This document shows, piece by piece, positions 1 to 52,399 of a stretch of 52,399 nucleotides of DNA. This DNA comes from a bacterium (GTDB taxonomy: Bacteria > Myxococcota_A > UBA9160 > UBA6930). The stretch covers positions 1 through 52,399 of the forward strand of contig JAAETT010000175.1 of assembly GCA_024228115.1 (NCBI GenBank), read 5' to 3'. Numbering within the stretch: position 1 is the first letter of the stretch; each line of letters starts with the position of its first letter. The position numbers were made by a program, and so were the translations under genes. The notes beneath the pieces are model-generated. The model did no database searches. It saw nothing but the letters and a program-made list of their open reading frames with translations, and was not told where the DNA came from.

Positions 1-125
1 CGCATCGGTCGGAGCGGATGATCCGCCGGAATCCGGTCTTCCAGCGCTACGTAGCTGAACATCGAACCCTGCTCTCGATCGCTTCCCCGCATTCCCTCTA
101 CCCCCGCCTCTTTTCTACCATTTGA
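1..125 (+). CDS. possible 3' end of an unidentified gene, cut by the window edge
   Basis: The third forward frame is open from the window edge to a TGA near position 123-125 and encodes about 40 residues, including the stretch RRNPVFQRYVAEHRTLLS. Nothing in it is recognisable. It may be the tail of a gene starting outside the window or a chance open frame; the other two frames close sooner. Confidence 0.2.
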   Translation, partial: HRSERMIRRNPVFQRYVAEHRTLLSIASPHSLYPRLFSTI

Positions 126-549
126 AGGAGTGAAGCACGGGGTTTTTCAGCACCCTGCTAGGGGCTTGGGACGGTGATTCTGCGACGAGCCGATTCGCGG
201 ATCGATCGAACTGAACGATATCGGGGTTTCCAGGGGAGGCATGGCGATGGCGACGCGAACCGTGACCATCTGTCAGCGACGGAAGCGTGAACGGACGACT
301 TCGATCCCGACCGGATTCACTCCGAGGTGCGCGCTCACGGCAGATCGCGCCCGGTACGAAGCTGGCAAAGGCACGCCGGTGTGGGTTCTCTCGCACCTCC
401 CGACTCCCATCTCCGCCCCGCCCAGCGGCGCCGTCGCGAGGGAAGGAGCTACGAAAGGCACCGCCTTACGTGCGAGGCCAAGACCCAGACCCCCCGACTC
501 TAGAGAGAGCCGAGGGCGTCTGATCTCCCTCCGAGCGGTCGCGCCCCGC
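126..549. other. non-coding stretch, nothing recognised
   Basis: The long plus-strand frame that crosses this stretch continues antisense into the hydrolase gene at 550-1845 and looks like its shadow. I see no RNA gene, insertion-sequence end or clear terminator here. Confidence 0.4.
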
Positions 550-1845
550 TCAGGCCGCGGCGCGCCGCCTACGGCCTCGCAGCCAGAGGATCGGCGGGAG
601 GATCAGTGCCACCTCGGATCCGAGCCCGCAACGCAGGCCGCGATTCAAGAAGAAGACGTCCGGCTCGTTCGCGGCTGCGTAGTCGGCCGTCAGGTACTCC
701 GCATAGCGGAGATCCCAGGCCACGTGTCGCTTGAAGAACGAGACGGTGTACAAGTTCTGGATGCGCGTGGCCTCGCTCAGCGGATAGGCCGGGGGTACGC
801 AGGTCTCGAGGTAGGGGTCGACGAGGGCGCCGGCTCCGATCGCGGGCCAGGCTTCGATCGGAAGCCCGAGGCCCAGGATCACGTCCGCGATATCGCAGAT
901 ATTGGCAAAGTGAGAGTGGGTCGGGCCGTCGATGTCGGCGCGGTAGGCGAACTTGCTCCCGACGGTGTTGTAGGGGCGGATCGAGTTCGGATCGATCGGG
1001 ACGACCGTGTCGTTGGTTCCACCGAGCACCATCACGGGGACCTTGACCGCCTCGAGTTCGGCGTCGCTGAACGCCGACTGAACGCCAGAGACAGGGAGAA
1101 CGGCTCGCACGCGCTCATCCGGGGCCACGGGTCCAAAGGTGGTGCCGCTGAACCCCGCGGCCATCGCCAGGGCGGTGTAGCCACCGAAGGAGTGGCCGGT
1201 CACGCCGATCGCAAAGGGGTTGATACTGAAGAAAATGGGATCGGCGGGGTCGAAGCTGCGATCCAGCATCGTGTCGATGACGAAGGAGACGTCCTTCGGA
1301 CGATCGGTGATGGTGTCCTCGTAGGGGAGGTCATCCGGGCCGTCGAAGGTGGTATTGCCCACGTGGTTCGGCGAGGCAACGACGAAGCCGTGACTCGCCA
1401 GGGCCTCCATCAGGGCGGCGGACTGGATGTTGATGCTCCCCGAGCCGTGGGAGAAGACCACAAGGGGGAAGAAGGAGTGATCGCTGACCGGCGCGTCGTC
1501 GAAAGCCACGGAAGAGGTCAGGCCGAGCGACAAGCCGCCTAAGTTCATTAGCTCGTAGAAGGTCTGGGGGCCGCCCGCGTCCTCGGGATCGACGGGATAC
1601 CAGATTTCGACGGGCAGGGCGCGGTCGCCCCGATCGCTGTCCACGGCGACAAAGGCCGAGTGGCCGACCCCATAGGGCCCGAGTTCGTCTGGGGCCGGGG
1701 CGGGGCCTCGGTCGCCCCCGCGGGAGAAGGCAGACGCGCTAAGCGGTAGGACCAGCGCAGCAACCACGCAGAAGAGCATCGTGAACCGTGAAAAGACGTT
1801 GGTCGATGGGGCGGCGTGCTGTCCGGCAATCAGGTGCAGGTACAT
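550..1845 (-). CDS. exported alpha/beta hydrolase with C-terminal sorting tail
   Basis: A 431-residue protein of the dienelactone hydrolase / PAF-acetylhydrolase-like alpha/beta hydrolase group. The N-terminus has a hydrophobic signal segment (about 20-40, FTMLFCVVAALVLPLSASA). The mature part has an oxyanion-side VVFSHGSG, the nucleophile elbow GHSFGG and a late THSHF that can supply the catalytic His; an acid residue probably lies in the GGTNDTVVP segment. The C-terminus ends CGLGSEVALILPPILWLRGR followed by an Arg-rich end, a Cys-Gly, hydrophobic helix and Arg cluster layout like the MYXO-CTERM/PEP-CTERM class of surface-sorting signals. I infer an outer-surface esterase or lipase-like enzyme; the substrate is unknown. 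It stands alone, with an IS remnant upstream. Confidence 0.85.
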   Translation of the reverse strand: MYLHLIAGQHAAPSTNVFSRFTMLFCVVAALVLPLSASAFSRGGDRGPAPAPDELGPYGVGHSAFVAVDSDRGDRALPVEIWYPVDPEDAGGPQTFYELMNLGGLSLGLTSSVAFDDAPVSDHSFFPLVVFSHGSGSINIQSAALMEALASHGFVVASPNHVGNTTFDGPDDLPYEDTITDRPKDVSFVIDTMLDRSFDPADPIFFSINPFAIGVTGHSFGGYTALAMAAGFSGTTFGPVAPDERVRAVLPVSGVQSAFSDAELEAVKVPVMVLGGTNDTVVPIDPNSIRPYNTVGSKFAYRADIDGPTHSHFANICDIADVILGLGLPIEAWPAIGAGALVDPYLETCVPPAYPLSEATRIQNLYTVSFFKRHVAWDLRYAEYLTADYAAANEPDVFFLNRGLRCGLGSEVALILPPILWLRGRRRRAAA

Positions 1846-1940
1846 GTCGGCTCCTCCTGATGCTCTCTGTCTATCACACGGGCAGGCGGCGAATCAAGCG
1901 GGTTCCCGGGTGAACCGAATGGGAGGCCCGCTCGCGCGCG

Positions 1941-2306
1941 GTGCTGACCTCGCTTGTGAAGGGTGTGATTTCGCCGCAGGAAGCCACCGTTCATACCGAC
2001 GCCTGGATTGCCTACATGGCGCTCGGGAAGCTGGGAATCGACCATCGCTCTCGCAAGAGCGGACACGGGCGCCAGGCGCTGGACGGCCTGCCGTGGGCCC
2101 ACACCGTCTTCGGCAACCTCAAGCCGTGGCTCCGCGAAACCTTCCACGGGGTCAGCCCGAAGCACCTTCAACGCTACTTGGACGAGTTCGTGTTCCGCTT
2201 CGACCAGCGCTGGAAGGAAGCCGAGCTCTTCCCCCGCGTTCTGCACTGCGCGATCGGCGCGGAACCCTTCCCCTACCACCGTCTGACAGCGGAGCGAACC
2301 GGATAG
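1941..2306 (+). pseudogene. IS1595-type (ISXO2-like) transposase, C-terminal remnant
   Basis: The reading frame encodes about 121 residues that fit only the C-terminal part of ISXO2-like DDE transposases. HTDAWIAY contains a catalytic Asp and is followed by WAHTVFGNLKPWL and the family-typical KHLQRYLDEFVFRFDQRW. Intact relatives are roughly 230-320 residues, so the N-terminal zinc ribbon and the first catalytic Asp are missing. The GTG at 1941 is simply the first start-like codon in a truncated frame. The stop codon lies inside the IS end at 2301-2319. It is almost certainly inactive. Confidence 0.75.
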
Positions 2307-2319
2307 GCAGAGGAACTCC
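2301..2319 (+). repeat. terminal inverted repeat of an IS remnant (copy 1)
   Basis: GGATAGGCAGAGGAACTCC matches the reverse complement of 5901-5919 at 17 of 19 positions. It overlaps the transposase stop codon, as expected for an IS right end. Together the two copies bracket the glycosidase/lyase block. Confidence 0.6.
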
Positions 2320-2414
2320 TATCCTCTCAACGGTTCGTGGCTCAAGACCCTACCGGGGTCGCTCGTCGCTGCCTCGCGCGCTCCCTCCGGGGGTGCGGCT
2401 AGCGGCCGTGAGCG

Positions 2415-5129
2415 CTACTCCAGCACGGTGTAGAGCGCTTCCGGGCTGAGTTGGATGGTCGTGCTCCCGGCTCGGATGCGCCGCACCGCGCCCTTGCGCG
2501 CGTAGCCATGCACGTCGAGCACGGTCGCCTTTCGCAGGCGTGTCGCTCCGCGCAGCGTGACCTTCGCATCGAGTAGGCGGACCAGCGTCGGCGGACCGCC
2601 GAGGTCGGTGATCCGGCCGCCGGCAGCGACCTTCCAGCCGGACGGCCGCTCCTCGGTCATTGTCTGGACGAGCACGCGCTTGGAGGACGACAAAGGCTCG
2701 TCGTCGAGGGAGATGACGAGAATGGTCCCGAACTCCGTTGCGCTCTCGATGACGACGTCGCCGAGTTCGATGCGGCCGGCCTTCGCGAGGAACCCCGTGA
2801 TGCCCTGAGCGCGCGCTGTATCGATGGTGACGAAGCCGACCCCGTAGTCCCAGCGCAGCGACCCATCGAGACTGCGGACACGCTCGGCCTTGCGATCGAT
2901 GTACTTCGGCAGATCGTAGGATTGCAGCGCCGCGACGCCCTTCGCTGCCCACTTGCGCACGACGCGGCCTACGAACGGGGCGAGCGGATCGAGCGCGTTC
3001 GACGGCGCCGCCTTCCCCGCCGCACCCGCTGGAACGTCTCGCTTGCGCAGCTCGTCGAGCTGCGCCGCCGTCGCGCCGGCAGTGCCGCGGAAGTCGAGCT
3101 GGGACTCGAGGTCGACGCTCTCGTGATGGACCCACCCGGCCGCTTCGGCGACATCTCCGCGACGGAACAGCAGCGCCGCAGCCGGCGACTGCCCGAGCAC
3201 CGATGGAACGCTGTACGCGAACTTCGCGCTCGCCGAGCCCCACGCCGGTCCGTTGACCGCGAACTGGAAGTAACCGTCCACTCCCTGCAGCGCGCCATAC
3301 GCTGCGAGCAGCGGCGCGAACTCCGCGCGGAAGCGGTTCGGACTCGGCCAGCCGATCTCGCTGACGATGTGCGGGCGGCCGTCGAACTCGGTCACCACGA
3401 ACGGGAGCTGCCCCGGCTCCAGGACCGCCGCGCGATCCGAGTACGTGTGGCCGACGCGCACGGAGTGGCTCGCGCCCTCGCCCTCATGACGTCCGCCGAA
3501 GTAGCCGTGCTGATCGAGGATGTCCCCGGCTGCGTACGTGTAGCGCTCGAGCGCGTCGAGCACCGGCGGGTCGGCGGTGTGCCAGTTGCCGCAGCTCACG
3601 AGGCTCTTTACACCGAGGTCCTCGCGCAGGTAGCGGACCGTGCGTTCGTAGTACCCGCGCTGGAGCTCGACGAGGAACCGGAGCTGTTCGCTGGCGCGGC
3701 GGCGTGCATCGCCTTCGCCGTGTCCGCGCCCGGTCAGGTTCCAGATCGGCAGCAGGCCCGCACGAGCGGCCCTGAGATCGTCCCGTTCGTGAGACGCGGA
3801 CCCGAACCGGCGTAGCGCCTTCTTCAGCGCGCCGTGCCGCTCTTCCAACCATGCGGCGAAGCGCTCCTCGAGCACCTTCGTCTGCGCGGGCGGGATCGTC
3901 TCCATCGGCTTGAACGTCCAGAACAGCAGGCTGTCCTCGTTCTGGATCTCGACGCTCGCAACTGCCGGGTCCTTCCCCAGTGCGATGCCGGTGTGCGGGT
4001 TCCGGGTCGTGAGCAGTGTGCGCGCCCACGCACGGTGGATCTGCTGCATGCGCGGATCGAAGAACAGGAGCCCGAACGGCGTCTTGTTCTTCGACTCGCC
4101 GTAGCCCGCGATGCCGTACGTCGGACGGATGCGGAACCAGAGCGGGAAGTGGAAGGAGAGGCTCGTGTAGATGCCCTCCTCCTTCAGCGCAGCCACGAAG
4201 AAGTGCACGCGTTCGAGATAGGCGGCGTCCACGGTCGTGGGATCGGCAGCGCTCTGATCGAAGATGGGCCCGTGGATGCGGACCGCGTTGACACCAACCT
4301 TCGCGAGACGCCGGGCGAGATAGCGGACCGACCCGTCGTCCAGCCGCACGATCCCGGGGCCGACGGTGACGCCCCAGAAACGCACGGGACGTCCGTCGCC
4401 GAGCACCAGGGACGCACCTTCTCGCCGGACGAACCCGCTCTTCCCGGCCTGATCCTCGTTGAGCTGCGAGAGGTCGAGCAGGGCGTCGTCGGTGAACGCG
4501 TCCGGAGCGGGTTCGACTCCCCACCAACCCTTGGGCGCGCGCCCCGAGCTCTCGCCCGGCTGCAGCCGGCCGCGCGGCACGAACACTCCAGGCGTGAGGA
4601 CGAACGCATCGAAGCCCGCGGTGGCCGCCTCGCCTTCCTCGGCGAGGAGTCGCAGCTCGAACGTGTGCGTACCGGCCTTCAGCTCGACCCGCCCGAGATG
4701 GACCCAGTTCGCGACCAGGTGCGTGCGGATAGGCGTGCTGTCGGCGAGCGCGATGTCCCGACCGCACGTCTGCCACGCGTCCTTCCCGAAGCGCCAGCGG
4801 AACGGGCCGTGTTTCCAGAACTTGCGCGTCCAGAGGGCGTACTCGCCGGCCTGTGGCACGCGTACTCGATACCGCGCGAACAGCTCGTCCTTCCCGCGGT
4901 CACCGGATGCGCTGAGCCAGTCGCCTGCAGAGAGCACTTCCTCACGCTTCTCGGGGAAGGTCTCCGCGGCAAACCAGGAGGTGTCGGGGAAGTTGGTCTC
5001 GGCGGTCGCCTCACCTTCCCACCACACGAAGGACGGCTCCGCTCCGCATGCGGGCGGTGGCCCGGTCAGGGTGAGGACCGCCGTCGCGACGACGACGAGG
5101 CGCGCTACCAGGCGGCGGAGGACGAGCAT
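2415..5129 (-). CDS. secreted GH-A-clan-like glycoside hydrolase with N-terminal carbohydrate-binding-like domain
   Basis: This 904-residue protein has a signal peptide (about 1-29). It is followed by a beta-rich domain (about 33-190, VWWEGEATAE ... FDAFVLTPGVF) resembling carbohydrate-binding modules attached to glycosidases. The central part (about 230-640) reads as a TIM-barrel glycosidase: GVNAVRIHGP on an early strand, VEIQNEDS as the likely acid/base Asn-Glu pair, and VSEIGW as a candidate nucleophile Glu. A C-terminal beta-sandwich (about 750-904) follows. The family could be GH5-like or a less studied GH-A family; the substrate is unknown. It lies 77 bp downstream of a truncated beta-helix lyase on the same strand, which suggests a former polysaccharide-use operon. 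Two IS scars flank the pair. Confidence 0.75.
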   Translation of the reverse strand: MLVLRRLVARLVVVATAVLTLTGPPPACGAEPSFVWWEGEATAETNFPDTSWFAAETFPEKREEVLSAGDWLSASGDRGKDELFARYRVRVPQAGEYALWTRKFWKHGPFRWRFGKDAWQTCGRDIALADSTPIRTHLVANWVHLGRVELKAGTHTFELRLLAEEGEAATAGFDAFVLTPGVFVPRGRLQPGESSGRAPKGWWGVEPAPDAFTDDALLDLSQLNEDQAGKSGFVRREGASLVLGDGRPVRFWGVTVGPGIVRLDDGSVRYLARRLAKVGVNAVRIHGPIFDQSAADPTTVDAAYLERVHFFVAALKEEGIYTSLSFHFPLWFRIRPTYGIAGYGESKNKTPFGLLFFDPRMQQIHRAWARTLLTTRNPHTGIALGKDPAVASVEIQNEDSLLFWTFKPMETIPPAQTKVLEERFAAWLEERHGALKKALRRFGSASHERDDLRAARAGLLPIWNLTGRGHGEGDARRRASEQLRFLVELQRGYYERTVRYLREDLGVKSLVSCGNWHTADPPVLDALERYTYAAGDILDQHGYFGGRHEGEGASHSVRVGHTYSDRAAVLEPGQLPFVVTEFDGRPHIVSEIGWPSPNRFRAEFAPLLAAYGALQGVDGYFQFAVNGPAWGSASAKFAYSVPSVLGQSPAAALLFRRGDVAEAAGWVHHESVDLESQLDFRGTAGATAAQLDELRKRDVPAGAAGKAAPSNALDPLAPFVGRVVRKWAAKGVAALQSYDLPKYIDRKAERVRSLDGSLRWDYGVGFVTIDTARAQGITGFLAKAGRIELGDVVIESATEFGTILVISLDDEPLSSSKRVLVQTMTEERPSGWKVAAGGRITDLGGPPTLVRLLDAKVTLRGATRLRKATVLDVHGYARKGAVRRIRAGSTTIQLSPEALYTVLE

Positions 5130-5206
5130 CGGGGAACGCTAGCCCTCCCGTACGCCGCAGGCACTCGCCCTGCTCCGAGGGACCGCCGCCTGCGGGAGTG
5201 GCGGAG

Positions 5207-5899
5207 CTACTCCACGCGGAAGCCGTCGGCGCTGCGGTCCCGCAGCGGGTTGCTCGAGGGGAGCGTGAGCGTCTTCGCATCCAGGCCCGGGTCGTCGCCG
5301 TAGCGTCCGTCCTTCTCGCGCGTCGGAAGCGTCGGTCGATGGTCTTCGGGTCCTGCGGCGTCGGTCGCGAACCAGGCGTTCTGCTGGAATACGAATGTCT
5401 CCGGCGCAGTGTTCGGCCCGACGTTCACGAAGCGGTGCAGCTCACTCTGTGCGAAGACGATGAGGTTGCGTTCGATGCGCCCGTTCCGGCAGGGGACGAA
5501 GCGCTCCGCGACGCTCTCCTGCAGAATGCGGAACACCCACCAGCGCGGTCGGTGGAACGTGTTCTGACGGACGATGGCGCCGTCCACGCCGACGAACGCG
5601 ATGAAGGTCTCGCTCTCGCTGAAGCGGCATCCCTCCACGGTCAGGTTCCTCGCCTCGTAAGCGGCGTCGGTCGGTCGGAACCAGGTGAGACCTGTGCTTC
5701 CCCCGAGGTTCACGGCGCGCGAGCCGGCACGGTCGAACCGGCAGGAGCGGATCACGATCGGGTTGTCCGACGTGCCCGTGAGTCCGTCGAGGGTCAAGCC
5801 GCCGCGGTACCGCCAATGGGTTGCATCGTTGGCGATGAATCTTCGTTTTCCCCGGTGGGACTTGTCGAGTGCCCCCCTTATCGGACATGGATCCCCTGT
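5207..5899 (-). pseudogene. 5'-truncated parallel beta-helix polysaccharide lyase-like gene
   Basis: The frame has no convincing start. Coding-like sequence (LDKSHRGKRRF, ATHWRYRGGLTLDGLTG) continues upstream of the first TTG (5797) and stays open up to the IS end at 5901. The visible part, about 230 residues, shows beta-helix rungs typical of PL6/pectate-lyase-like proteins: NPIVIRSCRFDRAG, NLTVEGCRFSESE, AIVRQNTFHRP and GRIERNLIVF. Full-length relatives are much longer, so the N-terminal half has been lost, probably to the insertion event. The C-terminus is intact and is followed after 77 bp by the glycosidase gene. Function before truncation is inferred only from fold. Confidence 0.65.
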
Positions 5900-5900
5900 T

Positions 5901-5919
5901 GGAACTCCTCTGCCTATCC
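5901..5919 (-). repeat. terminal inverted repeat of an IS remnant (copy 2)
   Basis: Reads GGATAGGCAGAGGAGTTCC on the minus strand, 17 of 19 positions identical to 2301-2319 but in opposite orientation. It marks the point where the lyase-like gene is cut. Confidence 0.6.
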
Positions 5920-5983
5920 TCCCGGATCGTGCGACGCGACCTCCCCGTCTTCGCTGCTATTCCCGCCTCAGCACGGGTCGAGG

Positions 5984-6151
5984 CACCATGAGGCCGTGCT
6001 CGACGAGATCCTCGAAGAGCGCGTCGTCTCCGGTCGAGGACGCAGAACCCCCCGAGGCGTCAAGCGAAAGATGAGCAGCTTCCCACTGCGAAGCTCACTC
6101 GAGCCCTACCGGCCAAGCCGGCCAGAAATCACTGTGAGGATCGCAAATTGA
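5984..6151 (+). pseudogene. transposase C-terminal fragment (IS4-like DDE group)
   Basis: The last 55 codons before the TGA at 6149-6151 encode EAVLDEILEERVVSGRGRR and then TPRGVKRKMSSFPLRSS. The KRKMSxFPLR ending is characteristic of the C-termini of a group of IS4-like transposases. No DDE residues or upstream transposase sequence are present, so this is a scar. It lies just inside the second IS end. The family assignment rests on my recollection of that C-terminal motif. Confidence 0.5.
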
Positions 6152-6163
6152 ACAGTGTTCGGC

Positions 6164-7849
6164 CTAGAGCGGCTCCGTGAAGGGCGCATCCTCCCACAGG
6201 AGCTGCAGGAAGGTCCCGATGAAGAATGCCATGAAGGTCATCAGCAGCACGGCCGTGGGAAAGGCGTAGAGGGGGCCTATGCCAAGAACCCGCGGCAGCT
6301 CGCCGGCAAAGGGCTGAAGATCGCCTGCCAGAACCTCGATCGGTGTTCCGGTCAGGTTCGCGCCCCAGTTGCGCGCGGCCATCAGGGGGCCGAGCAGGCT
6401 CGTGACCATCAGCCCGAAGCCCGAAGACAAGACGAGGCCGAGCAGGAAGATCCCACGAGCGCGGGCGAAGGCTTCGTTCGGATTGCCGAGCCTGCGCTGC
6501 ACCTCCACATAGATGTAGAGGAGCGTGACCGTGCCGAGCAAGGCGACTGTCGTGAGAATGTAGACAGGCGCTTGCTCAGCCAGATCCCAGACTTCGTCGA
6601 TCAGGAACACGGGCAGATAGCCGACGATGATTCCAGCCCCGATACGAGGCACGGATGCGTGGAAGAGGAGCAGATCCTTTCGCCACATGAAACGATAGGC
6701 GAGGAACCAGATCGCCGTGGCCAATACCAGCCCCACCTCGAGCGAGGCCAGCAGGTCCAGGGCACGCGGCCAGCGATCGTAGGCGAATATTGCAGCCAGG
6801 AACGGCAGCGAAGGAATCGTCAGAGCCAAGGCATAGTTGCGGGCGCTATGACGAGAGAGCACACGATCTCCATCGTCGTCCGCACGGACCAAGGCGTCCG
6901 TGTGATAGAGCATCGCGGCCGCATGGTGGATGTCGTACTGCCGCAGGAACCAATGCTCGAGGCGCTTCAGGATTCGCGCACTATCGCGGCTTCGCCTGCG
7001 CAGGAATGGCGTGAGATCCCGACCGAGATCCACCCGGGTCGCGCCCCGCAGGCGTATCGCCCCGAGAACTTCGGTTTCGCGATCGGCGAAAGGAGAGCTT
7101 CCGGTCTCGAACGCGCGGTTGTCTTCGTCGAGACAGACTTCGTCCAGCCAACGGATGAACGCGAACTCAGCGGCTCCGACGAGCTGGGGATCGATGCGCT
7201 CGGCCTCGCCCGACGCCAATGCATAGATGAAGGCGGTGTCGTAGGGATCCGCCGAACGTTCAGGGTCGAGACTACCGTCTCGATAACCCGCAAGGAATTC
7301 GGGGCGCACGTGCGCCTCCATGACAGTGAGCAGCGATTTCCAGACCAGTTTTCGCCAATGAAAGCGCGCCACCCGCAGGCGTGGGTGCTGTGCGAGAGCC
7401 TTGTCATGGATGAATCGCAGGGCGATCAGCGAAAAAACGGCCACGTCTTCGCTCGCGCGCAGTAACGGCGCGGAATTCTCGGAAGCGGCGAGCCCCCTGA
7501 GCAGCTCGGCCAGGCTGGCGGGCAACGCCGACAGCAAGCGTAGAACCAACTCCTCGGAATCCCTTTTCACGGCGCGGTCCGCGAGCAATGCGGGCTGGCT
7601 CCATAGATCCTCGAAGCGAAGGTAGAGCTCGGCCGGATCGTGGCGAGCGACATGGAAGGAGAACGTTTCGGGAAATGCGTTCTCGAAACCCTCCCCCGCA
7701 TCCCGCTCGAAACGCACCTCCCGCGCATGGAATGCGTAGGTACAGCGGTAGAGCGTCCGCAGCCGTTCGATCCGAAACGCGATGCGCGGGATCGCGATCC
7801 GCCGCTCGGCCGTCGCTTCCGGTTCGTTAGGCGGATCCGATTGATTCAT
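6164..7849 (-). CDS. unknown protein: large soluble N-terminal region plus six-helix membrane domain
   Basis: The product is 561 residues and not recognised. Residues 1-335 are soluble, helical and charged, without a signal peptide. Residues about 338-357, 366-387, 402-420, 428-448, 467-490 and 527-552 form six likely membrane helices, and the C-terminus is short. The ATG at 7847-7849 is the obvious start. It follows the receiver-PAS gene by 26 bp on the same strand, so the two are probably cotranscribed, with the membrane protein as a possible output or partner of the regulator. No catalytic motif stands out. Confidence 0.75.
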   Translation of the reverse strand: MNQSDPPNEPEATAERRIAIPRIAFRIERLRTLYRCTYAFHAREVRFERDAGEGFENAFPETFSFHVARHDPAELYLRFEDLWSQPALLADRAVKRDSEELVLRLLSALPASLAELLRGLAASENSAPLLRASEDVAVFSLIALRFIHDKALAQHPRLRVARFHWRKLVWKSLLTVMEAHVRPEFLAGYRDGSLDPERSADPYDTAFIYALASGEAERIDPQLVGAAEFAFIRWLDEVCLDEDNRAFETGSSPFADRETEVLGAIRLRGATRVDLGRDLTPFLRRRSRDSARILKRLEHWFLRQYDIHHAAAMLYHTDALVRADDDGDRVLSRHSARNYALALTIPSLPFLAAIFAYDRWPRALDLLASLEVGLVLATAIWFLAYRFMWRKDLLLFHASVPRIGAGIIVGYLPVFLIDEVWDLAEQAPVYILTTVALLGTVTLLYIYVEVQRRLGNPNEAFARARGIFLLGLVLSSGFGLMVTSLLGPLMAARNWGANLTGTPIEVLAGDLQPFAGELPRVLGIGPLYAFPTAVLLMTFMAFFIGTFLQLLWEDAPFTEPL

Positions 7850-7875
7850 CGGCTGACGGGTACCCGGATGCCGCG

Positions 7876-9021
7876 TCAGAGGACGGGCTGCTTCGGGTTC
7901 TCTCCGGTTTCGTAGTAGGCCTCGACGCGTTGAGCGAGCTCGCGGACGCGAACGGGCAATCGATCCGGGCTCGGCCAGCGGGATGTAGCGACGCGCATCC
8001 GATCCAGGAGAGGCTGGGCCTCGGGATAGTCTTCTCGGGCCAGGACGTCGTCCACGGCCATCCAGTATTCGATGGCCGTGAGCGTACGTAGAGTCCGCTC
8101 CTCGAGCTCACTCATGCCGGGCGATGCGACCCCAGTGCCCTTTACCAACTCCGCCAGGGACCCGAGCCCGTCTCGCGCCTGGCGCAGGGGCCCACGCAAT
8201 TCACCCTCGGTCGTGGTGAGACATTCGATGATCTCCTCGAATCGACGCTTCAACGGCTCGTGGGAGATCTCGCGACCAAGGATCACCTGACCCAGCTCGC
8301 GGCCATCGGAGCTGAGCAGGGGATGCATCGTGACCCGCAGCTTCACTGCATCGCCACTCGGCAGCTCCACCTCCTCGTAGCTCACATTCTCATCCTGGCG
8401 GATCCGAATGACCGCACCACCGATCATGGTCAGGGCATCGGGCCGCAAAACGTCTTCGAGCCGGCGTCCGTGGGGATCGTCCTTGATACCGAGGTATCCA
8501 CGTGCAGGCGCGTTCACAGCGCGCACGATGCCGTTGGCATCCACGGCCAGTGCACCGGTATCGAGCTGATCCATCACCGCCTGCAAGAACGAATTCGAAT
8601 CCCGCAGATCCCCCACCAGGCGCTCGTTCTCCTCGGCGAGTGCGTAGTGCTCGACCGCCCGCCGAACGATCTGCTTCAGATCGTCCGGCTCCCAGGGCTT
8701 GGTGATATAGGCATAGACGTGGCCATCGTTGATCGAGCCGATGATCGCGTCCATGTCCGCGAAGCCCGTCAGGATGATCCGGACAGTGGTCGGATGGCGC
8801 TCGAAAACCTTGGCGAGAAACTCGACACCGGTCATCTCCGGCATCCGCTGATCCGAGATCACGACCGCGACCGAATCCTCCCGCTCCAGTAACTCCAACG
8901 CATTCGCGGCCGACGAGCTGGTGAGCACGTCGTAATCATCCTCGAACGAAAACGTCATCGTCTCGAGGATGGCTTCCTCGTCGTCAACGATGAGGATTCG
9001 AGGACGGGAGGCTTCGGACAT
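7876..9021 (-). CDS. response regulator: receiver domain plus PAS domain
   Basis: The start is set at the ATG at 9019-9021 (MSEASRPRILIVDDEEAI); the frame stays open upstream, but that part is low-complexity and crosses the folded element at 9074-9246. The product is 381 residues. The receiver (about 7-130) has the DDE acidic pocket, phospho-acceptor Asp57 (VVISDQRMPE), the LTG Thr position and a KPW lysine. This receiver type is usual in RpfG/HD-GYP-related and 'degenerate sensor' regulators. A PAS domain (about 150-265) and a helical tail follow. There is no DNA-binding, HD-GYP, GGDEF or kinase output. The tail or the neighbouring membrane protein may be the target. Confidence 0.85.
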   Translation of the reverse strand: MSEASRPRILIVDDEEAILETMTFSFEDDYDVLTSSSAANALELLEREDSVAVVISDQRMPEMTGVEFLAKVFERHPTTVRIILTGFADMDAIIGSINDGHVYAYITKPWEPDDLKQIVRRAVEHYALAEENERLVGDLRDSNSFLQAVMDQLDTGALAVDANGIVRAVNAPARGYLGIKDDPHGRRLEDVLRPDALTMIGGAVIRIRQDENVSYEEVELPSGDAVKLRVTMHPLLSSDGRELGQVILGREISHEPLKRRFEEIIECLTTTEGELRGPLRQARDGLGSLAELVKGTGVASPGMSELEERTLRTLTAIEYWMAVDDVLAREDYPEAQPLLDRMRVATSRWPSPDRLPVRVRELAQRVEAYYETGENPKQPVL

Positions 9022-9073
9022 CGGGGGGTAGGTTAGCTGTCTTGGTGGGGGGCCGCTTTGCTTCTCGGTGTGG

Positions 9074-9246
9074 ATCGCGGGGCGGGGGGCGGCCATCGCG
9101 GAATGGCTCGGCTGGGGCCTGGGAGGCCGCGTTCGAGTTGGACGCGGGTTCGCTTGCGCGGCTATCGCCGCTAGCGAACGAGCACACGTCCAACCAACGA
9201 GATGCCTGCGCTTTATTTCCGCGCTGACCGCCCCCCGCCCCGCGAT
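9074..9246 (+). repeat. folded repeat element A (173 nt), possible structured RNA or palindromic mobile element
   Basis: Ends 9074-9092 and 9228-9246 pair perfectly over 19 bp. After a 4x4 internal loop, CGCGGAA (9097-9103) pairs with TTCCGCG (9217-9223). Inside, GTTGGACG (9137-9144) pairs with CGTCCAAC (9187-9194). GTTCGCT (9148-9154) pairs with AGCGAAC (9173-9179) around a small hairpin GCGGC-TATC-GCCGC. The motifs GCGGAATGGCTCGGC and TGCCTGCGCTTTATTTCCG lie beside the terminal stem and are shared with element B on the other strand. The strand given is the one whose motif order matches B read on the minus strand. Confidence 0.7.
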
Positions 9247-9272
9247 TTGTGTGGGAGAGGTACCTGGGCGAA

Positions 9273-9348
9273 TTGCCACCGAGGGATTTTTTGGGTGGAG
9301 GCAACGCCAACGTTGGTGGCGGCAAGCGCCCCCCGCGCCACCTCCACC
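9273..9348. repeat. overlapping hairpins between elements A and B
   Basis: GGTGGAGG (9294-9301) pairs with CCTCCACC (9341-9348), GGTGGCG (9315-9321) with CGCCACC (9336-9342), and TTGCC (9273-9277) with GGCAA (9300-9304). A CCAACGTTGG palindrome lies in the middle. These alternatives are mutually exclusive in part. Confidence 0.4.
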
Positions 9349-9424
9349 ATTCCCTCTTCATGAGCTGGGAGCATCGATCACAGAACCACCGCCAGATCCG
9401 GCGTCCATCTGCCAACGCCCCGAG

Positions 9425-9598
9425 CGCCGGTCCCGGGCGCAGGCCGGGCGGAAATGAAGCGCAGGCATAGGTCCCGTTCGGCGTGCGCGTAGGTTGCCCG
9501 CGGCGAAAGCCGCGAAGGGCAACACCCCGTCCAGCCCTATACGCGGCCACCCGAACCTCGGCCGAGCCATTCCGCCCGGCCTGTGCCCGGGACCGGCG
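9425..9598 (-). repeat. folded repeat element B (174 nt), inverted relative of element A
   Basis: The ends 9425-9456 and 9568-9598 are inverted repeats of 31-32 nt with one mismatch and one indel. Their sequence is unrelated to element A's ends. On the minus strand the element carries GCGGAATGGCTCGGC (9575-9561), GGCCGCGT and TGCCTGCGCTTCATTTCCG like element A. The central hairpin is GTTGCCC / GGGCAAC around GCGGC-TTTC-GCCGC (9493-9523), with the same three-nucleotide bulge as in A but different paired bases. Confidence 0.7.
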
Positions 9599-9630
9599 AC
9601 TACCAGGCCGTCATGAGAAGCGAAGCGGCC

Positions 9631-10182
9631 CTACCGGGCGGCGCGAGCCTCGGCCCTCTCTTCCCTGTCCTGGATTTTGCGCCGCAGCTCTTTCCTCTTC
9701 GCTTCGAGCTTGGGTGCCAGGCGAGCTTTGGCCGTATCGGTCCAGAAGCGCTGCTCACTGCCCTCGCGGAAAGCCTTGAACTTCCGGTAGCCCCAGAGCT
9801 CGTGCTCGAGATCGTCCTCGACAAACTTGATCATGATCGCGTCGTCCAGAAAACCCACCAGCGGGACGTCATCGGGAATCACGTCCTTGGGGTTGTCGAA
9901 GTAGGCCAGCGCGGCAACCGCTCGACTGATCACGGCCTTCGGCGCCTTGTACTGAAGATCGTTGACCATCATCATCAGATCTTCGAGGGAGTCGATCGCA
10001 TCGGAGACGAAGGTCGGAACCTTCGTGTTCACCCGAACCTCCTTGATCAGCTTCCGGACGCCCCTGGAGATCTTGGGCCAGTCTTCGGCGGAGGCATTCT
10101 TCTTGGCCGCCCGGTAGATCCGTTCGAAGTAGGCGGTATCCGACTCGTCCAGCGTGAACGAAATTCTCATCTTGCGGGCCAT
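9631..10182 (-). CDS. DUF1232 (YkvA-like) protein
   Basis: The product is 183 residues. Its centre carries the DUF1232 signature: AVAALAYFDNPKDVIPDDVP, then VGFLDDAIMIKFV and a conserved EL-x-x-Y-x-x-F stretch, at about residues 88-140. The C-terminus is a highly charged Arg/Lys/Glu helix. Family function is unknown, though many members are membrane-associated; this one shows no clear membrane helix. It lies 44 bp downstream of gshA on the same strand and may be the last gene of that run. The ATG at 10180-10182 has a GAGG-type ribosome site upstream. Confidence 0.85.
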   Translation of the reverse strand: MARKMRISFTLDESDTAYFERIYRAAKKNASAEDWPKISRGVRKLIKEVRVNTKVPTFVSDAIDSLEDLMMMVNDLQYKAPKAVISRAVAALAYFDNPKDVIPDDVPLVGFLDDAIMIKFVEDDLEHELWGYRKFKAFREGSEQRFWTDTAKARLAPKLEAKRKELRRKIQDREERAEARAAR

Positions 10183-10226
10183 GACGCCTCCTCGTAGAAC
10201 GGCCGGCAGGCCGAAGCGCGACTCTA

Positions 10227-11576
10227 TCAGTAACGCGCATACTCGATCAACCGCGGAACGGATCGCCCCCAGGCGCCCTCCCAGCGGTCCAGGATTTCTT
10301 CGCCCGGGCTGCGGCCCGCCTCGAGCTGGCTCAGAATCGGGTCCAGGTAGCCCCGTTCGTCTGGATCACGCCTTCCGGCGTGGCGGATCCGACGCAGGCC
10401 CTCGGACGAGAGGGCGACGAGCTCCTTGGCGAGCTCCAGGACAGGGCGCCCGCCCACCTCGGCGCCCAGGCCCCGCCGGGCGACGTCTTCGAGGCCCATC
10501 AGCCGCTCGGCAGCCGTATGGCTGCGTACCAGATCCCACGCTCCCGCCAGGGCATCCGCGTCATACAGCAAGCCCTTCCACAAGGCGGGAAGAGCGCAGA
10601 TCAAGCCAGCGGGGACCGCATCCGTGCCGCGCACCTCGATCACCCGCTTCAGACGGACCTCGGGGAAGAGCGTCGTCAGATGGAGGTTCCAATCGTCGAC
10701 GGTGGCCCGATGGCCCTCCAGGCCCCGCTGCATGAATTCCCGGAAGGTGGTTCCCGATGCGGGCAGGTAGTTGCCATCGCGCACGATGAAGAACAGGGGG
10801 ATATCGAGCGCCCACTCGACGTAGCGCTCGTAGCCGAAACCCTCTTCGAACACGAAAGGCAAGAGACCACAGCGATCTGGATCCGTATGGCGCCAGATGT
10901 GCACCCGTCGCGACGCAAAACCGCTGGCCTTGCCGCCGGCAATCGACGAGTTGGCGAAGATGGCCGACACGATCGAAGAAACACCGAGCGCCGTGCGGAG
11001 CTTTCGCACCATGTCTTCTTCGTCTGCAAAATCCATGTTGGCCTGCACCGTCGCCGTCAGATGCATCATGTGCAGCGGCAGATCCGCGCGGGTCGGAAGG
11101 TATTCGCGCATGATCCGATAGCGCGCCTTCGGCATGCGCGGAATGTCCTCGACCTCATGAAGCGGGTTGATGCCGAGAGAGAGCCAGACCACCCCGCGAG
11201 GCCCGGAAACATTGCGCACCAGCTCGAGATGACCGTGGAACTCGGAACAGGTTTCGTGAATGGTGCGAAGCGGCGCCCCGGAAAGTTCCAGCTGTCCGCC
11301 CGGCTCGAGGGTGATACTCGCACCATCTTTCGCGAGGGCGATCAGATTCGGCCCTTCGTAGATCCGGTCCCAGTCGTCCTCCCTGGCCATCGCCTCGAGA
11401 ATCGATCCAATCCCGCGCTCACCTTCGTAGGGCACGGGCTGGTAGCTCTCGGCAAGCAGCCCGATCTTCTCGTGCTCGGTGCCGACCTTCCATTCCTCGG
11501 GAGGCTTCTCACCACCGCGAATGAACTCGGTCAGCTGGTCTTTGGATTCGATGGGCAGGTTGGAAGCGTCACTCAC
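10227..11576 (-). CDS. gshA: glutamate-cysteine ligase, plant/alphaproteobacterial (GCS2) type
   Basis: It catalyses ATP-dependent joining of glutamate to cysteine, the first step of glutathione synthesis, in the cytoplasm. The 449-residue length suits the family. Recognisable blocks are WKVGTEHEKIG at the N-terminus, ITLEPGGQLELSGAP, MMHLTATVQANMDF, ASRRVHIWRHTDPDR, and EVRGTDAVP near the C-terminal side. The start is GTG at 11574-11576, overlapping the stop of the DUF84 gene as GTGA, so translation is probably coupled. No glutathione synthetase gene is present in the window. Confidence 0.93.
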   Translation of the reverse strand: MSDASNLPIESKDQLTEFIRGGEKPPEEWKVGTEHEKIGLLAESYQPVPYEGERGIGSILEAMAREDDWDRIYEGPNLIALAKDGASITLEPGGQLELSGAPLRTIHETCSEFHGHLELVRNVSGPRGVVWLSLGINPLHEVEDIPRMPKARYRIMREYLPTRADLPLHMMHLTATVQANMDFADEEDMVRKLRTALGVSSIVSAIFANSSIAGGKASGFASRRVHIWRHTDPDRCGLLPFVFEEGFGYERYVEWALDIPLFFIVRDGNYLPASGTTFREFMQRGLEGHRATVDDWNLHLTTLFPEVRLKRVIEVRGTDAVPAGLICALPALWKGLLYDADALAGAWDLVRSHTAAERLMGLEDVARRGLGAEVGGRPVLELAKELVALSSEGLRRIRHAGRRDPDERGYLDPILSQLEAGRSPGEEILDRWEGAWGRSVPRLIEYARY

Positions 11577-12169
11577 GGTTCAGCCCCGGGCGCATAGAGT
11601 TCGGGATGGAGCCAGGAAACGAGTGCACAGAGTACGGCGTGGCGGGTGTATTCGGCACGCGTGAGAACGCCGGCACTCAATTTTCCGACGTTACCCGTGG
11701 AAAGAGCGGAAGATTCTCGTCCGCCGCCCGGATGATGCTCGCGCCAGAGCTTGTCGAACACGTCCCCGATGGGTTCGCCGCCCTCGACTGCGGGCGGGAT
11801 GCACGCCGGGGGATACGAGAAGCCCGAAGACAATCCAATGCTCGCATGCCCGGCATCCAGCAACGCCGCGCAGCCGATGTTGAGCCAGCCAGCGCCCTCG
11901 ATCTCCACCAGCCCGTCTTCGTAGCCGACCGCGAGATCGCAGGCGCCGCTCTCGCGTGCCGCCTGGGCCCGGTTGCGTGCCCCCCGCTGGATCTCCGGGA
12001 GGCCGCAGGGCTGCTCGGCGACACCACTGGCCACTTCAGCGCCCAGGATTTCGGCATCCGGGCAGTAGGCAGCCAGGGCCATCCGTACGCCCTCGAGCTT
12101 CGGAGGGTTCATCGAGCCAACGCGTACCCGCCGAAGACCAGCGAGCCGCCCCAAGGCGGGGCCGCTCAC
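11573..12169 (-). CDS. DUF84 family inosine/xanthosine triphosphatase
   Basis: This 198-residue protein is of the YjjX/DUF84 group, which hydrolyses non-canonical purine triphosphates (ITP, XTP) to keep them out of nucleic acids. The N-terminal VGSMNPPKLEGVRMAL matches the family's nucleotide-binding start (VGSxNPxK). It is followed by GAEVASGVAEQP, the central AVGYEDGLVEIEG and the later ALSTGNVGKLSAGVLTR. Both ends overlap neighbours by 4 bp: the GTG start with the stop of the upstream hypothetical gene, and the TGA stop with the gshA start. This places it in a coupled operon. Confidence 0.85.
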   Translation of the reverse strand: MSGPALGRLAGLRRVRVGSMNPPKLEGVRMALAAYCPDAEILGAEVASGVAEQPCGLPEIQRGARNRAQAARESGACDLAVGYEDGLVEIEGAGWLNIGCAALLDAGHASIGLSSGFSYPPACIPPAVEGGEPIGDVFDKLWREHHPGGGRESSALSTGNVGKLSAGVLTRAEYTRHAVLCALVSWLHPELYAPGAEP

Positions 12170-12591
12170 GGCGTGGCGGCCTCCTCGAGAAACGACTCCA
12201 AGAACACGGCCACTGCCTCATTGATCTCGGCACTCGCATCCCAGGAGAAGGATTGGCAGGGCCCCTCGGTCTTTCCGGTGCGGAACGGGCCGACCAACGT
12301 GATCTCGCCTTTGGCCTTTACGATGAACAAAGCGCGGAAGCGCCCACGGGCCACCTGGAACTCGACGGAACGGACGTGTTTCTCGTCGGGATGAACCGGA
12401 CCGAGCGTCACCTGGAGGTGCGGTGCACCTGCGATGGCCTGGGCATAACCCTTCAAGCCCTCATCGACCCGTGTACGCAACGCGGTGGCGCGCTTGAGGG
12501 CCTCATCCAGGTCGCGTTTGTGCTCTTCTTCGCGCTGCGCCAGGGCAAGGCCCTTGGCTGCGAGACGCTCCCGCAAATGAGATGCCGGCAT
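12166..12591 (-). CDS. small hypothetical protein in the gshA operon
   Basis: The product is 141 residues and unrecognised. The first half (about 1-50) is a charged helix, likely coiled coil (EEEHKRDLDEALKRATALRT). The second half is a compact alpha/beta segment (FQVARGRFRALFIVKAKGEI, LVGPFRTGKTEGPCQSF). There is no signal peptide or membrane helix. The stop overlaps the DUF84 start by 4 bp. The M23 peptidase gene lies 86 bp upstream on the same strand. Confidence 0.75.
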   Translation of the reverse strand: MPASHLRERLAAKGLALAQREEEHKRDLDEALKRATALRTRVDEGLKGYAQAIAGAPHLQVTLGPVHPDEKHVRSVEFQVARGRFRALFIVKAKGEITLVGPFRTGKTEGPCQSFSWDASAEINEAVAVFLESFLEEAATP

Positions 12592-12677
12592 GGCGGTATC
12601 CTGGCACAGAGCGGGCGCGGCTGCGCGGCGGAACGTCCTGCCGGATTGCGAGGCTACCGGGGGGCTGCCGCGACGGG

Positions 12678-13979
12678 CTACATCGCCTCGTTCGTGACGG
12701 CCATGAGCGGCGGCGGATCCAGCTCGCGCAGGAGTGCATCGCGGGTCGCATGGAAGCGGGCCATGGCTTCAGCAGGAATCGGCTTCGCCGGAGGCGTTTG
12801 CAGGGTCGCCGGGTTGAGATAGCGGCCGTGCTGCTTGAGCCGGAAATCGAGGTGCGGCCCGGTCGAAAGACCCGTCGAACCCACGTAGCCGATGATCTGC
12901 TTTTGCTGCACCTGTGCACCCACCGGCAGGTTCGACGCAAAGCGGGAGAGGTGCCCGTAGTAGGACTCGTAGCCGTTGGAATGGCGAACCTTGACCAGCT
13001 TGCCGAAGCCGCCCTGGACACCGCGGAAGATCACCTTGCCCGAAGCCACCGACCAGACCGGCGTACCCGTCGGTGCGGCGTAGTCGATCCCCTGATGCGG
13101 ACGGCGCACCTTGAGGATCGGGTGCAAGCGACCCATCGTGTAACGCGAGCTGATTCTCCGATACTTGAGTGGCGCACGCAGGAACTGGCGTTCCACCGAG
13201 GAGCCATCAGGCCGGTAGTAGCCCTCCAGCTCGCCGGCACTCCCATACCCGATGGCGTGAAAATCGCCGCCGGCATTCGAGTAGCGAGCGGCCAGGATCC
13301 GGCCCGGACCGATGTAGACCTCAGCGCCCGCGTCGGTCTCCAGGAAGCGCCGCTCGTAAAGGATCGAGAACTCGTCACCGCGCTGAACGCTTCGCGAGAA
13401 ATCGACGTCCCAGGCAAAGATGTCGGCGAAATCGCTGGCCAGCTCAGTGGCCTCACCAAGGGCGCTGACGGATTCGTACAGGCTGCTTGCCACGACGCCG
13501 GCGATGCGCGCATGACGCGTCTCGATCTCGGCCTCGATGCGGGCCGCCACGAACGTCTCGCCCTCGGCGTTCAGCTCATAGCGCTCGAGCACCGAGCGAT
13601 CGTAATTGAATTGAACCAACGCGCCGCGCTCGTCCTGGGCCAGGCGGAAGTGATCACCCGGCCGCGCGTAGCGGAAATCGAAGACCGGGAGCATGCCCGA
13701 ATCGATCTGATGAATGACGAGCCAATCGACCTTGTTGCGACGAAGCGCAGCGGAAAGGGTCTCGGCCTGGGCGAGCTCCCCTTCAGTGATGGTCAGGGCG
13801 GGATCGGGGACGACAGGCGAAGCGGGCGCCGTCACAGCCGGCTCGGGCACGACCGCGGCGGCGGTCGGCACGCTCACGGACGTGCGCCCGGTGTGCAACA
13901 GCACGACGACCAGCAACAGACCGAAACCGGTCAGCACTGCGGCAAGAATCTCCGGCCGTCGCACCTCGCGCAGGTTCAT
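12678..13979 (-). CDS. M23 family murein endopeptidase, membrane-anchored
   Basis: A 433-residue MepM-like peptidoglycan hydrolase predicted to cut peptide cross-links in the periplasm. An N-terminal membrane anchor (about 10-32) is followed by a Pro/Ala/Val-rich linker, an OapA/NlpD-like domain (about 70-270), and the LytM/M23 domain. HQGIDYAAPTGTPV supplies the HxxxD zinc pair, and GYESYYGHLSRF is typical. The terminal motif reads GPHLDFRL where most family members have HxH, so an Asp occupies the last zinc-ligand position; this variant is known to me in deltaproteobacteria. The start is the ATG at 13977-13979 with AGGAG 7 nt upstream, rather than the in-frame TTG one codon earlier. Confidence 0.9.
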   Translation of the reverse strand: MNLREVRRPEILAAVLTGFGLLLVVVLLHTGRTSVSVPTAAAVVPEPAVTAPASPVVPDPALTITEGELAQAETLSAALRRNKVDWLVIHQIDSGMLPVFDFRYARPGDHFRLAQDERGALVQFNYDRSVLERYELNAEGETFVAARIEAEIETRHARIAGVVASSLYESVSALGEATELASDFADIFAWDVDFSRSVQRGDEFSILYERRFLETDAGAEVYIGPGRILAARYSNAGGDFHAIGYGSAGELEGYYRPDGSSVERQFLRAPLKYRRISSRYTMGRLHPILKVRRPHQGIDYAAPTGTPVWSVASGKVIFRGVQGGFGKLVKVRHSNGYESYYGHLSRFASNLPVGAQVQQKQIIGYVGSTGLSTGPHLDFRLKQHGRYLNPATLQTPPAKPIPAEAMARFHATRDALLRELDPPPLMAVTNEAM

Positions 13980-14118
13980 CAAATCTCCTGGTCTCTCTTC
14001 ATCGTCCGCTGCAGCGGGTCGGTTTGTGACGGGTGGCCCCGGCCTCGGCGGGGCTCGCGTTTCCCTGATTCCTCATCGACCGGCAGGCACTCATGCTAGA
14101 TAGTTCCTTTTCCCGGTA

Positions 14119-15672
14119 GTGCGTGTGCCCGTCATCACAAATCACTTCACTCAATCTCAAGCCCCGGGGCGACCCCGGATCCGGACCCGCGTGTTCCGAG
14201 CGCGCGTGTTGTGGGTGGGGGGAATCCTCTTCGCCTGGCTCTGGGCCTCAGGGCTAGGGTGCTCAGGTTTCGCTGGCCCGACCGGGCAGGAGCATGCCGA
14301 TGTTGCTCCAAGTGCGCGAGGGGGGGCAGTAGAGCTCCTTTCACGTGTTCTTCAGTTTGACACCACGAATCCCCCGGGGAACGAAGGGCCCCTGGCGCGG
14401 TTCCTTTCGGACTGGGCAGGGAGCCGGGGAATCGAAGCCCGGGTCATCGATCTTCACGGCCCGTCGGAGTCGGCTGCTGTCCCCGCGGGGCGGGCCGCGT
14501 TCTGGGCGCGGATCCCGGGAACGGGCAAGGCGGGGGGCGCGATCATCCTGCTCTCCCATCTCGATGTGGTGCCTGTCGATCCCGCCGACAGCGCCGGCTG
14601 GGGCGGGATCGATCCCTTCGGCGGGGTCGTATACGACGGCAATGTGATCGGGCGTGGCGCCCTGGATGCCAAGGGTGCCCTGGTCGTGCATCTCGCCGCG
14701 GCTTTGCGGCTAGCGGGCCGCAAGAAGCCTCTCGGGCGGGATGTCATCGTCCTCTCGACTCCCGACGAAGAGCTTGGTGGCCTGGAAGGCGCGGCGCGGG
14801 TGCTGCGGGAACAACCAGAGCTCGTGGCCGGAGCGGCCTACCTGCTGACCATTGGGGGTGGGATCACCGTTGGCCCAAGTGGCATCGGGGCCGCACCGGG
14901 GCTCTGGGAGATCGGCGTTGCGGAGAAGACGCCCTGCTGGCTCGAGCTACGTGCGCGGGGGACAGCCGGGCATGGTGCAGGCGGCAGCCAGGATTCCGCC
15001 GTCGATCGTCTGCTCGGGGCCCTCGAGCGCATTCGGGACCTGCCGCGGCCCGTCCGGGTCGTCCCCGAGGTCGCGACCCTCTTCGCAGGCCTGGCGCCGA
15101 GGGCAAGCGCGGAGGATCGGGCGGGGTTTGCCGATCTCGACGCCGCCCTGCGAGACGACGCCGGCTTCCGCCAGCGCTTCCTTGCCGACCCGGCGCGAGC
15201 TGCGCTGGTTCGCGACACCTTCGCGATCACGACGTTGCGCGGTAGCCGCCAGATCAACGTGATCCCCGGTGAGGCCGTGGCGGGGGTCGATGCCCGATTG
15301 CTTCCGGACGAAAGCTGCGCAGATTTCGCCGAAGCCACGCGGCGCGCGGCCAACGACCCGGACATCCAGGTGGACGTCCGCTTCACGTATGCGAATCGCG
15401 CCTCCCCCTCGGAGACACCTCTCATGGACGCAATCCGACGCGTCGCGGCGCGGGTCGACCCGGGCTCGCTCGTCGTCCCGCGTGTCGGCACCGGCGCCAG
15501 CGATGCCCACTGGTTCCGCGAGCACGGCATCGTCGCCTACGGCTTCATTCCTCGCCGGCTTCGGCCCGTCGAGGGCCGGCGGATTCACGGGTCCGGCGAA
15601 CGCATCAGCAAGGCCAACCTCCGGTTCGGAACCGAGGTTCTCGTCTCACTCCTCGAAGAGCTCGACCGCTAG
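14119..15672 (+). CDS. M20 family metallopeptidase, probable lipoprotein
   Basis: A zinc-dependent aminoacylase/carboxypeptidase-like exopeptidase of 517 residues. Metal-binding blocks are LLSHLDVVPVDP (His plus Asp), VIGRGALDAKGALV (bridging Asp), LSTPDEELGG (catalytic and metal Glu) and a late GTGASDAHWFREHG (His). The dimerisation domain sits between the last two. The N-terminus has a hydrophobic segment ending ASGLGC, a plausible but imperfect lipobox, so lipid anchoring is likely. The GTG at 14119 is the first start; a GTG further in could give a shorter signal peptide. It is convergent with the aminotransferase, their stops one base apart. Confidence 0.9.
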   Translation: MRVPVITNHFTQSQAPGRPRIRTRVFRARVLWVGGILFAWLWASGLGCSGFAGPTGQEHADVAPSARGGAVELLSRVLQFDTTNPPGNEGPLARFLSDWAGSRGIEARVIDLHGPSESAAVPAGRAAFWARIPGTGKAGGAIILLSHLDVVPVDPADSAGWGGIDPFGGVVYDGNVIGRGALDAKGALVVHLAAALRLAGRKKPLGRDVIVLSTPDEELGGLEGAARVLREQPELVAGAAYLLTIGGGITVGPSGIGAAPGLWEIGVAEKTPCWLELRARGTAGHGAGGSQDSAVDRLLGALERIRDLPRPVRVVPEVATLFAGLAPRASAEDRAGFADLDAALRDDAGFRQRFLADPARAALVRDTFAITTLRGSRQINVIPGEAVAGVDARLLPDESCADFAEATRRAANDPDIQVDVRFTYANRASPSETPLMDAIRRVAARVDPGSLVVPRVGTGASDAHWFREHGIVAYGFIPRRLRPVEGRRIHGSGERISKANLRFGTEVLVSLLEELDR

Positions 15673-15673
15673 T

Positions 15674-17023
15674 TCAGTCCTCGCGGAGCTGCTGAATGGC
15701 TTGGTGGATGGTCTCGAAGAGAGGTTCGATTTCTTCCAGCTCCAGACAGCTGAAGGCCACGCGCAGATCTCGCTTGCCGGTTGCGATCAATCCGGTGCCA
15801 TGGGCATCGAGCAGGTGGACGCGCAAGGGCTCGGCGTCGACCCCTTTGACGTCGAGGCACATGAAGTAGCCGCTGTTGAACGGGTAGACGTCCCAGCTCT
15901 CGCGGAAGCGCGGCGCATTGGCGACTTCGTAGACCATCTCGGCCCGCGCACGCAGGATCTCGCATTTCTGTTTGCGCTCTTCGTCGATGGACGACGAGGC
16001 CAACGATTCCTCCACGAGCGTCTGCGAGAGCATCGGGCTGTTCGAGATACTGCCGCGAATGGCACCGCGGATCTTTGCGTCTAGCACCTGGCATGCCGCG
16101 TCGGCAGTCTCTTCGCGCCCCGGACCGAACGTGAGGAAGCCGCAACGCAAGCCCCAGACGAAGAGTTCCTTCGTCGCGCCGTCGAGGCGAATCGCCAGGA
16201 GGTTCGGGTGGATGCCGACCAGGCGACCGAACAGGGATTCGGTCATCGAAGGCCCGCCCAGATGATAGAAGAGGCCGAAGTAGGCGTCGTCGAGCAACAC
16301 CACCAGCTTCGTGCCGCGTTCGGCCTGGGCCGATAGTGCAGCGACGATGGCTTCGCCCTCGGCCTCGGTGGGCATGTAGCCGGTCGGGTTGTTCGGAAAG
16401 TTGAGCAACACGATGAGCTTCTCGCGGCCCTGGGCTTCGCGTTCGAGCGCTTCGGCGAAGCCGGTCGTGTTGAAGCCGGTCTCCGAGTAGAACGGATAGG
16501 TCGCGATCTCGGCGCCGAGCCGCACCTCATAGCCAAGCCGATAGTTGCCCCACAGTTTGTCGGGCAAGACGATGCGATCGCCCGGAGCAATGAACAGATC
16601 TCCGACCAGACTGAGCCCATGGGTGAGCGCACTCGTGACGATCGGCAGACCGAAGGCCTTGCCCTCGAGGCACGGGTTCTCCGCTCGCTGCTTCTCTTGC
16701 CAGCGCTTTCGAAGCTCCGGACGGCCACCACCGCCCGCGTAGGTGTAGGCATCGTCGGGCGCGATATCGACGAGATGCCGGTGCACCGAAGGCAGGTGCA
16801 TCGCTTGCCCACCTTCGGTGGCGATGCCGATCGTCGCGTTGAAACGGTGGCCTTTGGCCTTGGCTTCCGCCGATTGCGAGAGGATGCCCTTCGGAAAATA
16901 GAGCCGGCGTCCGAGCGGCGAGAGCATCGCCAGTACCTCGGGCGCAGCCGCTTCCAGGCTCGCGTTCAGCTCGCGGGCGAGCGGGTTCAGCGATTCGTCT
17001 TTGGGAGGCTGGGGGGCAGACAT
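15674..17023 (-). CDS. PLP-dependent class I/II aminotransferase
   Basis: The 449-residue fold-type I enzyme has VTSALTHGLSLVGDLFIAPG near the cofactor phosphate site and NFPNNPTGYMPTEAEGEAI, the class I NNPTG segment. DDAYFGLFY carries the ring-contacting Asp/Tyr, LDGATKELFVWGLRCGF has the Schiff-base Lys, and RVAFSCLELEEIE the carboxylate-binding Arg. The substrate cannot be told from sequence alone. It is the last gene of a minus-strand run with the GNAT gene 30 bp upstream. Confidence 0.9.
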   Translation of the reverse strand: MSAPQPPKDESLNPLARELNASLEAAAPEVLAMLSPLGRRLYFPKGILSQSAEAKAKGHRFNATIGIATEGGQAMHLPSVHRHLVDIAPDDAYTYAGGGGRPELRKRWQEKQRAENPCLEGKAFGLPIVTSALTHGLSLVGDLFIAPGDRIVLPDKLWGNYRLGYEVRLGAEIATYPFYSETGFNTTGFAEALEREAQGREKLIVLLNFPNNPTGYMPTEAEGEAIVAALSAQAERGTKLVVLLDDAYFGLFYHLGGPSMTESLFGRLVGIHPNLLAIRLDGATKELFVWGLRCGFLTFGPGREETADAACQVLDAKIRGAIRGSISNSPMLSQTLVEESLASSSIDEERKQKCEILRARAEMVYEVANAPRFRESWDVYPFNSGYFMCLDVKGVDAEPLRVHLLDAHGTGLIATGKRDLRVAFSCLELEEIEPLFETIHQAIQQLRED

Positions 17024-17053
17024 GGTTCTCCTCGGCCCCGAAACGGTACCGAC

Positions 17054-17527
17054 TCAGAGCTGGCGTTCCAGCACGACCGTAACCGGCTCGAAGCCGAGCG
17101 CCTCCCAGAACGCCTGGCCCTCTGGATTGTCCCGTGCCACCTCGAGCTCTACTCGGGTGGCACCGGCCAGACGCAGCCAACCAAAGGCCGCCTCCACCAG
17201 GGCACGGCCGAGGCCGCTCCTCCGCACCTCGGGCAGCACATACAGATGCTCCACGTGCCCTCGCAGCGATTCAGCGAAGAACGCCGGCCTGCGCGCCAGG
17301 GCCACGCTGATCAAGCCCACCGGCTGGCCCTCTTCCTCGGCCACGAAGACCTTGCCATCGGGATGCCCGAGGTAATCCGCCAACAACGAGGCCGGTGCCC
17401 CGCCGGCAGCGGCTGCGGCGTAGCGTGGATGGTCGCCGTGGTGAGCCAGAAGCCCCGCCAACAGCTCGCCCAACGCCCCGCGCTCCTCGACCCGGGCCGG
17501 ACGGATCGGCCCGGCGGGCTGGCTCAC
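17054..17527 (-). CDS. GNAT family N-acetyltransferase
   Basis: The product is 157 residues with one GNAT domain. Motif A is HLYVLPEVRRSGLGRALVEA, including the RRSGLG acetyl-CoA pyrophosphate loop, and motif B is NPEGQAFWEALGF. The acceptor is unknown. The start is GTG at 17525-17527, overlapping the upstream gene's stop as GTGA. Confidence 0.88.
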   Translation of the reverse strand: MSQPAGPIRPARVEERGALGELLAGLLAHHGDHPRYAAAAAGGAPASLLADYLGHPDGKVFVAEEEGQPVGLISVALARRPAFFAESLRGHVEHLYVLPEVRRSGLGRALVEAAFGWLRLAGATRVELEVARDNPEGQAFWEALGFEPVTVVLERQL

Positions 17528-18513
17528 GGCTTCAGCTGACCTTCGCGCAGCATCTTCCGCAGGTCGCTCATCGATTTGCCTTCCTCCACGAAGAGCCGCT
17601 CCATCTTGCGAGCCAGATTCTGGAGGATCACCTGATACGTGGAGCGTTCCTTGTCGCTGCCGAGCGTTTCCTTGAGGCGTTGCTCGAAGGCAGCGCGCAA
17701 CGCGAAGCGATCATCCTGGGTAAGCGAGCCATCCTTGACCTTGGCGCGATACCAGTTCTCGTCATGCTCACCGGGCAGGCTGGTCAGTTGCCCCGCCAAC
17801 ATGCGGTTGAGCCGTTCGCCCGAAGCCGCCGTGTCCATGAGGGACTTGCCGGAACTTCCGACGGAACGGGTCGAGCCGGAGCGGGTCAGGTGGAAGGTCC
17901 CCGCACGAGCGCCTCCATCGCGCTCGAAGCGCCCTCGCAGGATGTTGCCTCCATCCTCGATCGTTTCCGTTTCGAAGATCGTGCTGCCTTCCATCGATTC
18001 GGTAGAACCGCTGCCCATGACATCATCGCGAATGAATTTCGGCAGATCGCCGTTCATCTCGATCGTCCAGGTTTCCTGGAAGGTCACCACGTTCAGCGAG
18101 CGGTAGCCCCGTTGGCGCTTCGCAGAGCTCCAGCCTTCGGCGGGCGAACCCCTCAGCGTCTTCGTTCTCGAGCCACGTTGATTGATGGCCAGACCTTCGC
18201 GGATCTCGCTCAGCTGAGCGGCATTCGGCTCCCAGTAGTGGAGCACGCGGGAGTTCCTGCCACTGCTGTTGTCGAAGCGGCCCTCCTTTTCGGCGAAGAC
18301 CACGATCGGATAGTCGGACCAGGCCAACCGGCTGCCTTCGGTCTTGAAGATCCAGATGCGATCCTCCCAGCGCTCGGTGTCCGGGTTGTTCGTCATCTTG
18401 TCCTTGTAGTGGACGAGCACGTGCCAGGTACCGAGCAGGTCCGTGGGCTCGGCAGCCACGGGCGCGGCAAGCGCCAGCGCCGCGATGAAGGCCACGATCA
18501 ACTTGACGCGCAT
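17524..18513 (-). CDS. exported protein of unknown function
   Basis: The start is chosen at the ATG at 18511-18513 (MRVKLIVAFIAALALAAPVA), which has GGAG upstream and gives a clean signal peptide with cleavage after about residue 21. The longer open frame upstream overlaps thyX and is not protein-like. The 329-residue product has an N-terminal beta-rich region (about 22-200; WEDRIWIFKTEGSRLAWSDY, VTFQETWTIEMNG) and a helical C-terminal region (about 240-329). I do not recognise the family. It begins 2 bp after the thyX stop and overlaps the GNAT start by 4 bp, so all three are likely cotranscribed. Confidence 0.75.
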   Translation of the reverse strand: MRVKLIVAFIAALALAAPVAAEPTDLLGTWHVLVHYKDKMTNNPDTERWEDRIWIFKTEGSRLAWSDYPIVVFAEKEGRFDNSSGRNSRVLHYWEPNAAQLSEIREGLAINQRGSRTKTLRGSPAEGWSSAKRQRGYRSLNVVTFQETWTIEMNGDLPKFIRDDVMGSGSTESMEGSTIFETETIEDGGNILRGRFERDGGARAGTFHLTRSGSTRSVGSSGKSLMDTAASGERLNRMLAGQLTSLPGEHDENWYRAKVKDGSLTQDDRFALRAAFEQRLKETLGSDKERSTYQVILQNLARKMERLFVEEGKSMSDLRKMLREGQLKP

Positions 18514-18515
18514 CG

Positions 18516-20090
18516 TCAGATCCTCCGCTCGATGTCCGGAAAACTCCGCCACACGGGAACTCCGCAGAAATGGCTGCCTTCGGTGCAGCGCGGGCGGACG
18601 AGCCCGGTGCGTACGGAGCAGGGCGGACCGACATGATCCATCAGGTCTGGATGCACGTCGCGCACCTGGGCGATCTCGTCCATCGAGGCTTCGAAGATCT
18701 CTCGCTGGGCATTCAAGCAGGTGCGCATCGTCCATTTGTGCAGCAGGTGAAGCAGGCTGCCCGATTCCTCGAAACGCAGGGCGAGGGCGTTTGGCAAAAC
18801 GTAGAGGGCGAATTCCGGTTCCACTCCGAGGGCGTGCAGCTGCCGCCTTGCCTCCCAGGAGGCCTCGACGCTCTCACGAAAGACGGCGTGGCAGGCCGGA
18901 TCCTCGGCGATTAGTTCCGGCTCGATGACATCCGGCCTGTCCGGAACGTTGAAGAGCAGTAGCGGTCGGGAGCCAGGCACCATGCGATGCCGTTGGTCCT
19001 GGGAATCGGCCGTATGCGAGAGCTTCTTGCGGAACGTGTAGTGGGCGTGGGCGAGCGCGCGCATCACTGGAGAGTGAGCGGAGACGTTCAGGCGGTCGAG
19101 GCGGTAACGATTCTTCGCCGGGTCGAGTGCGAGGGCGAGGGCGGAAGCATCGTCCAGATCCGATTCGCCGAGCACCGAGCGCACGGCATCGGCCACGACT
19201 CGCGGTGCACGGGCACCCCAGTCGACGAGCCTCGCACTCCGCCCGTCGAGAGATTTATCGAAAGCCTCGAGACCTGCCAGATCCGCTTGCCCGCGCTGCC
19301 GGCCCGCGAACTCGATGATCTCATCCTCTTCGAGCGGACCCTCCCCGATCGCATCGATGAAATTCGGATCGAGCTTGCGCACTTCCTCGACCATCCGGCC
19401 GACGACGCGACGCGCTTCGGTAGGCGCATCACAAGCCGCGGCCATGCGACGCAACCGGTGCAAGGTGATACCGCTGATCGTGTAGACCATCGCCGTATGG
19501 CAAGCGACCGGGATGACATAACGTGCCGTCTCGATCGCCTTCTTCTCGGCCTCCTTGGCCACGCTTCGGCCGAAAGCCTTCGATGCCCGGTCGGGCAGGC
19601 GCCAGAGATCGGAAAGGATCGCGGAGGTACGCGGCACGAGCAGCCGCGTCAGCTCAGCATAGGCACCCCAAGCATCTCGGATCGACTGCTCGTAGACGTC
19701 GCGCGCCTCGCCGGCCAACGCATCGGGCACGTGGGCACACGGTTCCCCGAGTTTCACGTAGCGCTGGCTCTGCTGCTCCGTGTTGTAGAAGGGGAATGCA
19801 TGCAGCAACGACCAGACCAGTTGACGGGAGATCCCCGAAAGCTCGAACTCGAACGTGGCATGGGTATACACCGTGTGGTGTCCACCTTGATAGGTGAGTG
19901 GACCTATGCGTTCGCGCTGGCCAGGGGTGATCTCATCGGGCCGAATTACGCGGGGCGAATAGCAGGTACGCGCAGCAGCGATCGCGTCGTCGTAGGGCGC
20001 GTCGAAACAATTGCGCAGTCGGATCTCCGGCCCGCCGTCCTGCACGGCCTCCGTTACTCGGCCTCGAAGCTCTGCCACGTCCTCCCCCAT
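18516..20090 (-). CDS. thyX: double-domain ThyX-like (flavin-dependent thymidylate synthase family) protein
   Basis: At 524 residues this is about twice the length of a normal ThyX (roughly 220-270) and appears to be two ThyX-like halves. The N-half has THATFEFELSGISRQLVW followed by YNTEQQSQRYV, matching the E-x-x-S-x-RY end of the ThyX signature but lacking its RHR. The C-half has KLSHTADSQDQRHRMVPGSR, keeping QRHR but losing the NE-x-x-S-x-RY end. So the full signature exists only as two split pieces. It may be an active fused dimer, or a flavoprotein with another methyl-transfer role; no thyA is in the window. The start is ATG at 20088-20090. Confidence 0.75.
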   Translation of the reverse strand: MGEDVAELRGRVTEAVQDGGPEIRLRNCFDAPYDDAIAAARTCYSPRVIRPDEITPGQRERIGPLTYQGGHHTVYTHATFEFELSGISRQLVWSLLHAFPFYNTEQQSQRYVKLGEPCAHVPDALAGEARDVYEQSIRDAWGAYAELTRLLVPRTSAILSDLWRLPDRASKAFGRSVAKEAEKKAIETARYVIPVACHTAMVYTISGITLHRLRRMAAACDAPTEARRVVGRMVEEVRKLDPNFIDAIGEGPLEEDEIIEFAGRQRGQADLAGLEAFDKSLDGRSARLVDWGARAPRVVADAVRSVLGESDLDDASALALALDPAKNRYRLDRLNVSAHSPVMRALAHAHYTFRKKLSHTADSQDQRHRMVPGSRPLLLFNVPDRPDVIEPELIAEDPACHAVFRESVEASWEARRQLHALGVEPEFALYVLPNALALRFEESGSLLHLLHKWTMRTCLNAQREIFEASMDEIAQVRDVHPDLMDHVGPPCSVRTGLVRPRCTEGSHFCGVPVWRSFPDIERRI

Positions 20091-20439
20091 CCCACCGAAA
20101 CCGCTCGAAGGCGCCCATCAGCTGGCCCACCCGATCCTGGCCGGGAGATTCTAGCCCGCGAAGACCCCGCCGTCGGAGGTGGAAAACTTGGGAGTCGTGT
20201 GTGAACTCCCGGTCACAGTGGAGAAAGGTTTTCCCACTTGGACACCCGCCGGGCGCGAAAGTGGCGCCAACGCATGTTCCGAAGCCTCATGCATTTCGGT
20301 AATTTTCCTTGAAATTCCATAGACTTGACGGTGTTGTTGCGTATCTCTCGGGATTGAGATTCGTTTGGCACGCGGCTTGCCAATTTATTTCTGACCGGCC
20401 AGGGGCGAGGTTCGCTCCCGGGCCGGCTATGGCGCGAGG
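20091..20439. promoter_or_regulatory. divergent intergenic regulatory region
   Basis: This 349-bp gap lies between the divergently transcribed thyX and the kinase-fusion gene. It contains a sigma-54 promoter (20365-20380) on the right side and an inverted repeat GGGAGT-N9-ACTCCC at 20190-20210 on the left, which could be an operator or a short hairpin. It is less GC-rich than its surroundings between about 20280 and 20390. Confidence 0.6.
20365..20380 (+). promoter_or_regulatory. sigma-54 (RpoN) promoter
   Basis: TTGGCACG-CGGC-TTGC fits the -24/-12 consensus (TGGCACG-N4-TTGC) without a mismatch, with the GG and GC doublets correctly spaced. Transcription would start near 20392, giving a leader of about 50 nt before the kinase-fusion gene. 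The next bases (AATTTATTT) are AT-rich, as expected at the melting site. Confidence 0.8.
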
Positions 20440-22263
20440 TTGGTCTTGATCTGGGTCGTCCATCCCGATCCCCGCATCCAACGTTTCCTGGCTCGCCTGC
20501 TCGGCGAGACAGAGGCGCTATGTGGCGATGTGGGCGAGCCGAGCTTCGACGGAACCGTCGCCCCGCGCGCCATCGTGCTCGGCGTAGTCGATCCAGCGCC
20601 CGCACTGGAGTTCGCCCAGCGAGCCAGCGCAAAGCATCCGCGAGCGCGCTGGGTTCTGGTTCGGGATCCGGCGCTCGACGACGGAGAGCTGGCGCGGCTC
20701 TTCTCGGGCCTCGATGCGGCGCGACTCGCCTACCCCCCGGAACCGGCCGCTCTGCGTGCCGCCCTACGCCCGGGCGCCACGGACGAGGCCGGCGAGACCC
20801 TCCCGGAGAGGCGTCAGCGCGAGGCAATTCGCAGCCGCTTCGCCCGCTACTTCCAAGGATTGGCTTTGCCGGAGCCCGATCGTGTGCAGCGTGCCGGGCG
20901 CGGGCTGCTGGTCCGGGGCGAACGAGGCACGGGGCGGCTGCTCTTCGCCCGCGCGGCCCATCTCCTGGCGGGCGGCGAGAACTTCGTCCACCTGGCCTGT
21001 GATGAAACGACGGATGCCGCCGGCTTGGCCACCCGGATTCTCACCGCCGGAGAGGCACGCAGCCTCACCCTCTGTCTGGAGGATCTCGACCGGGTGGGCC
21101 CCGCGACCCAACGCGAACTGCTTGGCTGGGTGGAACTCGGAACTCCGGGTGCTCCCGTCCCGCCGGATTCGGTCCGCTGGATCGCTCTGGTTTCCGAGCA
21201 TGGTGCGCTCTTGCCGGACCTCGTCGACGGCCTCGCGGCCCTCGAAGTCCATCTTCCTCCCCTTCGGGATCGCGGCAATTCGGTGCCCACGTTCGTGCGG
21301 GAAACAGCGAAGCAGTGGGCCAACGACCGCGGGCTCGAGCGACGCTTCTCCGAGCCGGCAGTGCAACTCCTCGCCGCTCAGCCTTGGCCCGGAAACCTGC
21401 GGGAGCTCGAAGCCGTGGTGTTGCGGCTGCTTTCCAGCGTCGTTGGCCCGACCGTCGAGGCCGAGCACGTATCCGAGCGACTGGGCCCACCCCCGCGGAT
21501 GCCGACGGCTCCTGAGCACGTGAACGAACCGCTCCCGCTCCCAAAGGTCGAACCGCCCGCTTCCCAACCTTCGAACCTCGAACCCGCTTCCTCCTCCTCT
21601 GATTCAGGGGAGCCGCCTGAGGATCTCCAGGGCCTGATCGATTGTCTCGCCCATGAACTGCGGAACCCGCTGGTTTCGATTCATACCTCGGCCCAGCTGT
21701 TGCCCGAGCGCTTCGCCGACCCGGAGTTCCGGGGCCGTTATCACCAGGAGGTGCAGGCCGATGTCGAACGGCTTCGAGACCATCTTGGGCGCCTGACGCG
21801 CTTCGCCGAGCTTCGCGCGCCCCAGCCGGCGCCCCTCGACGTGACCGCATTGCTGGATCGCATGCTCGCGCAGCGACGAGAGGCGATCCAGAAGCGGCGC
21901 CTGTTGGTGCTACGTGAGCTCGAGGGCGACCTCCCGATGGCCATCGTCGACGAAGATGCGCTCGTATTCGTGCTCGAGTGCCTGCTCGACCGGATCGTGC
22001 GCCAGAGTTCGGAACGGGCAGATCTCTACCTGGCCTCCCGCCATCACCGAGGCAATGATGGCAAGACGAGCCTGCGCATCCTGTTCCGCTACCACGACGG
22101 CATCGCTAGCGGCGAACTCTCCGCCGCACGCCATTCTCTATGCCTGTGGCTGGCCAAAGCTGCGTTGGCGCGCGGGGCGGGCACGCTGGACATCGATGCG
22201 GGCCGGGGCGAAGAAACCGTGGTGACGATCGAGCTTCCGGCACCCGCCAAGCCATCGGATTGA
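20440..22263 (+). CDS. hybrid regulator: degenerate receiver, degenerate NtrC-type AAA domain and histidine kinase
   Basis: The 607 residues comprise a receiver-like fold (about 1-110) without a clear phospho-acceptor Asp, and a sigma-54-activator-like AAA domain (about 120-350). The latter's Walker A reads GERGTGRL (159-166), with Arg replacing Lys, and its Walker B reads CLEDLDR. The GAFTGA loop is absent, yet PWPGNLREL (315-323) is intact. After a Pro/Ser-rich linker comes HisKA with LAHELRNP (His405), then an ATPase domain with poorly conserved N and G boxes. The start is TTG at 20440 or, with better spacing to GCGAGG, TTG at 20446. A sigma-54 promoter lies upstream and an NtrC-type regulator 50 bp downstream, so the pair likely forms a signalling unit with autoregulation. 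Confidence 0.8.
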   Translation: MVLIWVVHPDPRIQRFLARLLGETEALCGDVGEPSFDGTVAPRAIVLGVVDPAPALEFAQRASAKHPRARWVLVRDPALDDGELARLFSGLDAARLAYPPEPAALRAALRPGATDEAGETLPERRQREAIRSRFARYFQGLALPEPDRVQRAGRGLLVRGERGTGRLLFARAAHLLAGGENFVHLACDETTDAAGLATRILTAGEARSLTLCLEDLDRVGPATQRELLGWVELGTPGAPVPPDSVRWIALVSEHGALLPDLVDGLAALEVHLPPLRDRGNSVPTFVRETAKQWANDRGLERRFSEPAVQLLAAQPWPGNLRELEAVVLRLLSSVVGPTVEAEHVSERLGPPPRMPTAPEHVNEPLPLPKVEPPASQPSNLEPASSSSDSGEPPEDLQGLIDCLAHELRNPLVSIHTSAQLLPERFADPEFRGRYHQEVQADVERLRDHLGRLTRFAELRAPQPAPLDVTALLDRMLAQRREAIQKRRLLVLRELEGDLPMAIVDEDALVFVLECLLDRIVRQSSERADLYLASRHHRGNDGKTSLRILFRYHDGIASGELSAARHSLCLWLAKAALARGAGTLDIDAGRGEETVVTIELPAPAKPSD

Positions 22264-22313
22264 TGATCGGGCGCCCGGCGCCCGGGACGGCCGCCAACCG
22301 CTAGCTTCAGGGC

Positions 22314-23711
22314 ATGCCCCGCGTGCTGGTCGTCGATGATGAGACAGGCGTCCGCGAATCCTTGCGCATGCTGCTGAAGGACGAATGCGAGGTGGTGACG
22401 GCGGACGGCGCGGACGCCGGCCTGCGCGCCATGGCCGAGCTTCCGATGGACCTGGTGCTGCTCGATCTGGTCATGCCCGGCAAGAGCGGGCTGGCCTTCC
22501 TGGAAGAGCTATCGGAGCAGGCAGGCGCACCACCGGTCGTCGTACTGACGGCGACCAAGACGGTGACGACGGCAGTCGAGGCCATGAAGCTCGGCGCAGC
22601 CGACTATGTGACCAAGCCCTACGAAATCGACGCCCTGCGCATCAAGGTGCGCCAACTGCTCCAACATCGCGCACTCGAACGCGAGGTCGTGCGGCTGACC
22701 GATGAACTCGATCAACGCACCCGGATCGGCGATCTGATCGGGCGCAGCGATGCCATGCGAGAAGTATTTCGTAGCATCGAACGTCTGGCGCGTTCGCCCG
22801 CGACCGTGCTCATCGAAGGCGAGAGCGGCACGGGGAAAGAGCTTGCCGCGCGAGCCTTGCACGATCTCTCACCGCGGGCGAGCGGTCCTTTCGTACCCGT
22901 GAATTGCGCAGCCATTCCTGACACGTTGATGGAAAGCGAACTCTTCGGTCATGAGCGCGGCGCGTTCACCGACGCCAGAGATCGGCGTATCGGCAAGTTC
23001 GAAGCCGCTTCGGGTGGAACACTCTTCCTCGACGAAATCGGCGAACTCGCTCCCGGCCCTCAGGCCAAGCTGCTGCGCGCCCTGCAGGAGCGGGTGATCG
23101 AGCGCGTGGGCGGAAGCCAGACGATCGAAGTCGATGCGCGCATCCTCGCGGCCACGAACCGGAACCTCGAACGCGAAGTTCAGGAGGGACGCTTCCGCGA
23201 AGACCTCTACTACCGCATCCACGTCGTGCCCCTGGTGTTGCCGCCCCTTCGCGAGCGTCGCGAAGACGTCAAGCTCCTCGCCGAGCGCTTCCTCAAGACC
23301 GCACGCGAGCGCGATGGTCGCGGCCCGGCGCGCATCGAACGGGATGCCCAGCTCGCACTCGAGCGTCACCGCTGGCCCGGAAACGTCCGCGAACTCGAGA
23401 ACGTCATCGAGCGCGCCGTGACCCTCTGCGACGGCGAAGTCCTGCAACGAGAAGACCTGCCGGAAGCGCTGGCTCGCGGCGCCCATACGGAAACGCTTCG
23501 AGAACGGCTCCAGAGCGGTCAGCTCTCCCTCGAAAACACCGTCGCCAGCTTCGAGCAGGAGTTGCTTCGAGAAGCCCTCGACCGCAACGACTGGAACCAG
23601 ACGCGCGCCGCCGAAGCACTAGGCCTGACCCGCCGCCTCCTCAAGATCAAAATGGACAAACACGGCCTGACCAAGAACAAGTCAACCGGCGGGGACGGGG
23701 TTTACAATTGA
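22314..23711 (+). CDS. NtrC-family sigma-54 response regulator
   Basis: This 465-residue activator has a receiver (1-120; Asp51 in LVLLDLVMPG, Lys in VTKPYE), a sigma-54-interaction AAA+ ATPase (Walker A GESGTGKE near 166, GTLFLDEIGE Walker B, RFREDLYYR arginine fingers, RWPGNVRELENV sensor II) and a Fis-type helix-turn-helix (NQTRAAEALGLTRRLLKIKM). The sigma-54-contact loop reads GAFTDA instead of GAFTGA. The last 11 codons, including the TGA at 23709-23711, lie inside the palindrome at 23676-23762, so the original C-terminus was replaced on insertion. It probably receives phosphate from the upstream kinase fusion and acts at that gene's sigma-54 promoter. Confidence 0.93.
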   Translation: MPRVLVVDDETGVRESLRMLLKDECEVVTADGADAGLRAMAELPMDLVLLDLVMPGKSGLAFLEELSEQAGAPPVVVLTATKTVTTAVEAMKLGAADYVTKPYEIDALRIKVRQLLQHRALEREVVRLTDELDQRTRIGDLIGRSDAMREVFRSIERLARSPATVLIEGESGTGKELAARALHDLSPRASGPFVPVNCAAIPDTLMESELFGHERGAFTDARDRRIGKFEAASGGTLFLDEIGELAPGPQAKLLRALQERVIERVGGSQTIEVDARILAATNRNLEREVQEGRFREDLYYRIHVVPLVLPPLRERREDVKLLAERFLKTARERDGRGPARIERDAQLALERHRWPGNVRELENVIERAVTLCDGEVLQREDLPEALARGAHTETLRERLQSGQLSLENTVASFEQELLREALDRNDWNQTRAAEALGLTRRLLKIKMDKHGLTKNKSTGGDGVYN

Positions 23712-23762
23712 CTTTTCGGAGAAAAGTCAATTGTAAACCCCGTCCCCGCCGGTTGACTTGTT
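23676..23762. repeat. long perfect palindrome between convergent genes (copy 1)
   Basis: Two 42-nt arms (23676-23717 and 23721-23762) are exact reverse complements around a 3-nt loop. Each arm contains a 36-nt unit beginning AAGTCAAC, with core GACGGGGTTTACAATTGACT; the unit's own ends (AAGTCAA / TTGACTT) are also mutually inverted. The plus-strand gene stops inside the left arm and the minus-strand gene stops 1 bp beyond the right arm. It would form a very strong hairpin in either transcript and may act as a bidirectional terminator. Confidence 0.85.
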
Positions 23763-23763
23763 G

Positions 23764-24297
23764 CTAGCGGATCCAGCCTGGTAGGCAGCCGGAACGGCGG
23801 CATTCTTCTTCGAGGCCTTCGGCGAGGTATTGGGATACCTGGTCGTGGGCTTGTTCGAGTTGCTCGAATTCTCCCTGGACGTCTTCGCACTTGATCGTGC
23901 GGCGGCGACCGAGATCGTCGGTCCTGTAGAGCGTGCTGCCGCGATTGCACCAGCCAATGGCCTTCTTCAATCCGGGCAGGCGGGCTTCGAGGGCAGCGAG
24001 CTGCTGCTGCGCTTGGAGTTTCTTACCCCGCCAGCGGGCAGCGTTGGCATCCTCGGTCGCGGCGGTCTCGGCCCTGGCCGCGGGAACCCTTCGCGAACGG
24101 CCCGATGCGGGCGCTGGAATGGCTTGGATCTCGCGCTTGGACTCGTGCTTCTTTGCGCCGGGACATTGGGAGGCGTCTCCGGTGAACCGCACGGTTCCGT
24201 CCGGGCCGGTGCAGCGGTAGATCTCGGTGTTCGCGGGGCTTGCAAGAGCCAGCCCCGTCAGCAACGCCAGCATGCCTAGCGTACGGTAGACGCTCAT
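23764..24297 (-). CDS. exported DUF4124 protein
   Basis: A 177-residue protein with a signal peptide (about 1-23) followed directly by a DUF4124 domain (EIYRCTGPDGTVRFTGDASQ, about 24-50), then a low-complexity linker and a charged helical segment with four Cys (about 115-177). DUF4124 proteins are periplasmic or envelope proteins of unknown role. Its ATG overlaps the stop of the upstream aspartic-protease gene by 4 bp. Both share the DUF4124 start, suggesting duplication or a shared export partner. Confidence 0.8.
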   Translation of the reverse strand: MSVYRTLGMLALLTGLALASPANTEIYRCTGPDGTVRFTGDASQCPGAKKHESKREIQAIPAPASGRSRRVPAARAETAATEDANAARWRGKKLQAQQQLAALEARLPGLKKAIGWCNRGSTLYRTDDLGRRRTIKCEDVQGEFEQLEQAHDQVSQYLAEGLEEECRRSGCLPGWIR

Positions 24298-25139
24298 CCA
24301 TCCCTCCAGCCCTGGGGAACCCCGGCACGATCGGCCGCGACGTCGAGCTCCTCGAGCGAGTCTTCAAGCGCGGCCAGGCGCTGGGCCAGCTCTTCGCGTC
24401 GGCTCTCGCGGAAGAAATGGTTGTCGGCGATGTAGGCCTCGAGGGTCTCGATCTTGCCGTTCAGTTCGGCGAAACGGCCCCGCCACTGGGTTTCACTCAC
24501 ACCGCCACGAACCCGGTCGTTGGGCCGCAGGCTGATCACCTGGGCGCCGGGATCGATCTGGAAGGTGAAATTATTGAAGAAGGTTCCGCCGAGCAGCCCG
24601 ATCTGCATGCTGTCGCTGATCGACCCTCGAACCCCTTCGACACGGGCGTCGCCCACTTGCACCGAATCGAGGTTGACGATCGGATGACTCACCACGCCGT
24701 TGGCCGTCTGGTAGAGCGCGGTCGGGGTATCAGGGCCGACGAGGATACCTGCACTTCGCGCGACCGAAGCGGGAATCGTGACATCGCTGGCACCGGTATC
24801 CACGACGAACGGCGCCGTGACCCGGTCGTTCAACCGTACCATCACCATCATTGCGCCTTGCTGCTGCTCGTATCGAATGTGGACGAGCCCTCGACCTGAC
24901 GGTTTGCGCGCTCTCCGGTGCGATGCAGCCGGTGCCCCCTTCGAATAGGTCTGCACGCGGCTCGGCGCAGCGGCATCCGCCTCTGTCCTGGCCGAGGGGC
25001 GTTGTCCCACGGGAACCTGGGAGAGATCCTGGGTGAAGTGGATCTGGCCCTGAGCATCGGTCCAGCGATAGATCTCCGCAGTGGCAGCACTGGCCAAGAC
25101 GACCAGGGCAAGGAGAACCAGGGCGGGGCGCATTCCCAT
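24294..25139 (-). CDS. exported DUF4124 plus retropepsin-like aspartic protease
   Basis: The start is placed at ATG 25137-25139 (MGMRPALVLLALVVLASAA), giving a signal peptide; the frame is open further upstream without protein-like sequence. The product is 281 residues. A DUF4124 domain (EIYRWTDAQGQIHFTQDL) is followed by a retropepsin-like fold (about 95-220) with the catalytic FVVDTGASDVTIP and a typical later GLLGGTFFNNF, then a C-terminal coiled coil (about 225-275). Single-domain bacterial retropepsins act as dimers in the periplasm. It overlaps the downstream DUF4124 gene by 4 bp. Confidence 0.85.
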   Translation of the reverse strand: MGMRPALVLLALVVLASAATAEIYRWTDAQGQIHFTQDLSQVPVGQRPSARTEADAAAPSRVQTYSKGAPAASHRRARKPSGRGLVHIRYEQQQGAMMVMVRLNDRVTAPFVVDTGASDVTIPASVARSAGILVGPDTPTALYQTANGVVSHPIVNLDSVQVGDARVEGVRGSISDSMQIGLLGGTFFNNFTFQIDPGAQVISLRPNDRVRGGVSETQWRGRFAELNGKIETLEAYIADNHFFRESRREELAQRLAALEDSLEELDVAADRAGVPQGWRDG

Positions 25140-25434
25140 CGGATCGGCTTGCGGACCGACCGCCTTGACCGGCAGATGAGCAGCGCTTGGCATGCATTTT
25201 CGCGGGTGCAAACGCCGGATTGCGTTCCAGATGGAACGATCTGGGTTTCCGTTGGCTTGGCGCGGGATTGGCTGTGGACCCGCGCATCGGGTGAACCAGA
25301 TGGAACGGCCCAGCGAGATTCCGGGAACTTCCCCTGCGGGGCCAAGACCGGAGAAACTCATGGTTTTCCGTGTAGTTGAGGCGGGTTTCGCGATCCGGCT
25401 CGAACTGGCACGGCCCTTGATAAGGAACTCCCCC
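25140..25434. promoter_or_regulatory. divergent regulatory region with repeated CCAGATGGAACG motif
   Basis: CCAGATGGAACG occurs at 25227-25238 and again at 25296-25307, 69 bp apart on the same strand. The first copy is part of two overlapping dyads, GTTCCA-N2-TGGAAC and CCAGAT-N6-ATCTGG, so it looks like a protein-binding site. Imperfect sigma-54-like boxes lie at 25258-25272 (TGGCGCG-N4-TGGC) and 25405-25420 (CTGGCACG-N4-TTGA). The region serves either the protease gene (minus) or the HD-GYP gene (plus). Confidence 0.4.
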
Positions 25435-26622
25435 GTGAACCCGCCCAAGACCCTTCTCCGGCCCGCCCCGAAACCCGATCGCGAAGTCGTGCTCGTCGTT
25501 GATGACGAACGGGGCCCCCAGGAATCGCTCCGGATGATCCTCCAGCCGAATTACGAGGTGCTGGTGGCGAGAAATGGCTCCGAGGCACTGCAACTGCTGC
25601 GCAGTCAGCCGGTCGACCTGGTGACCCTGGATCTCAGCATGCCGGGAATCCACGGCGAGGAGCTGATGCGACTGATGCGCCAGGAGTTCCCGGAAGTCGA
25701 GGTGGTGATCATCACGGGCCACGGCTCACTGGAGAACGCCACCCGCGCCATCCGCTATGGAGTCGCTGACTACCTGCAGAAGCCGTTCGATGTGGTCCAG
25801 GTGAGCGCGGCGGTCTTTCGCTGCCTCTCCCGCCGCCGGGGACGCACCCGGTTGGTGGGCTTCCTCTCTTCTCTGGGCGAGACGATCGGCTACCAGGATC
25901 AGATCGAATCCATCTTGGATCAGGCCAGCCAGGACCCTCGAATCGGACAGCGCATCGGTGCGCTTCTGGATCCAACAGAGGGAGAGTCTCGCGTCGCTGA
26001 CAACTTGACCCGCTCACTCGAATGCCTCGAAGTCCTGGCGGACACGGTCGAGAATCAGAGCGGTTTCTTGCGCGGCCATGCGCGACGCACCGGCTTCTAT
26101 GCCGGCATGCTCGCAGACCGTTTGAAGCTGTCGAGTGAACTTGTCGAACACGTTCGCATAGCCGGATTCCTCCATGATGTCGGCAAGATAGGCGTTCCCA
26201 CCGAGCTCCTGACACGGCCCGGCGCGCTCGACCCGAAGGAGCGTGCGGCGCTGGAGAAGCACCCGGAGATCGGTGCAAAGCTGGTCGCGCCCCTGAATGT
26301 CCCCACCGATATCGTCGCTGCGATCAAGCACCACCACGAATGGTGGGACGGTCGGGGTTACGGCGACGGCCTGTTCGGCGAACAGATTCCGCTGTCGGCC
26401 CGCATCGTCGCCATCGCCGATGCGTTCGATGCCATGTCCTGCGATCGCCCCTACCGCGACGCCCTGGCTCCCGAAGTCGTGCGGCTCGAGATCGAACGCT
26501 ACGCGGGCGTGCAGTTCGATCCGACCCTCGCCGACGAGTTCCTCGCGCTCCATGACACCTCGGAGGTGCCGCTCCAGGTGTTGGCCGAATCCACCAATCA
26601 CCGGGAGGACGCGGCGGCATGA
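25435..26622 (+). CDS. response regulator with HD-GYP-type phosphodiesterase domain
   Basis: The start is GTG at 25435 with AAGGA about 9 nt upstream; the longer frame upstream is non-coding in appearance. The product is 395 residues. The receiver (about 17-135) has DDE, Asp66 (LVTLDLSMPG) and a KPF lysine. After a helical linker the HD domain (about 205-370) has GHARRTGFYAGMLAD, the metal pair FLHDVGKIG, KHHHEWWDGRGYGDGL and ADAFDAMSCDRPYR. This is the HD-GYP pattern, but the GYP triplet reads GYG. Predicted activity is hydrolysis of cyclic di-GMP, controlled by phosphorylation. It overlaps the PilZ gene by 4 bp. Confidence 0.9.
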   Translation: MNPPKTLLRPAPKPDREVVLVVDDERGPQESLRMILQPNYEVLVARNGSEALQLLRSQPVDLVTLDLSMPGIHGEELMRLMRQEFPEVEVVIITGHGSLENATRAIRYGVADYLQKPFDVVQVSAAVFRCLSRRRGRTRLVGFLSSLGETIGYQDQIESILDQASQDPRIGQRIGALLDPTEGESRVADNLTRSLECLEVLADTVENQSGFLRGHARRTGFYAGMLADRLKLSSELVEHVRIAGFLHDVGKIGVPTELLTRPGALDPKERAALEKHPEIGAKLVAPLNVPTDIVAAIKHHHEWWDGRGYGDGLFGEQIPLSARIVAIADAFDAMSCDRPYRDALAPEVVRLEIERYAGVQFDPTLADEFLALHDTSEVPLQVLAESTNHREDAAA

Positions 26623-26933
26623 GCCCGAACCAGAGCCCTGAGATTCGAGAGGATCGGGTGAAGGCCGTCCAGTACTGCCGGTTTCCCCGTGTCTGTACCG
26701 AGCCGCAGTTGAAGACCGCGTTCACCCGCGACGTCTCCGCTTCGGGGCTATGTGTCCGGATCGAGGGCTCCGAGCCGGTCGGTGCCCTGCTGCGATTGAT
26801 TCCGCGTGGAGTGGATGGAGAGCCGGAAATCGAACGGATCGGACGGGTCGCCTGGACGCGCCCGGCGGAGAACGGTGGGCGTTGGGTCGGGATCGCCTTG
26901 CTCGACCGTGAACGGCACGAGCCGACCCGTTGA
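26619..26933 (+). CDS. PilZ domain protein (cyclic di-GMP receptor)
   Basis: The product is 104 residues, nearly all one PilZ domain. RVKAVQYCRFP at the N-terminus offers an R-rich segment near the usual RxxxR, then FTRDVSASGLCVRIEG matches the D/NxSxxG binding motif, followed by VGALLRLIPRG and RIGRVAWTRPAENGGRWVGI. It overlaps the receiver-HD-GYP gene by ATGA, placing a cyclic di-GMP receptor and degrader in one transcript. Confidence 0.85.
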   Translation: MSPNQSPEIREDRVKAVQYCRFPRVCTEPQLKTAFTRDVSASGLCVRIEGSEPVGALLRLIPRGVDGEPEIERIGRVAWTRPAENGGRWVGIALLDRERHEPTR

Positions 26934-26998
26934 CGAGGATCCTCGGCCCCGACGCCGAGTAGGGCTCCGCCCCGCGCCAACGGCTATCCTCCTGACCC

Positions 26999-27331
26999 AT
27001 GTTTGGAATCGGCATGCCCGAGCTCATCGTCATCCTGGTGGTGGCGCTGCTCGTCTTCGGCCCGGCCAAGCTCCCGGAACTGGCTCGCAGCCTGGGACGA
27101 GGCCTGAACGAGTTCCGCCGCGCTTCCACGGATATCCGGCAGAGCCTGATGGAAACCGAGAACGAGACCCGCGAGGCCATCAAGCCTCCGCCGCCCGTCC
27201 CGGCGAAATCGACTGCGGAGGCGCCTCCCGAAGTGCCGAAGGCCGAGGCCCCCGAGATCGAAGCCGCCGCGCCCGAGACGGCCGCCGCTCCGGTGCCCGA
27301 GAGCGATGACGCGAACCCGAAGGATGGGTGA
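26999..27331 (+). CDS. tatA: Tat translocase subunit TatA/TatB
   Basis: The product is 110 residues. One membrane helix (about 6-22, MPELIVILVVALLVFGPAKL) is followed by an amphipathic helix (PELARSLGRGLNEFRRAS) and an acidic Pro/Ala/Glu tail. The FGPAKLPELARSLG hinge is TatA-like, while the Glu at position 8 is shared with TatB, so it could fill either role; only one TatA/B-type gene is present here. It is overlapped by tatC by 4 bp. Confidence 0.9.
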   Translation: MFGIGMPELIVILVVALLVFGPAKLPELARSLGRGLNEFRRASTDIRQSLMETENETREAIKPPPPVPAKSTAEAPPEVPKAEAPEIEAAAPETAAAPVPESDDANPKDG

Positions 27332-28077
27332 GATTTCCTCCAACAATGGATGAGGCTCTCCCGCTTACCGAGCATCTTGCGGAGCTCCGCGGACGGCTCT
27401 TCAAGATCCTGCTCGCCTGGGCGCTCGGCTTTGCCGGCGCCTGGAATTTCAGCGAGCAGATCTTCAGCATTCTGCTCGAGCCCGCGACCCAGGCCCTGGG
27501 CGACGGCGGCAAGCTCCAGGCCATCGCGCCGACCGAGATCTTCTTCACCTATCTGAAGAGCGCATTGTTGGCGGGCTTCGTGTTCGCGTTGCCCGTGATC
27601 TTCTGGCAGATCTGGGCATTCATCGCGCCGGGCCTCTACCCCTCGGAGAAGAAGGTCGCGCTGCCCTTCGTCGTCTGCTCCACCCTGCTCTTCGCCGGCG
27701 GTGGTGCATTCGGCTACTTCGCCGTCTTCCCACTCGTCTACGAGTTCTTCGCGGGCTTCAGTAGCGACTTCGTCGAATCCGCCTGGACGATGAAGGAAGT
27801 CTTCTCTCTCACGACCCGCCTGCTGCTGGCTTTCGGAACGGGCTTCGAAATGCCCGTCGTCGTGTTCTTCGTCTCGGCTGCCGGCATCGTCGACCCGAGC
27901 CAGCTGATTGGCGGGCTCAAATACGCCGTGCTGGTCTCGTTCGTTTTCGCAGCGGTGCTGACGCCCCCGGACATCGTGAGCCAGGTGCTCCTCGCCGTAC
28001 CGCTGATCGTCCTCTACCTGCTGGGTGTCGTCGTGGCGTACCTGTTCGCTCCCCGACGGAACAAAGACGCGGCCTGA
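27328..28077 (+). CDS. tatC: Sec-independent protein translocase TatC
   Basis: A 249-residue inner-membrane core of the twin-arginine export system with six membrane helices. Signature parts are LTEHLAELRGRLFKI at the N-terminus, PTEIFFTYLKSALLAGFVFALPVIFWQIWAF in pieces, the FAPGLYPSEKK-like loop (here IAPGLYPSEKK), FGTGFEMPVVVFF and LTPPDIVSQ. The start is GTG at 27328 (overlapping tatA, AAGGA upstream) or ATG at 27346. Confidence 0.95.
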   Translation: MRFPPTMDEALPLTEHLAELRGRLFKILLAWALGFAGAWNFSEQIFSILLEPATQALGDGGKLQAIAPTEIFFTYLKSALLAGFVFALPVIFWQIWAFIAPGLYPSEKKVALPFVVCSTLLFAGGGAFGYFAVFPLVYEFFAGFSSDFVESAWTMKEVFSLTTRLLLAFGTGFEMPVVVFFVSAAGIVDPSQLIGGLKYAVLVSFVFAAVLTPPDIVSQVLLAVPLIVLYLLGVVVAYLFAPRRNKDAA

Positions 28078-28162
28078 GACGCCAACCATCCCCGAGGAAC
28101 GAGAGAGCTGGGCGGGCCGACGGAAACGCGATCCGTTCGGACGATTCCTGCGGGATGCCATG

Positions 28163-29428
28163 CTAGGAAGAAGAGGGGTCGTCTCGATCGGTGCCGATTG
28201 AATCGAACTCCGTCACGTCCTGGCATGTCCCGACCAGGCGCGCGGGAATGCCGCTTTCGTTGCGCTCGACGCGAGCCGCCGTAAACAGCATCCGCTCGGA
28301 CGCATCGGAACGAACGATGCGGAACGTCACCCACCGGGTGCCCTCGCCGGTGAGGGTCTGATCGAGCTGCTCGCGAACCTTCTGACGGTCCACGGGGTGA
28401 ACGCGCTCGAAGAATCCCTCGTACGACGGTGGGTACGTGTGGCTCTCATCGAAGATCTCGTAGAGCTCGGGCGACCACCAGACGTCGCCTCCGATGAGGT
28501 CCCACTCATAGCTTCCGAACCTCGCCACGTGCTGGGCTTCGACCAGGCGGTCGCGCTCGGCCTGGATCTCACGGCGACCCTGCGCCAACAAGGTGATGTC
28601 CTGCAGGACGGTGACGATCCCACTCACCCTCCCGTCCGCAGAACGCTCCGGGTGTGTCTGCGCGAGCCAGGTGCAATCTCCGGGCCCCCCACCCGCAGGA
28701 CGCCCACGGATCTCGAGCGTTGCGGAGGAACTTTCGCTGCGAGCCACATGACGGAGCTGCGGAATGAGTTGAGTCCGGAGATCATCCGGAAGGAGTTCCT
28801 CGACATTCGCGCCTACCTGGTCTGCGATGGGTATGCGACCCAACCTCGCGAACATGGGATTGATGTGAATGACGTTCAAGCTTGCGTCCATGAAACACAA
28901 TCCAACCGCCGAATGCGCGTACAGGAGTTCGAGTTCCTTCAGGCGCTGAGCTGCCGTCTTCTCCGCCTCGCGCAGCTCCGTCACATCCTGGATGGCCGAG
29001 ACGTGCCCGATCACCTCGCCGGTCTCGTCTCGAACCACATCCATACTCAACAGATAGACGTGCTCGGCCGTCGGATCGGACGGCGGGCGCGAGCGAACCT
29101 CCAGGTTGCGAATCGGCATCCCGCGCTCCATCAATTCGCGCAGGAAGGGCTCGGCGGCATCGGCGGTCTCCGGAGAGAGATCGCGGTAACTCCTGCCGAT
29201 CATCTCCTCGATGGAGTAGCCATTCATATCCGCGAGGGCCTGATTGACGCACAAATAGCGAAGGTCGCAATCGACAAAGCTGAGGCCCACCGGGGAGTTG
29301 CGGTAGAGAGACTCGATTTCAGCGTAAGTCGAGCTGTCTTGCTCAGGCGCCGCAGCAGGCGCGTCCCGGGAATTGGAACTTGCCGTCACGCTTCGATGAT
29401 TGCCCAGATCTGGAGCCTTGGCGAGCAA
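28163..29428 (-). CDS. triple-PAS domain protein without a recognisable output domain
   Basis: The 421 residues carry three PAS/PAC units: about 38-158 (VDCDLRYLCVNQALADMNGY ... VIGHVSAIQDVTE), 162-285 (FMDASLNVIHINPMFARLG ... GIVTVLQDITL) and 300-410 (a PAS_3-type fold, WDLIGGDVWWSPELYEIFDE ... RLVGTCQDVTEFD). No kinase, cyclase, GGDEF or helix-turn-helix follows; the C-terminus ends in an acidic/Ser tail. It may be a sensory adaptor for an unlinked partner or a truncated sensor. The gene stands alone between tatC and the sulfurtransferase. Confidence 0.85.
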   Translation of the reverse strand: MLAKAPDLGNHRSVTASSNSRDAPAAAPEQDSSTYAEIESLYRNSPVGLSFVDCDLRYLCVNQALADMNGYSIEEMIGRSYRDLSPETADAAEPFLRELMERGMPIRNLEVRSRPPSDPTAEHVYLLSMDVVRDETGEVIGHVSAIQDVTELREAEKTAAQRLKELELLYAHSAVGLCFMDASLNVIHINPMFARLGRIPIADQVGANVEELLPDDLRTQLIPQLRHVARSESSSATLEIRGRPAGGGPGDCTWLAQTHPERSADGRVSGIVTVLQDITLLAQGRREIQAERDRLVEAQHVARFGSYEWDLIGGDVWWSPELYEIFDESHTYPPSYEGFFERVHPVDRQKVREQLDQTLTGEGTRWVTFRIVRSDASERMLFTAARVERNESGIPARLVGTCQDVTEFDSIGTDRDDPSSS

Positions 29429-29495
29429 AAGCGCCTATCGGCAACTGGTACCCGGGTGGCGCCCGGAAGTGGCCCATGGAGAGTAGACTCGGGGC

Positions 29496-30365
29496 GTGGA
29501 CAGCCTGATCGACACCCACGAGCTGGAACTGGCGCTCGAAGATCCCCGCCTACGGATCTTCGATGCAACCGTTCACTTCGCCACGGGCGAGAGCGGCCTC
29601 AGCGGCCGTGCCGACTGGGAGGCCGGACACATTCCGGGGTCGCGTTTCGTGGATCTGCTTGGCGAACTCTCCGATCCGGATTCCAACCTTCCTTACACAC
29701 GGCCCTCGACCGGACGTCTCGAAGAAACTCTGGGGCAACTCGGGATCGGCGAAGACTCCCGCGTCGTCGTCTACGCTGCAGCCTCCGAAAACACGATGTG
29801 GGCAACGCGGCTCTGGTGGCTCTTGCGGGCGGCCGGGCTCGAGAATGTCGCGCTGCTGAACGGCGGTTTCACAAAGTGGAAAGCCGAAGGGCACCCGATT
29901 TCCACGGACCCCTGCGGATACCCGCCCACGCGCCCGTCGGTCAGGCCCGACGAATCCTGGTGGGCAACGAAGAATGAGGTTCGAGCCGCAATCGGAAGCG
30001 GCGCGGTCTGCACACTCAATTCCCTGCCTCGAAGCCTGCACACTGGCCAGGTCGAGATGGGCTATAGCCGCCCCGGCAGGATCGCCGGAAGCGACAACGC
30101 ACCGTTCACCGGTGTGGTCGACCCGGAGACCGGTACGCTGCGCAGCGATTCCGAGCTACGCGAGCACTTTCGACCGGTAGGCGCACTCGAAAGAGAACGC
30201 GTAATCAGCTACTGCGGTGGCGGAATCGCTGCGACGCTGAACGGATTCGCCTTGCGCCGGCTCGGCCATCCGAACGTCGGCGTCTACGACGGATCGCTGA
30301 ACGAATGGTCCCGCGACCCCGAGCTTCCGATGGAGACGGACGACGAGGGGAATGGACTGCCCTAG
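29496..30365 (+). CDS. two-domain rhodanese-like sulfurtransferase
   Basis: A thiosulfate or 3-mercaptopyruvate sulfurtransferase of 289 residues. The inactive N-terminal rhodanese domain (about 5-135) has RIFDATVHFATG, GHIPGSRFVDLLGELSD and a WWLLRAAG-x-x-NVALLNGGF segment. The C-terminal domain (about 155-285) carries the active loop VISYCGGGIAATLNGFALRR with the catalytic Cys. The loop CGGGIAA differs from both the CRKGVT of rhodanese and the CGTGVTA of mercaptopyruvate enzymes, so the donor is uncertain. The start is GTG at 29496. Confidence 0.9.
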   Translation: MDSLIDTHELELALEDPRLRIFDATVHFATGESGLSGRADWEAGHIPGSRFVDLLGELSDPDSNLPYTRPSTGRLEETLGQLGIGEDSRVVVYAAASENTMWATRLWWLLRAAGLENVALLNGGFTKWKAEGHPISTDPCGYPPTRPSVRPDESWWATKNEVRAAIGSGAVCTLNSLPRSLHTGQVEMGYSRPGRIAGSDNAPFTGVVDPETGTLRSDSELREHFRPVGALERERVISYCGGGIAATLNGFALRRLGHPNVGVYDGSLNEWSRDPELPMETDDEGNGLP

Positions 30366-31309
30366 ATCTCGAGCAACCGCTCAACGATGGCGTCCCTTGC
30401 AGCGGAGGCATCCACCGCCGTCGCCACCTCCATGGCTGCGCCAAGGCCGAGCGCAGCGGGCACCTCGATCGTGCGCAGGATTCCCTTCTCGATGGTCGGC
30501 ACGACGCAAAGCTCCTCGAAATGAAGCGCGGAAGCGTCGAAAAGGGAGAGGATCGTCAGCGGATCGTGAAGGAAGGCCACATTGTCCGCAGCGAGCGTGC
30601 CGCCGATGCTGGTGAAGATCTTCCGCTGGAAGGGGGTCCAGCGACGGATTTGATCGGCGAGAACGCGCGGAAGAGGGCCGGAGCGCTCGGCCAGGCGCGC
30701 TAGATCCTGCTCACGCATCCACGTCTGAAGCGTGACATCCGCGCTGACGAGCCGGGTCTGGAAGCCGGCACCCAACACCATCACCGCCGCTTCAGGATCC
30801 GAGCAGAGGTTGTAGTCGATGCCCGGCTTGCAGAGATGCGAGCCGATCCGCACCTCGCGAATGTGGCCGCCCATGACGGTCAGGCGGGAAACCCGCGAGG
30901 GCAATTTGGGATCGAGGGCCAGAGCGTGGGCGAGATTCGTCAGGGGGCCGATCGCGACGAGCTCGATGCCGGGTGCCTCGCGAGCTGCACGCACGATGCG
31001 TTCCGCAGCAGGCTCGTCGGAGCGGATGGCATCGGGTCCTTCCGGATAGTCCTTCATCTCGATGTCGCGCCAGGCAAAGCGCTTCTTGCGGGCCAGGGCT
31101 TCCTGGGCGCCAACGCAGACCTCGACAGCTTCGAATCCAGCCAGGCCTAGCATCCTCGCAGCGGCCCAGGCACGACCCTCGGTATTGCCAGCGACAGTGG
31201 TCACGGCGACGAGGTCAATTTCCGTTCTTGCCGAGAAGAGCACGCCCATGGCAATTGCATCGTCGACGTCGGAGCCGATATCCGTATCGAGCAGCATCCT
31301 GTGCGTCAT
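30362..31309 (-). CDS. nucleoside hydrolase (inosine-uridine preferring type)
   Basis: The start is ATG at 31307-31309 (MTHRMLLDTDIGSDVDDA), overlapping the biotin carboxylase stop by 4 bp. The product is 315 residues. The calcium-binding signature LLDTDIGSDVDDAIAM is at the N-terminus. VTTVAGNTEGR, ELVAIGPLTNLAHAL, TVMGGHIREV and a later NVAFLHDPLTIL complete the active site. It splits ribonucleosides into base and ribose in the cytoplasm. It is the last gene of the carboxylase run. Its stop overlaps the last codon of the convergent sulfurtransferase gene by 4 bp. Confidence 0.92.
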   Translation of the reverse strand: MTHRMLLDTDIGSDVDDAIAMGVLFSARTEIDLVAVTTVAGNTEGRAWAAARMLGLAGFEAVEVCVGAQEALARKKRFAWRDIEMKDYPEGPDAIRSDEPAAERIVRAAREAPGIELVAIGPLTNLAHALALDPKLPSRVSRLTVMGGHIREVRIGSHLCKPGIDYNLCSDPEAAVMVLGAGFQTRLVSADVTLQTWMREQDLARLAERSGPLPRVLADQIRRWTPFQRKIFTSIGGTLAADNVAFLHDPLTILSLFDASALHFEELCVVPTIEKGILRTIEVPAALGLGAAMEVATAVDASAARDAIVERLLEI

Positions 31310-32670
31310 CTCACCTTCTCTTTTCTCTTCGGCGGCTTCATGTGCTCGCCGATGAAGCCCGTGTCGTAGCGCCCCTGCAAGAAGACCGGATGCTGGACCA
31401 GCTGTCGGTGGAATGCCAGGGATGTATGGATGCCTTCTACCTCGAACTCCTTCACGGCTCGGGCAAGGCGGGCGAGAGCTTCGGATCGGTCCCGCCCCCA
31501 CACGACCAGCTTGGCCAGCATCGGGTCGTAGTGAATGGTCACTTGAGTGCCCACCTCGACACCACTGTCCACACGAACACCGGGCCCTTCTGGCTCGCGC
31601 CAGTGTTCGATCCGTCCGGGCGATGGAAGGAAACCCTTTTGCGGGTTCTCCGCATAGATACGCGCCTCGATCGCGTGGCCGTGGATGGCAACCTCATGCT
31701 GGCGGATCGTCAGTGGCTCGCCAGCGGCAATGCGGATCATCTCCTTCACGAGGTCCAACCCGGTGATCGCCTCGGTGATCGGGTGTTCCACCTGGATGCG
31801 GGTGTTCATCTCGAGGAAATGGAACTGGTCGTCCGCGTCGACCAGGAACTCGAACGTGCCGACGCTCTCGTAGCCGAGCGCCCGCGTCGCCGCGATGGCT
31901 GCCTCCCCCATGCGGGCGCGCAGCTCTTCCGTCATGTGCGGCGCCGGTGCCTCCTCCACCACCTTCTGATGACGCCGTTGAATCGAGCACTCCCGCTCGA
32001 AGCAATGCAACGTATTCCCATGGGCATCCGCCAGCACCTGGATCTCGATGTGCCGGGGCCTCTCCATCCACTTCTCGACATAGAGCCCCCCATCTCCAAA
32101 GGCGCTCTGCGATTCACTGCGGGCCCGGGGCAGCGCCTTGGCCAGATCGTCGGCGTCTTCTACCAACCGAAGCCCCTTGCCGCCGCCACCTGCGCTGGCC
32201 TTCACCATCACCGGGTAGCCGATCTCCGCACACCGGGCAGCGATCGAATCGTCCGTCAGTCGCTCCGTGGTGCCGGGAACGATCGGCACGCCGGCCGCCT
32301 GCATGGCCTGGCGCGCCTGCACCTTGTCACCCATCCGGCGCATGACGTCGCTGCTGGGGCCGATGAAGACGAGGTCCGCCTCAACGCATGCATCGGCGAA
32401 ATCCGCGTTTTCGGAGAGAAAGCCGTAGCCGGGGTGGATCGCCTCCGCGCCACAATGCCTGGCGAGTTGGAGGATGCGCTCACCGTCGAGATAGGACTCC
32501 CGAGCCGGCGCGGGGCCACAGGGATGCGCCTCGTCGGCGAGGCGCACATGCGGCGCGCCCGCATCGGCCGCCGAGAAGATGGCCACGGTTCCCATGCCGA
32601 GTTCGCGGCAGGCCCTGATCACGCGGACAGCGATCTCTCCGCGATTGGCGACGAGGACCTTGGAGAAGAT
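31306..32670 (-). CDS. biotin carboxylase subunit (AccC/PccA-like), start codon reads ATC
   Basis: An ATP-grasp enzyme that carboxylates biotin on a carrier protein. The N-terminus is FSKVLVANRGEIAVRVIRAC, followed by IHPGYGFLSENADFA, the Gly-rich ASAGGGGKGLRLV, ECSIQRRHQKVVEEAPAP and LEMNTRIQVEHPITEAITG. The length, about 454, is normal. The codon that aligns with the usual initiator Met is ATC (32668-32670). No ATG, GTG or TTG lies in frame between the first conserved residues and an ATG 49 codons upstream (32817), which would add a Ser/Arg-rich segment translated out of frame from the previous gene. The previous stop is 13 bp away. No biotinyl domain is present, so it must use the carrier of the 919-residue protein or another. 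Confidence 0.85.
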   Translation of the reverse strand: MFSKVLVANRGEIAVRVIRACRELGMGTVAIFSAADAGAPHVRLADEAHPCGPAPARESYLDGERILQLARHCGAEAIHPGYGFLSENADFADACVEADLVFIGPSSDVMRRMGDKVQARQAMQAAGVPIVPGTTERLTDDSIAARCAEIGYPVMVKASAGGGGKGLRLVEDADDLAKALPRARSESQSAFGDGGLYVEKWMERPRHIEIQVLADAHGNTLHCFERECSIQRRHQKVVEEAPAPHMTEELRARMGEAAIAATRALGYESVGTFEFLVDADDQFHFLEMNTRIQVEHPITEAITGLDLVKEMIRIAAGEPLTIRQHEVAIHGHAIEARIYAENPQKGFLPSPGRIEHWREPEGPGVRVDSGVEVGTQVTIHYDPMLAKLVVWGRDRSEALARLARAVKEFEVEGIHTSLAFHRQLVQHPVFLQGRYDTGFIGEHMKPPKRKEKVR

Positions 32671-32683
32671 CGCCGGACTCGGC

Positions 32684-35443
32684 CTAGCTCTCGAGCGCCA
32701 GGAGCGAGAGCGTCGAGGCCCGAACCCGGGCGGCGACCGTCTCCGGCGCCTCTTCCACGATCCGCTCGTCCGGCTCGATCTTGAAGATCGTCTGACCCTT
32801 TGCCACGACCGAGGCATCCTGATCGGCCATGAGGTTCTTGGTGACGGTACCCGCGAAGGGCGCCAACACCTTGTTGAACATCTTCATCACCTCGATGACG
32901 AAGAGCGGTTGACCTTCCTCGAAGTGATCACCCTCATCGACGAGCAGGGGAAGATGCGGCGCCTCGCGGGCGTAGTAGGTGCCGCCCATCGGTGTAACGA
33001 TCTCGTCTGCACTCGCCCGGGGCGGCGGCGAAAGGGCGCGCGTACAGAGAGCGCTTTCGTCGGCGTCGAGAAAGCGCGCCGGGAACGAAGGCACGAGGCT
33101 CTCATCGATGGAAATGTCGAGGAACTCCGAGCGCTGCCCAATGCGAGGCAAGAGGAGCAACATCTCGAGACCGACCTGGAAGCCCCGATGCGAAGCGATG
33201 CACGCATTCCAGAGCGCAGGATCGCCCCCGGAAAGCGCACTCTGTTCGTCCCCACTGAAGAGCGATTCCAGCTCCTGGAAGCTCGAAGCACCGGTACGCG
33301 TCTCGACCTCGGCGTAGAACGCCAAGGCAGCCGTGAGGATCTCCTGATCCTGCTGCCAGATCTTCTCGGAGGGTGACGCGCCAGGACGCTCTTCCATATC
33401 GAGGTAGTGATAGAGCCGGTCCAGGAAACGGATCGGATTGGCTTCGAAGCGCACACCGTCGGCATCCGCCTGCCACAGCTCGCCATCGAAGCGGCCCAGG
33501 AAACCTGCCAGCCCGTGGGGATCTCTCAGGAGCTCCACGAGCGGCCGCAGCAACAACGTCTGTTTGGCGGCGAGGATCCCACGGGCTTCGGCATCTTGCT
33601 GGGCCTTCGAAAGCTCGCGGGCAGCCAGGTCGAGATCGACATCGTTCACGACCCGCTGAAGTGCACCAACCGCCGCGAGGAAGGGCTGCATGAAGCCGGT
33701 GTTCGGCTCCGCCATGACGCCCCTGCCAAGGAACCATTGGACCAACCCGTAGTGCACGGAAAGATTGGTCTGAACGTCTTCGCCGCGAATCTCCATCCGG
33801 CGCAACACCTCAGCCATGCGCTCGTAGTTGTCGCGCCGGGTTTCGCCGTCGGTGAGCACCAGGGCCACGTTGGAATCGTAGGCGCCAGCCAGGTTGTACC
33901 AGATGAAGCTGCCGGTATCGGGGTTCGGCGTGCCGATGCCCTGGTCCCAGCGAATCTCGCCCGGCGAGGCCTCCGTCCAACTGCGGATCAAGCCGCCCGC
34001 ATGCGGTTGGAGCGCCGCGTTCGTGGCATTGATCCGGACTTCGAGGCCCGAAACCGCGCGCGGCACACGCTCGGGCTTTGGCACCCGGGGGCCGTGGACA
34101 GCCAAGAGCACCATCGCCTCGATCAGTTCTTCGATGACGAAGGATTCAGAGGGGTCATCCGGATGACTGAACTTCAAGGCATAGGCGAGCTCGGTCACAC
34201 CGTGCTCTACCTGGATGCGGGTGTTCATCTCCATGAAGAAATGATGGAAGCCCTCGACGATGCACTCGAAGGTCGAAACCGAATCGAGACCCGACGCTTC
34301 GCCGAAGGATGCACCCTCGTCTTCCATGCGGCCAAGGGTTTCCTTGTCCCCACGAAGGATCTCCGCCTTGCGGCCCGTCGCCTCCTTCAGCTCCGCATCG
34401 AGTAGCTCCTGGGTGAGCGATACCTCGAGCAGCTTCTGCTCGTGCATCTGCACCGAGCAATCCCGACCGCCCAGCGAAACGCACCATTGGCCATTCCCGA
34501 TCAGCTGGATCTCGTTGTGACGGGTGCTCTCGATGTTCAGCTCGATCAGGAAGTTCCTGTTCGAGCCGGCCTCGACGACCTTCACCTCGGCGAGGACGTC
34601 CATCACCGCGGCCGCGACGTCCTCGGGCGCTCGTACGACGCGCTGACCCTTGCCGCCACCGCCCGCAATATGCTTGAAGCGGATGCGGTGGTTCGGGTAG
34701 TCGCTCCAGATCTCGCGGGCGAGCTGCTCCGCCTGGCTCTGCAGTTCGGCGATCGTCACAAGCTCGACGGTCGCAGCGTAACCTTCCTGAAGGAGCGCCT
34801 CGGCATTTTCCTCCGGAGTCTTGTCGTTGCTCCAGTCGAACGGGAGGCCGTGCTCGGCCGCCAACGCTTCGAGGCCAGCCTGGCCGTCGACCTTGCTGAC
34901 GAGTGCACGGGCGGAGAGATCGTCCACACCGGGAATCACCGCGTTGCCGAGACCACGCGCAAGCTTCTTCGCCTCGTCCTTCGCCCCCGCACGCCGCACG
35001 ACCTCGGAACTCGGGCCGATGAAACCGACACCCGCTCGTTCGAGCGCCGAGATGAACTCGGCATCCTCGGCCATGAAGCCGTAGCCGGCGAAGATATGCG
35101 TGTAGCCGTGGGCCTTGGCGATCTCGATGATCTCATCGATCCGCTCGAGCTTCTCTTCCTGCCCAACGCCCATGTAGTCCGGTACGCGGTGCACGTTGGC
35201 CGGGAAGCGCAGGCCGCGCAGCTCCGGTGCCAGACAGCGCGGGTAGACGACCGAATCCTTCTCGGAAAGCAGCATGCCGTACTCGCGAATGCCCATGCGA
35301 TCGAAGATCTCGAAGGCTTCCTTGCGCACGGGTCCGCGGCAGACGACGAGGCACTTCACGTGCGCCAATGAGAACGAGCGAAGCCACTCGCTCTCACTCT
35401 CACTCTCGTGGAAGGGACGGATTTCCTGCTTGCGATCCAACAT
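32684..35443 (-). CDS. large fused biotin carboxylase / biotin carrier protein (acyl-CoA carboxylase alpha type)
   Basis: The 919 residues start with a biotin carboxylase-like ATP-grasp (about 30-480: AGYGFMAEDAEFI, HIAGGGGKGQRVV, RDCSVQMHEQKLLEVS, MEMNTRIQVEHGVTELAY). A long helical middle region (about 560-800) not found in ordinary PccA follows, then a C-terminal biotinyl domain with VIEVMKMFNKVLAPFAGTV, where the VMKM Lys carries biotin. Such large carboxylase subunits occur in some deltaproteobacteria; the acyl substrate is not readable. It lies 6 bp after the carboxyltransferase gene and 13 bp before the second biotin carboxylase. Confidence 0.88.
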   Translation of the reverse strand: MLDRKQEIRPFHESESESEWLRSFSLAHVKCLVVCRGPVRKEAFEIFDRMGIREYGMLLSEKDSVVYPRCLAPELRGLRFPANVHRVPDYMGVGQEEKLERIDEIIEIAKAHGYTHIFAGYGFMAEDAEFISALERAGVGFIGPSSEVVRRAGAKDEAKKLARGLGNAVIPGVDDLSARALVSKVDGQAGLEALAAEHGLPFDWSNDKTPEENAEALLQEGYAATVELVTIAELQSQAEQLAREIWSDYPNHRIRFKHIAGGGGKGQRVVRAPEDVAAAVMDVLAEVKVVEAGSNRNFLIELNIESTRHNEIQLIGNGQWCVSLGGRDCSVQMHEQKLLEVSLTQELLDAELKEATGRKAEILRGDKETLGRMEDEGASFGEASGLDSVSTFECIVEGFHHFFMEMNTRIQVEHGVTELAYALKFSHPDDPSESFVIEELIEAMVLLAVHGPRVPKPERVPRAVSGLEVRINATNAALQPHAGGLIRSWTEASPGEIRWDQGIGTPNPDTGSFIWYNLAGAYDSNVALVLTDGETRRDNYERMAEVLRRMEIRGEDVQTNLSVHYGLVQWFLGRGVMAEPNTGFMQPFLAAVGALQRVVNDVDLDLAARELSKAQQDAEARGILAAKQTLLLRPLVELLRDPHGLAGFLGRFDGELWQADADGVRFEANPIRFLDRLYHYLDMEERPGASPSEKIWQQDQEILTAALAFYAEVETRTGASSFQELESLFSGDEQSALSGGDPALWNACIASHRGFQVGLEMLLLLPRIGQRSEFLDISIDESLVPSFPARFLDADESALCTRALSPPPRASADEIVTPMGGTYYAREAPHLPLLVDEGDHFEEGQPLFVIEVMKMFNKVLAPFAGTVTKNLMADQDASVVAKGQTIFKIEPDERIVEEAPETVAARVRASTLSLLALES

Positions 35444-35449
35444 GAGCGT

Positions 35450-37126
35450 CTACTCGAACTCGCGCTGAGGCCCGGCCATCGGGGCCGGGGCATAGGTGCG
35501 CATCAGGAAGGCCAGGTTCTGGGCGAGCACCCGACGACTGGTTCCAGGCAGGACGATCCGGGAAACAGAGCCCAGCGAAAGCGCCTCCTTCGGATTCATC
35601 AGCTCGGCCTCGTACCGATCGCGCAACCCGGCCAGGCCGGCATCGCGCTCGGCCAGGGCCTCCTCTTCGTCGGCACCGCCGGCCACGGCCTTCTTGTAGG
35701 CGGCCTCGAATTCTCGCATCTCAGCCTTGTAGACGAACTCAGTGCCGCCGCCAGAACCCATCACTGCAATACGTGCATGAGGCATCGCGAACACCATGTC
35801 GGCACCGACGTAGTGGGAATTGTAAGCCGCATAGGCCCCGCCGAAGGCGTTGCGAATGATCAACGTCATAGAGGGAACGCGAACATCGATGATCGAGTCG
35901 AGCAGGTGGCGGCCTTCGAGGATGATGCCGCGGCTCTCCTGCTCCGTGCCCACCAGGAAGCCCGGGGTGTCCTCCAGGAAGATGAGGGGCACATTGTAGA
36001 CGTTGCAGAAGCGGATGAAGCGCGTGGCCTTGCGGGCCGCGTCCACGTCGATCTGACCCGAGGCCACCGCCGAGTTGTTGGCGACGAAGCCCACCACGTA
36101 GCCGCCGATCCGGCCAAAGGCCGTGACCATGTTTCGCGCCCGCTCGGGCTGGAGCTCGAAGTACTCGCCGTGATCGCAGATCTGCTGGATGAAGAGTGTG
36201 ATGTCCAGAGGCGCGTTCATCCCCGCTGGGGAGTTGAATGTGCGGCGGAAGAGGGTGTCCTCCTCCATGGTGAAGCGATCCACCGGGTCGGAGGTCTCCA
36301 TGAACGGAGAGAGCGAGCGGTTGTCGTCGGGCAGGTAGCCGAGCAGGCGGATCGCCGTGCGGAGAGACGCCAACTCGTCCTGGGTGGTGACGTCGCAGAC
36401 GCCGTTCAGCCCGTGGACGCCGGGGCCGCCCAGGTCGTCGGCGCTCACGTCCTCGCCCATGGCGCTCTTCACGACACCGGGCCCGGTCAGGCCGATGAAG
36501 GTGTCGTTGCACTGGATCATGAACGAGCCCTGGCGGGGCAGGTAGGCGCCGCCGCCGGCGTTGTAGCCGAACATCAAGCTGATGCTGGGCACGACGCCGC
36601 TGATCTTGCGCAGCGCCGTGAAGGCCTCGCTGTAGCCGTCGAGCCCGCCGACGCCGGCGGGTACGAACGCGCCCGCTGAATCGTTCATGCCGATCAGCGG
36701 GATGCCACGCTCGCCGGCCATGTAGATGAGGCGCGCCAGCTTGTCGCCGTTGGTCGCGTCCATCGAGCCAGCGCGCAGGGTGAAATCGTGGCCATAGACC
36801 GCGACATCGCGCCCGTTCAGATCCAGGATGCCGGTCACGATCGCCGCACCGTCGAGCCCCGGGCCCCAGTTGTGCCAGAGCAGGTTCGGCTCGCGGTCGG
36901 TCATTACCTTGAGCCGCTCGAACACGGTCATGCGGCTCTTCACGTGCTGCACGCGCACACGGGCCACGCCGCCACCGCGACGGGGGCGAGCTTCGAGTTC
37001 TTCGCCGAGTTCGAGAGCCGCGTCGTACACGCCCGTGGTATGGGACGCTCCGCCGCCGACGGCGGTCTCGGTACCACTTGCGGCAAACGGGTTGTCGAGG
37101 GAGTAGCTGGGTGCGGAGGCTTCCAT
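35450..37126 (-). CDS. acyl-CoA carboxylase carboxyltransferase (beta) subunit
   Basis: A 558-residue PccB/AccD5-like crotonase-fold enzyme that moves carboxyl from biotin to an acyl-Co[57 protein letters not shown] and [20 protein letters not shown] build the N-domain. [40 protein letters not shown] and [20 protein letters not shown] build the C-domain oxyanion site. It is cotranscribed with malic enzyme (17 bp upstream) and the 919-residue carboxylase (6 bp downstream), so it is that protein's likely partner. Confidence 0.93.
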
Positions 37127-37143
37127 TTTCTTGCAGGAGCCCT

Positions 37144-38430
37144 TCAGAGGCTCGCGACTTCCCCCAAACGCTGACGAAGCTCTCGCTCGTAGACCGCAAG
37201 ATCGATGGGCGCGCGCGCCACGCCGGTTTCCATGGCTGCCGAAGCCACGGCCGGCGCCACGTAGAGCAGAACGCGTGGGTCGAAGGGCTTCGGAATGATG
37301 GACTGCGGACCAAAATCGAAGTTCTCGCCCGGGTAGGCATTCCTCACCACTTCAGGCACCGCATCACCCCGCTTCGCCAGCTCAGCCAGGGACTTGACTG
37401 CGGCCCTCTTCATCTCCTCGTTGATGCGCGTCGCTCGCACGTCGAGGGCGCCCCGGAAGATGAACGGGAACCCCAACACGTTGTTCACCTGGTTCGGATA
37501 GTCGGAGCGCCCCGTCGCCATGATCACATCCTGGCGGACGGCCTCGACATCGGGCGGGGAGATCTCCGGATCCGGGTTCGCCATGGCGAAGATGATCGGC
37601 TTCGCCGCCATCGACTTCACCATTTCCTGGGTTACGAGGCCGGCCTGGGAAACGCCGACGAAGACATCGGCGCCCTTCATCGCGTCTTCGAGTGTCCGTG
37701 CGTCGGTGGGTCGCGAGAATTCGGCCTTGTGTTGGTTCATGCCGTCCGTGCGGCCGTCATAGATGACGCCTCGGCTATCGAGCAGGAGCATGTTCTCCAG
37801 CCGCACACCGAGATCCCGGTAGAGCTTCGCGCAGGCGATACCGGCGGCGCCGGCGCCGGAGAAGACGACCTTCACCGCGTCGATCGTCTTGCCCTGGATC
37901 TCGAGCGCGTTCAGCAGGGCGGCTGCGGAAATCAGGGCGGTGCCGTGCTGATCGTCGTGAAAGACCGGGATATCGCAGGTCTCGATGAGCGTGCGCTCGA
38001 TCTCGAAGCACTCTGGTGAGCGAATGTCCTCCAGGTTGATCCCACCGAAGGTCGGGGCGATCAACTGGCAGGTGCGAATGATCTCCTGCGGATCCTGGCT
38101 GTCGATCTCGATATCGAAAACGTCGATATCGGCGAAGCGCTTGAACAGGACCCCTTTGCCCTCCATGACCGGCTTGGCCGCGAGGGGACCGATGTTTCCG
38201 AGCCCAAGCACGGCGCTGCCATTCGAGATGACAGCCACCAGATTGCCCTTCGCCGTGTAGCTGTAGACATCCCCCGGGTGCTTGGCGATCTCCCGGCAGG
38301 GCTCTGCTACGCCGGGGCTGTACGCCAGAGAGAGGTCCTTCTGGGTGATGCACGGCTTGGTGGGTACGAGCTTGATCTTCCCCGGCCGCCCATCCGCGTG
38401 GTAGCGCAGTGCCTCTTCTTTGGTGATCAC
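37144..38430 (-). CDS. malic enzyme (oxaloacetate-decarboxylating malate dehydrogenase)
   Basis: The 428-residue short form has no phosphotransacetylase domain. It converts malate to pyruvate, CO2 and NAD(P)H. Motifs are [31 protein letters not shown], metal-site FGGINLEDI and [13 protein letters not shown], nucleotide-binding [16 protein letters not shown], and [10 protein letters not shown]. It is the first gene of the carboxylase run. Placed with an acyl-CoA carboxylase, it could supply reducing power and pyruvate, or return carbon from a methylmalonyl-CoA/succinate route; that link is inference. Confidence 0.94.
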
Positions 38431-38589
38431 AGGCAGGTCCTCAGGATCCGGGGAGGGTGGATCCCTGGGGGGTGCACCGGGCCGGCCCCGGGCAACGGGC
38501 CCGCGATCGTAGCAGAATTGACGGAGTGCTACGAGGCGAGAAAACTGTTGTGCTGCACCGTGTTAGGAGATTTCCGGGGGGGGTCGGGT

Positions 38590-39735
38590 CTACTCCTTGA
38601 GAAGTTCGCGCGCGATCACCAGACGCTGGATCTGATTCGTGCCCTCGTAGATCTGCATCAGCTTCGCGTCACGCATCAATTTCTCCACCGGATACTCCTT
38701 CGTGTATCCGTTTCCGCCGAACACCTGCACCGCGTCCACGGTGATCTTCATGGCGGCGTCGGTCGAGAAGCACTTGGCGAAGGACGAGAATTTCGACGCG
38801 CGCATCCCCTGGTCGATCATCCAGGCGCTTTGGTGGGTCAGCAGGCGTGCCGCCTCCAGATCCTTGGCCATGTCGGCCAGCATGAACTGGACGGCCTGGA
38901 AGCCCGAGATCGGGAAGCCGAAGGCCTTGCGCTCAGCGGCGTACGCGAGGCTTTCGTCCAAGGCACGGCGGGCGATGCCGCAGGCCAGGGCACCGATCGA
39001 CGGCCGGGTGGTGTCGAGAGTCTGCATCGCGATCTTGAAGCCCTTGCCTTCCTCGCCGAGAAGCTGGGAGGCAGGAACCCGGACATTGTCGAAATGGATC
39101 ACCCGGGTGTCGCTGGCCCGCTGCCCCATCTTGTCCTCTTTCTTCCCGGGGGAGATGCCGGGCAGATCCGAGGGCATGACGAAGGCGCAGATACCTTTGT
39201 GCCGCGAGCTGCGATCGAGGGTGGCAAAGACGGTGTAGAGCTCGGCCACTCCACCGTTGGTGATCCAGCACTTCGTACCGTTCAGGATGTAGTCATCGCC
39301 GTCTTTTTCGGCGAGAAGCTGCAGCCCGGCGACATCCGAGCCGGCATTGGGTTCGGACAGACAGAAGGCGATCTGCTCGAACTTCTGGGTGCTCGTGAGG
39401 CGCCCAAGCCATTCCTTCTTCTGTTCTTCGCTGCCGCCGGCGAGGATCGGGGTAAGACCCAGATCGTTGGCCATGATGGAGGTGGCCATCCCGGAACAGC
39501 CCCAGGCCAGTTCCTCGACGACAATGCATGAATCGAGCAGGCCCAGGCCGACCCCGTCGAATTCCGAGGGGATCGACAGGCACGAGAGTCCGAGCTCCCA
39601 GGCTTCCTTCATGATCTCATGGGGGAAGTCGCCGCTCTGGTCGTATTCCGCCGCGATCGGCTTGATCTTTTCCTCGGCAAACCGGCGCGCCATTTCTTGG
39701 AGAGCAAGCTGCTCGTCGGTGAGGGTGAAGTCCAT
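38590..39735 (-). CDS. acyl-CoA dehydrogenase (short/medium chain type)
   Basis: A 381-residue FAD enzyme forming trans-2-enoyl-CoA. It has the N-terminal [23 protein letters not shown]/substrate segment [48 protein letters not shown] and the C-terminal [17 protein letters not shown] with the catalytic Glu. This matches butyryl/isobutyryl-type enzymes closely; chain length is not certain. It sits between the IclR gene and the malic enzyme run, 159 bp from the latter, so may have its own transcript. Confidence 0.94.
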
Positions 39736-39830
39736 GATGCTGACTCCTAGTCATTTATCGTTACGAAACAGGGACTTGGGGCGCGGACCTTAGCGCGGGG
39801 ACGTTCTTCCTTCCTCGCTGCTGGATCTGG

Positions 39831-40634
39831 CTAGCGGAGGCGAGCGGTCAGGCGCTCTGCGGCATCCGTGACGAGGGGGGCGAGTCGCTGGCGTAGATCT
39901 TCCTCATTGACGCGAAACGCCGGTGCGGAGATCGAGAGCGCAGCCACCGTGCGGCCGGCGGCGTCGTAGACAGGAGCCGCAACGCAGCGCATCCCCTCGG
40001 CGCATTCTTCCACATCGAAGGCCAATCCCTCTCCGGCCACGGACTGCAGGTGGTCGAAGAACTTGTCCCGATCGGTGATGGTCCCCGGAGTGTGTCGCGG
40101 GAGTTCGCCATCGGCCGCGCACTCCCGATCGAAGCGCTCCCAGACGTCCGCCCCGGCTGTCGCCAGCAGCGCCTTGCCAAGCGCCGTGCAGTGCAGCGGA
40201 AGACGCTGGCCGACCCTCAGACCGGTCAGGACCAGCTGATTCGGCTGCTCGCCGTCCAGATGGGTCACCTGGAGATCCCGAAGGGCGCCAAGGTGGGCGG
40301 TCTCACCCGCAATCTCGGCCAGACGTTCGAGCTCGCTTCGACCGTGACGCGCCAGGCTTCGGCCGCGCGAGAAGGAATGACCGAGTTCGAGGCATCGCGA
40401 GCCGAGCCGGTAGCGATCCGTGTCCTCCAGTTGCTCGACGTATCCGCGCTCCTCGAGCGTGGCGAGCAACCTGAACACATTGTTCTTGTGCAGCGAGAGG
40501 CGCCGTGAAAGATCGGTAACGCCCAGCTCTTCGACCTCGGAAAAGGTTTCGAGCAAGCGAAGAGCATTGACGACCGTCTGGATCACGTATTCGCTCTTCG
40601 GACGCCGCGGCAACTTGGTGGAGGGGGGTGCCAT
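39831..40634 (-). CDS. IclR family transcriptional regulator
   Basis: The product is 267 residues. The N-terminal winged helix (about 14-80) has VVNALRLLETFSEVEELGVT and LSRRLSLHKNNVFRLLATLEE. The C-terminal effector domain (about 90-265) has GLRVGQRLPLHCTALGKALL, GLAFDVEECAEGMRCVAAPV and AALSISAPAFRV. The effector is unknown. It lies 95 bp from the acyl-CoA dehydrogenase on the same strand and probably controls it or the downstream carboxylase run. Confidence 0.92.
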   Translation of the reverse strand: MAPPSTKLPRRPKSEYVIQTVVNALRLLETFSEVEELGVTDLSRRLSLHKNNVFRLLATLEERGYVEQLEDTDRYRLGSRCLELGHSFSRGRSLARHGRSELERLAEIAGETAHLGALRDLQVTHLDGEQPNQLVLTGLRVGQRLPLHCTALGKALLATAGADVWERFDRECAADGELPRHTPGTITDRDKFFDHLQSVAGEGLAFDVEECAEGMRCVAAPVYDAAGRTVAALSISAPAFRVNEEDLRQRLAPLVTDAAERLTARLR

Positions 40635-40685
40635 GGTGAGGGGGGACTCCGGCCCGTGGTCGGGCCACCGGAAAGGCTTTGGCTA

Positions 40686-41333
40686 CTAGCGGTCCTTGAC
40701 TTTCTCCCAGTCGGCCAGGAATTGCTCCAGACCGCGGTCGGTCAAGGGATGCTTGACCAGCTGGGCGATGACCTTCGGCGGCATCGTCACCACATGGGCG
40801 CCGAGCATGGCCGCTTCAACGACGTGGATGGGATGGCGCACGCTCGCGACGAGAACTTCCGTCGCGAGGCCGTAGTTCTCGTAGATCGTGCAGATCTGCC
40901 GGATCAGCTCCATGCCGTCGGTCGCGAGATCGTCGAGTCGCCCGACGAAGGGTGAGGCGAAGGTGGCCCCTGCCTTGGCCGCCATCAACGCCTGGGGTGC
41001 GCTGAAGATCAGCGTGCAGTTCGTCTGGATGCCCTGAGACGACAGCGTCTTGAGCGCCTTCAGACCCTCGAGGGTCATCGGGATCTTGATCACGATGTTG
41101 TCCGCGATCTTCCCGAGCTCCGTGGCCTCGGCGATCATGCCATCGTGATCGAGGGCGGTGACTTCCGCGCTGACCGGGCCCTCCACGATCTTGGTGATCT
41201 CCTGCAGGATCTCCGTGGGGCTCCCGGACTCCTTCGCGAGCAGGCTGGGATTGGTGGTGACTCCATCGAGGAGCCCCATGCCTGCGGCCTCCCGGATGTC
41301 GCTCACGTTCGCGGTGTCAATGAAGAACTTCAA
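40686..41333 (-). CDS. tal: transaldolase / fructose-6-phosphate aldolase family protein
   Basis: A 215-residue small-type transaldolase. [28 protein letters not shown], the Schiff-base lysine in [43 protein letters not shown] and GAHVVTMPP are all present. Members of this size may act as transaldolase or as fructose-6-phosphate aldolase, and sequence inspection does not separate them. The start is TTG at 41331-41333 (LKFFIDTAN), the position conserved in the family. A sigma-70-like promoter lies about 110 bp upstream. Confidence 0.92.
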
Positions 41334-41446
41334 GAACGCTCACTCGAGATGGCCGGCCACAACCATCGGCGGGATGCCTGGGACGGGCAGGAAAGAAAGG
41401 CTCGGGGCGGCGGCGGGAGCAACAGGAGAACTTCGGAGCCTCGAGC

Positions 41447-41476
41447 TTTGTAGTCGAGACAACGTTCCCGTGTCAA
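41447..41476 (-). promoter_or_regulatory. sigma-70-like promoter for the transaldolase gene
   Basis: On the minus strand TTGACA (41476-41471) is followed after 18 bp by TACAAA (41452-41447). The -35 is perfect and the -10 matches four of six positions. It would give a leader of about 105 nt. The surrounding gap (41334-41540) is relatively AT-rich. Confidence 0.5.
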
Positions 41477-41540
41477 TAAGTTGAAGTGCGAATTCGATGA
41501 GTTTCTCACTTGTTTGATCAAAGCGAACACCGAACTGTGT

Positions 41541-42089
41541 CTACGGATGGTTCTCCGCATGAGAAGCCGCATCGCCGTCTTCGTCACTCCCCGAGGGAGC
41601 GCCGCGCTCTGCGCCCTCGCTCGCAATCAGCTCGAGGATCAAGAGACCTACACCAATCACGATGGCCGAATCCGCAATGTTGAAATCGGGCCACGAATAG
41701 CCAGTGCCAAGACGGAAGTGCAGAAAATCGATCACCTCTCCGAAGCGAATGCGATCGAGCAGGTTCCCGAGCGCCCCGCCGAGGATGAGCCCGAGTGCAG
41801 AACCTGAAAGTCGATCCCTCGGGGCAAGCTGACGAAAAAAGGAAACGATCAGCACGAGAGCAATCGACGTGGCAATCAGGAAGAACCAGCGCCGGAACGG
41901 CTCTGGCGCCGTCGCGAACATCGAGAACGCCGCGCCGGGATTGCGCACGTGGGTCAGGTAGAAGAATTCTTCGACCACGGGGATTCGATCGCCGTAGGCA
42001 AGCGTCGTCACCACCCAGTGCTTGCTCACTATGTCGAGAGGCAGGCTCGCTGCGAGCGCGACGAGAAACACCTTCAATTTCGGGGTCAT
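41541..42089 (-). CDS. lspA: lipoprotein signal peptidase (signal peptidase II)
   Basis: An inner-membrane aspartic protease of 182 residues that removes signal peptides from prolipoproteins. The start is ATG at 42087-42089 (MTPKLKVFLVALAASLPLDI), which gives the first membrane helix. Conserved blocks are the first-helix Asp (LPLDIVSKHW), THVRNPGAAFSMF, GALGNLLDRIRFGEVIDFL with a catalytic Asp, and FNIADSAIVIG with the second. The C-terminal tail is hydrophilic. It is followed by the transaldolase gene after a promoter-bearing gap. Confidence 0.93.
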   Translation of the reverse strand: MTPKLKVFLVALAASLPLDIVSKHWVVTTLAYGDRIPVVEEFFYLTHVRNPGAAFSMFATAPEPFRRWFFLIATSIALVLIVSFFRQLAPRDRLSGSALGLILGGALGNLLDRIRFGEVIDFLHFRLGTGYSWPDFNIADSAIVIGVGLLILELIASEGAERGAPSGSDEDGDAASHAENHP

Positions 42090-42105
42090 CGGGCGCAGAA
42101 ACCTA

Positions 42106-42597
42106 TCACCGCAGCTCTCGAGCGTCGAGCAGACCATCACCCCAGACTGCAGGAGAGGCCTCCTCGGCATAGCGGAGCTGTTGTGCAGAACCCAGCGCAC
42201 CTCGCAGCCCCTCCACGTGAACGAATGCGCCGGGCGGAGCATCCTCCAACCGCATCAAGGCGTCGGCTTGCTCCAAGAAATCCTCGCATCGCTCTGCGGC
42301 ACCGGCCGCGCAGGCACTACGGGCCAACGCGAGAAAGGCGTAGGGATTGTTCGGGTCGACTTGCAGCGCCCGCTCGAATAGAGAGCGACCCCTATTCGCA
42401 TTTCCTGCTGTCTCCGCTTCGAGGCCACCCAGGACGAGACGTGTCGACGCCTTGCGCGCTGCGTCGCCCTCGCCCGCAATCTGGGAGATGCGGAACGGCT
42501 CCACCCGCGGGGTGCGACCCATCCCCGCGCACCCGAGCAGCAACGCGACTGCAAGCAACACGGCGAACCCTCTACGCACTACAAACGATCCAGCCAT
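42106..42597 (-). CDS. small lipoprotein with TPR-like helices
   Basis: The start is ATG at 42595-42597 (MAGSFVVRRGFAVLLAVALL), giving a lipoprotein signal with lipobox LLGC at about residues 20-23. The mature 140 residues contain a TPR-like helix pair (RGRSLFERALQVDPNNPYAF, LALARSACAAGAAERCEDFL). The function is unknown; such TPR lipoproteins often assist envelope assembly. It overlaps the end of the penicillin-binding protein gene by 19 bp and precedes lspA by 16 bp, suggesting an envelope operon. Confidence 0.8.
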   Translation of the reverse strand: MAGSFVVRRGFAVLLAVALLLGCAGMGRTPRVEPFRISQIAGEGDAARKASTRLVLGGLEAETAGNANRGRSLFERALQVDPNNPYAFLALARSACAAGAAERCEDFLEQADALMRLEDAPPGAFVHVEGLRGALGSAQQLRYAEEASPAVWGDGLLDARELR

Positions 42598-45020
42598 CGT
42601 TCGAAGAGCCGCTGAATGACAGCGCGGGGATTCTGCCCACGCCGTTCCCCCTCGCGACCCCTTTCCTGCGGCGCACGTGCCCACGCCGGACACGTACGAG
42701 AGGGCTCGGTTCCCCGCAGGAAGTACTCGGCTTCTCGCTGAGGACAACCGTTCAAAGCCAACGCGCCGGTCTCAGGATCCACGTCCACACTCAGCACGTC
42801 ACCCGGAGGGACGAAACGTCCGCGGATCTTTCCTCCCGTCGCCTCGCGTACGAAGAGCGCCCACAAGGGCACGGCGACCTTGCTCGACGAAAGACCCATG
42901 CTCCGTGGTTGGTCGAAGCCGACCCATACTGCCACGACCAGCTCCGGCGTGAAGCCTATGAACCATCCATCGCGTTCCTCATCACTGGTCCCGGTCTTTC
43001 CGGCGACGGGCCCCTGGATCCCAGCCCGGCGCAAGGCAACCGCCGTACCCCGGTCCACCACGCCCTGCATCAAGGACGTCGCCAGAAACGCCGTGCCCGC
43101 GTCGAGCACGCGCTCGAAACGGATCTCCTGGCGTTCGACGGTTCCGCCCCGCGGGTCGACGACATCTTCGAATGTCCGGATCTCTGGTCGCACGCCGCGG
43201 TTCGCGAGCGTTGCGTAGGCTCGCGCCATCTCGAGGGGCGACACATCCGCAGCGCCGATGGCCAGAGAGGGGACTGCGGGCAGGGGACTCTCGACACCCA
43301 ACCGATGTGCAACCTCCGCGATGCGGGCGACACCTACGTCCTGCCCGAGCCGCGCAGCCGCCACATTGAAGGAGCGCTCCAGGGCCGTGCGCACCGGCAC
43401 CGTGCCGTGGAACTTGCGATCGAAGTTCCGCGGCTCCCAGGGCCCGGTGGTCGTCGGCACACTGAGCGGCGCATCCGAGAGGTGACTCGCAAGCGTGATC
43501 CGGGGAGTCCCCCCGACCGGCTCGAGCGCGGCCACGTAGACGAAGGGCTTGAAAACGCTCCCAGCCGGGCGGCGTGCCTGGGTGCAGCGATCGAACTGGC
43601 TGTCGGCGTAGCTTCGCCCGCCCACCATCGCGACCACCTCCCCCGTCTGGGGGCGAAGTGCGACCAGGCAGGCCTGAAGCTTGTCGGGGCCCTTGGTAAG
43701 AGAGGGGTGCTTCTCCTCCAGCGCGGCCAACCCTTCTCGAACCGCCTGGGTGGCGGCCCGCTGCAAGCGGAGATCGAGGCTCGAATAGATCTCGAGACCC
43801 TCGGTGGTCAGGGTGGTGGCACCATAGAACTCGGGCAACTGTCGTCGTAGGGCGTCGAGAAAGAACCTCGCCTCCCGCGGCTCCGGCGTCACCGTGGCGA
43901 CCTTCAGCGGCCGGGCCGCAGCCAACTGATAGGCCGCCCCTTCGATGCGGCCCTGGTCGAGCATCAGCCGCAGGACGAGATCTCGCCGCCGTGTGGCACC
44001 CTCGACCTGCCTGTGGGGAGACAGGCCGTTGGGGCTCTGGATGATCGCCGCGATCAACGCCGATTCGTGCAGCTCGAGATGACGCACGGATTGCCCGAAA
44101 TAGAGCCGCGACGCTTCACCCACTCCGTGGATGGCCGTCGAGCCGCGCTGACCGAGGTAGATCTCATTCAGGTAGGCCTCAAGGATCGCCTGCTTGTCGT
44201 AACGAGCCTCCAGTAGCAGGGCCATCACGGCTTCCTGGGCCTTGCGCTCATAGCTTCGCGCCGGCGTGAGGAAGAAATTCTTGACCAGCTGCTGCGTGAG
44301 GGTGCTGCCACCCTGGGTAATCCCGCCGGCTCGAAGGTTGGCGACGAGGGCACCGGCGATCCGCCGGATGTCGATTCCCGGGTGCTGGTGGAAGCGTTGA
44401 TCCTCGACGGCGAGCACCGCATCGAGCAGGTGCTGGGGAACGTCGCCTACATGCACCAGATCGCGTTGTTCGTGATCGGGCCCGTAGTAGGCACCCACCA
44501 GTTCGGGCTCCAGGAAGAGCGCGCCGAGTTCGCGGCCAGTCCGTGCATCGCGCAGCTCCTCGATCGAGTTGCCGGCGAAGCGGATCTTGACCATCCGCGC
44601 GGGTTCCGGCCTGCTCGGATGATCGAAGGCGCGCCGGTGGAGCCGGACACCGCGGCGGCTCCAATGGAAGCGCCCCACGGGAATGTCGGCGTCGCGGCCG
44701 ATCTCCCGGTAGCCAAGCCGCTCGAGGGTCCCTCGCAGGCCAACCCGCTTCCAATCGAGGCCGGGATAGAGAATCGTGGGTGCCGAGAGGACCCGGGACG
44801 GCACCCGAAACAGTCGCCCCTCGAAACGGGCGACCACCGTGCGATCCAGCTCCCGGACCATGCGCCCGAGCATGAATCCGCCGGCCAGGCTGACCAGAAG
44901 CAACAGGGCCCCGACCCAGCGGCGCCAGCGGAGACCCCTACGGCGCGGCGCCGGCCTCCTTCGAGAGCCCCCGCCGGAACGCTTCCCGGCTTTTCCTGTC
45001 TTTTTCCGCCTTGCTGCCAC
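42579..45020 (-). CDS. mrcB: bifunctional class A penicillin-binding protein (PBP1b type)
   Basis: The start is taken as GTG at 45018-45020 with a GAGG upstream (813 residues); a GTG 10 codons earlier is possible. A basic cytoplasmic tail and one membrane helix (about 37-55) lead into a UB2H-like domain (FRVPSRVLSAPTILYPGLDW), the hallmark of the PBP1b branch. The GT51 glycosyltransferase has catalytic Glu in AVEDQRFHQHPGIDIRRI and GGSTLTQQLVKN. The transpeptidase has SxxK in AGSVFKPFVY, SFN and KTGTSDEERDGW. It polymerises and cross-links peptidoglycan. Confidence 0.94.
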   Translation of the reverse strand: MAARRKKTGKAGKRSGGGSRRRPAPRRRGLRWRRWVGALLLLVSLAGGFMLGRMVRELDRTVVARFEGRLFRVPSRVLSAPTILYPGLDWKRVGLRGTLERLGYREIGRDADIPVGRFHWSRRGVRLHRRAFDHPSRPEPARMVKIRFAGNSIEELRDARTGRELGALFLEPELVGAYYGPDHEQRDLVHVGDVPQHLLDAVLAVEDQRFHQHPGIDIRRIAGALVANLRAGGITQGGSTLTQQLVKNFFLTPARSYERKAQEAVMALLLEARYDKQAILEAYLNEIYLGQRGSTAIHGVGEASRLYFGQSVRHLELHESALIAAIIQSPNGLSPHRQVEGATRRRDLVLRLMLDQGRIEGAAYQLAAARPLKVATVTPEPREARFFLDALRRQLPEFYGATTLTTEGLEIYSSLDLRLQRAATQAVREGLAALEEKHPSLTKGPDKLQACLVALRPQTGEVVAMVGGRSYADSQFDRCTQARRPAGSVFKPFVYVAALEPVGGTPRITLASHLSDAPLSVPTTTGPWEPRNFDRKFHGTVPVRTALERSFNVAAARLGQDVGVARIAEVAHRLGVESPLPAVPSLAIGAADVSPLEMARAYATLANRGVRPEIRTFEDVVDPRGGTVERQEIRFERVLDAGTAFLATSLMQGVVDRGTAVALRRAGIQGPVAGKTGTSDEERDGWFIGFTPELVVAVWVGFDQPRSMGLSSSKVAVPLWALFVREATGGKIRGRFVPPGDVLSVDVDPETGALALNGCPQREAEYFLRGTEPSRTCPAWARAPQERGREGERRGQNPRAVIQRLFERWLDRL

Positions 45021-45313
45021 GCACGATCCTCGACTGGAGAGGCCGTCCACCCGTCTCGATGAGCCAGGCGCCGGCCTTGGACTCCGGGCACACTTGCGCC
45101 TGGCCGGACCGGCTCACCCCCGAGAGGGAAACTCGCACATGGCGTTGGGGGCCGCCCGCAGGACCCGGGTTCCACCTGCGCCAGCGCTGCCGGGCCGTGA
45201 AATTCCAGCCGCCTATCCTGAAGGCCGGTACCCATTGAGAGGATCCGGTGTCCATGCCAGCCGGGGCCCAGGGACCCGTTGCGGAACGGCCCGGTTTTTC
45301 GGAGAGTTTCTCT

Positions 45314-46732
45314 ATGTCAGGGAAGGATGAACAGGCTCGGACCAAGCTTTGGGGTGGCCGCTTCCAGCAAGCAACCGATCCCACGGTCGAACGCTTTAGC
45401 GCCTCCGTCGCGTTCGACCAGGCGCTTGCGCGGTACGATCTGCGCGGCTCGATCGCCCACGCCCGCATGCTCGGCAAGACAGGGCTGGTCGAACCGGCCG
45501 ACGTCGCTGCCATCGTGGAGGGGCTTGAGAGCATCGGAGCGGATATCGAAGCCGGCCACTTCGTCTTCGACGATGCCCTCGAGGATATCCACATGAACGT
45601 GGAGTCCGCGTTGCGGGAGCGCATCGGCCCCGCAGCGGGCCGCTTGCACACCGGCCGGAGCCGCAACGACCAGATCGCCACAGATCTGACGCTCTACCTG
45701 CGCGATGCGGCTTCCGCCGCCGAAGCCGGGCTGGCCCAACTGCGTGGCGTACTGCTCGAACGCGCCCGGGAGCACGTCGATACAGTGCTGCCTGGCTACA
45801 CCCATCTGCAACGGGCCCAGCCCGTGCGGCTGGCCCATCACTGGCTCGCCTACTTCGAGATGTGGACCCGGGACGCCGGGCGCTTCCGCGACCTGCGCGC
45901 ACGGCTCGACCGGGCGCCGCTTGGCTCCGGCGCGCTGGCGGGCTCCACCCTGCCGCTCGATCGGGACCATACGGCGGAGAGCCTGGGCTTCACGGGCCCC
46001 TCCCGGAACAGCATGGATTCGGTGGCATCGCGGGACTGCGGGCTCGAATTCTTGTCGGCGGTGGCCATCACCATGGTGCACCTCTCACGCTTCGCCGATG
46101 AGCTGGTGCTGTGGTCCACGAGTGAGTTCGGCTTCGTGAACCTGGCCGACGCGTATTCGACGGGCTCGAGCCTGATGCCCCAGAAGAAGAATCCGGACGT
46201 CCCGGAGCTGGTACGTGGCAAGAGCGGCCGGGCGATCGGAAACCTGGTGACCCTGTTGACGGTACTGAAGGGACTGCCCCTCACCTACAACCGGGACCTC
46301 CAGGAAGACAAGGAGCCGATCTTCGACTCGGCGCGCACGTTGGGGGATTGCCTCGAGGTGAGCGCGGGCACGTTGGCAACGCTCACCGTGAACGCATCGC
46401 GCATGCGCGATGCGGCCAGTGATCCGATGCTGCTGGCCACGGATCTGGCGGAGGCGCTGGTACGCGAGGACGTGCCTTTCCGCGAGGCTCACGAGGTGGT
46501 CGGCAAACTGGTCGCCCATTGCGAGACGAACGATCTCGATCTGGGAGGCTTGTCCCATGAGGCGCTGCGAAGCTTCCATCCGGCATTTCCCGCCGGGGCC
46601 GACGAGCTGTTGGCATTGGAACGGGCGCTCGAAGAACGGGCGCTTCCCGGCGGAACCGCTCGCGCTCAGGTTCAAGAGGCTCTGACCGAGGCCGCAACAA
46701 GGCTCGATCTGGAACAGGAGAAGGAAGCGTGA
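45314..46732 (+). CDS. argH: argininosuccinate lyase
   Basis: The last step of arginine synthesis, cleaving argininosuccinate to arginine and fumarate. The start is ATG at 45314 with GGAGAG upstream (472 residues); the longer frame upstream is not conserved. KLWGGRFQQATDPTVERFSA at the N-terminus, LHTGRSRNDQIATDLTLYLR, PGYTHLQRAQPV and the fumarase-superfamily signature GSSLMPQKKNPDVPEL are all intact. It is first in the overlapped lysine-biosynthesis run. Confidence 0.96.
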   Translation: MSGKDEQARTKLWGGRFQQATDPTVERFSASVAFDQALARYDLRGSIAHARMLGKTGLVEPADVAAIVEGLESIGADIEAGHFVFDDALEDIHMNVESALRERIGPAAGRLHTGRSRNDQIATDLTLYLRDAASAAEAGLAQLRGVLLERAREHVDTVLPGYTHLQRAQPVRLAHHWLAYFEMWTRDAGRFRDLRARLDRAPLGSGALAGSTLPLDRDHTAESLGFTGPSRNSMDSVASRDCGLEFLSAVAITMVHLSRFADELVLWSTSEFGFVNLADAYSTGSSLMPQKKNPDVPELVRGKSGRAIGNLVTLLTVLKGLPLTYNRDLQEDKEPIFDSARTLGDCLEVSAGTLATLTVNASRMRDAASDPMLLATDLAEALVREDVPFREAHEVVGKLVAHCETNDLDLGGLSHEALRSFHPAFPAGADELLALERALEERALPGGTARAQVQEALTEAATRLDLEQEKEA

Positions 46733-46917
46733 GAATGCGTGAACTCGGGTTCGGACTGCTTCTGGCCTTTGGCCTGACGCTCGGTTGCGGAAAATACGGG
46801 CCTCCGGTTCGCAACCTCCCGCCGGAGCCCGCACCCGAAGCGACTCCGGCCCCAGGGGGGGCGACCGCGGAGGAAGCGGCTCCGGCCGAAGTCCCGGCGG
46901 AGTCGCCTGCGCCGTGA
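46729..46917 (+). CDS. lptM: small LptM-like lipoprotein
   Basis: The product is 62 residues with a lipoprotein signal ending LTLGC, followed directly by GKYGPP, matching the C-G-x-x-GP mature start of LptM (formerly YifL), which helps LptD outer-membrane assembly. The rest is Pro/Ala/Glu-rich. In enterobacteria this gene also sits next to dapF, and here it lies between argH and dapF, supporting the call. The start is GTG at 46729 overlapping the argH stop, or ATG at 46735. Its stop overlaps the dapF start. Confidence 0.8.
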   Translation: MRMRELGFGLLLAFGLTLGCGKYGPPVRNLPPEPAPEATPAPGGATAEEAAPAEVPAESPAP

Positions 46918-47774
46918 GCATCACTCCGTTCGTGAAGATGCACGGCGCCGGGAACGACTTCGTCGTGCTCGACGGCCTTCGCGCGGAGCTTCCGCCGCTC
47001 GAGCCTCTCGCCGCTGCTTTGGGAGACCGCCACACGGGCGTTGGCTTCGACCAGCTCCTGGTCGTGCGGCCCAGCGCCTGCGCAGATTTCCGGATGGAAA
47101 TCTTCAACGCGGATGGCTCCCAGGTGGAAATGTGCGCGAACGGCATCCGCTGCTTCTTCAAATACCTCCGCGACGCTGGCCACACGGAGGCGAACGAAGT
47201 GCGGGTAGAGACACTCTCCGGCGTCGTACTTCCGCGCTGGGCCGGCGAAGGCCGCGTAACCGTCGATATGGGACCGCCGGTCCTCGCGCCGGCCAAGATC
47301 CCGACCACCCTGGGCGATCCCGCGGGCGAGGGCCCGGTCCTGGGCGTAGCACTCGAGGTGGACGAACGATCGCTCGAGGTCTCCGCGATCTCGATGGGCA
47401 ACCCCCATTGCGTGACACGGGTCGATGATCTCGACGCGTATCCGGTCGAGAAGGTGGGCCCACTGGTGGAGAACCACCCGGCGTTTCCGAACCGGGTGAA
47501 CGTCGAGTTCGTACAGGTCGAGGATCGCTCGCGCATCCTCCAACGCACCTGGGAACGCGGAACCGGCGAGACACTGGCTTGCGGCAGCGGCGCCTGCGCG
47601 GCTGCGGTAGCCCTCATGCTCCAGGACCGAGTGGATCCCGAGGTTGCCGTTGTGCTGCGCGGCGGCGTACTGGATGTTTCCTGGGGTGGTGGAACCACCA
47701 GTGTCTTCATGACGGGACCGGCGTCGACCGTCTTCGCCGGCGAGATCGACCTGGCCGCATTGGCAAAGGGGTGA
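46914..47774 (+). CDS. dapF: diaminopimelate epimerase
   Basis: This cofactor-free racemase converts LL- to meso-diaminopimelate for lysine and peptidoglycan. The 286 residues begin at GTG 46914, overlapping the lptM stop as GTGA. FVKMHGAGNDFVVLD opens the protein. The catalytic cysteines are in NADGSQVEMCANGIRC and RGTGETLACGSGACAAAVA, and ISMGNPHCV is typical. Confidence 0.96.
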   Translation: MSITPFVKMHGAGNDFVVLDGLRAELPPLEPLAAALGDRHTGVGFDQLLVVRPSACADFRMEIFNADGSQVEMCANGIRCFFKYLRDAGHTEANEVRVETLSGVVLPRWAGEGRVTVDMGPPVLAPAKIPTTLGDPAGEGPVLGVALEVDERSLEVSAISMGNPHCVTRVDDLDAYPVEKVGPLVENHPAFPNRVNVEFVQVEDRSRILQRTWERGTGETLACGSGACAAAVALMLQDRVDPEVAVVLRGGVLDVSWGGGTTSVFMTGPASTVFAGEIDLAALAKG

Positions 47775-47776
47775 GC

Positions 47777-48649
47777 ATGTTCGAAGGTGTGCTGACAGCG
47801 CTGGTCACCCCCTTCCGGGATGGGGCGGTGGACGAGCGTGCACTCCAGGAGCTGGTGGAGATCCAGATCGCCGCTGGAGTGAACGGTCTCGTACCCTGCG
47901 GCTCGACCGGTGAATCCGCCACGCTCAGCCACGGCGAACACCGGCGGGTGATCGAAGTGGTGGTGGCAGCTGCGCGCGGCCGCGTGCAGGTCGTGGCCGG
48001 TACCGGATCGAATTCCACCTTGGAGGCCATCGAGCTCACTCGCCACGCCAAGGAAGCCGGCGCCGACGGCGCGCTCCTGATCTCTCCGTACTACAACAAG
48101 CCCACCCAGGAAGGCATTCTCCGACATTACGCGGCGATTGCCGCGGAAACAGCCTTCCCGCTGGTCGTCTACAACATTCCCGGGCGCACGGCGTCGAATA
48201 TCCTGCCCGAAACCTTTGCCCGGCTTGCCGAAATCGAGCAGGTCGTGGCGGTCAAGGATTCTTGTGGAGACCTCAACCAGGTCGCCCACATGATCGCCGC
48301 GACACCGGATGATTTCAGCGTGCTCTCAGGCGACGATTGGGCCGCGCTTCCGATGATGACGTTGGGCGGATCGGGAGTCATCTCCACGGCGGCCAACGTG
48401 GCGCCTTCTGACATGGTAGAGCTGGTGCGAGCGCATCAGACAGGCGATCTCGAACGCGCCAGGGAAACCTTCTATCGCCTGCTGCCGCTCTTCGACGTGC
48501 TCTTCTGTGAGACGAATCCGATTCCGTTGAAGACGGCGCTCGCACTACGCGGGCTGTGCAGCGACGAGCTTCGCCTTCCGCTGACACCGATCACGCCACC
48601 GAATCGCGAACGCCTGCAGGTCGCCATGAAGGAATTCGGCCTCCTGTGA
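47777..48649 (+). CDS. dapA: 4-hydroxy-tetrahydrodipicolinate synthase
   Basis: The enzyme condenses pyruvate with aspartate semialdehyde. The 290 residues start at ATG 47777 (MFEGVLTALVTPFRDG), preceded by AAGGGG; a GTG six bases earlier is the alternative. GLVPCGSTGESATLSHGEH binds pyruvate, SPYYNKPTQEGILRHY has the catalytic Tyr, and VVAVKDSCGDLNQ the Schiff-base Lys. It overlaps dapB by 4 bp. Confidence 0.97.
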   Translation: MFEGVLTALVTPFRDGAVDERALQELVEIQIAAGVNGLVPCGSTGESATLSHGEHRRVIEVVVAAARGRVQVVAGTGSNSTLEAIELTRHAKEAGADGALLISPYYNKPTQEGILRHYAAIAAETAFPLVVYNIPGRTASNILPETFARLAEIEQVVAVKDSCGDLNQVAHMIAATPDDFSVLSGDDWAALPMMTLGGSGVISTAANVAPSDMVELVRAHQTGDLERARETFYRLLPLFDVLFCETNPIPLKTALALRGLCSDELRLPLTPITPPNRERLQVAMKEFGLL

Positions 48650-49437
48650 GTGGACGCGTTCTCGTCGTTGGCGCCCTTGGGCGGATGGGAGAGCGGGTGC
48701 GGGCTGCCCTCGAGGGGCATCCGGCACTTTCGCTACGTGCGGCGCTCGAGGCGCCGGGCCATCCCCGATTGGGCCAGGAAATCGCACCGGGCGTTTGCAT
48801 CGAAGACGATGCCGGCGCCGCACTCGAGCGTTGCGATGTGGCAATCGTTTTCGCCAACCCGGCAGGTAGTCTCGACGTGGTACGGGCAGCCAGCGACCGT
48901 GGGGTTGCCTGCGTGGTGGGAACCACCGGATTCGATGCGAAGCAACGCGCTGAATTGGAAGCGCTGGCCGAGAAAGTTCCGATGGTCGTGGCTGCGAACT
49001 TCTCGGTCGCGGTGAACGTCCTCTTCCACCTGGCCCGGGAAGCAGCCCGTCTGCTCGGAGACGGCTTCGATGCGGAGATCGTCGAACTGCATCATTCCGC
49101 GAAGGTCGATGCACCGAGCGGTACGGCCCTGCGCCTGGGTGCCGCCGTGGCGGAAGGCCGCGCCGAGCGGCTCGCCGATCACCAGGTGCTCTCGCGCGAA
49201 GGCCTCACGGGCGCACGACCGACAGGCGCAATCGGTATCCAGACCCTGCGCGGCGGCGACAACCCGGGCGAACACACGCTCCACCTCGTCGGCCAGGGGG
49301 AGCGCCTCGAACTTGCCCATCGCTCCATGACCCGCGACCACTTCGCGCGCGGCGCGGTTCGTGCTGCGGCCTGGGTGAGTGAGCGCGGGCCTGGCCTCTA
49401 CGACATGGAGCGGGTGTTGGGGCTCGGAGACGCGTGA
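48646..49437 (+). CDS. dapB: 4-hydroxy-tetrahydrodipicolinate reductase
   Basis: The NAD(P)H-dependent step after dapA. The 263 residues start at GTG 48646 within the dapA stop. The Rossmann start is VLVVGALGRMGERVRAAL; VVGTTGFDAKQ, ANFSVAVNVLF and the catalytic ELHHSAKVDAPSGTALRLG follow. The G-x-x-G-x-MG fingerprint reads GALGRMG. Its stop overlaps the phosphatase start by 4 bp. Confidence 0.96.
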   Translation: MSGRVLVVGALGRMGERVRAALEGHPALSLRAALEAPGHPRLGQEIAPGVCIEDDAGAALERCDVAIVFANPAGSLDVVRAASDRGVACVVGTTGFDAKQRAELEALAEKVPMVVAANFSVAVNVLFHLAREAARLLGDGFDAEIVELHHSAKVDAPSGTALRLGAAVAEGRAERLADHQVLSREGLTGARPTGAIGIQTLRGGDNPGEHTLHLVGQGERLELAHRSMTRDHFARGAVRAAAWVSERGPGLYDMERVLGLGDA

Positions 49438-50240
49438 CCGAGCCGAGCTCGCCCCAGGGCCGGCTCGTTGCGGGCGTATCCCTGGAGGAGACAGAGCGGC
49501 TGGCCATCGCAGGCGGGAACGCTTTCCTGTTCACATCAGCCGCTCCCGGCCGGGAACTGAACGAGGATGCAGCCGGCATGTTCCCACTCGGGTCGGGCGG
49601 CATTCTCGCAGTTGCCGACGGGGTCGGTGGGCATCCAGCCGGCGAGAGCGCTTCGCGCAAGGTGCTCGAATGTCTGTGGGATGCACTGCTCGCGGCGGAT
49701 CCGACGGCAGACAGCCTGCGCACTCCGATCCTCGATGGCATCGAAGCCGCGAATCGGGAGCTCACCCTCGGCGGCACCGGCGCGGCCACCACCCTGGCGG
49801 TGGTTGAGGTGCGCGGGCGGGAGCTGCGTACGTTTCACGTCGGAGATGCGGCCATCCTGTTGGTGGGCCAACGCGGGCGCATCAAGCTCCAGACTGTGGC
49901 CCATTCGCCGGTCGGCTACGCACAGGAGGCCGGCCTGCTCGACGAGCGAGAGGCACTCCAACACGACGAGCGGCACTTGATCTCGAATGCAGTGGGCACG
50001 ACCGACATGCGCATCGAAGTCGGCAGCGCGGTGACGATGGCTCCCCGCGACACCCTGCTCCTCGCAACGGATGGAGTGCTCGACAACCTGAGACAGCAGG
50101 AGATCGTAGACGCCATCCGAACCGGGCCGCTGGAGCAAGGCGTAGAAACGATTCGTACGACGTGCCGAAAGCGGATGCTCGGCGAACACGGCGGCCCATC
50201 CAAGCCCGACGACGCCACCCTGGTCGTCTTCCGCCCCTAG
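49434..50240 (+). CDS. PP2C-type Ser/Thr protein phosphatase
   Basis: The product is 268 residues. Metal-binding motifs are RELNEDAAGMF, AVADGVGGHPAGESAS, FHVGDAAILLV, DTLLLATDGVLDNL and KPDDATLVVF. The start is GTG at 49434 inside the dapB stop codon, so it is the last gene of the argH-dap run and probably translated by coupling. It ends 2 bp before a long palindrome and faces a Ser/Thr kinase gene, its likely functional counterpart. Confidence 0.93.
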   Translation: MTEPSSPQGRLVAGVSLEETERLAIAGGNAFLFTSAAPGRELNEDAAGMFPLGSGGILAVADGVGGHPAGESASRKVLECLWDALLAADPTADSLRTPILDGIEAANRELTLGGTGAATTLAVVEVRGRELRTFHVGDAAILLVGQRGRIKLQTVAHSPVGYAQEAGLLDEREALQHDERHLISNAVGTTDMRIEVGSAVTMAPRDTLLLATDGVLDNLRQQEIVDAIRTGPLEQGVETIRTTCRKRMLGEHGGPSKPDDATLVVFRP

Positions 50241-50242
50241 GA

Positions 50243-50337
50243 AAGTCAACGAGCGGGGACGGGGTTTACAATTGACTTGATTGGCGGCTCCGCTGCCAAT
50301 CAAGTCAATTGTAAACCCCGTCCCCGCTCGTTGACTT
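50243..50337. repeat. long palindrome between convergent genes (copy 2)
   Basis: Two 43-nt arms (50243-50285 and 50295-50337) are exact reverse complements around a 9-nt loop. Each contains the same 36-nt unit as 23676-23762, differing only in the two or three bases after AAGTCAAC. The inner spacer differs completely from copy 1 (GATTGGC against TTTC). It lies between the stops of the PP2C and kinase genes and would be a strong two-way terminator hairpin. Confidence 0.85.
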
Positions 50338-50342
50338 CCTAG

Positions 50343-51668
50343 CTACGAGAAGGATCCCGCTTTCGCTTCTCGCCGGCCGCACCAGGGGCAGTGGCGCCAA
50401 TGTGCCTTGGAGACAGGCCAGCGGCAGCGCGGACAGCGGTCCGGAAGATCCGGGTGGGACCAGGGCCGCTTGGGCTTCTGCTTGCACTCGGGGCAGTAGC
50501 GCATGAAGAGGCGCAGCTCCCCGCCGCAGCCCCGCCTCGGGCAGGCACGTTCGGCGCATGCATCGGGCCGCGGATCTCGGCCGTTTCCTTCCAAGCGGCC
50601 GGGGTAGCACCAGGGGCAGGCGGTCCATTCGGCCCGGACACCTCGTTCGCACTCGGGGCAGACGAGCGGATAGCGGGTGATTTCGCGGAACGAGTTGTCG
50701 GGGCTTCCGCACCAGGGACACCAGGCCATCGCCTCCGCGATCGGTCCGTCGCAGCGATGGCAGCGATAGCGCATGCCGAGGGCCGCGCCGTGGCGGCGGC
50801 GGAAGTGCTCGGCTTCGATCACCATCGGCGAACGCAGCTGGGTCTGCGTCCGTCGCCGTTTTCGCTGCCGGGGTGCGGAGGCCAGCTCGGCCCGGTCGAA
50901 TGCTCGTTCAAGGGCGCCATGGAAGGTCATGGCATCCGGGTAGCGACCCTTGGGGTCAAAACTGGCTGCTTTCCGAAGGACCGGTTGCACAGCCGGCGGC
51001 ACCTTCGCGAGAAAGCTCTTCGCATTCGGCGGTGGCCATTCGAAGGGCCAGCTCGGGATCTTTCCCGTCAGGAGCTCGTAGGCGATCAATCCGACCGAGA
51101 AGACGTCAGAGCTGAGCCGAGGACGGCCGTAGGCCTGCTCGGGGGCCATGTAGCCAAGAGTGCCTGCCTCGGTGTAGGTGGCGGTCGCACCCTTGGCGAG
51201 CCGCCAGACTCCGAAGTCACCCAGGGCCGCGCGTCGATCCTTGAAGATCATGACGTTCTCGGGCTTCACGTCCCGATGCAGAACGCCGCGCTCGTGGGCG
51301 TGGGCCAGCCCCGCTGCGATGCCGCGAATCACGCCGAGAGCGATGGGGCCAGAGCGGCGGGCACCGATGTAGTCCGCAAGGCTGCGCTCGGCCAGCTCCG
51401 TCGCCAACACGAATTGCCCATCGATCCAGTCCGCGTTGTAGACCTTGAGCACGTTCGGATGGTCGAGACGACGCGCTACCCGCGCCTCGTGCTCGATGGC
51501 CGCCCGCCCGTGCTCCTCGATCATCTCGGCGTCCGCCACCTTCAGCGCAACGAAGCGGCCCTCGACGGTGTCGCGAGCCTTCCAGACCGCACCGAACGAG
51601 CCTTTCCCGATGGCTCGGTCCAGGCGGTACTTGCCGAGCCGGGTTCCTCTGCGAAGCGCTCTCGGCAT
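50343..51668 (-). CDS. Ser/Thr protein kinase with C-terminal zinc-ribbon array
   Basis: The 441 residues have a Hanks-type kinase domain (about 12-270) with glycine loop AIGKGSFGAVW, VALKVADAEM, catalytic VLHRDVKPENVMI, GDFG metal site, GTLGYMAPEQAYG and SSDVFSVGLIAYELLTG. After a basic linker (RQRKRRRTQTQ) come four pairs of CxxC knuckles (about 303-435: CHRC/CPWC, CPEC/CPWC, C-x-C/CPEC, CPRC/CPWC). The zinc part may bind nucleic acid or a partner protein. No membrane helix is seen. It faces the PP2C gene across a palindrome. Confidence 0.92.
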   Translation of the reverse strand: MPRALRRGTRLGKYRLDRAIGKGSFGAVWKARDTVEGRFVALKVADAEMIEEHGRAAIEHEARVARRLDHPNVLKVYNADWIDGQFVLATELAERSLADYIGARRSGPIALGVIRGIAAGLAHAHERGVLHRDVKPENVMIFKDRRAALGDFGVWRLAKGATATYTEAGTLGYMAPEQAYGRPRLSSDVFSVGLIAYELLTGKIPSWPFEWPPPNAKSFLAKVPPAVQPVLRKAASFDPKGRYPDAMTFHGALERAFDRAELASAPRQRKRRRTQTQLRSPMVIEAEHFRRRHGAALGMRYRCHRCDGPIAEAMAWCPWCGSPDNSFREITRYPLVCPECERGVRAEWTACPWCYPGRLEGNGRDPRPDACAERACPRRGCGGELRLFMRYCPECKQKPKRPWSHPDLPDRCPRCRWPVSKAHWRHCPWCGRREAKAGSFS

Positions 51669-51728
51669 CGCGCGGATCCTAACGGTCCCGGAGCAGGTGC
51701 GAATCCCCCGTCACGGCTCCGTCGACGA

Positions 51729-52343
51729 CTACTTCTTCTTCTTTTTCTTGAGTTCCCAGGGCTTGCGGGCGACCCGCACAGCGTCGATGGTGGTCCGGCG
51801 ATCGGCACCGGGCCCGAATACTTCGGTGCCCGACGTCAACACGAAGTGAAGCTTTCCTTCCTCCACGACGACACCGGACGATTTCGCAATGAAGGTCGGG
51901 ACGGTCTTCTTGGTCATCCCGGGCACCGAGACGTCCACGCCGGGAACCATGCCCACGATCGTCTGGACCTCGAGCTCGCCCTCGATCTTGTCGCCCACCA
52001 GGACCGAGTCGCCGCGGGTGATGAACTTGAGACTGGCGGGGCCGGCATCGCCCGCAACTCGCTTGACGGAAGCCTCGGTCGAGATGTCCAGGTTCGGACC
52101 CTTCTGGCGAACGACGAGGCTGCCGGTCATGACGAAGCGGACGCCTGTCTCGCCGATGATGGTTTCACCAACGACATCGTAGATACCGGCCAGGTCATGG
52201 ACGGGATCCGCGGCCAGGGTCGCGCCCGCCGGTAGGACGAGGGCGAGAGCCAGCAAGATGTAAGCGGCCGGATATCGCCGTTCTTCCCGGGCTCGCCGGC
52301 GAGATGTAGACCCACCGCATGACAATCCGGGAGGAGGCGGCAT
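51729..52343 (-). CDS. exported protein of unknown function with poly-lysine tail
   Basis: The product is 204 residues from ATG 52341-52343. A long Arg-rich N-region precedes a signal helix (about 26-45, YILLALALVLPAGATLAADP), and a shorter real start is possible. The mature part is beta-rich, with DLAGIYDVVGETIIGETGVR, VRFVMTGSLVVRQKG and HFVLTSGTEVFGPGADRRTT. The C-terminus is ELKKKKKK. The family is not recognised. It is 60 bp upstream of the kinase gene on the same strand. Confidence 0.7.
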   Translation of the reverse strand: MPPPPGLSCGGSTSRRRAREERRYPAAYILLALALVLPAGATLAADPVHDLAGIYDVVGETIIGETGVRFVMTGSLVVRQKGPNLDISTEASVKRVAGDAGPASLKFITRGDSVLVGDKIEGELEVQTIVGMVPGVDVSVPGMTKKTVPTFIAKSSGVVVEEGKLHFVLTSGTEVFGPGADRRTTIDAVRVARKPWELKKKKKK

Positions 52344-52399
52344 GCGGGTGCAAGCGAACGGGAAGGTGAGGCGGTCGAGCGAGGAGTGGCGGGAGATTC

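Follow-up and report, generated by a model that had tools for sequence, protein, structure and literature searches.

Integron attC sites are imperfect palindromes that combine a variable stem with a conserved fold, lie after genes, and are recognised as one folded strand. The palindromes of REP and REPIN elements are about 20-50 nt long (PMC8266576, PMC3733652). REP, REPIN and BIME sequences are located by stop codons at convergent and unidirectional 3' ends, and their hairpins are recognised in a strand-specific manner (PMC3116915, PMC3733652, PMC8266576). Template switching yields changes in contiguous, exactly complementary blocks without point-by-point selection, and such blocks are its published footprint (PMC8794818). 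Here we describe two large palindromes, A and B, in a window of 52,399 nt (the whole stretch of DNA that was analysed, contig JAAETT010000175.1 of assembly GCA_024228115.1), which have features in common with each of these systems and with MITEs.

Element A occupies positions 9074 to 9246 on the plus strand (173 nt) and element B positions 9425 to 9598 on the minus strand (174 nt), both read from motif M1 to motif M2. As described in the original prediction, they have in common, in the same order, GCGGAATGGCTCGG, a central GCGGCT..CGCCGC hairpin and TGCCTGCGCTT.ATTTCC, and the sequences of their terminal stems are unrelated. Each element folds from one end to the other (-116 kcal/mol for A and -123 kcal/mol for B). 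In A, the 5' arm of the terminal stem (9074 to 9099, plus), delimited by the fold and by pair counts on related elements, is followed by M1 (ATGGCTCG, 9103 to 9110), a central hairpin GTTCGCT...AGCGAAC (9148 to 9179) that is predicted by folding and present only in the long A/B types, M2 (CTGCGCTTTATTTCC, 9206 to 9220) and the folded 3' arm (9221 to 9246). On the minus strand, B displays the same succession of 5' arm (9574 to 9598), M1 (ATGGCTCG, 9563 to 9570), central hairpin GTTGCCC...GGGCAAC (9493 to 9523), M2 (CTGCGCTTCATTTCC, 9450 to 9464) and 3' arm (9425 to 9449); arms and hairpin were placed by folding, and its two motifs, like M2 of A, by motif pattern and alignment columns.

Rather than being independent elements, A and B face inward ('><') as the halves of a single composite repeat of about 0.5 kb, from 9051 to 9630. 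The composite is bounded on each side by an outer inverted repeat of 16 bp. The left one (GGCCGCTTTGCTTCTC, 9051 to 9066, plus) lies about 8 nt outside A, a spacing that is constant in nearly all copies, and is the inverse match of the right one (GAGAAGCGAAGCGGCC as read on the plus strand; 9615 to 9630, minus), which abuts the stop codon of the next gene. This gene (9631 to 10182, minus), for a DUF1232 protein, adjoins the composite with its 3' end; B comes after it and has the same orientation. On the other side, about 30 nt separate the left outer repeat from the start of a gene for a response regulator with a PAS domain (7876 to 9021, also on the minus strand). The spacer between A and B (9247 to 9424, 178 nt) is also found at the orthologous locus L103 of genome G003. 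It is about 150 nt above that of most copies, which is around 30 nt, and has an inverted repeat of its own, GGGTGGAGGC ... GCCACCTCCACC. The spacers on contigs C39 and C397 resemble it by eye, a likeness that was not significant when tested.

Further copies, which the original prediction expected, are numerous. In the source genome (G000, 6.4 Mb in 700 contigs) BLAST returned 86 pieces, and a covariance model derived from 33 diverse elements recognised about 36 whole or partial elements. The A> spacer <B arrangement recurs at a dozen or more loci of this genome, and the outer repeat GGCCGCTTCGCTTCTC ... GAGAAGCGAAGCGGCC encloses nearly all of its copies. Single forms are also present beside the composites. 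Parts of A and B are fused in one element, with the terminal stem sometimes broken, in the mosaics L021, L022 and L019 (contigs C333, C345 and C617). At L172 (2027-2394, contig C676 of G000) a B-type element is split by a long near-perfect palindrome (GCGGGGACGTTCTTTCCGATGTTTCCGTTACGGCCTTGGCAGG...), which probably represents the terminus of a different mobile element.

All five genomes of the genus carry the composite or a relative of it, and near-identical composites were found at non-orthologous loci of G000 and G003. In composites at two G003 loci (L156 and L157, contigs C217 and C223), the partner of the B element is of a third type, which is shorter, bears the motif AAGTAAAAGCGGAGCCAGG and also occurs as single copies in G004. 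Most copies in G002 are located at contig ends (C16, C22, C88, C99, C172, C210, C224 and C277); assemblies thus seem to break at the palindromes, and MAG copy counts are probably underestimates. Shorter relatives in other genera and families were retrieved by the two-motif pattern with free spacing, and since reversed-pattern controls gave only 0-1 matches, the recurrence of the A/B motifs is not due to chance. Of the 80 genomes from the order, 40 gave covariance-model matches at E<=0.01. In a sample of 379 genomes of the phylum, 38 were positive at E<=1e-4, all 38 from the same order, and no positive genome came from the other orders sampled at this threshold. The window and the elements of 12 other loci gave no Rfam match above the curated cut-off; at a relaxed E-value, weak chance matches to long hairpins only were obtained. 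The A/B palindromes are a real family, unclassified within the collections searched. A viral origin was rejected: at least 100 IMG/VR contigs matched the motif pattern, and the fold was present in 0 of the 80 matches listed, which are thus due to chance. Motif matches in G032 and G072 (L231 and L201) have no stem and were likewise excluded as chance.

Near-invariant columns across the order are restricted to M1 and M2, and both are shorter than the motifs first noted. In 81 distinct elements, M1 (ATGGCTCG) is conserved at 99-100% per column and M2 (CTGCGCTTNAYTTC) mostly at 94-100%. The two motifs lie on opposite sides of the GC-rich stem, at its inner foot, and have no complementarity over their length. 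The ungapped extent of the stem has a median of 27 bp, and elements are about 130-175 nt long. Stem sequences differ completely between lineages and copies, and the stems are nevertheless about 93% paired. A sequence-only alignment of the 33 diverse elements, whose rows were picked by motif and de-duplicated, without two stemless motif matches and two A/B hybrids, has 93.0% of its stem cells paired, 170 double-change cells compared with 52 after shuffling, and a covariation score of 0.839 compared with 0.200 in shuffled and 0.12-0.16 in slid controls. These values bear out the original observation of stems that are altered yet complementary. For 106 elements aligned by the model, an alignment that leans towards structure, pairing is 90.3% and the score is 0.816 compared with 0.185 after shuffling. 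When arms were swapped among 17 stem groups, the mean score was 20.7 with own arms and 7.0 across groups; two groups without a stem in this comparison are chance motif matches.

The variable stem, the conserved fold and the placement after genes are like those of integron attC sites. Unlike attC, the A/B elements are dispersed between ordinary chromosomal genes, often as '><' pairs, and have their motifs at the inner foot of the stem; the attC core GTTRRRY is spelled by none of the near-invariant columns in the 81 elements.

Some elements are located at orthologous loci of different species, and even genera, so that not every copy is a recent insertion. The locus of the window composite carries the composite in L103 and a short related hairpin in L104, and nothing recognisable was found at L105 and L106; compared with the window, the intergenic region of L104-L106 is empty or degenerate. 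L104, with its hairpin, is the closest to an empty locus, and no clean empty site was found. At two orthologous loci the composite is flipped relative to its flanks between species (L005, 1269-1693, versus L155, 1825-2226; and L015 versus L153), which suggests either an inversion between the outer repeats or an independent insertion in the other orientation.

Where both flanks match, the stems diverge far more than the flanks do. Nine orthologous pairs display 44 double changes in which Watson-Crick pairing is kept, as against 11 single-side changes; between L317 and L319, ten positions are altered in both arms, with no single-side change. Between L313 and L318, whose flanks are about 90% identical, GGGCA is replaced by AAACC in one arm and TGCCC by GGTTT in the other. 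The sequence just outside this stem and the inner motifs are unaltered, which indicates rewriting of the stem in situ, not replacement of the whole element. Orthologous stems vary in contiguous, multi-base, exactly complementary blocks with Watson-Crick pairing kept, like hairpins maintained by template switching (PMC8794818), and by this sequence pattern they point to template-switch copying between the arms. Template switching is a mutation mechanism and not an element family, and the A/B palindromes differ from such hairpins in their invariant non-palindromic motifs and many copies.

These block-wise changes weaken the inference from covariation to selection. The original prediction took changed but complementary stems as the mark of selected structure. 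This argument loses force for the stems, whose changes at orthologous loci fit template switching; selection is still needed for M1 and M2, which are invariant and non-complementary and cannot be explained by template switching. One might go further and regard the whole family as a mutational by-product, in which old palindromes have their arms homogenised by template switching and quasi-palindrome correction and the fold is unselected. In favour of this account are the exactly complementary blocks at orthologous loci, a pattern that template switching is well established to produce (PMC8794818). However, the near-invariance of non-complementary M1 and M2 throughout the order lies beyond arm correction, and neither the strand asymmetry of mismatches, described below, nor the fixed '><' order is explained. 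We regard the by-product account as improbable.

Mismatches within the stems bear on which strand folds. On the M1-to-M2 strand there are 84 A.C and 10 G.T mismatches, and clustering of the stems, which gives 26 groups, leaves 40 and 9 (p about 1e-5). Strand-symmetric mutation is expected to give equal numbers. Because an A.C mismatch reads as G.T on the opposite strand, it is the complement strand that tolerates wobble. The folding strand is thus probably the complement of the M1-to-M2 strand, in which the original prediction was written. The asymmetry fits either an RNA from the complement strand or DNA of which an enzyme reads a single strand, and strand-biased mutation could add to the A.C excess. 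The interiors and central parts fold somewhat better on the M1-to-M2 strand, G-rich, which counts against a simple one-strand story.

The elements favour convergent gene pairs and avoid divergent ones. De-duplicated counts from a simple ORF caller give 57 convergent, 53 codirectional and 5 divergent intergenic regions with an element, compared with 40, 76 and 42 among neighbouring regions without one (p=3e-7). Past codirectional stop codons, the elements start at a median of 33 nt. One element directly follows a tRNA (L247), and the stretch before another (L128), recognised by eye, is presumably the RNase P RNA gene. In codirectional regions the two orientations occur 27 and 17 times, with no significant bias (p=0.17); an early indication of sense orientation at 3' ends (39/49) is mostly due to convergent neighbours and was dropped on the wider count. 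All 23 pairs are arranged '><', including nine that lie between codirectional genes, so that this order is a property of the element and does not derive from the flanking genes. The coding sequences found between two elements in G044 and G056 are ordinary genes, orthologous to each other, and not a transposase.

The main rival to a mobile element is a structured RNA at transcript 3' ends, which we hold to be a real possibility. A long hairpin from the complement strand, with M1 and M2 as a protein-binding internal loop, would act in termination, in 3'-end protection or in blocking antisense read-through between convergent genes, and its spread would be incidental. Wobble tolerance on one strand only is as expected of RNA, and the short distance to codirectional stops, the positions after a tRNA and beside a putative RNase P RNA gene, the preference for convergent over divergent pairs and the persistence at orthologous sites also speak for it. 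However, wobble pairs, at about 3%, are rare for an RNA stem with such turnover, the orientation relative to codirectional neighbours has no significant bias, and REPs have the same 3'-end placement although they are mobile DNA (PMC3733652). An intrinsic terminator is ruled out, as the T-run after the stem is absent in either direction (TTTTT within 20 nt in 1/81 and 0/81 elements).

Like REP, REPIN and BIME sequences, the A/B palindromes are intergenic, multicopy, arranged as inverted doublets and placed in convergent or unidirectional contexts, and a strand-specific hairpin is equally REP-like (PMC3116915, PMC3733652, PMC8266576). If they were REP/REPIN elements in the strict sense, a RAYT (Y1 HUH) transposase would mobilise them. 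This identity, raised as a possibility in the original prediction, is not supported, and we judge it very improbable. The A/B family is about five times longer (130-175 nt, not 20-50 nt), its stem sequence is unconstrained even within one genome, and it is found in one order only. Its conserved motifs are others: only M1 and M2 are conserved in the 81 elements, and a GTAG or CGTC tag beside the palindrome is not. Nor is a Y1 transposase linked to it, as the 19 Y1-transposase loci checked have no significant element within 1.5 kb, and four element-bearing genomes (G012, G046, G065 and G066) gave no Y1_Tnp match at E<=1e-5. The strongest Y1 matches are proteins of 142-161 aa, a size that we take to be that of IS200-type TnpA.

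The composite is also like a MITE in being a few hundred bp long, multicopy, inverted at its ends and devoid of coding capacity. It could accordingly represent the ends of a DDE or serine/tyrosine-recombinase transposon, with the outer 16-bp inverted repeats as the recognised termini. Nearly all copies of genus g1 have this outer repeat, and the composite is copied as a unit and flipped between orthologous loci. Unlike a MITE, the composite contains two large internal palindromes with free stem sequence, and no autonomous partner was found: the outer-repeat matches in the 700 contigs of G000 include no gene-bearing copy. No target-site duplication is evident by eye in the aligned copies. The outer repeat, moreover, is not conserved beyond the genus and its nearest relative, whereas M1 and M2 are. 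Among the readings weighed here, we consider the MITE the least probable.

The reading that we favour, still tentatively, is a new order-wide family of large interspersed palindromes, REPIN/BIME-like but much enlarged, that is recognised by its shape through a putative trans-acting factor. With many copies and stems altered while pairing is kept, recognition by shape, as originally proposed, is the natural reading, and it suggests that what the cell or an enzyme reads is the folded shape rather than the sequence of the stem. In the mechanism that we envisage, a putative trans-acting protein would recognise the folded complement strand via M1, M2 and the shape of the helix, and this recognition would either spread copies of the doublet, as a non-autonomous element, to new sites or use it as a 3'-end site. 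No transposase, recombinase or binding protein for the elements was identified. Complementarity of the arms would be upheld by template switching between them during replication, and selection would purge copies that fail to fold; together these two processes would explain the block-wise, exactly complementary turnover at orthologous sites. A stronger version, which we regard as rather doubtful, is that the family is a new class of element, order-wide, read purely as one folded DNA strand via two invariant motifs, spread by an enzyme other than Y1, with stems that turn over by template switching faster than neighbouring genes diverge.

The family is a large, naturally occurring collection of palindromes in which the motifs are fixed and the stems free. 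Two questions thereby become directly testable: by what route the interspersed palindromes of bacteria spread when there is no RAYT, and whether template switching or point-by-point selection produces the compensatory changes of long stems. The family also cautions against taking strong covariation by itself as proof of a functional RNA.
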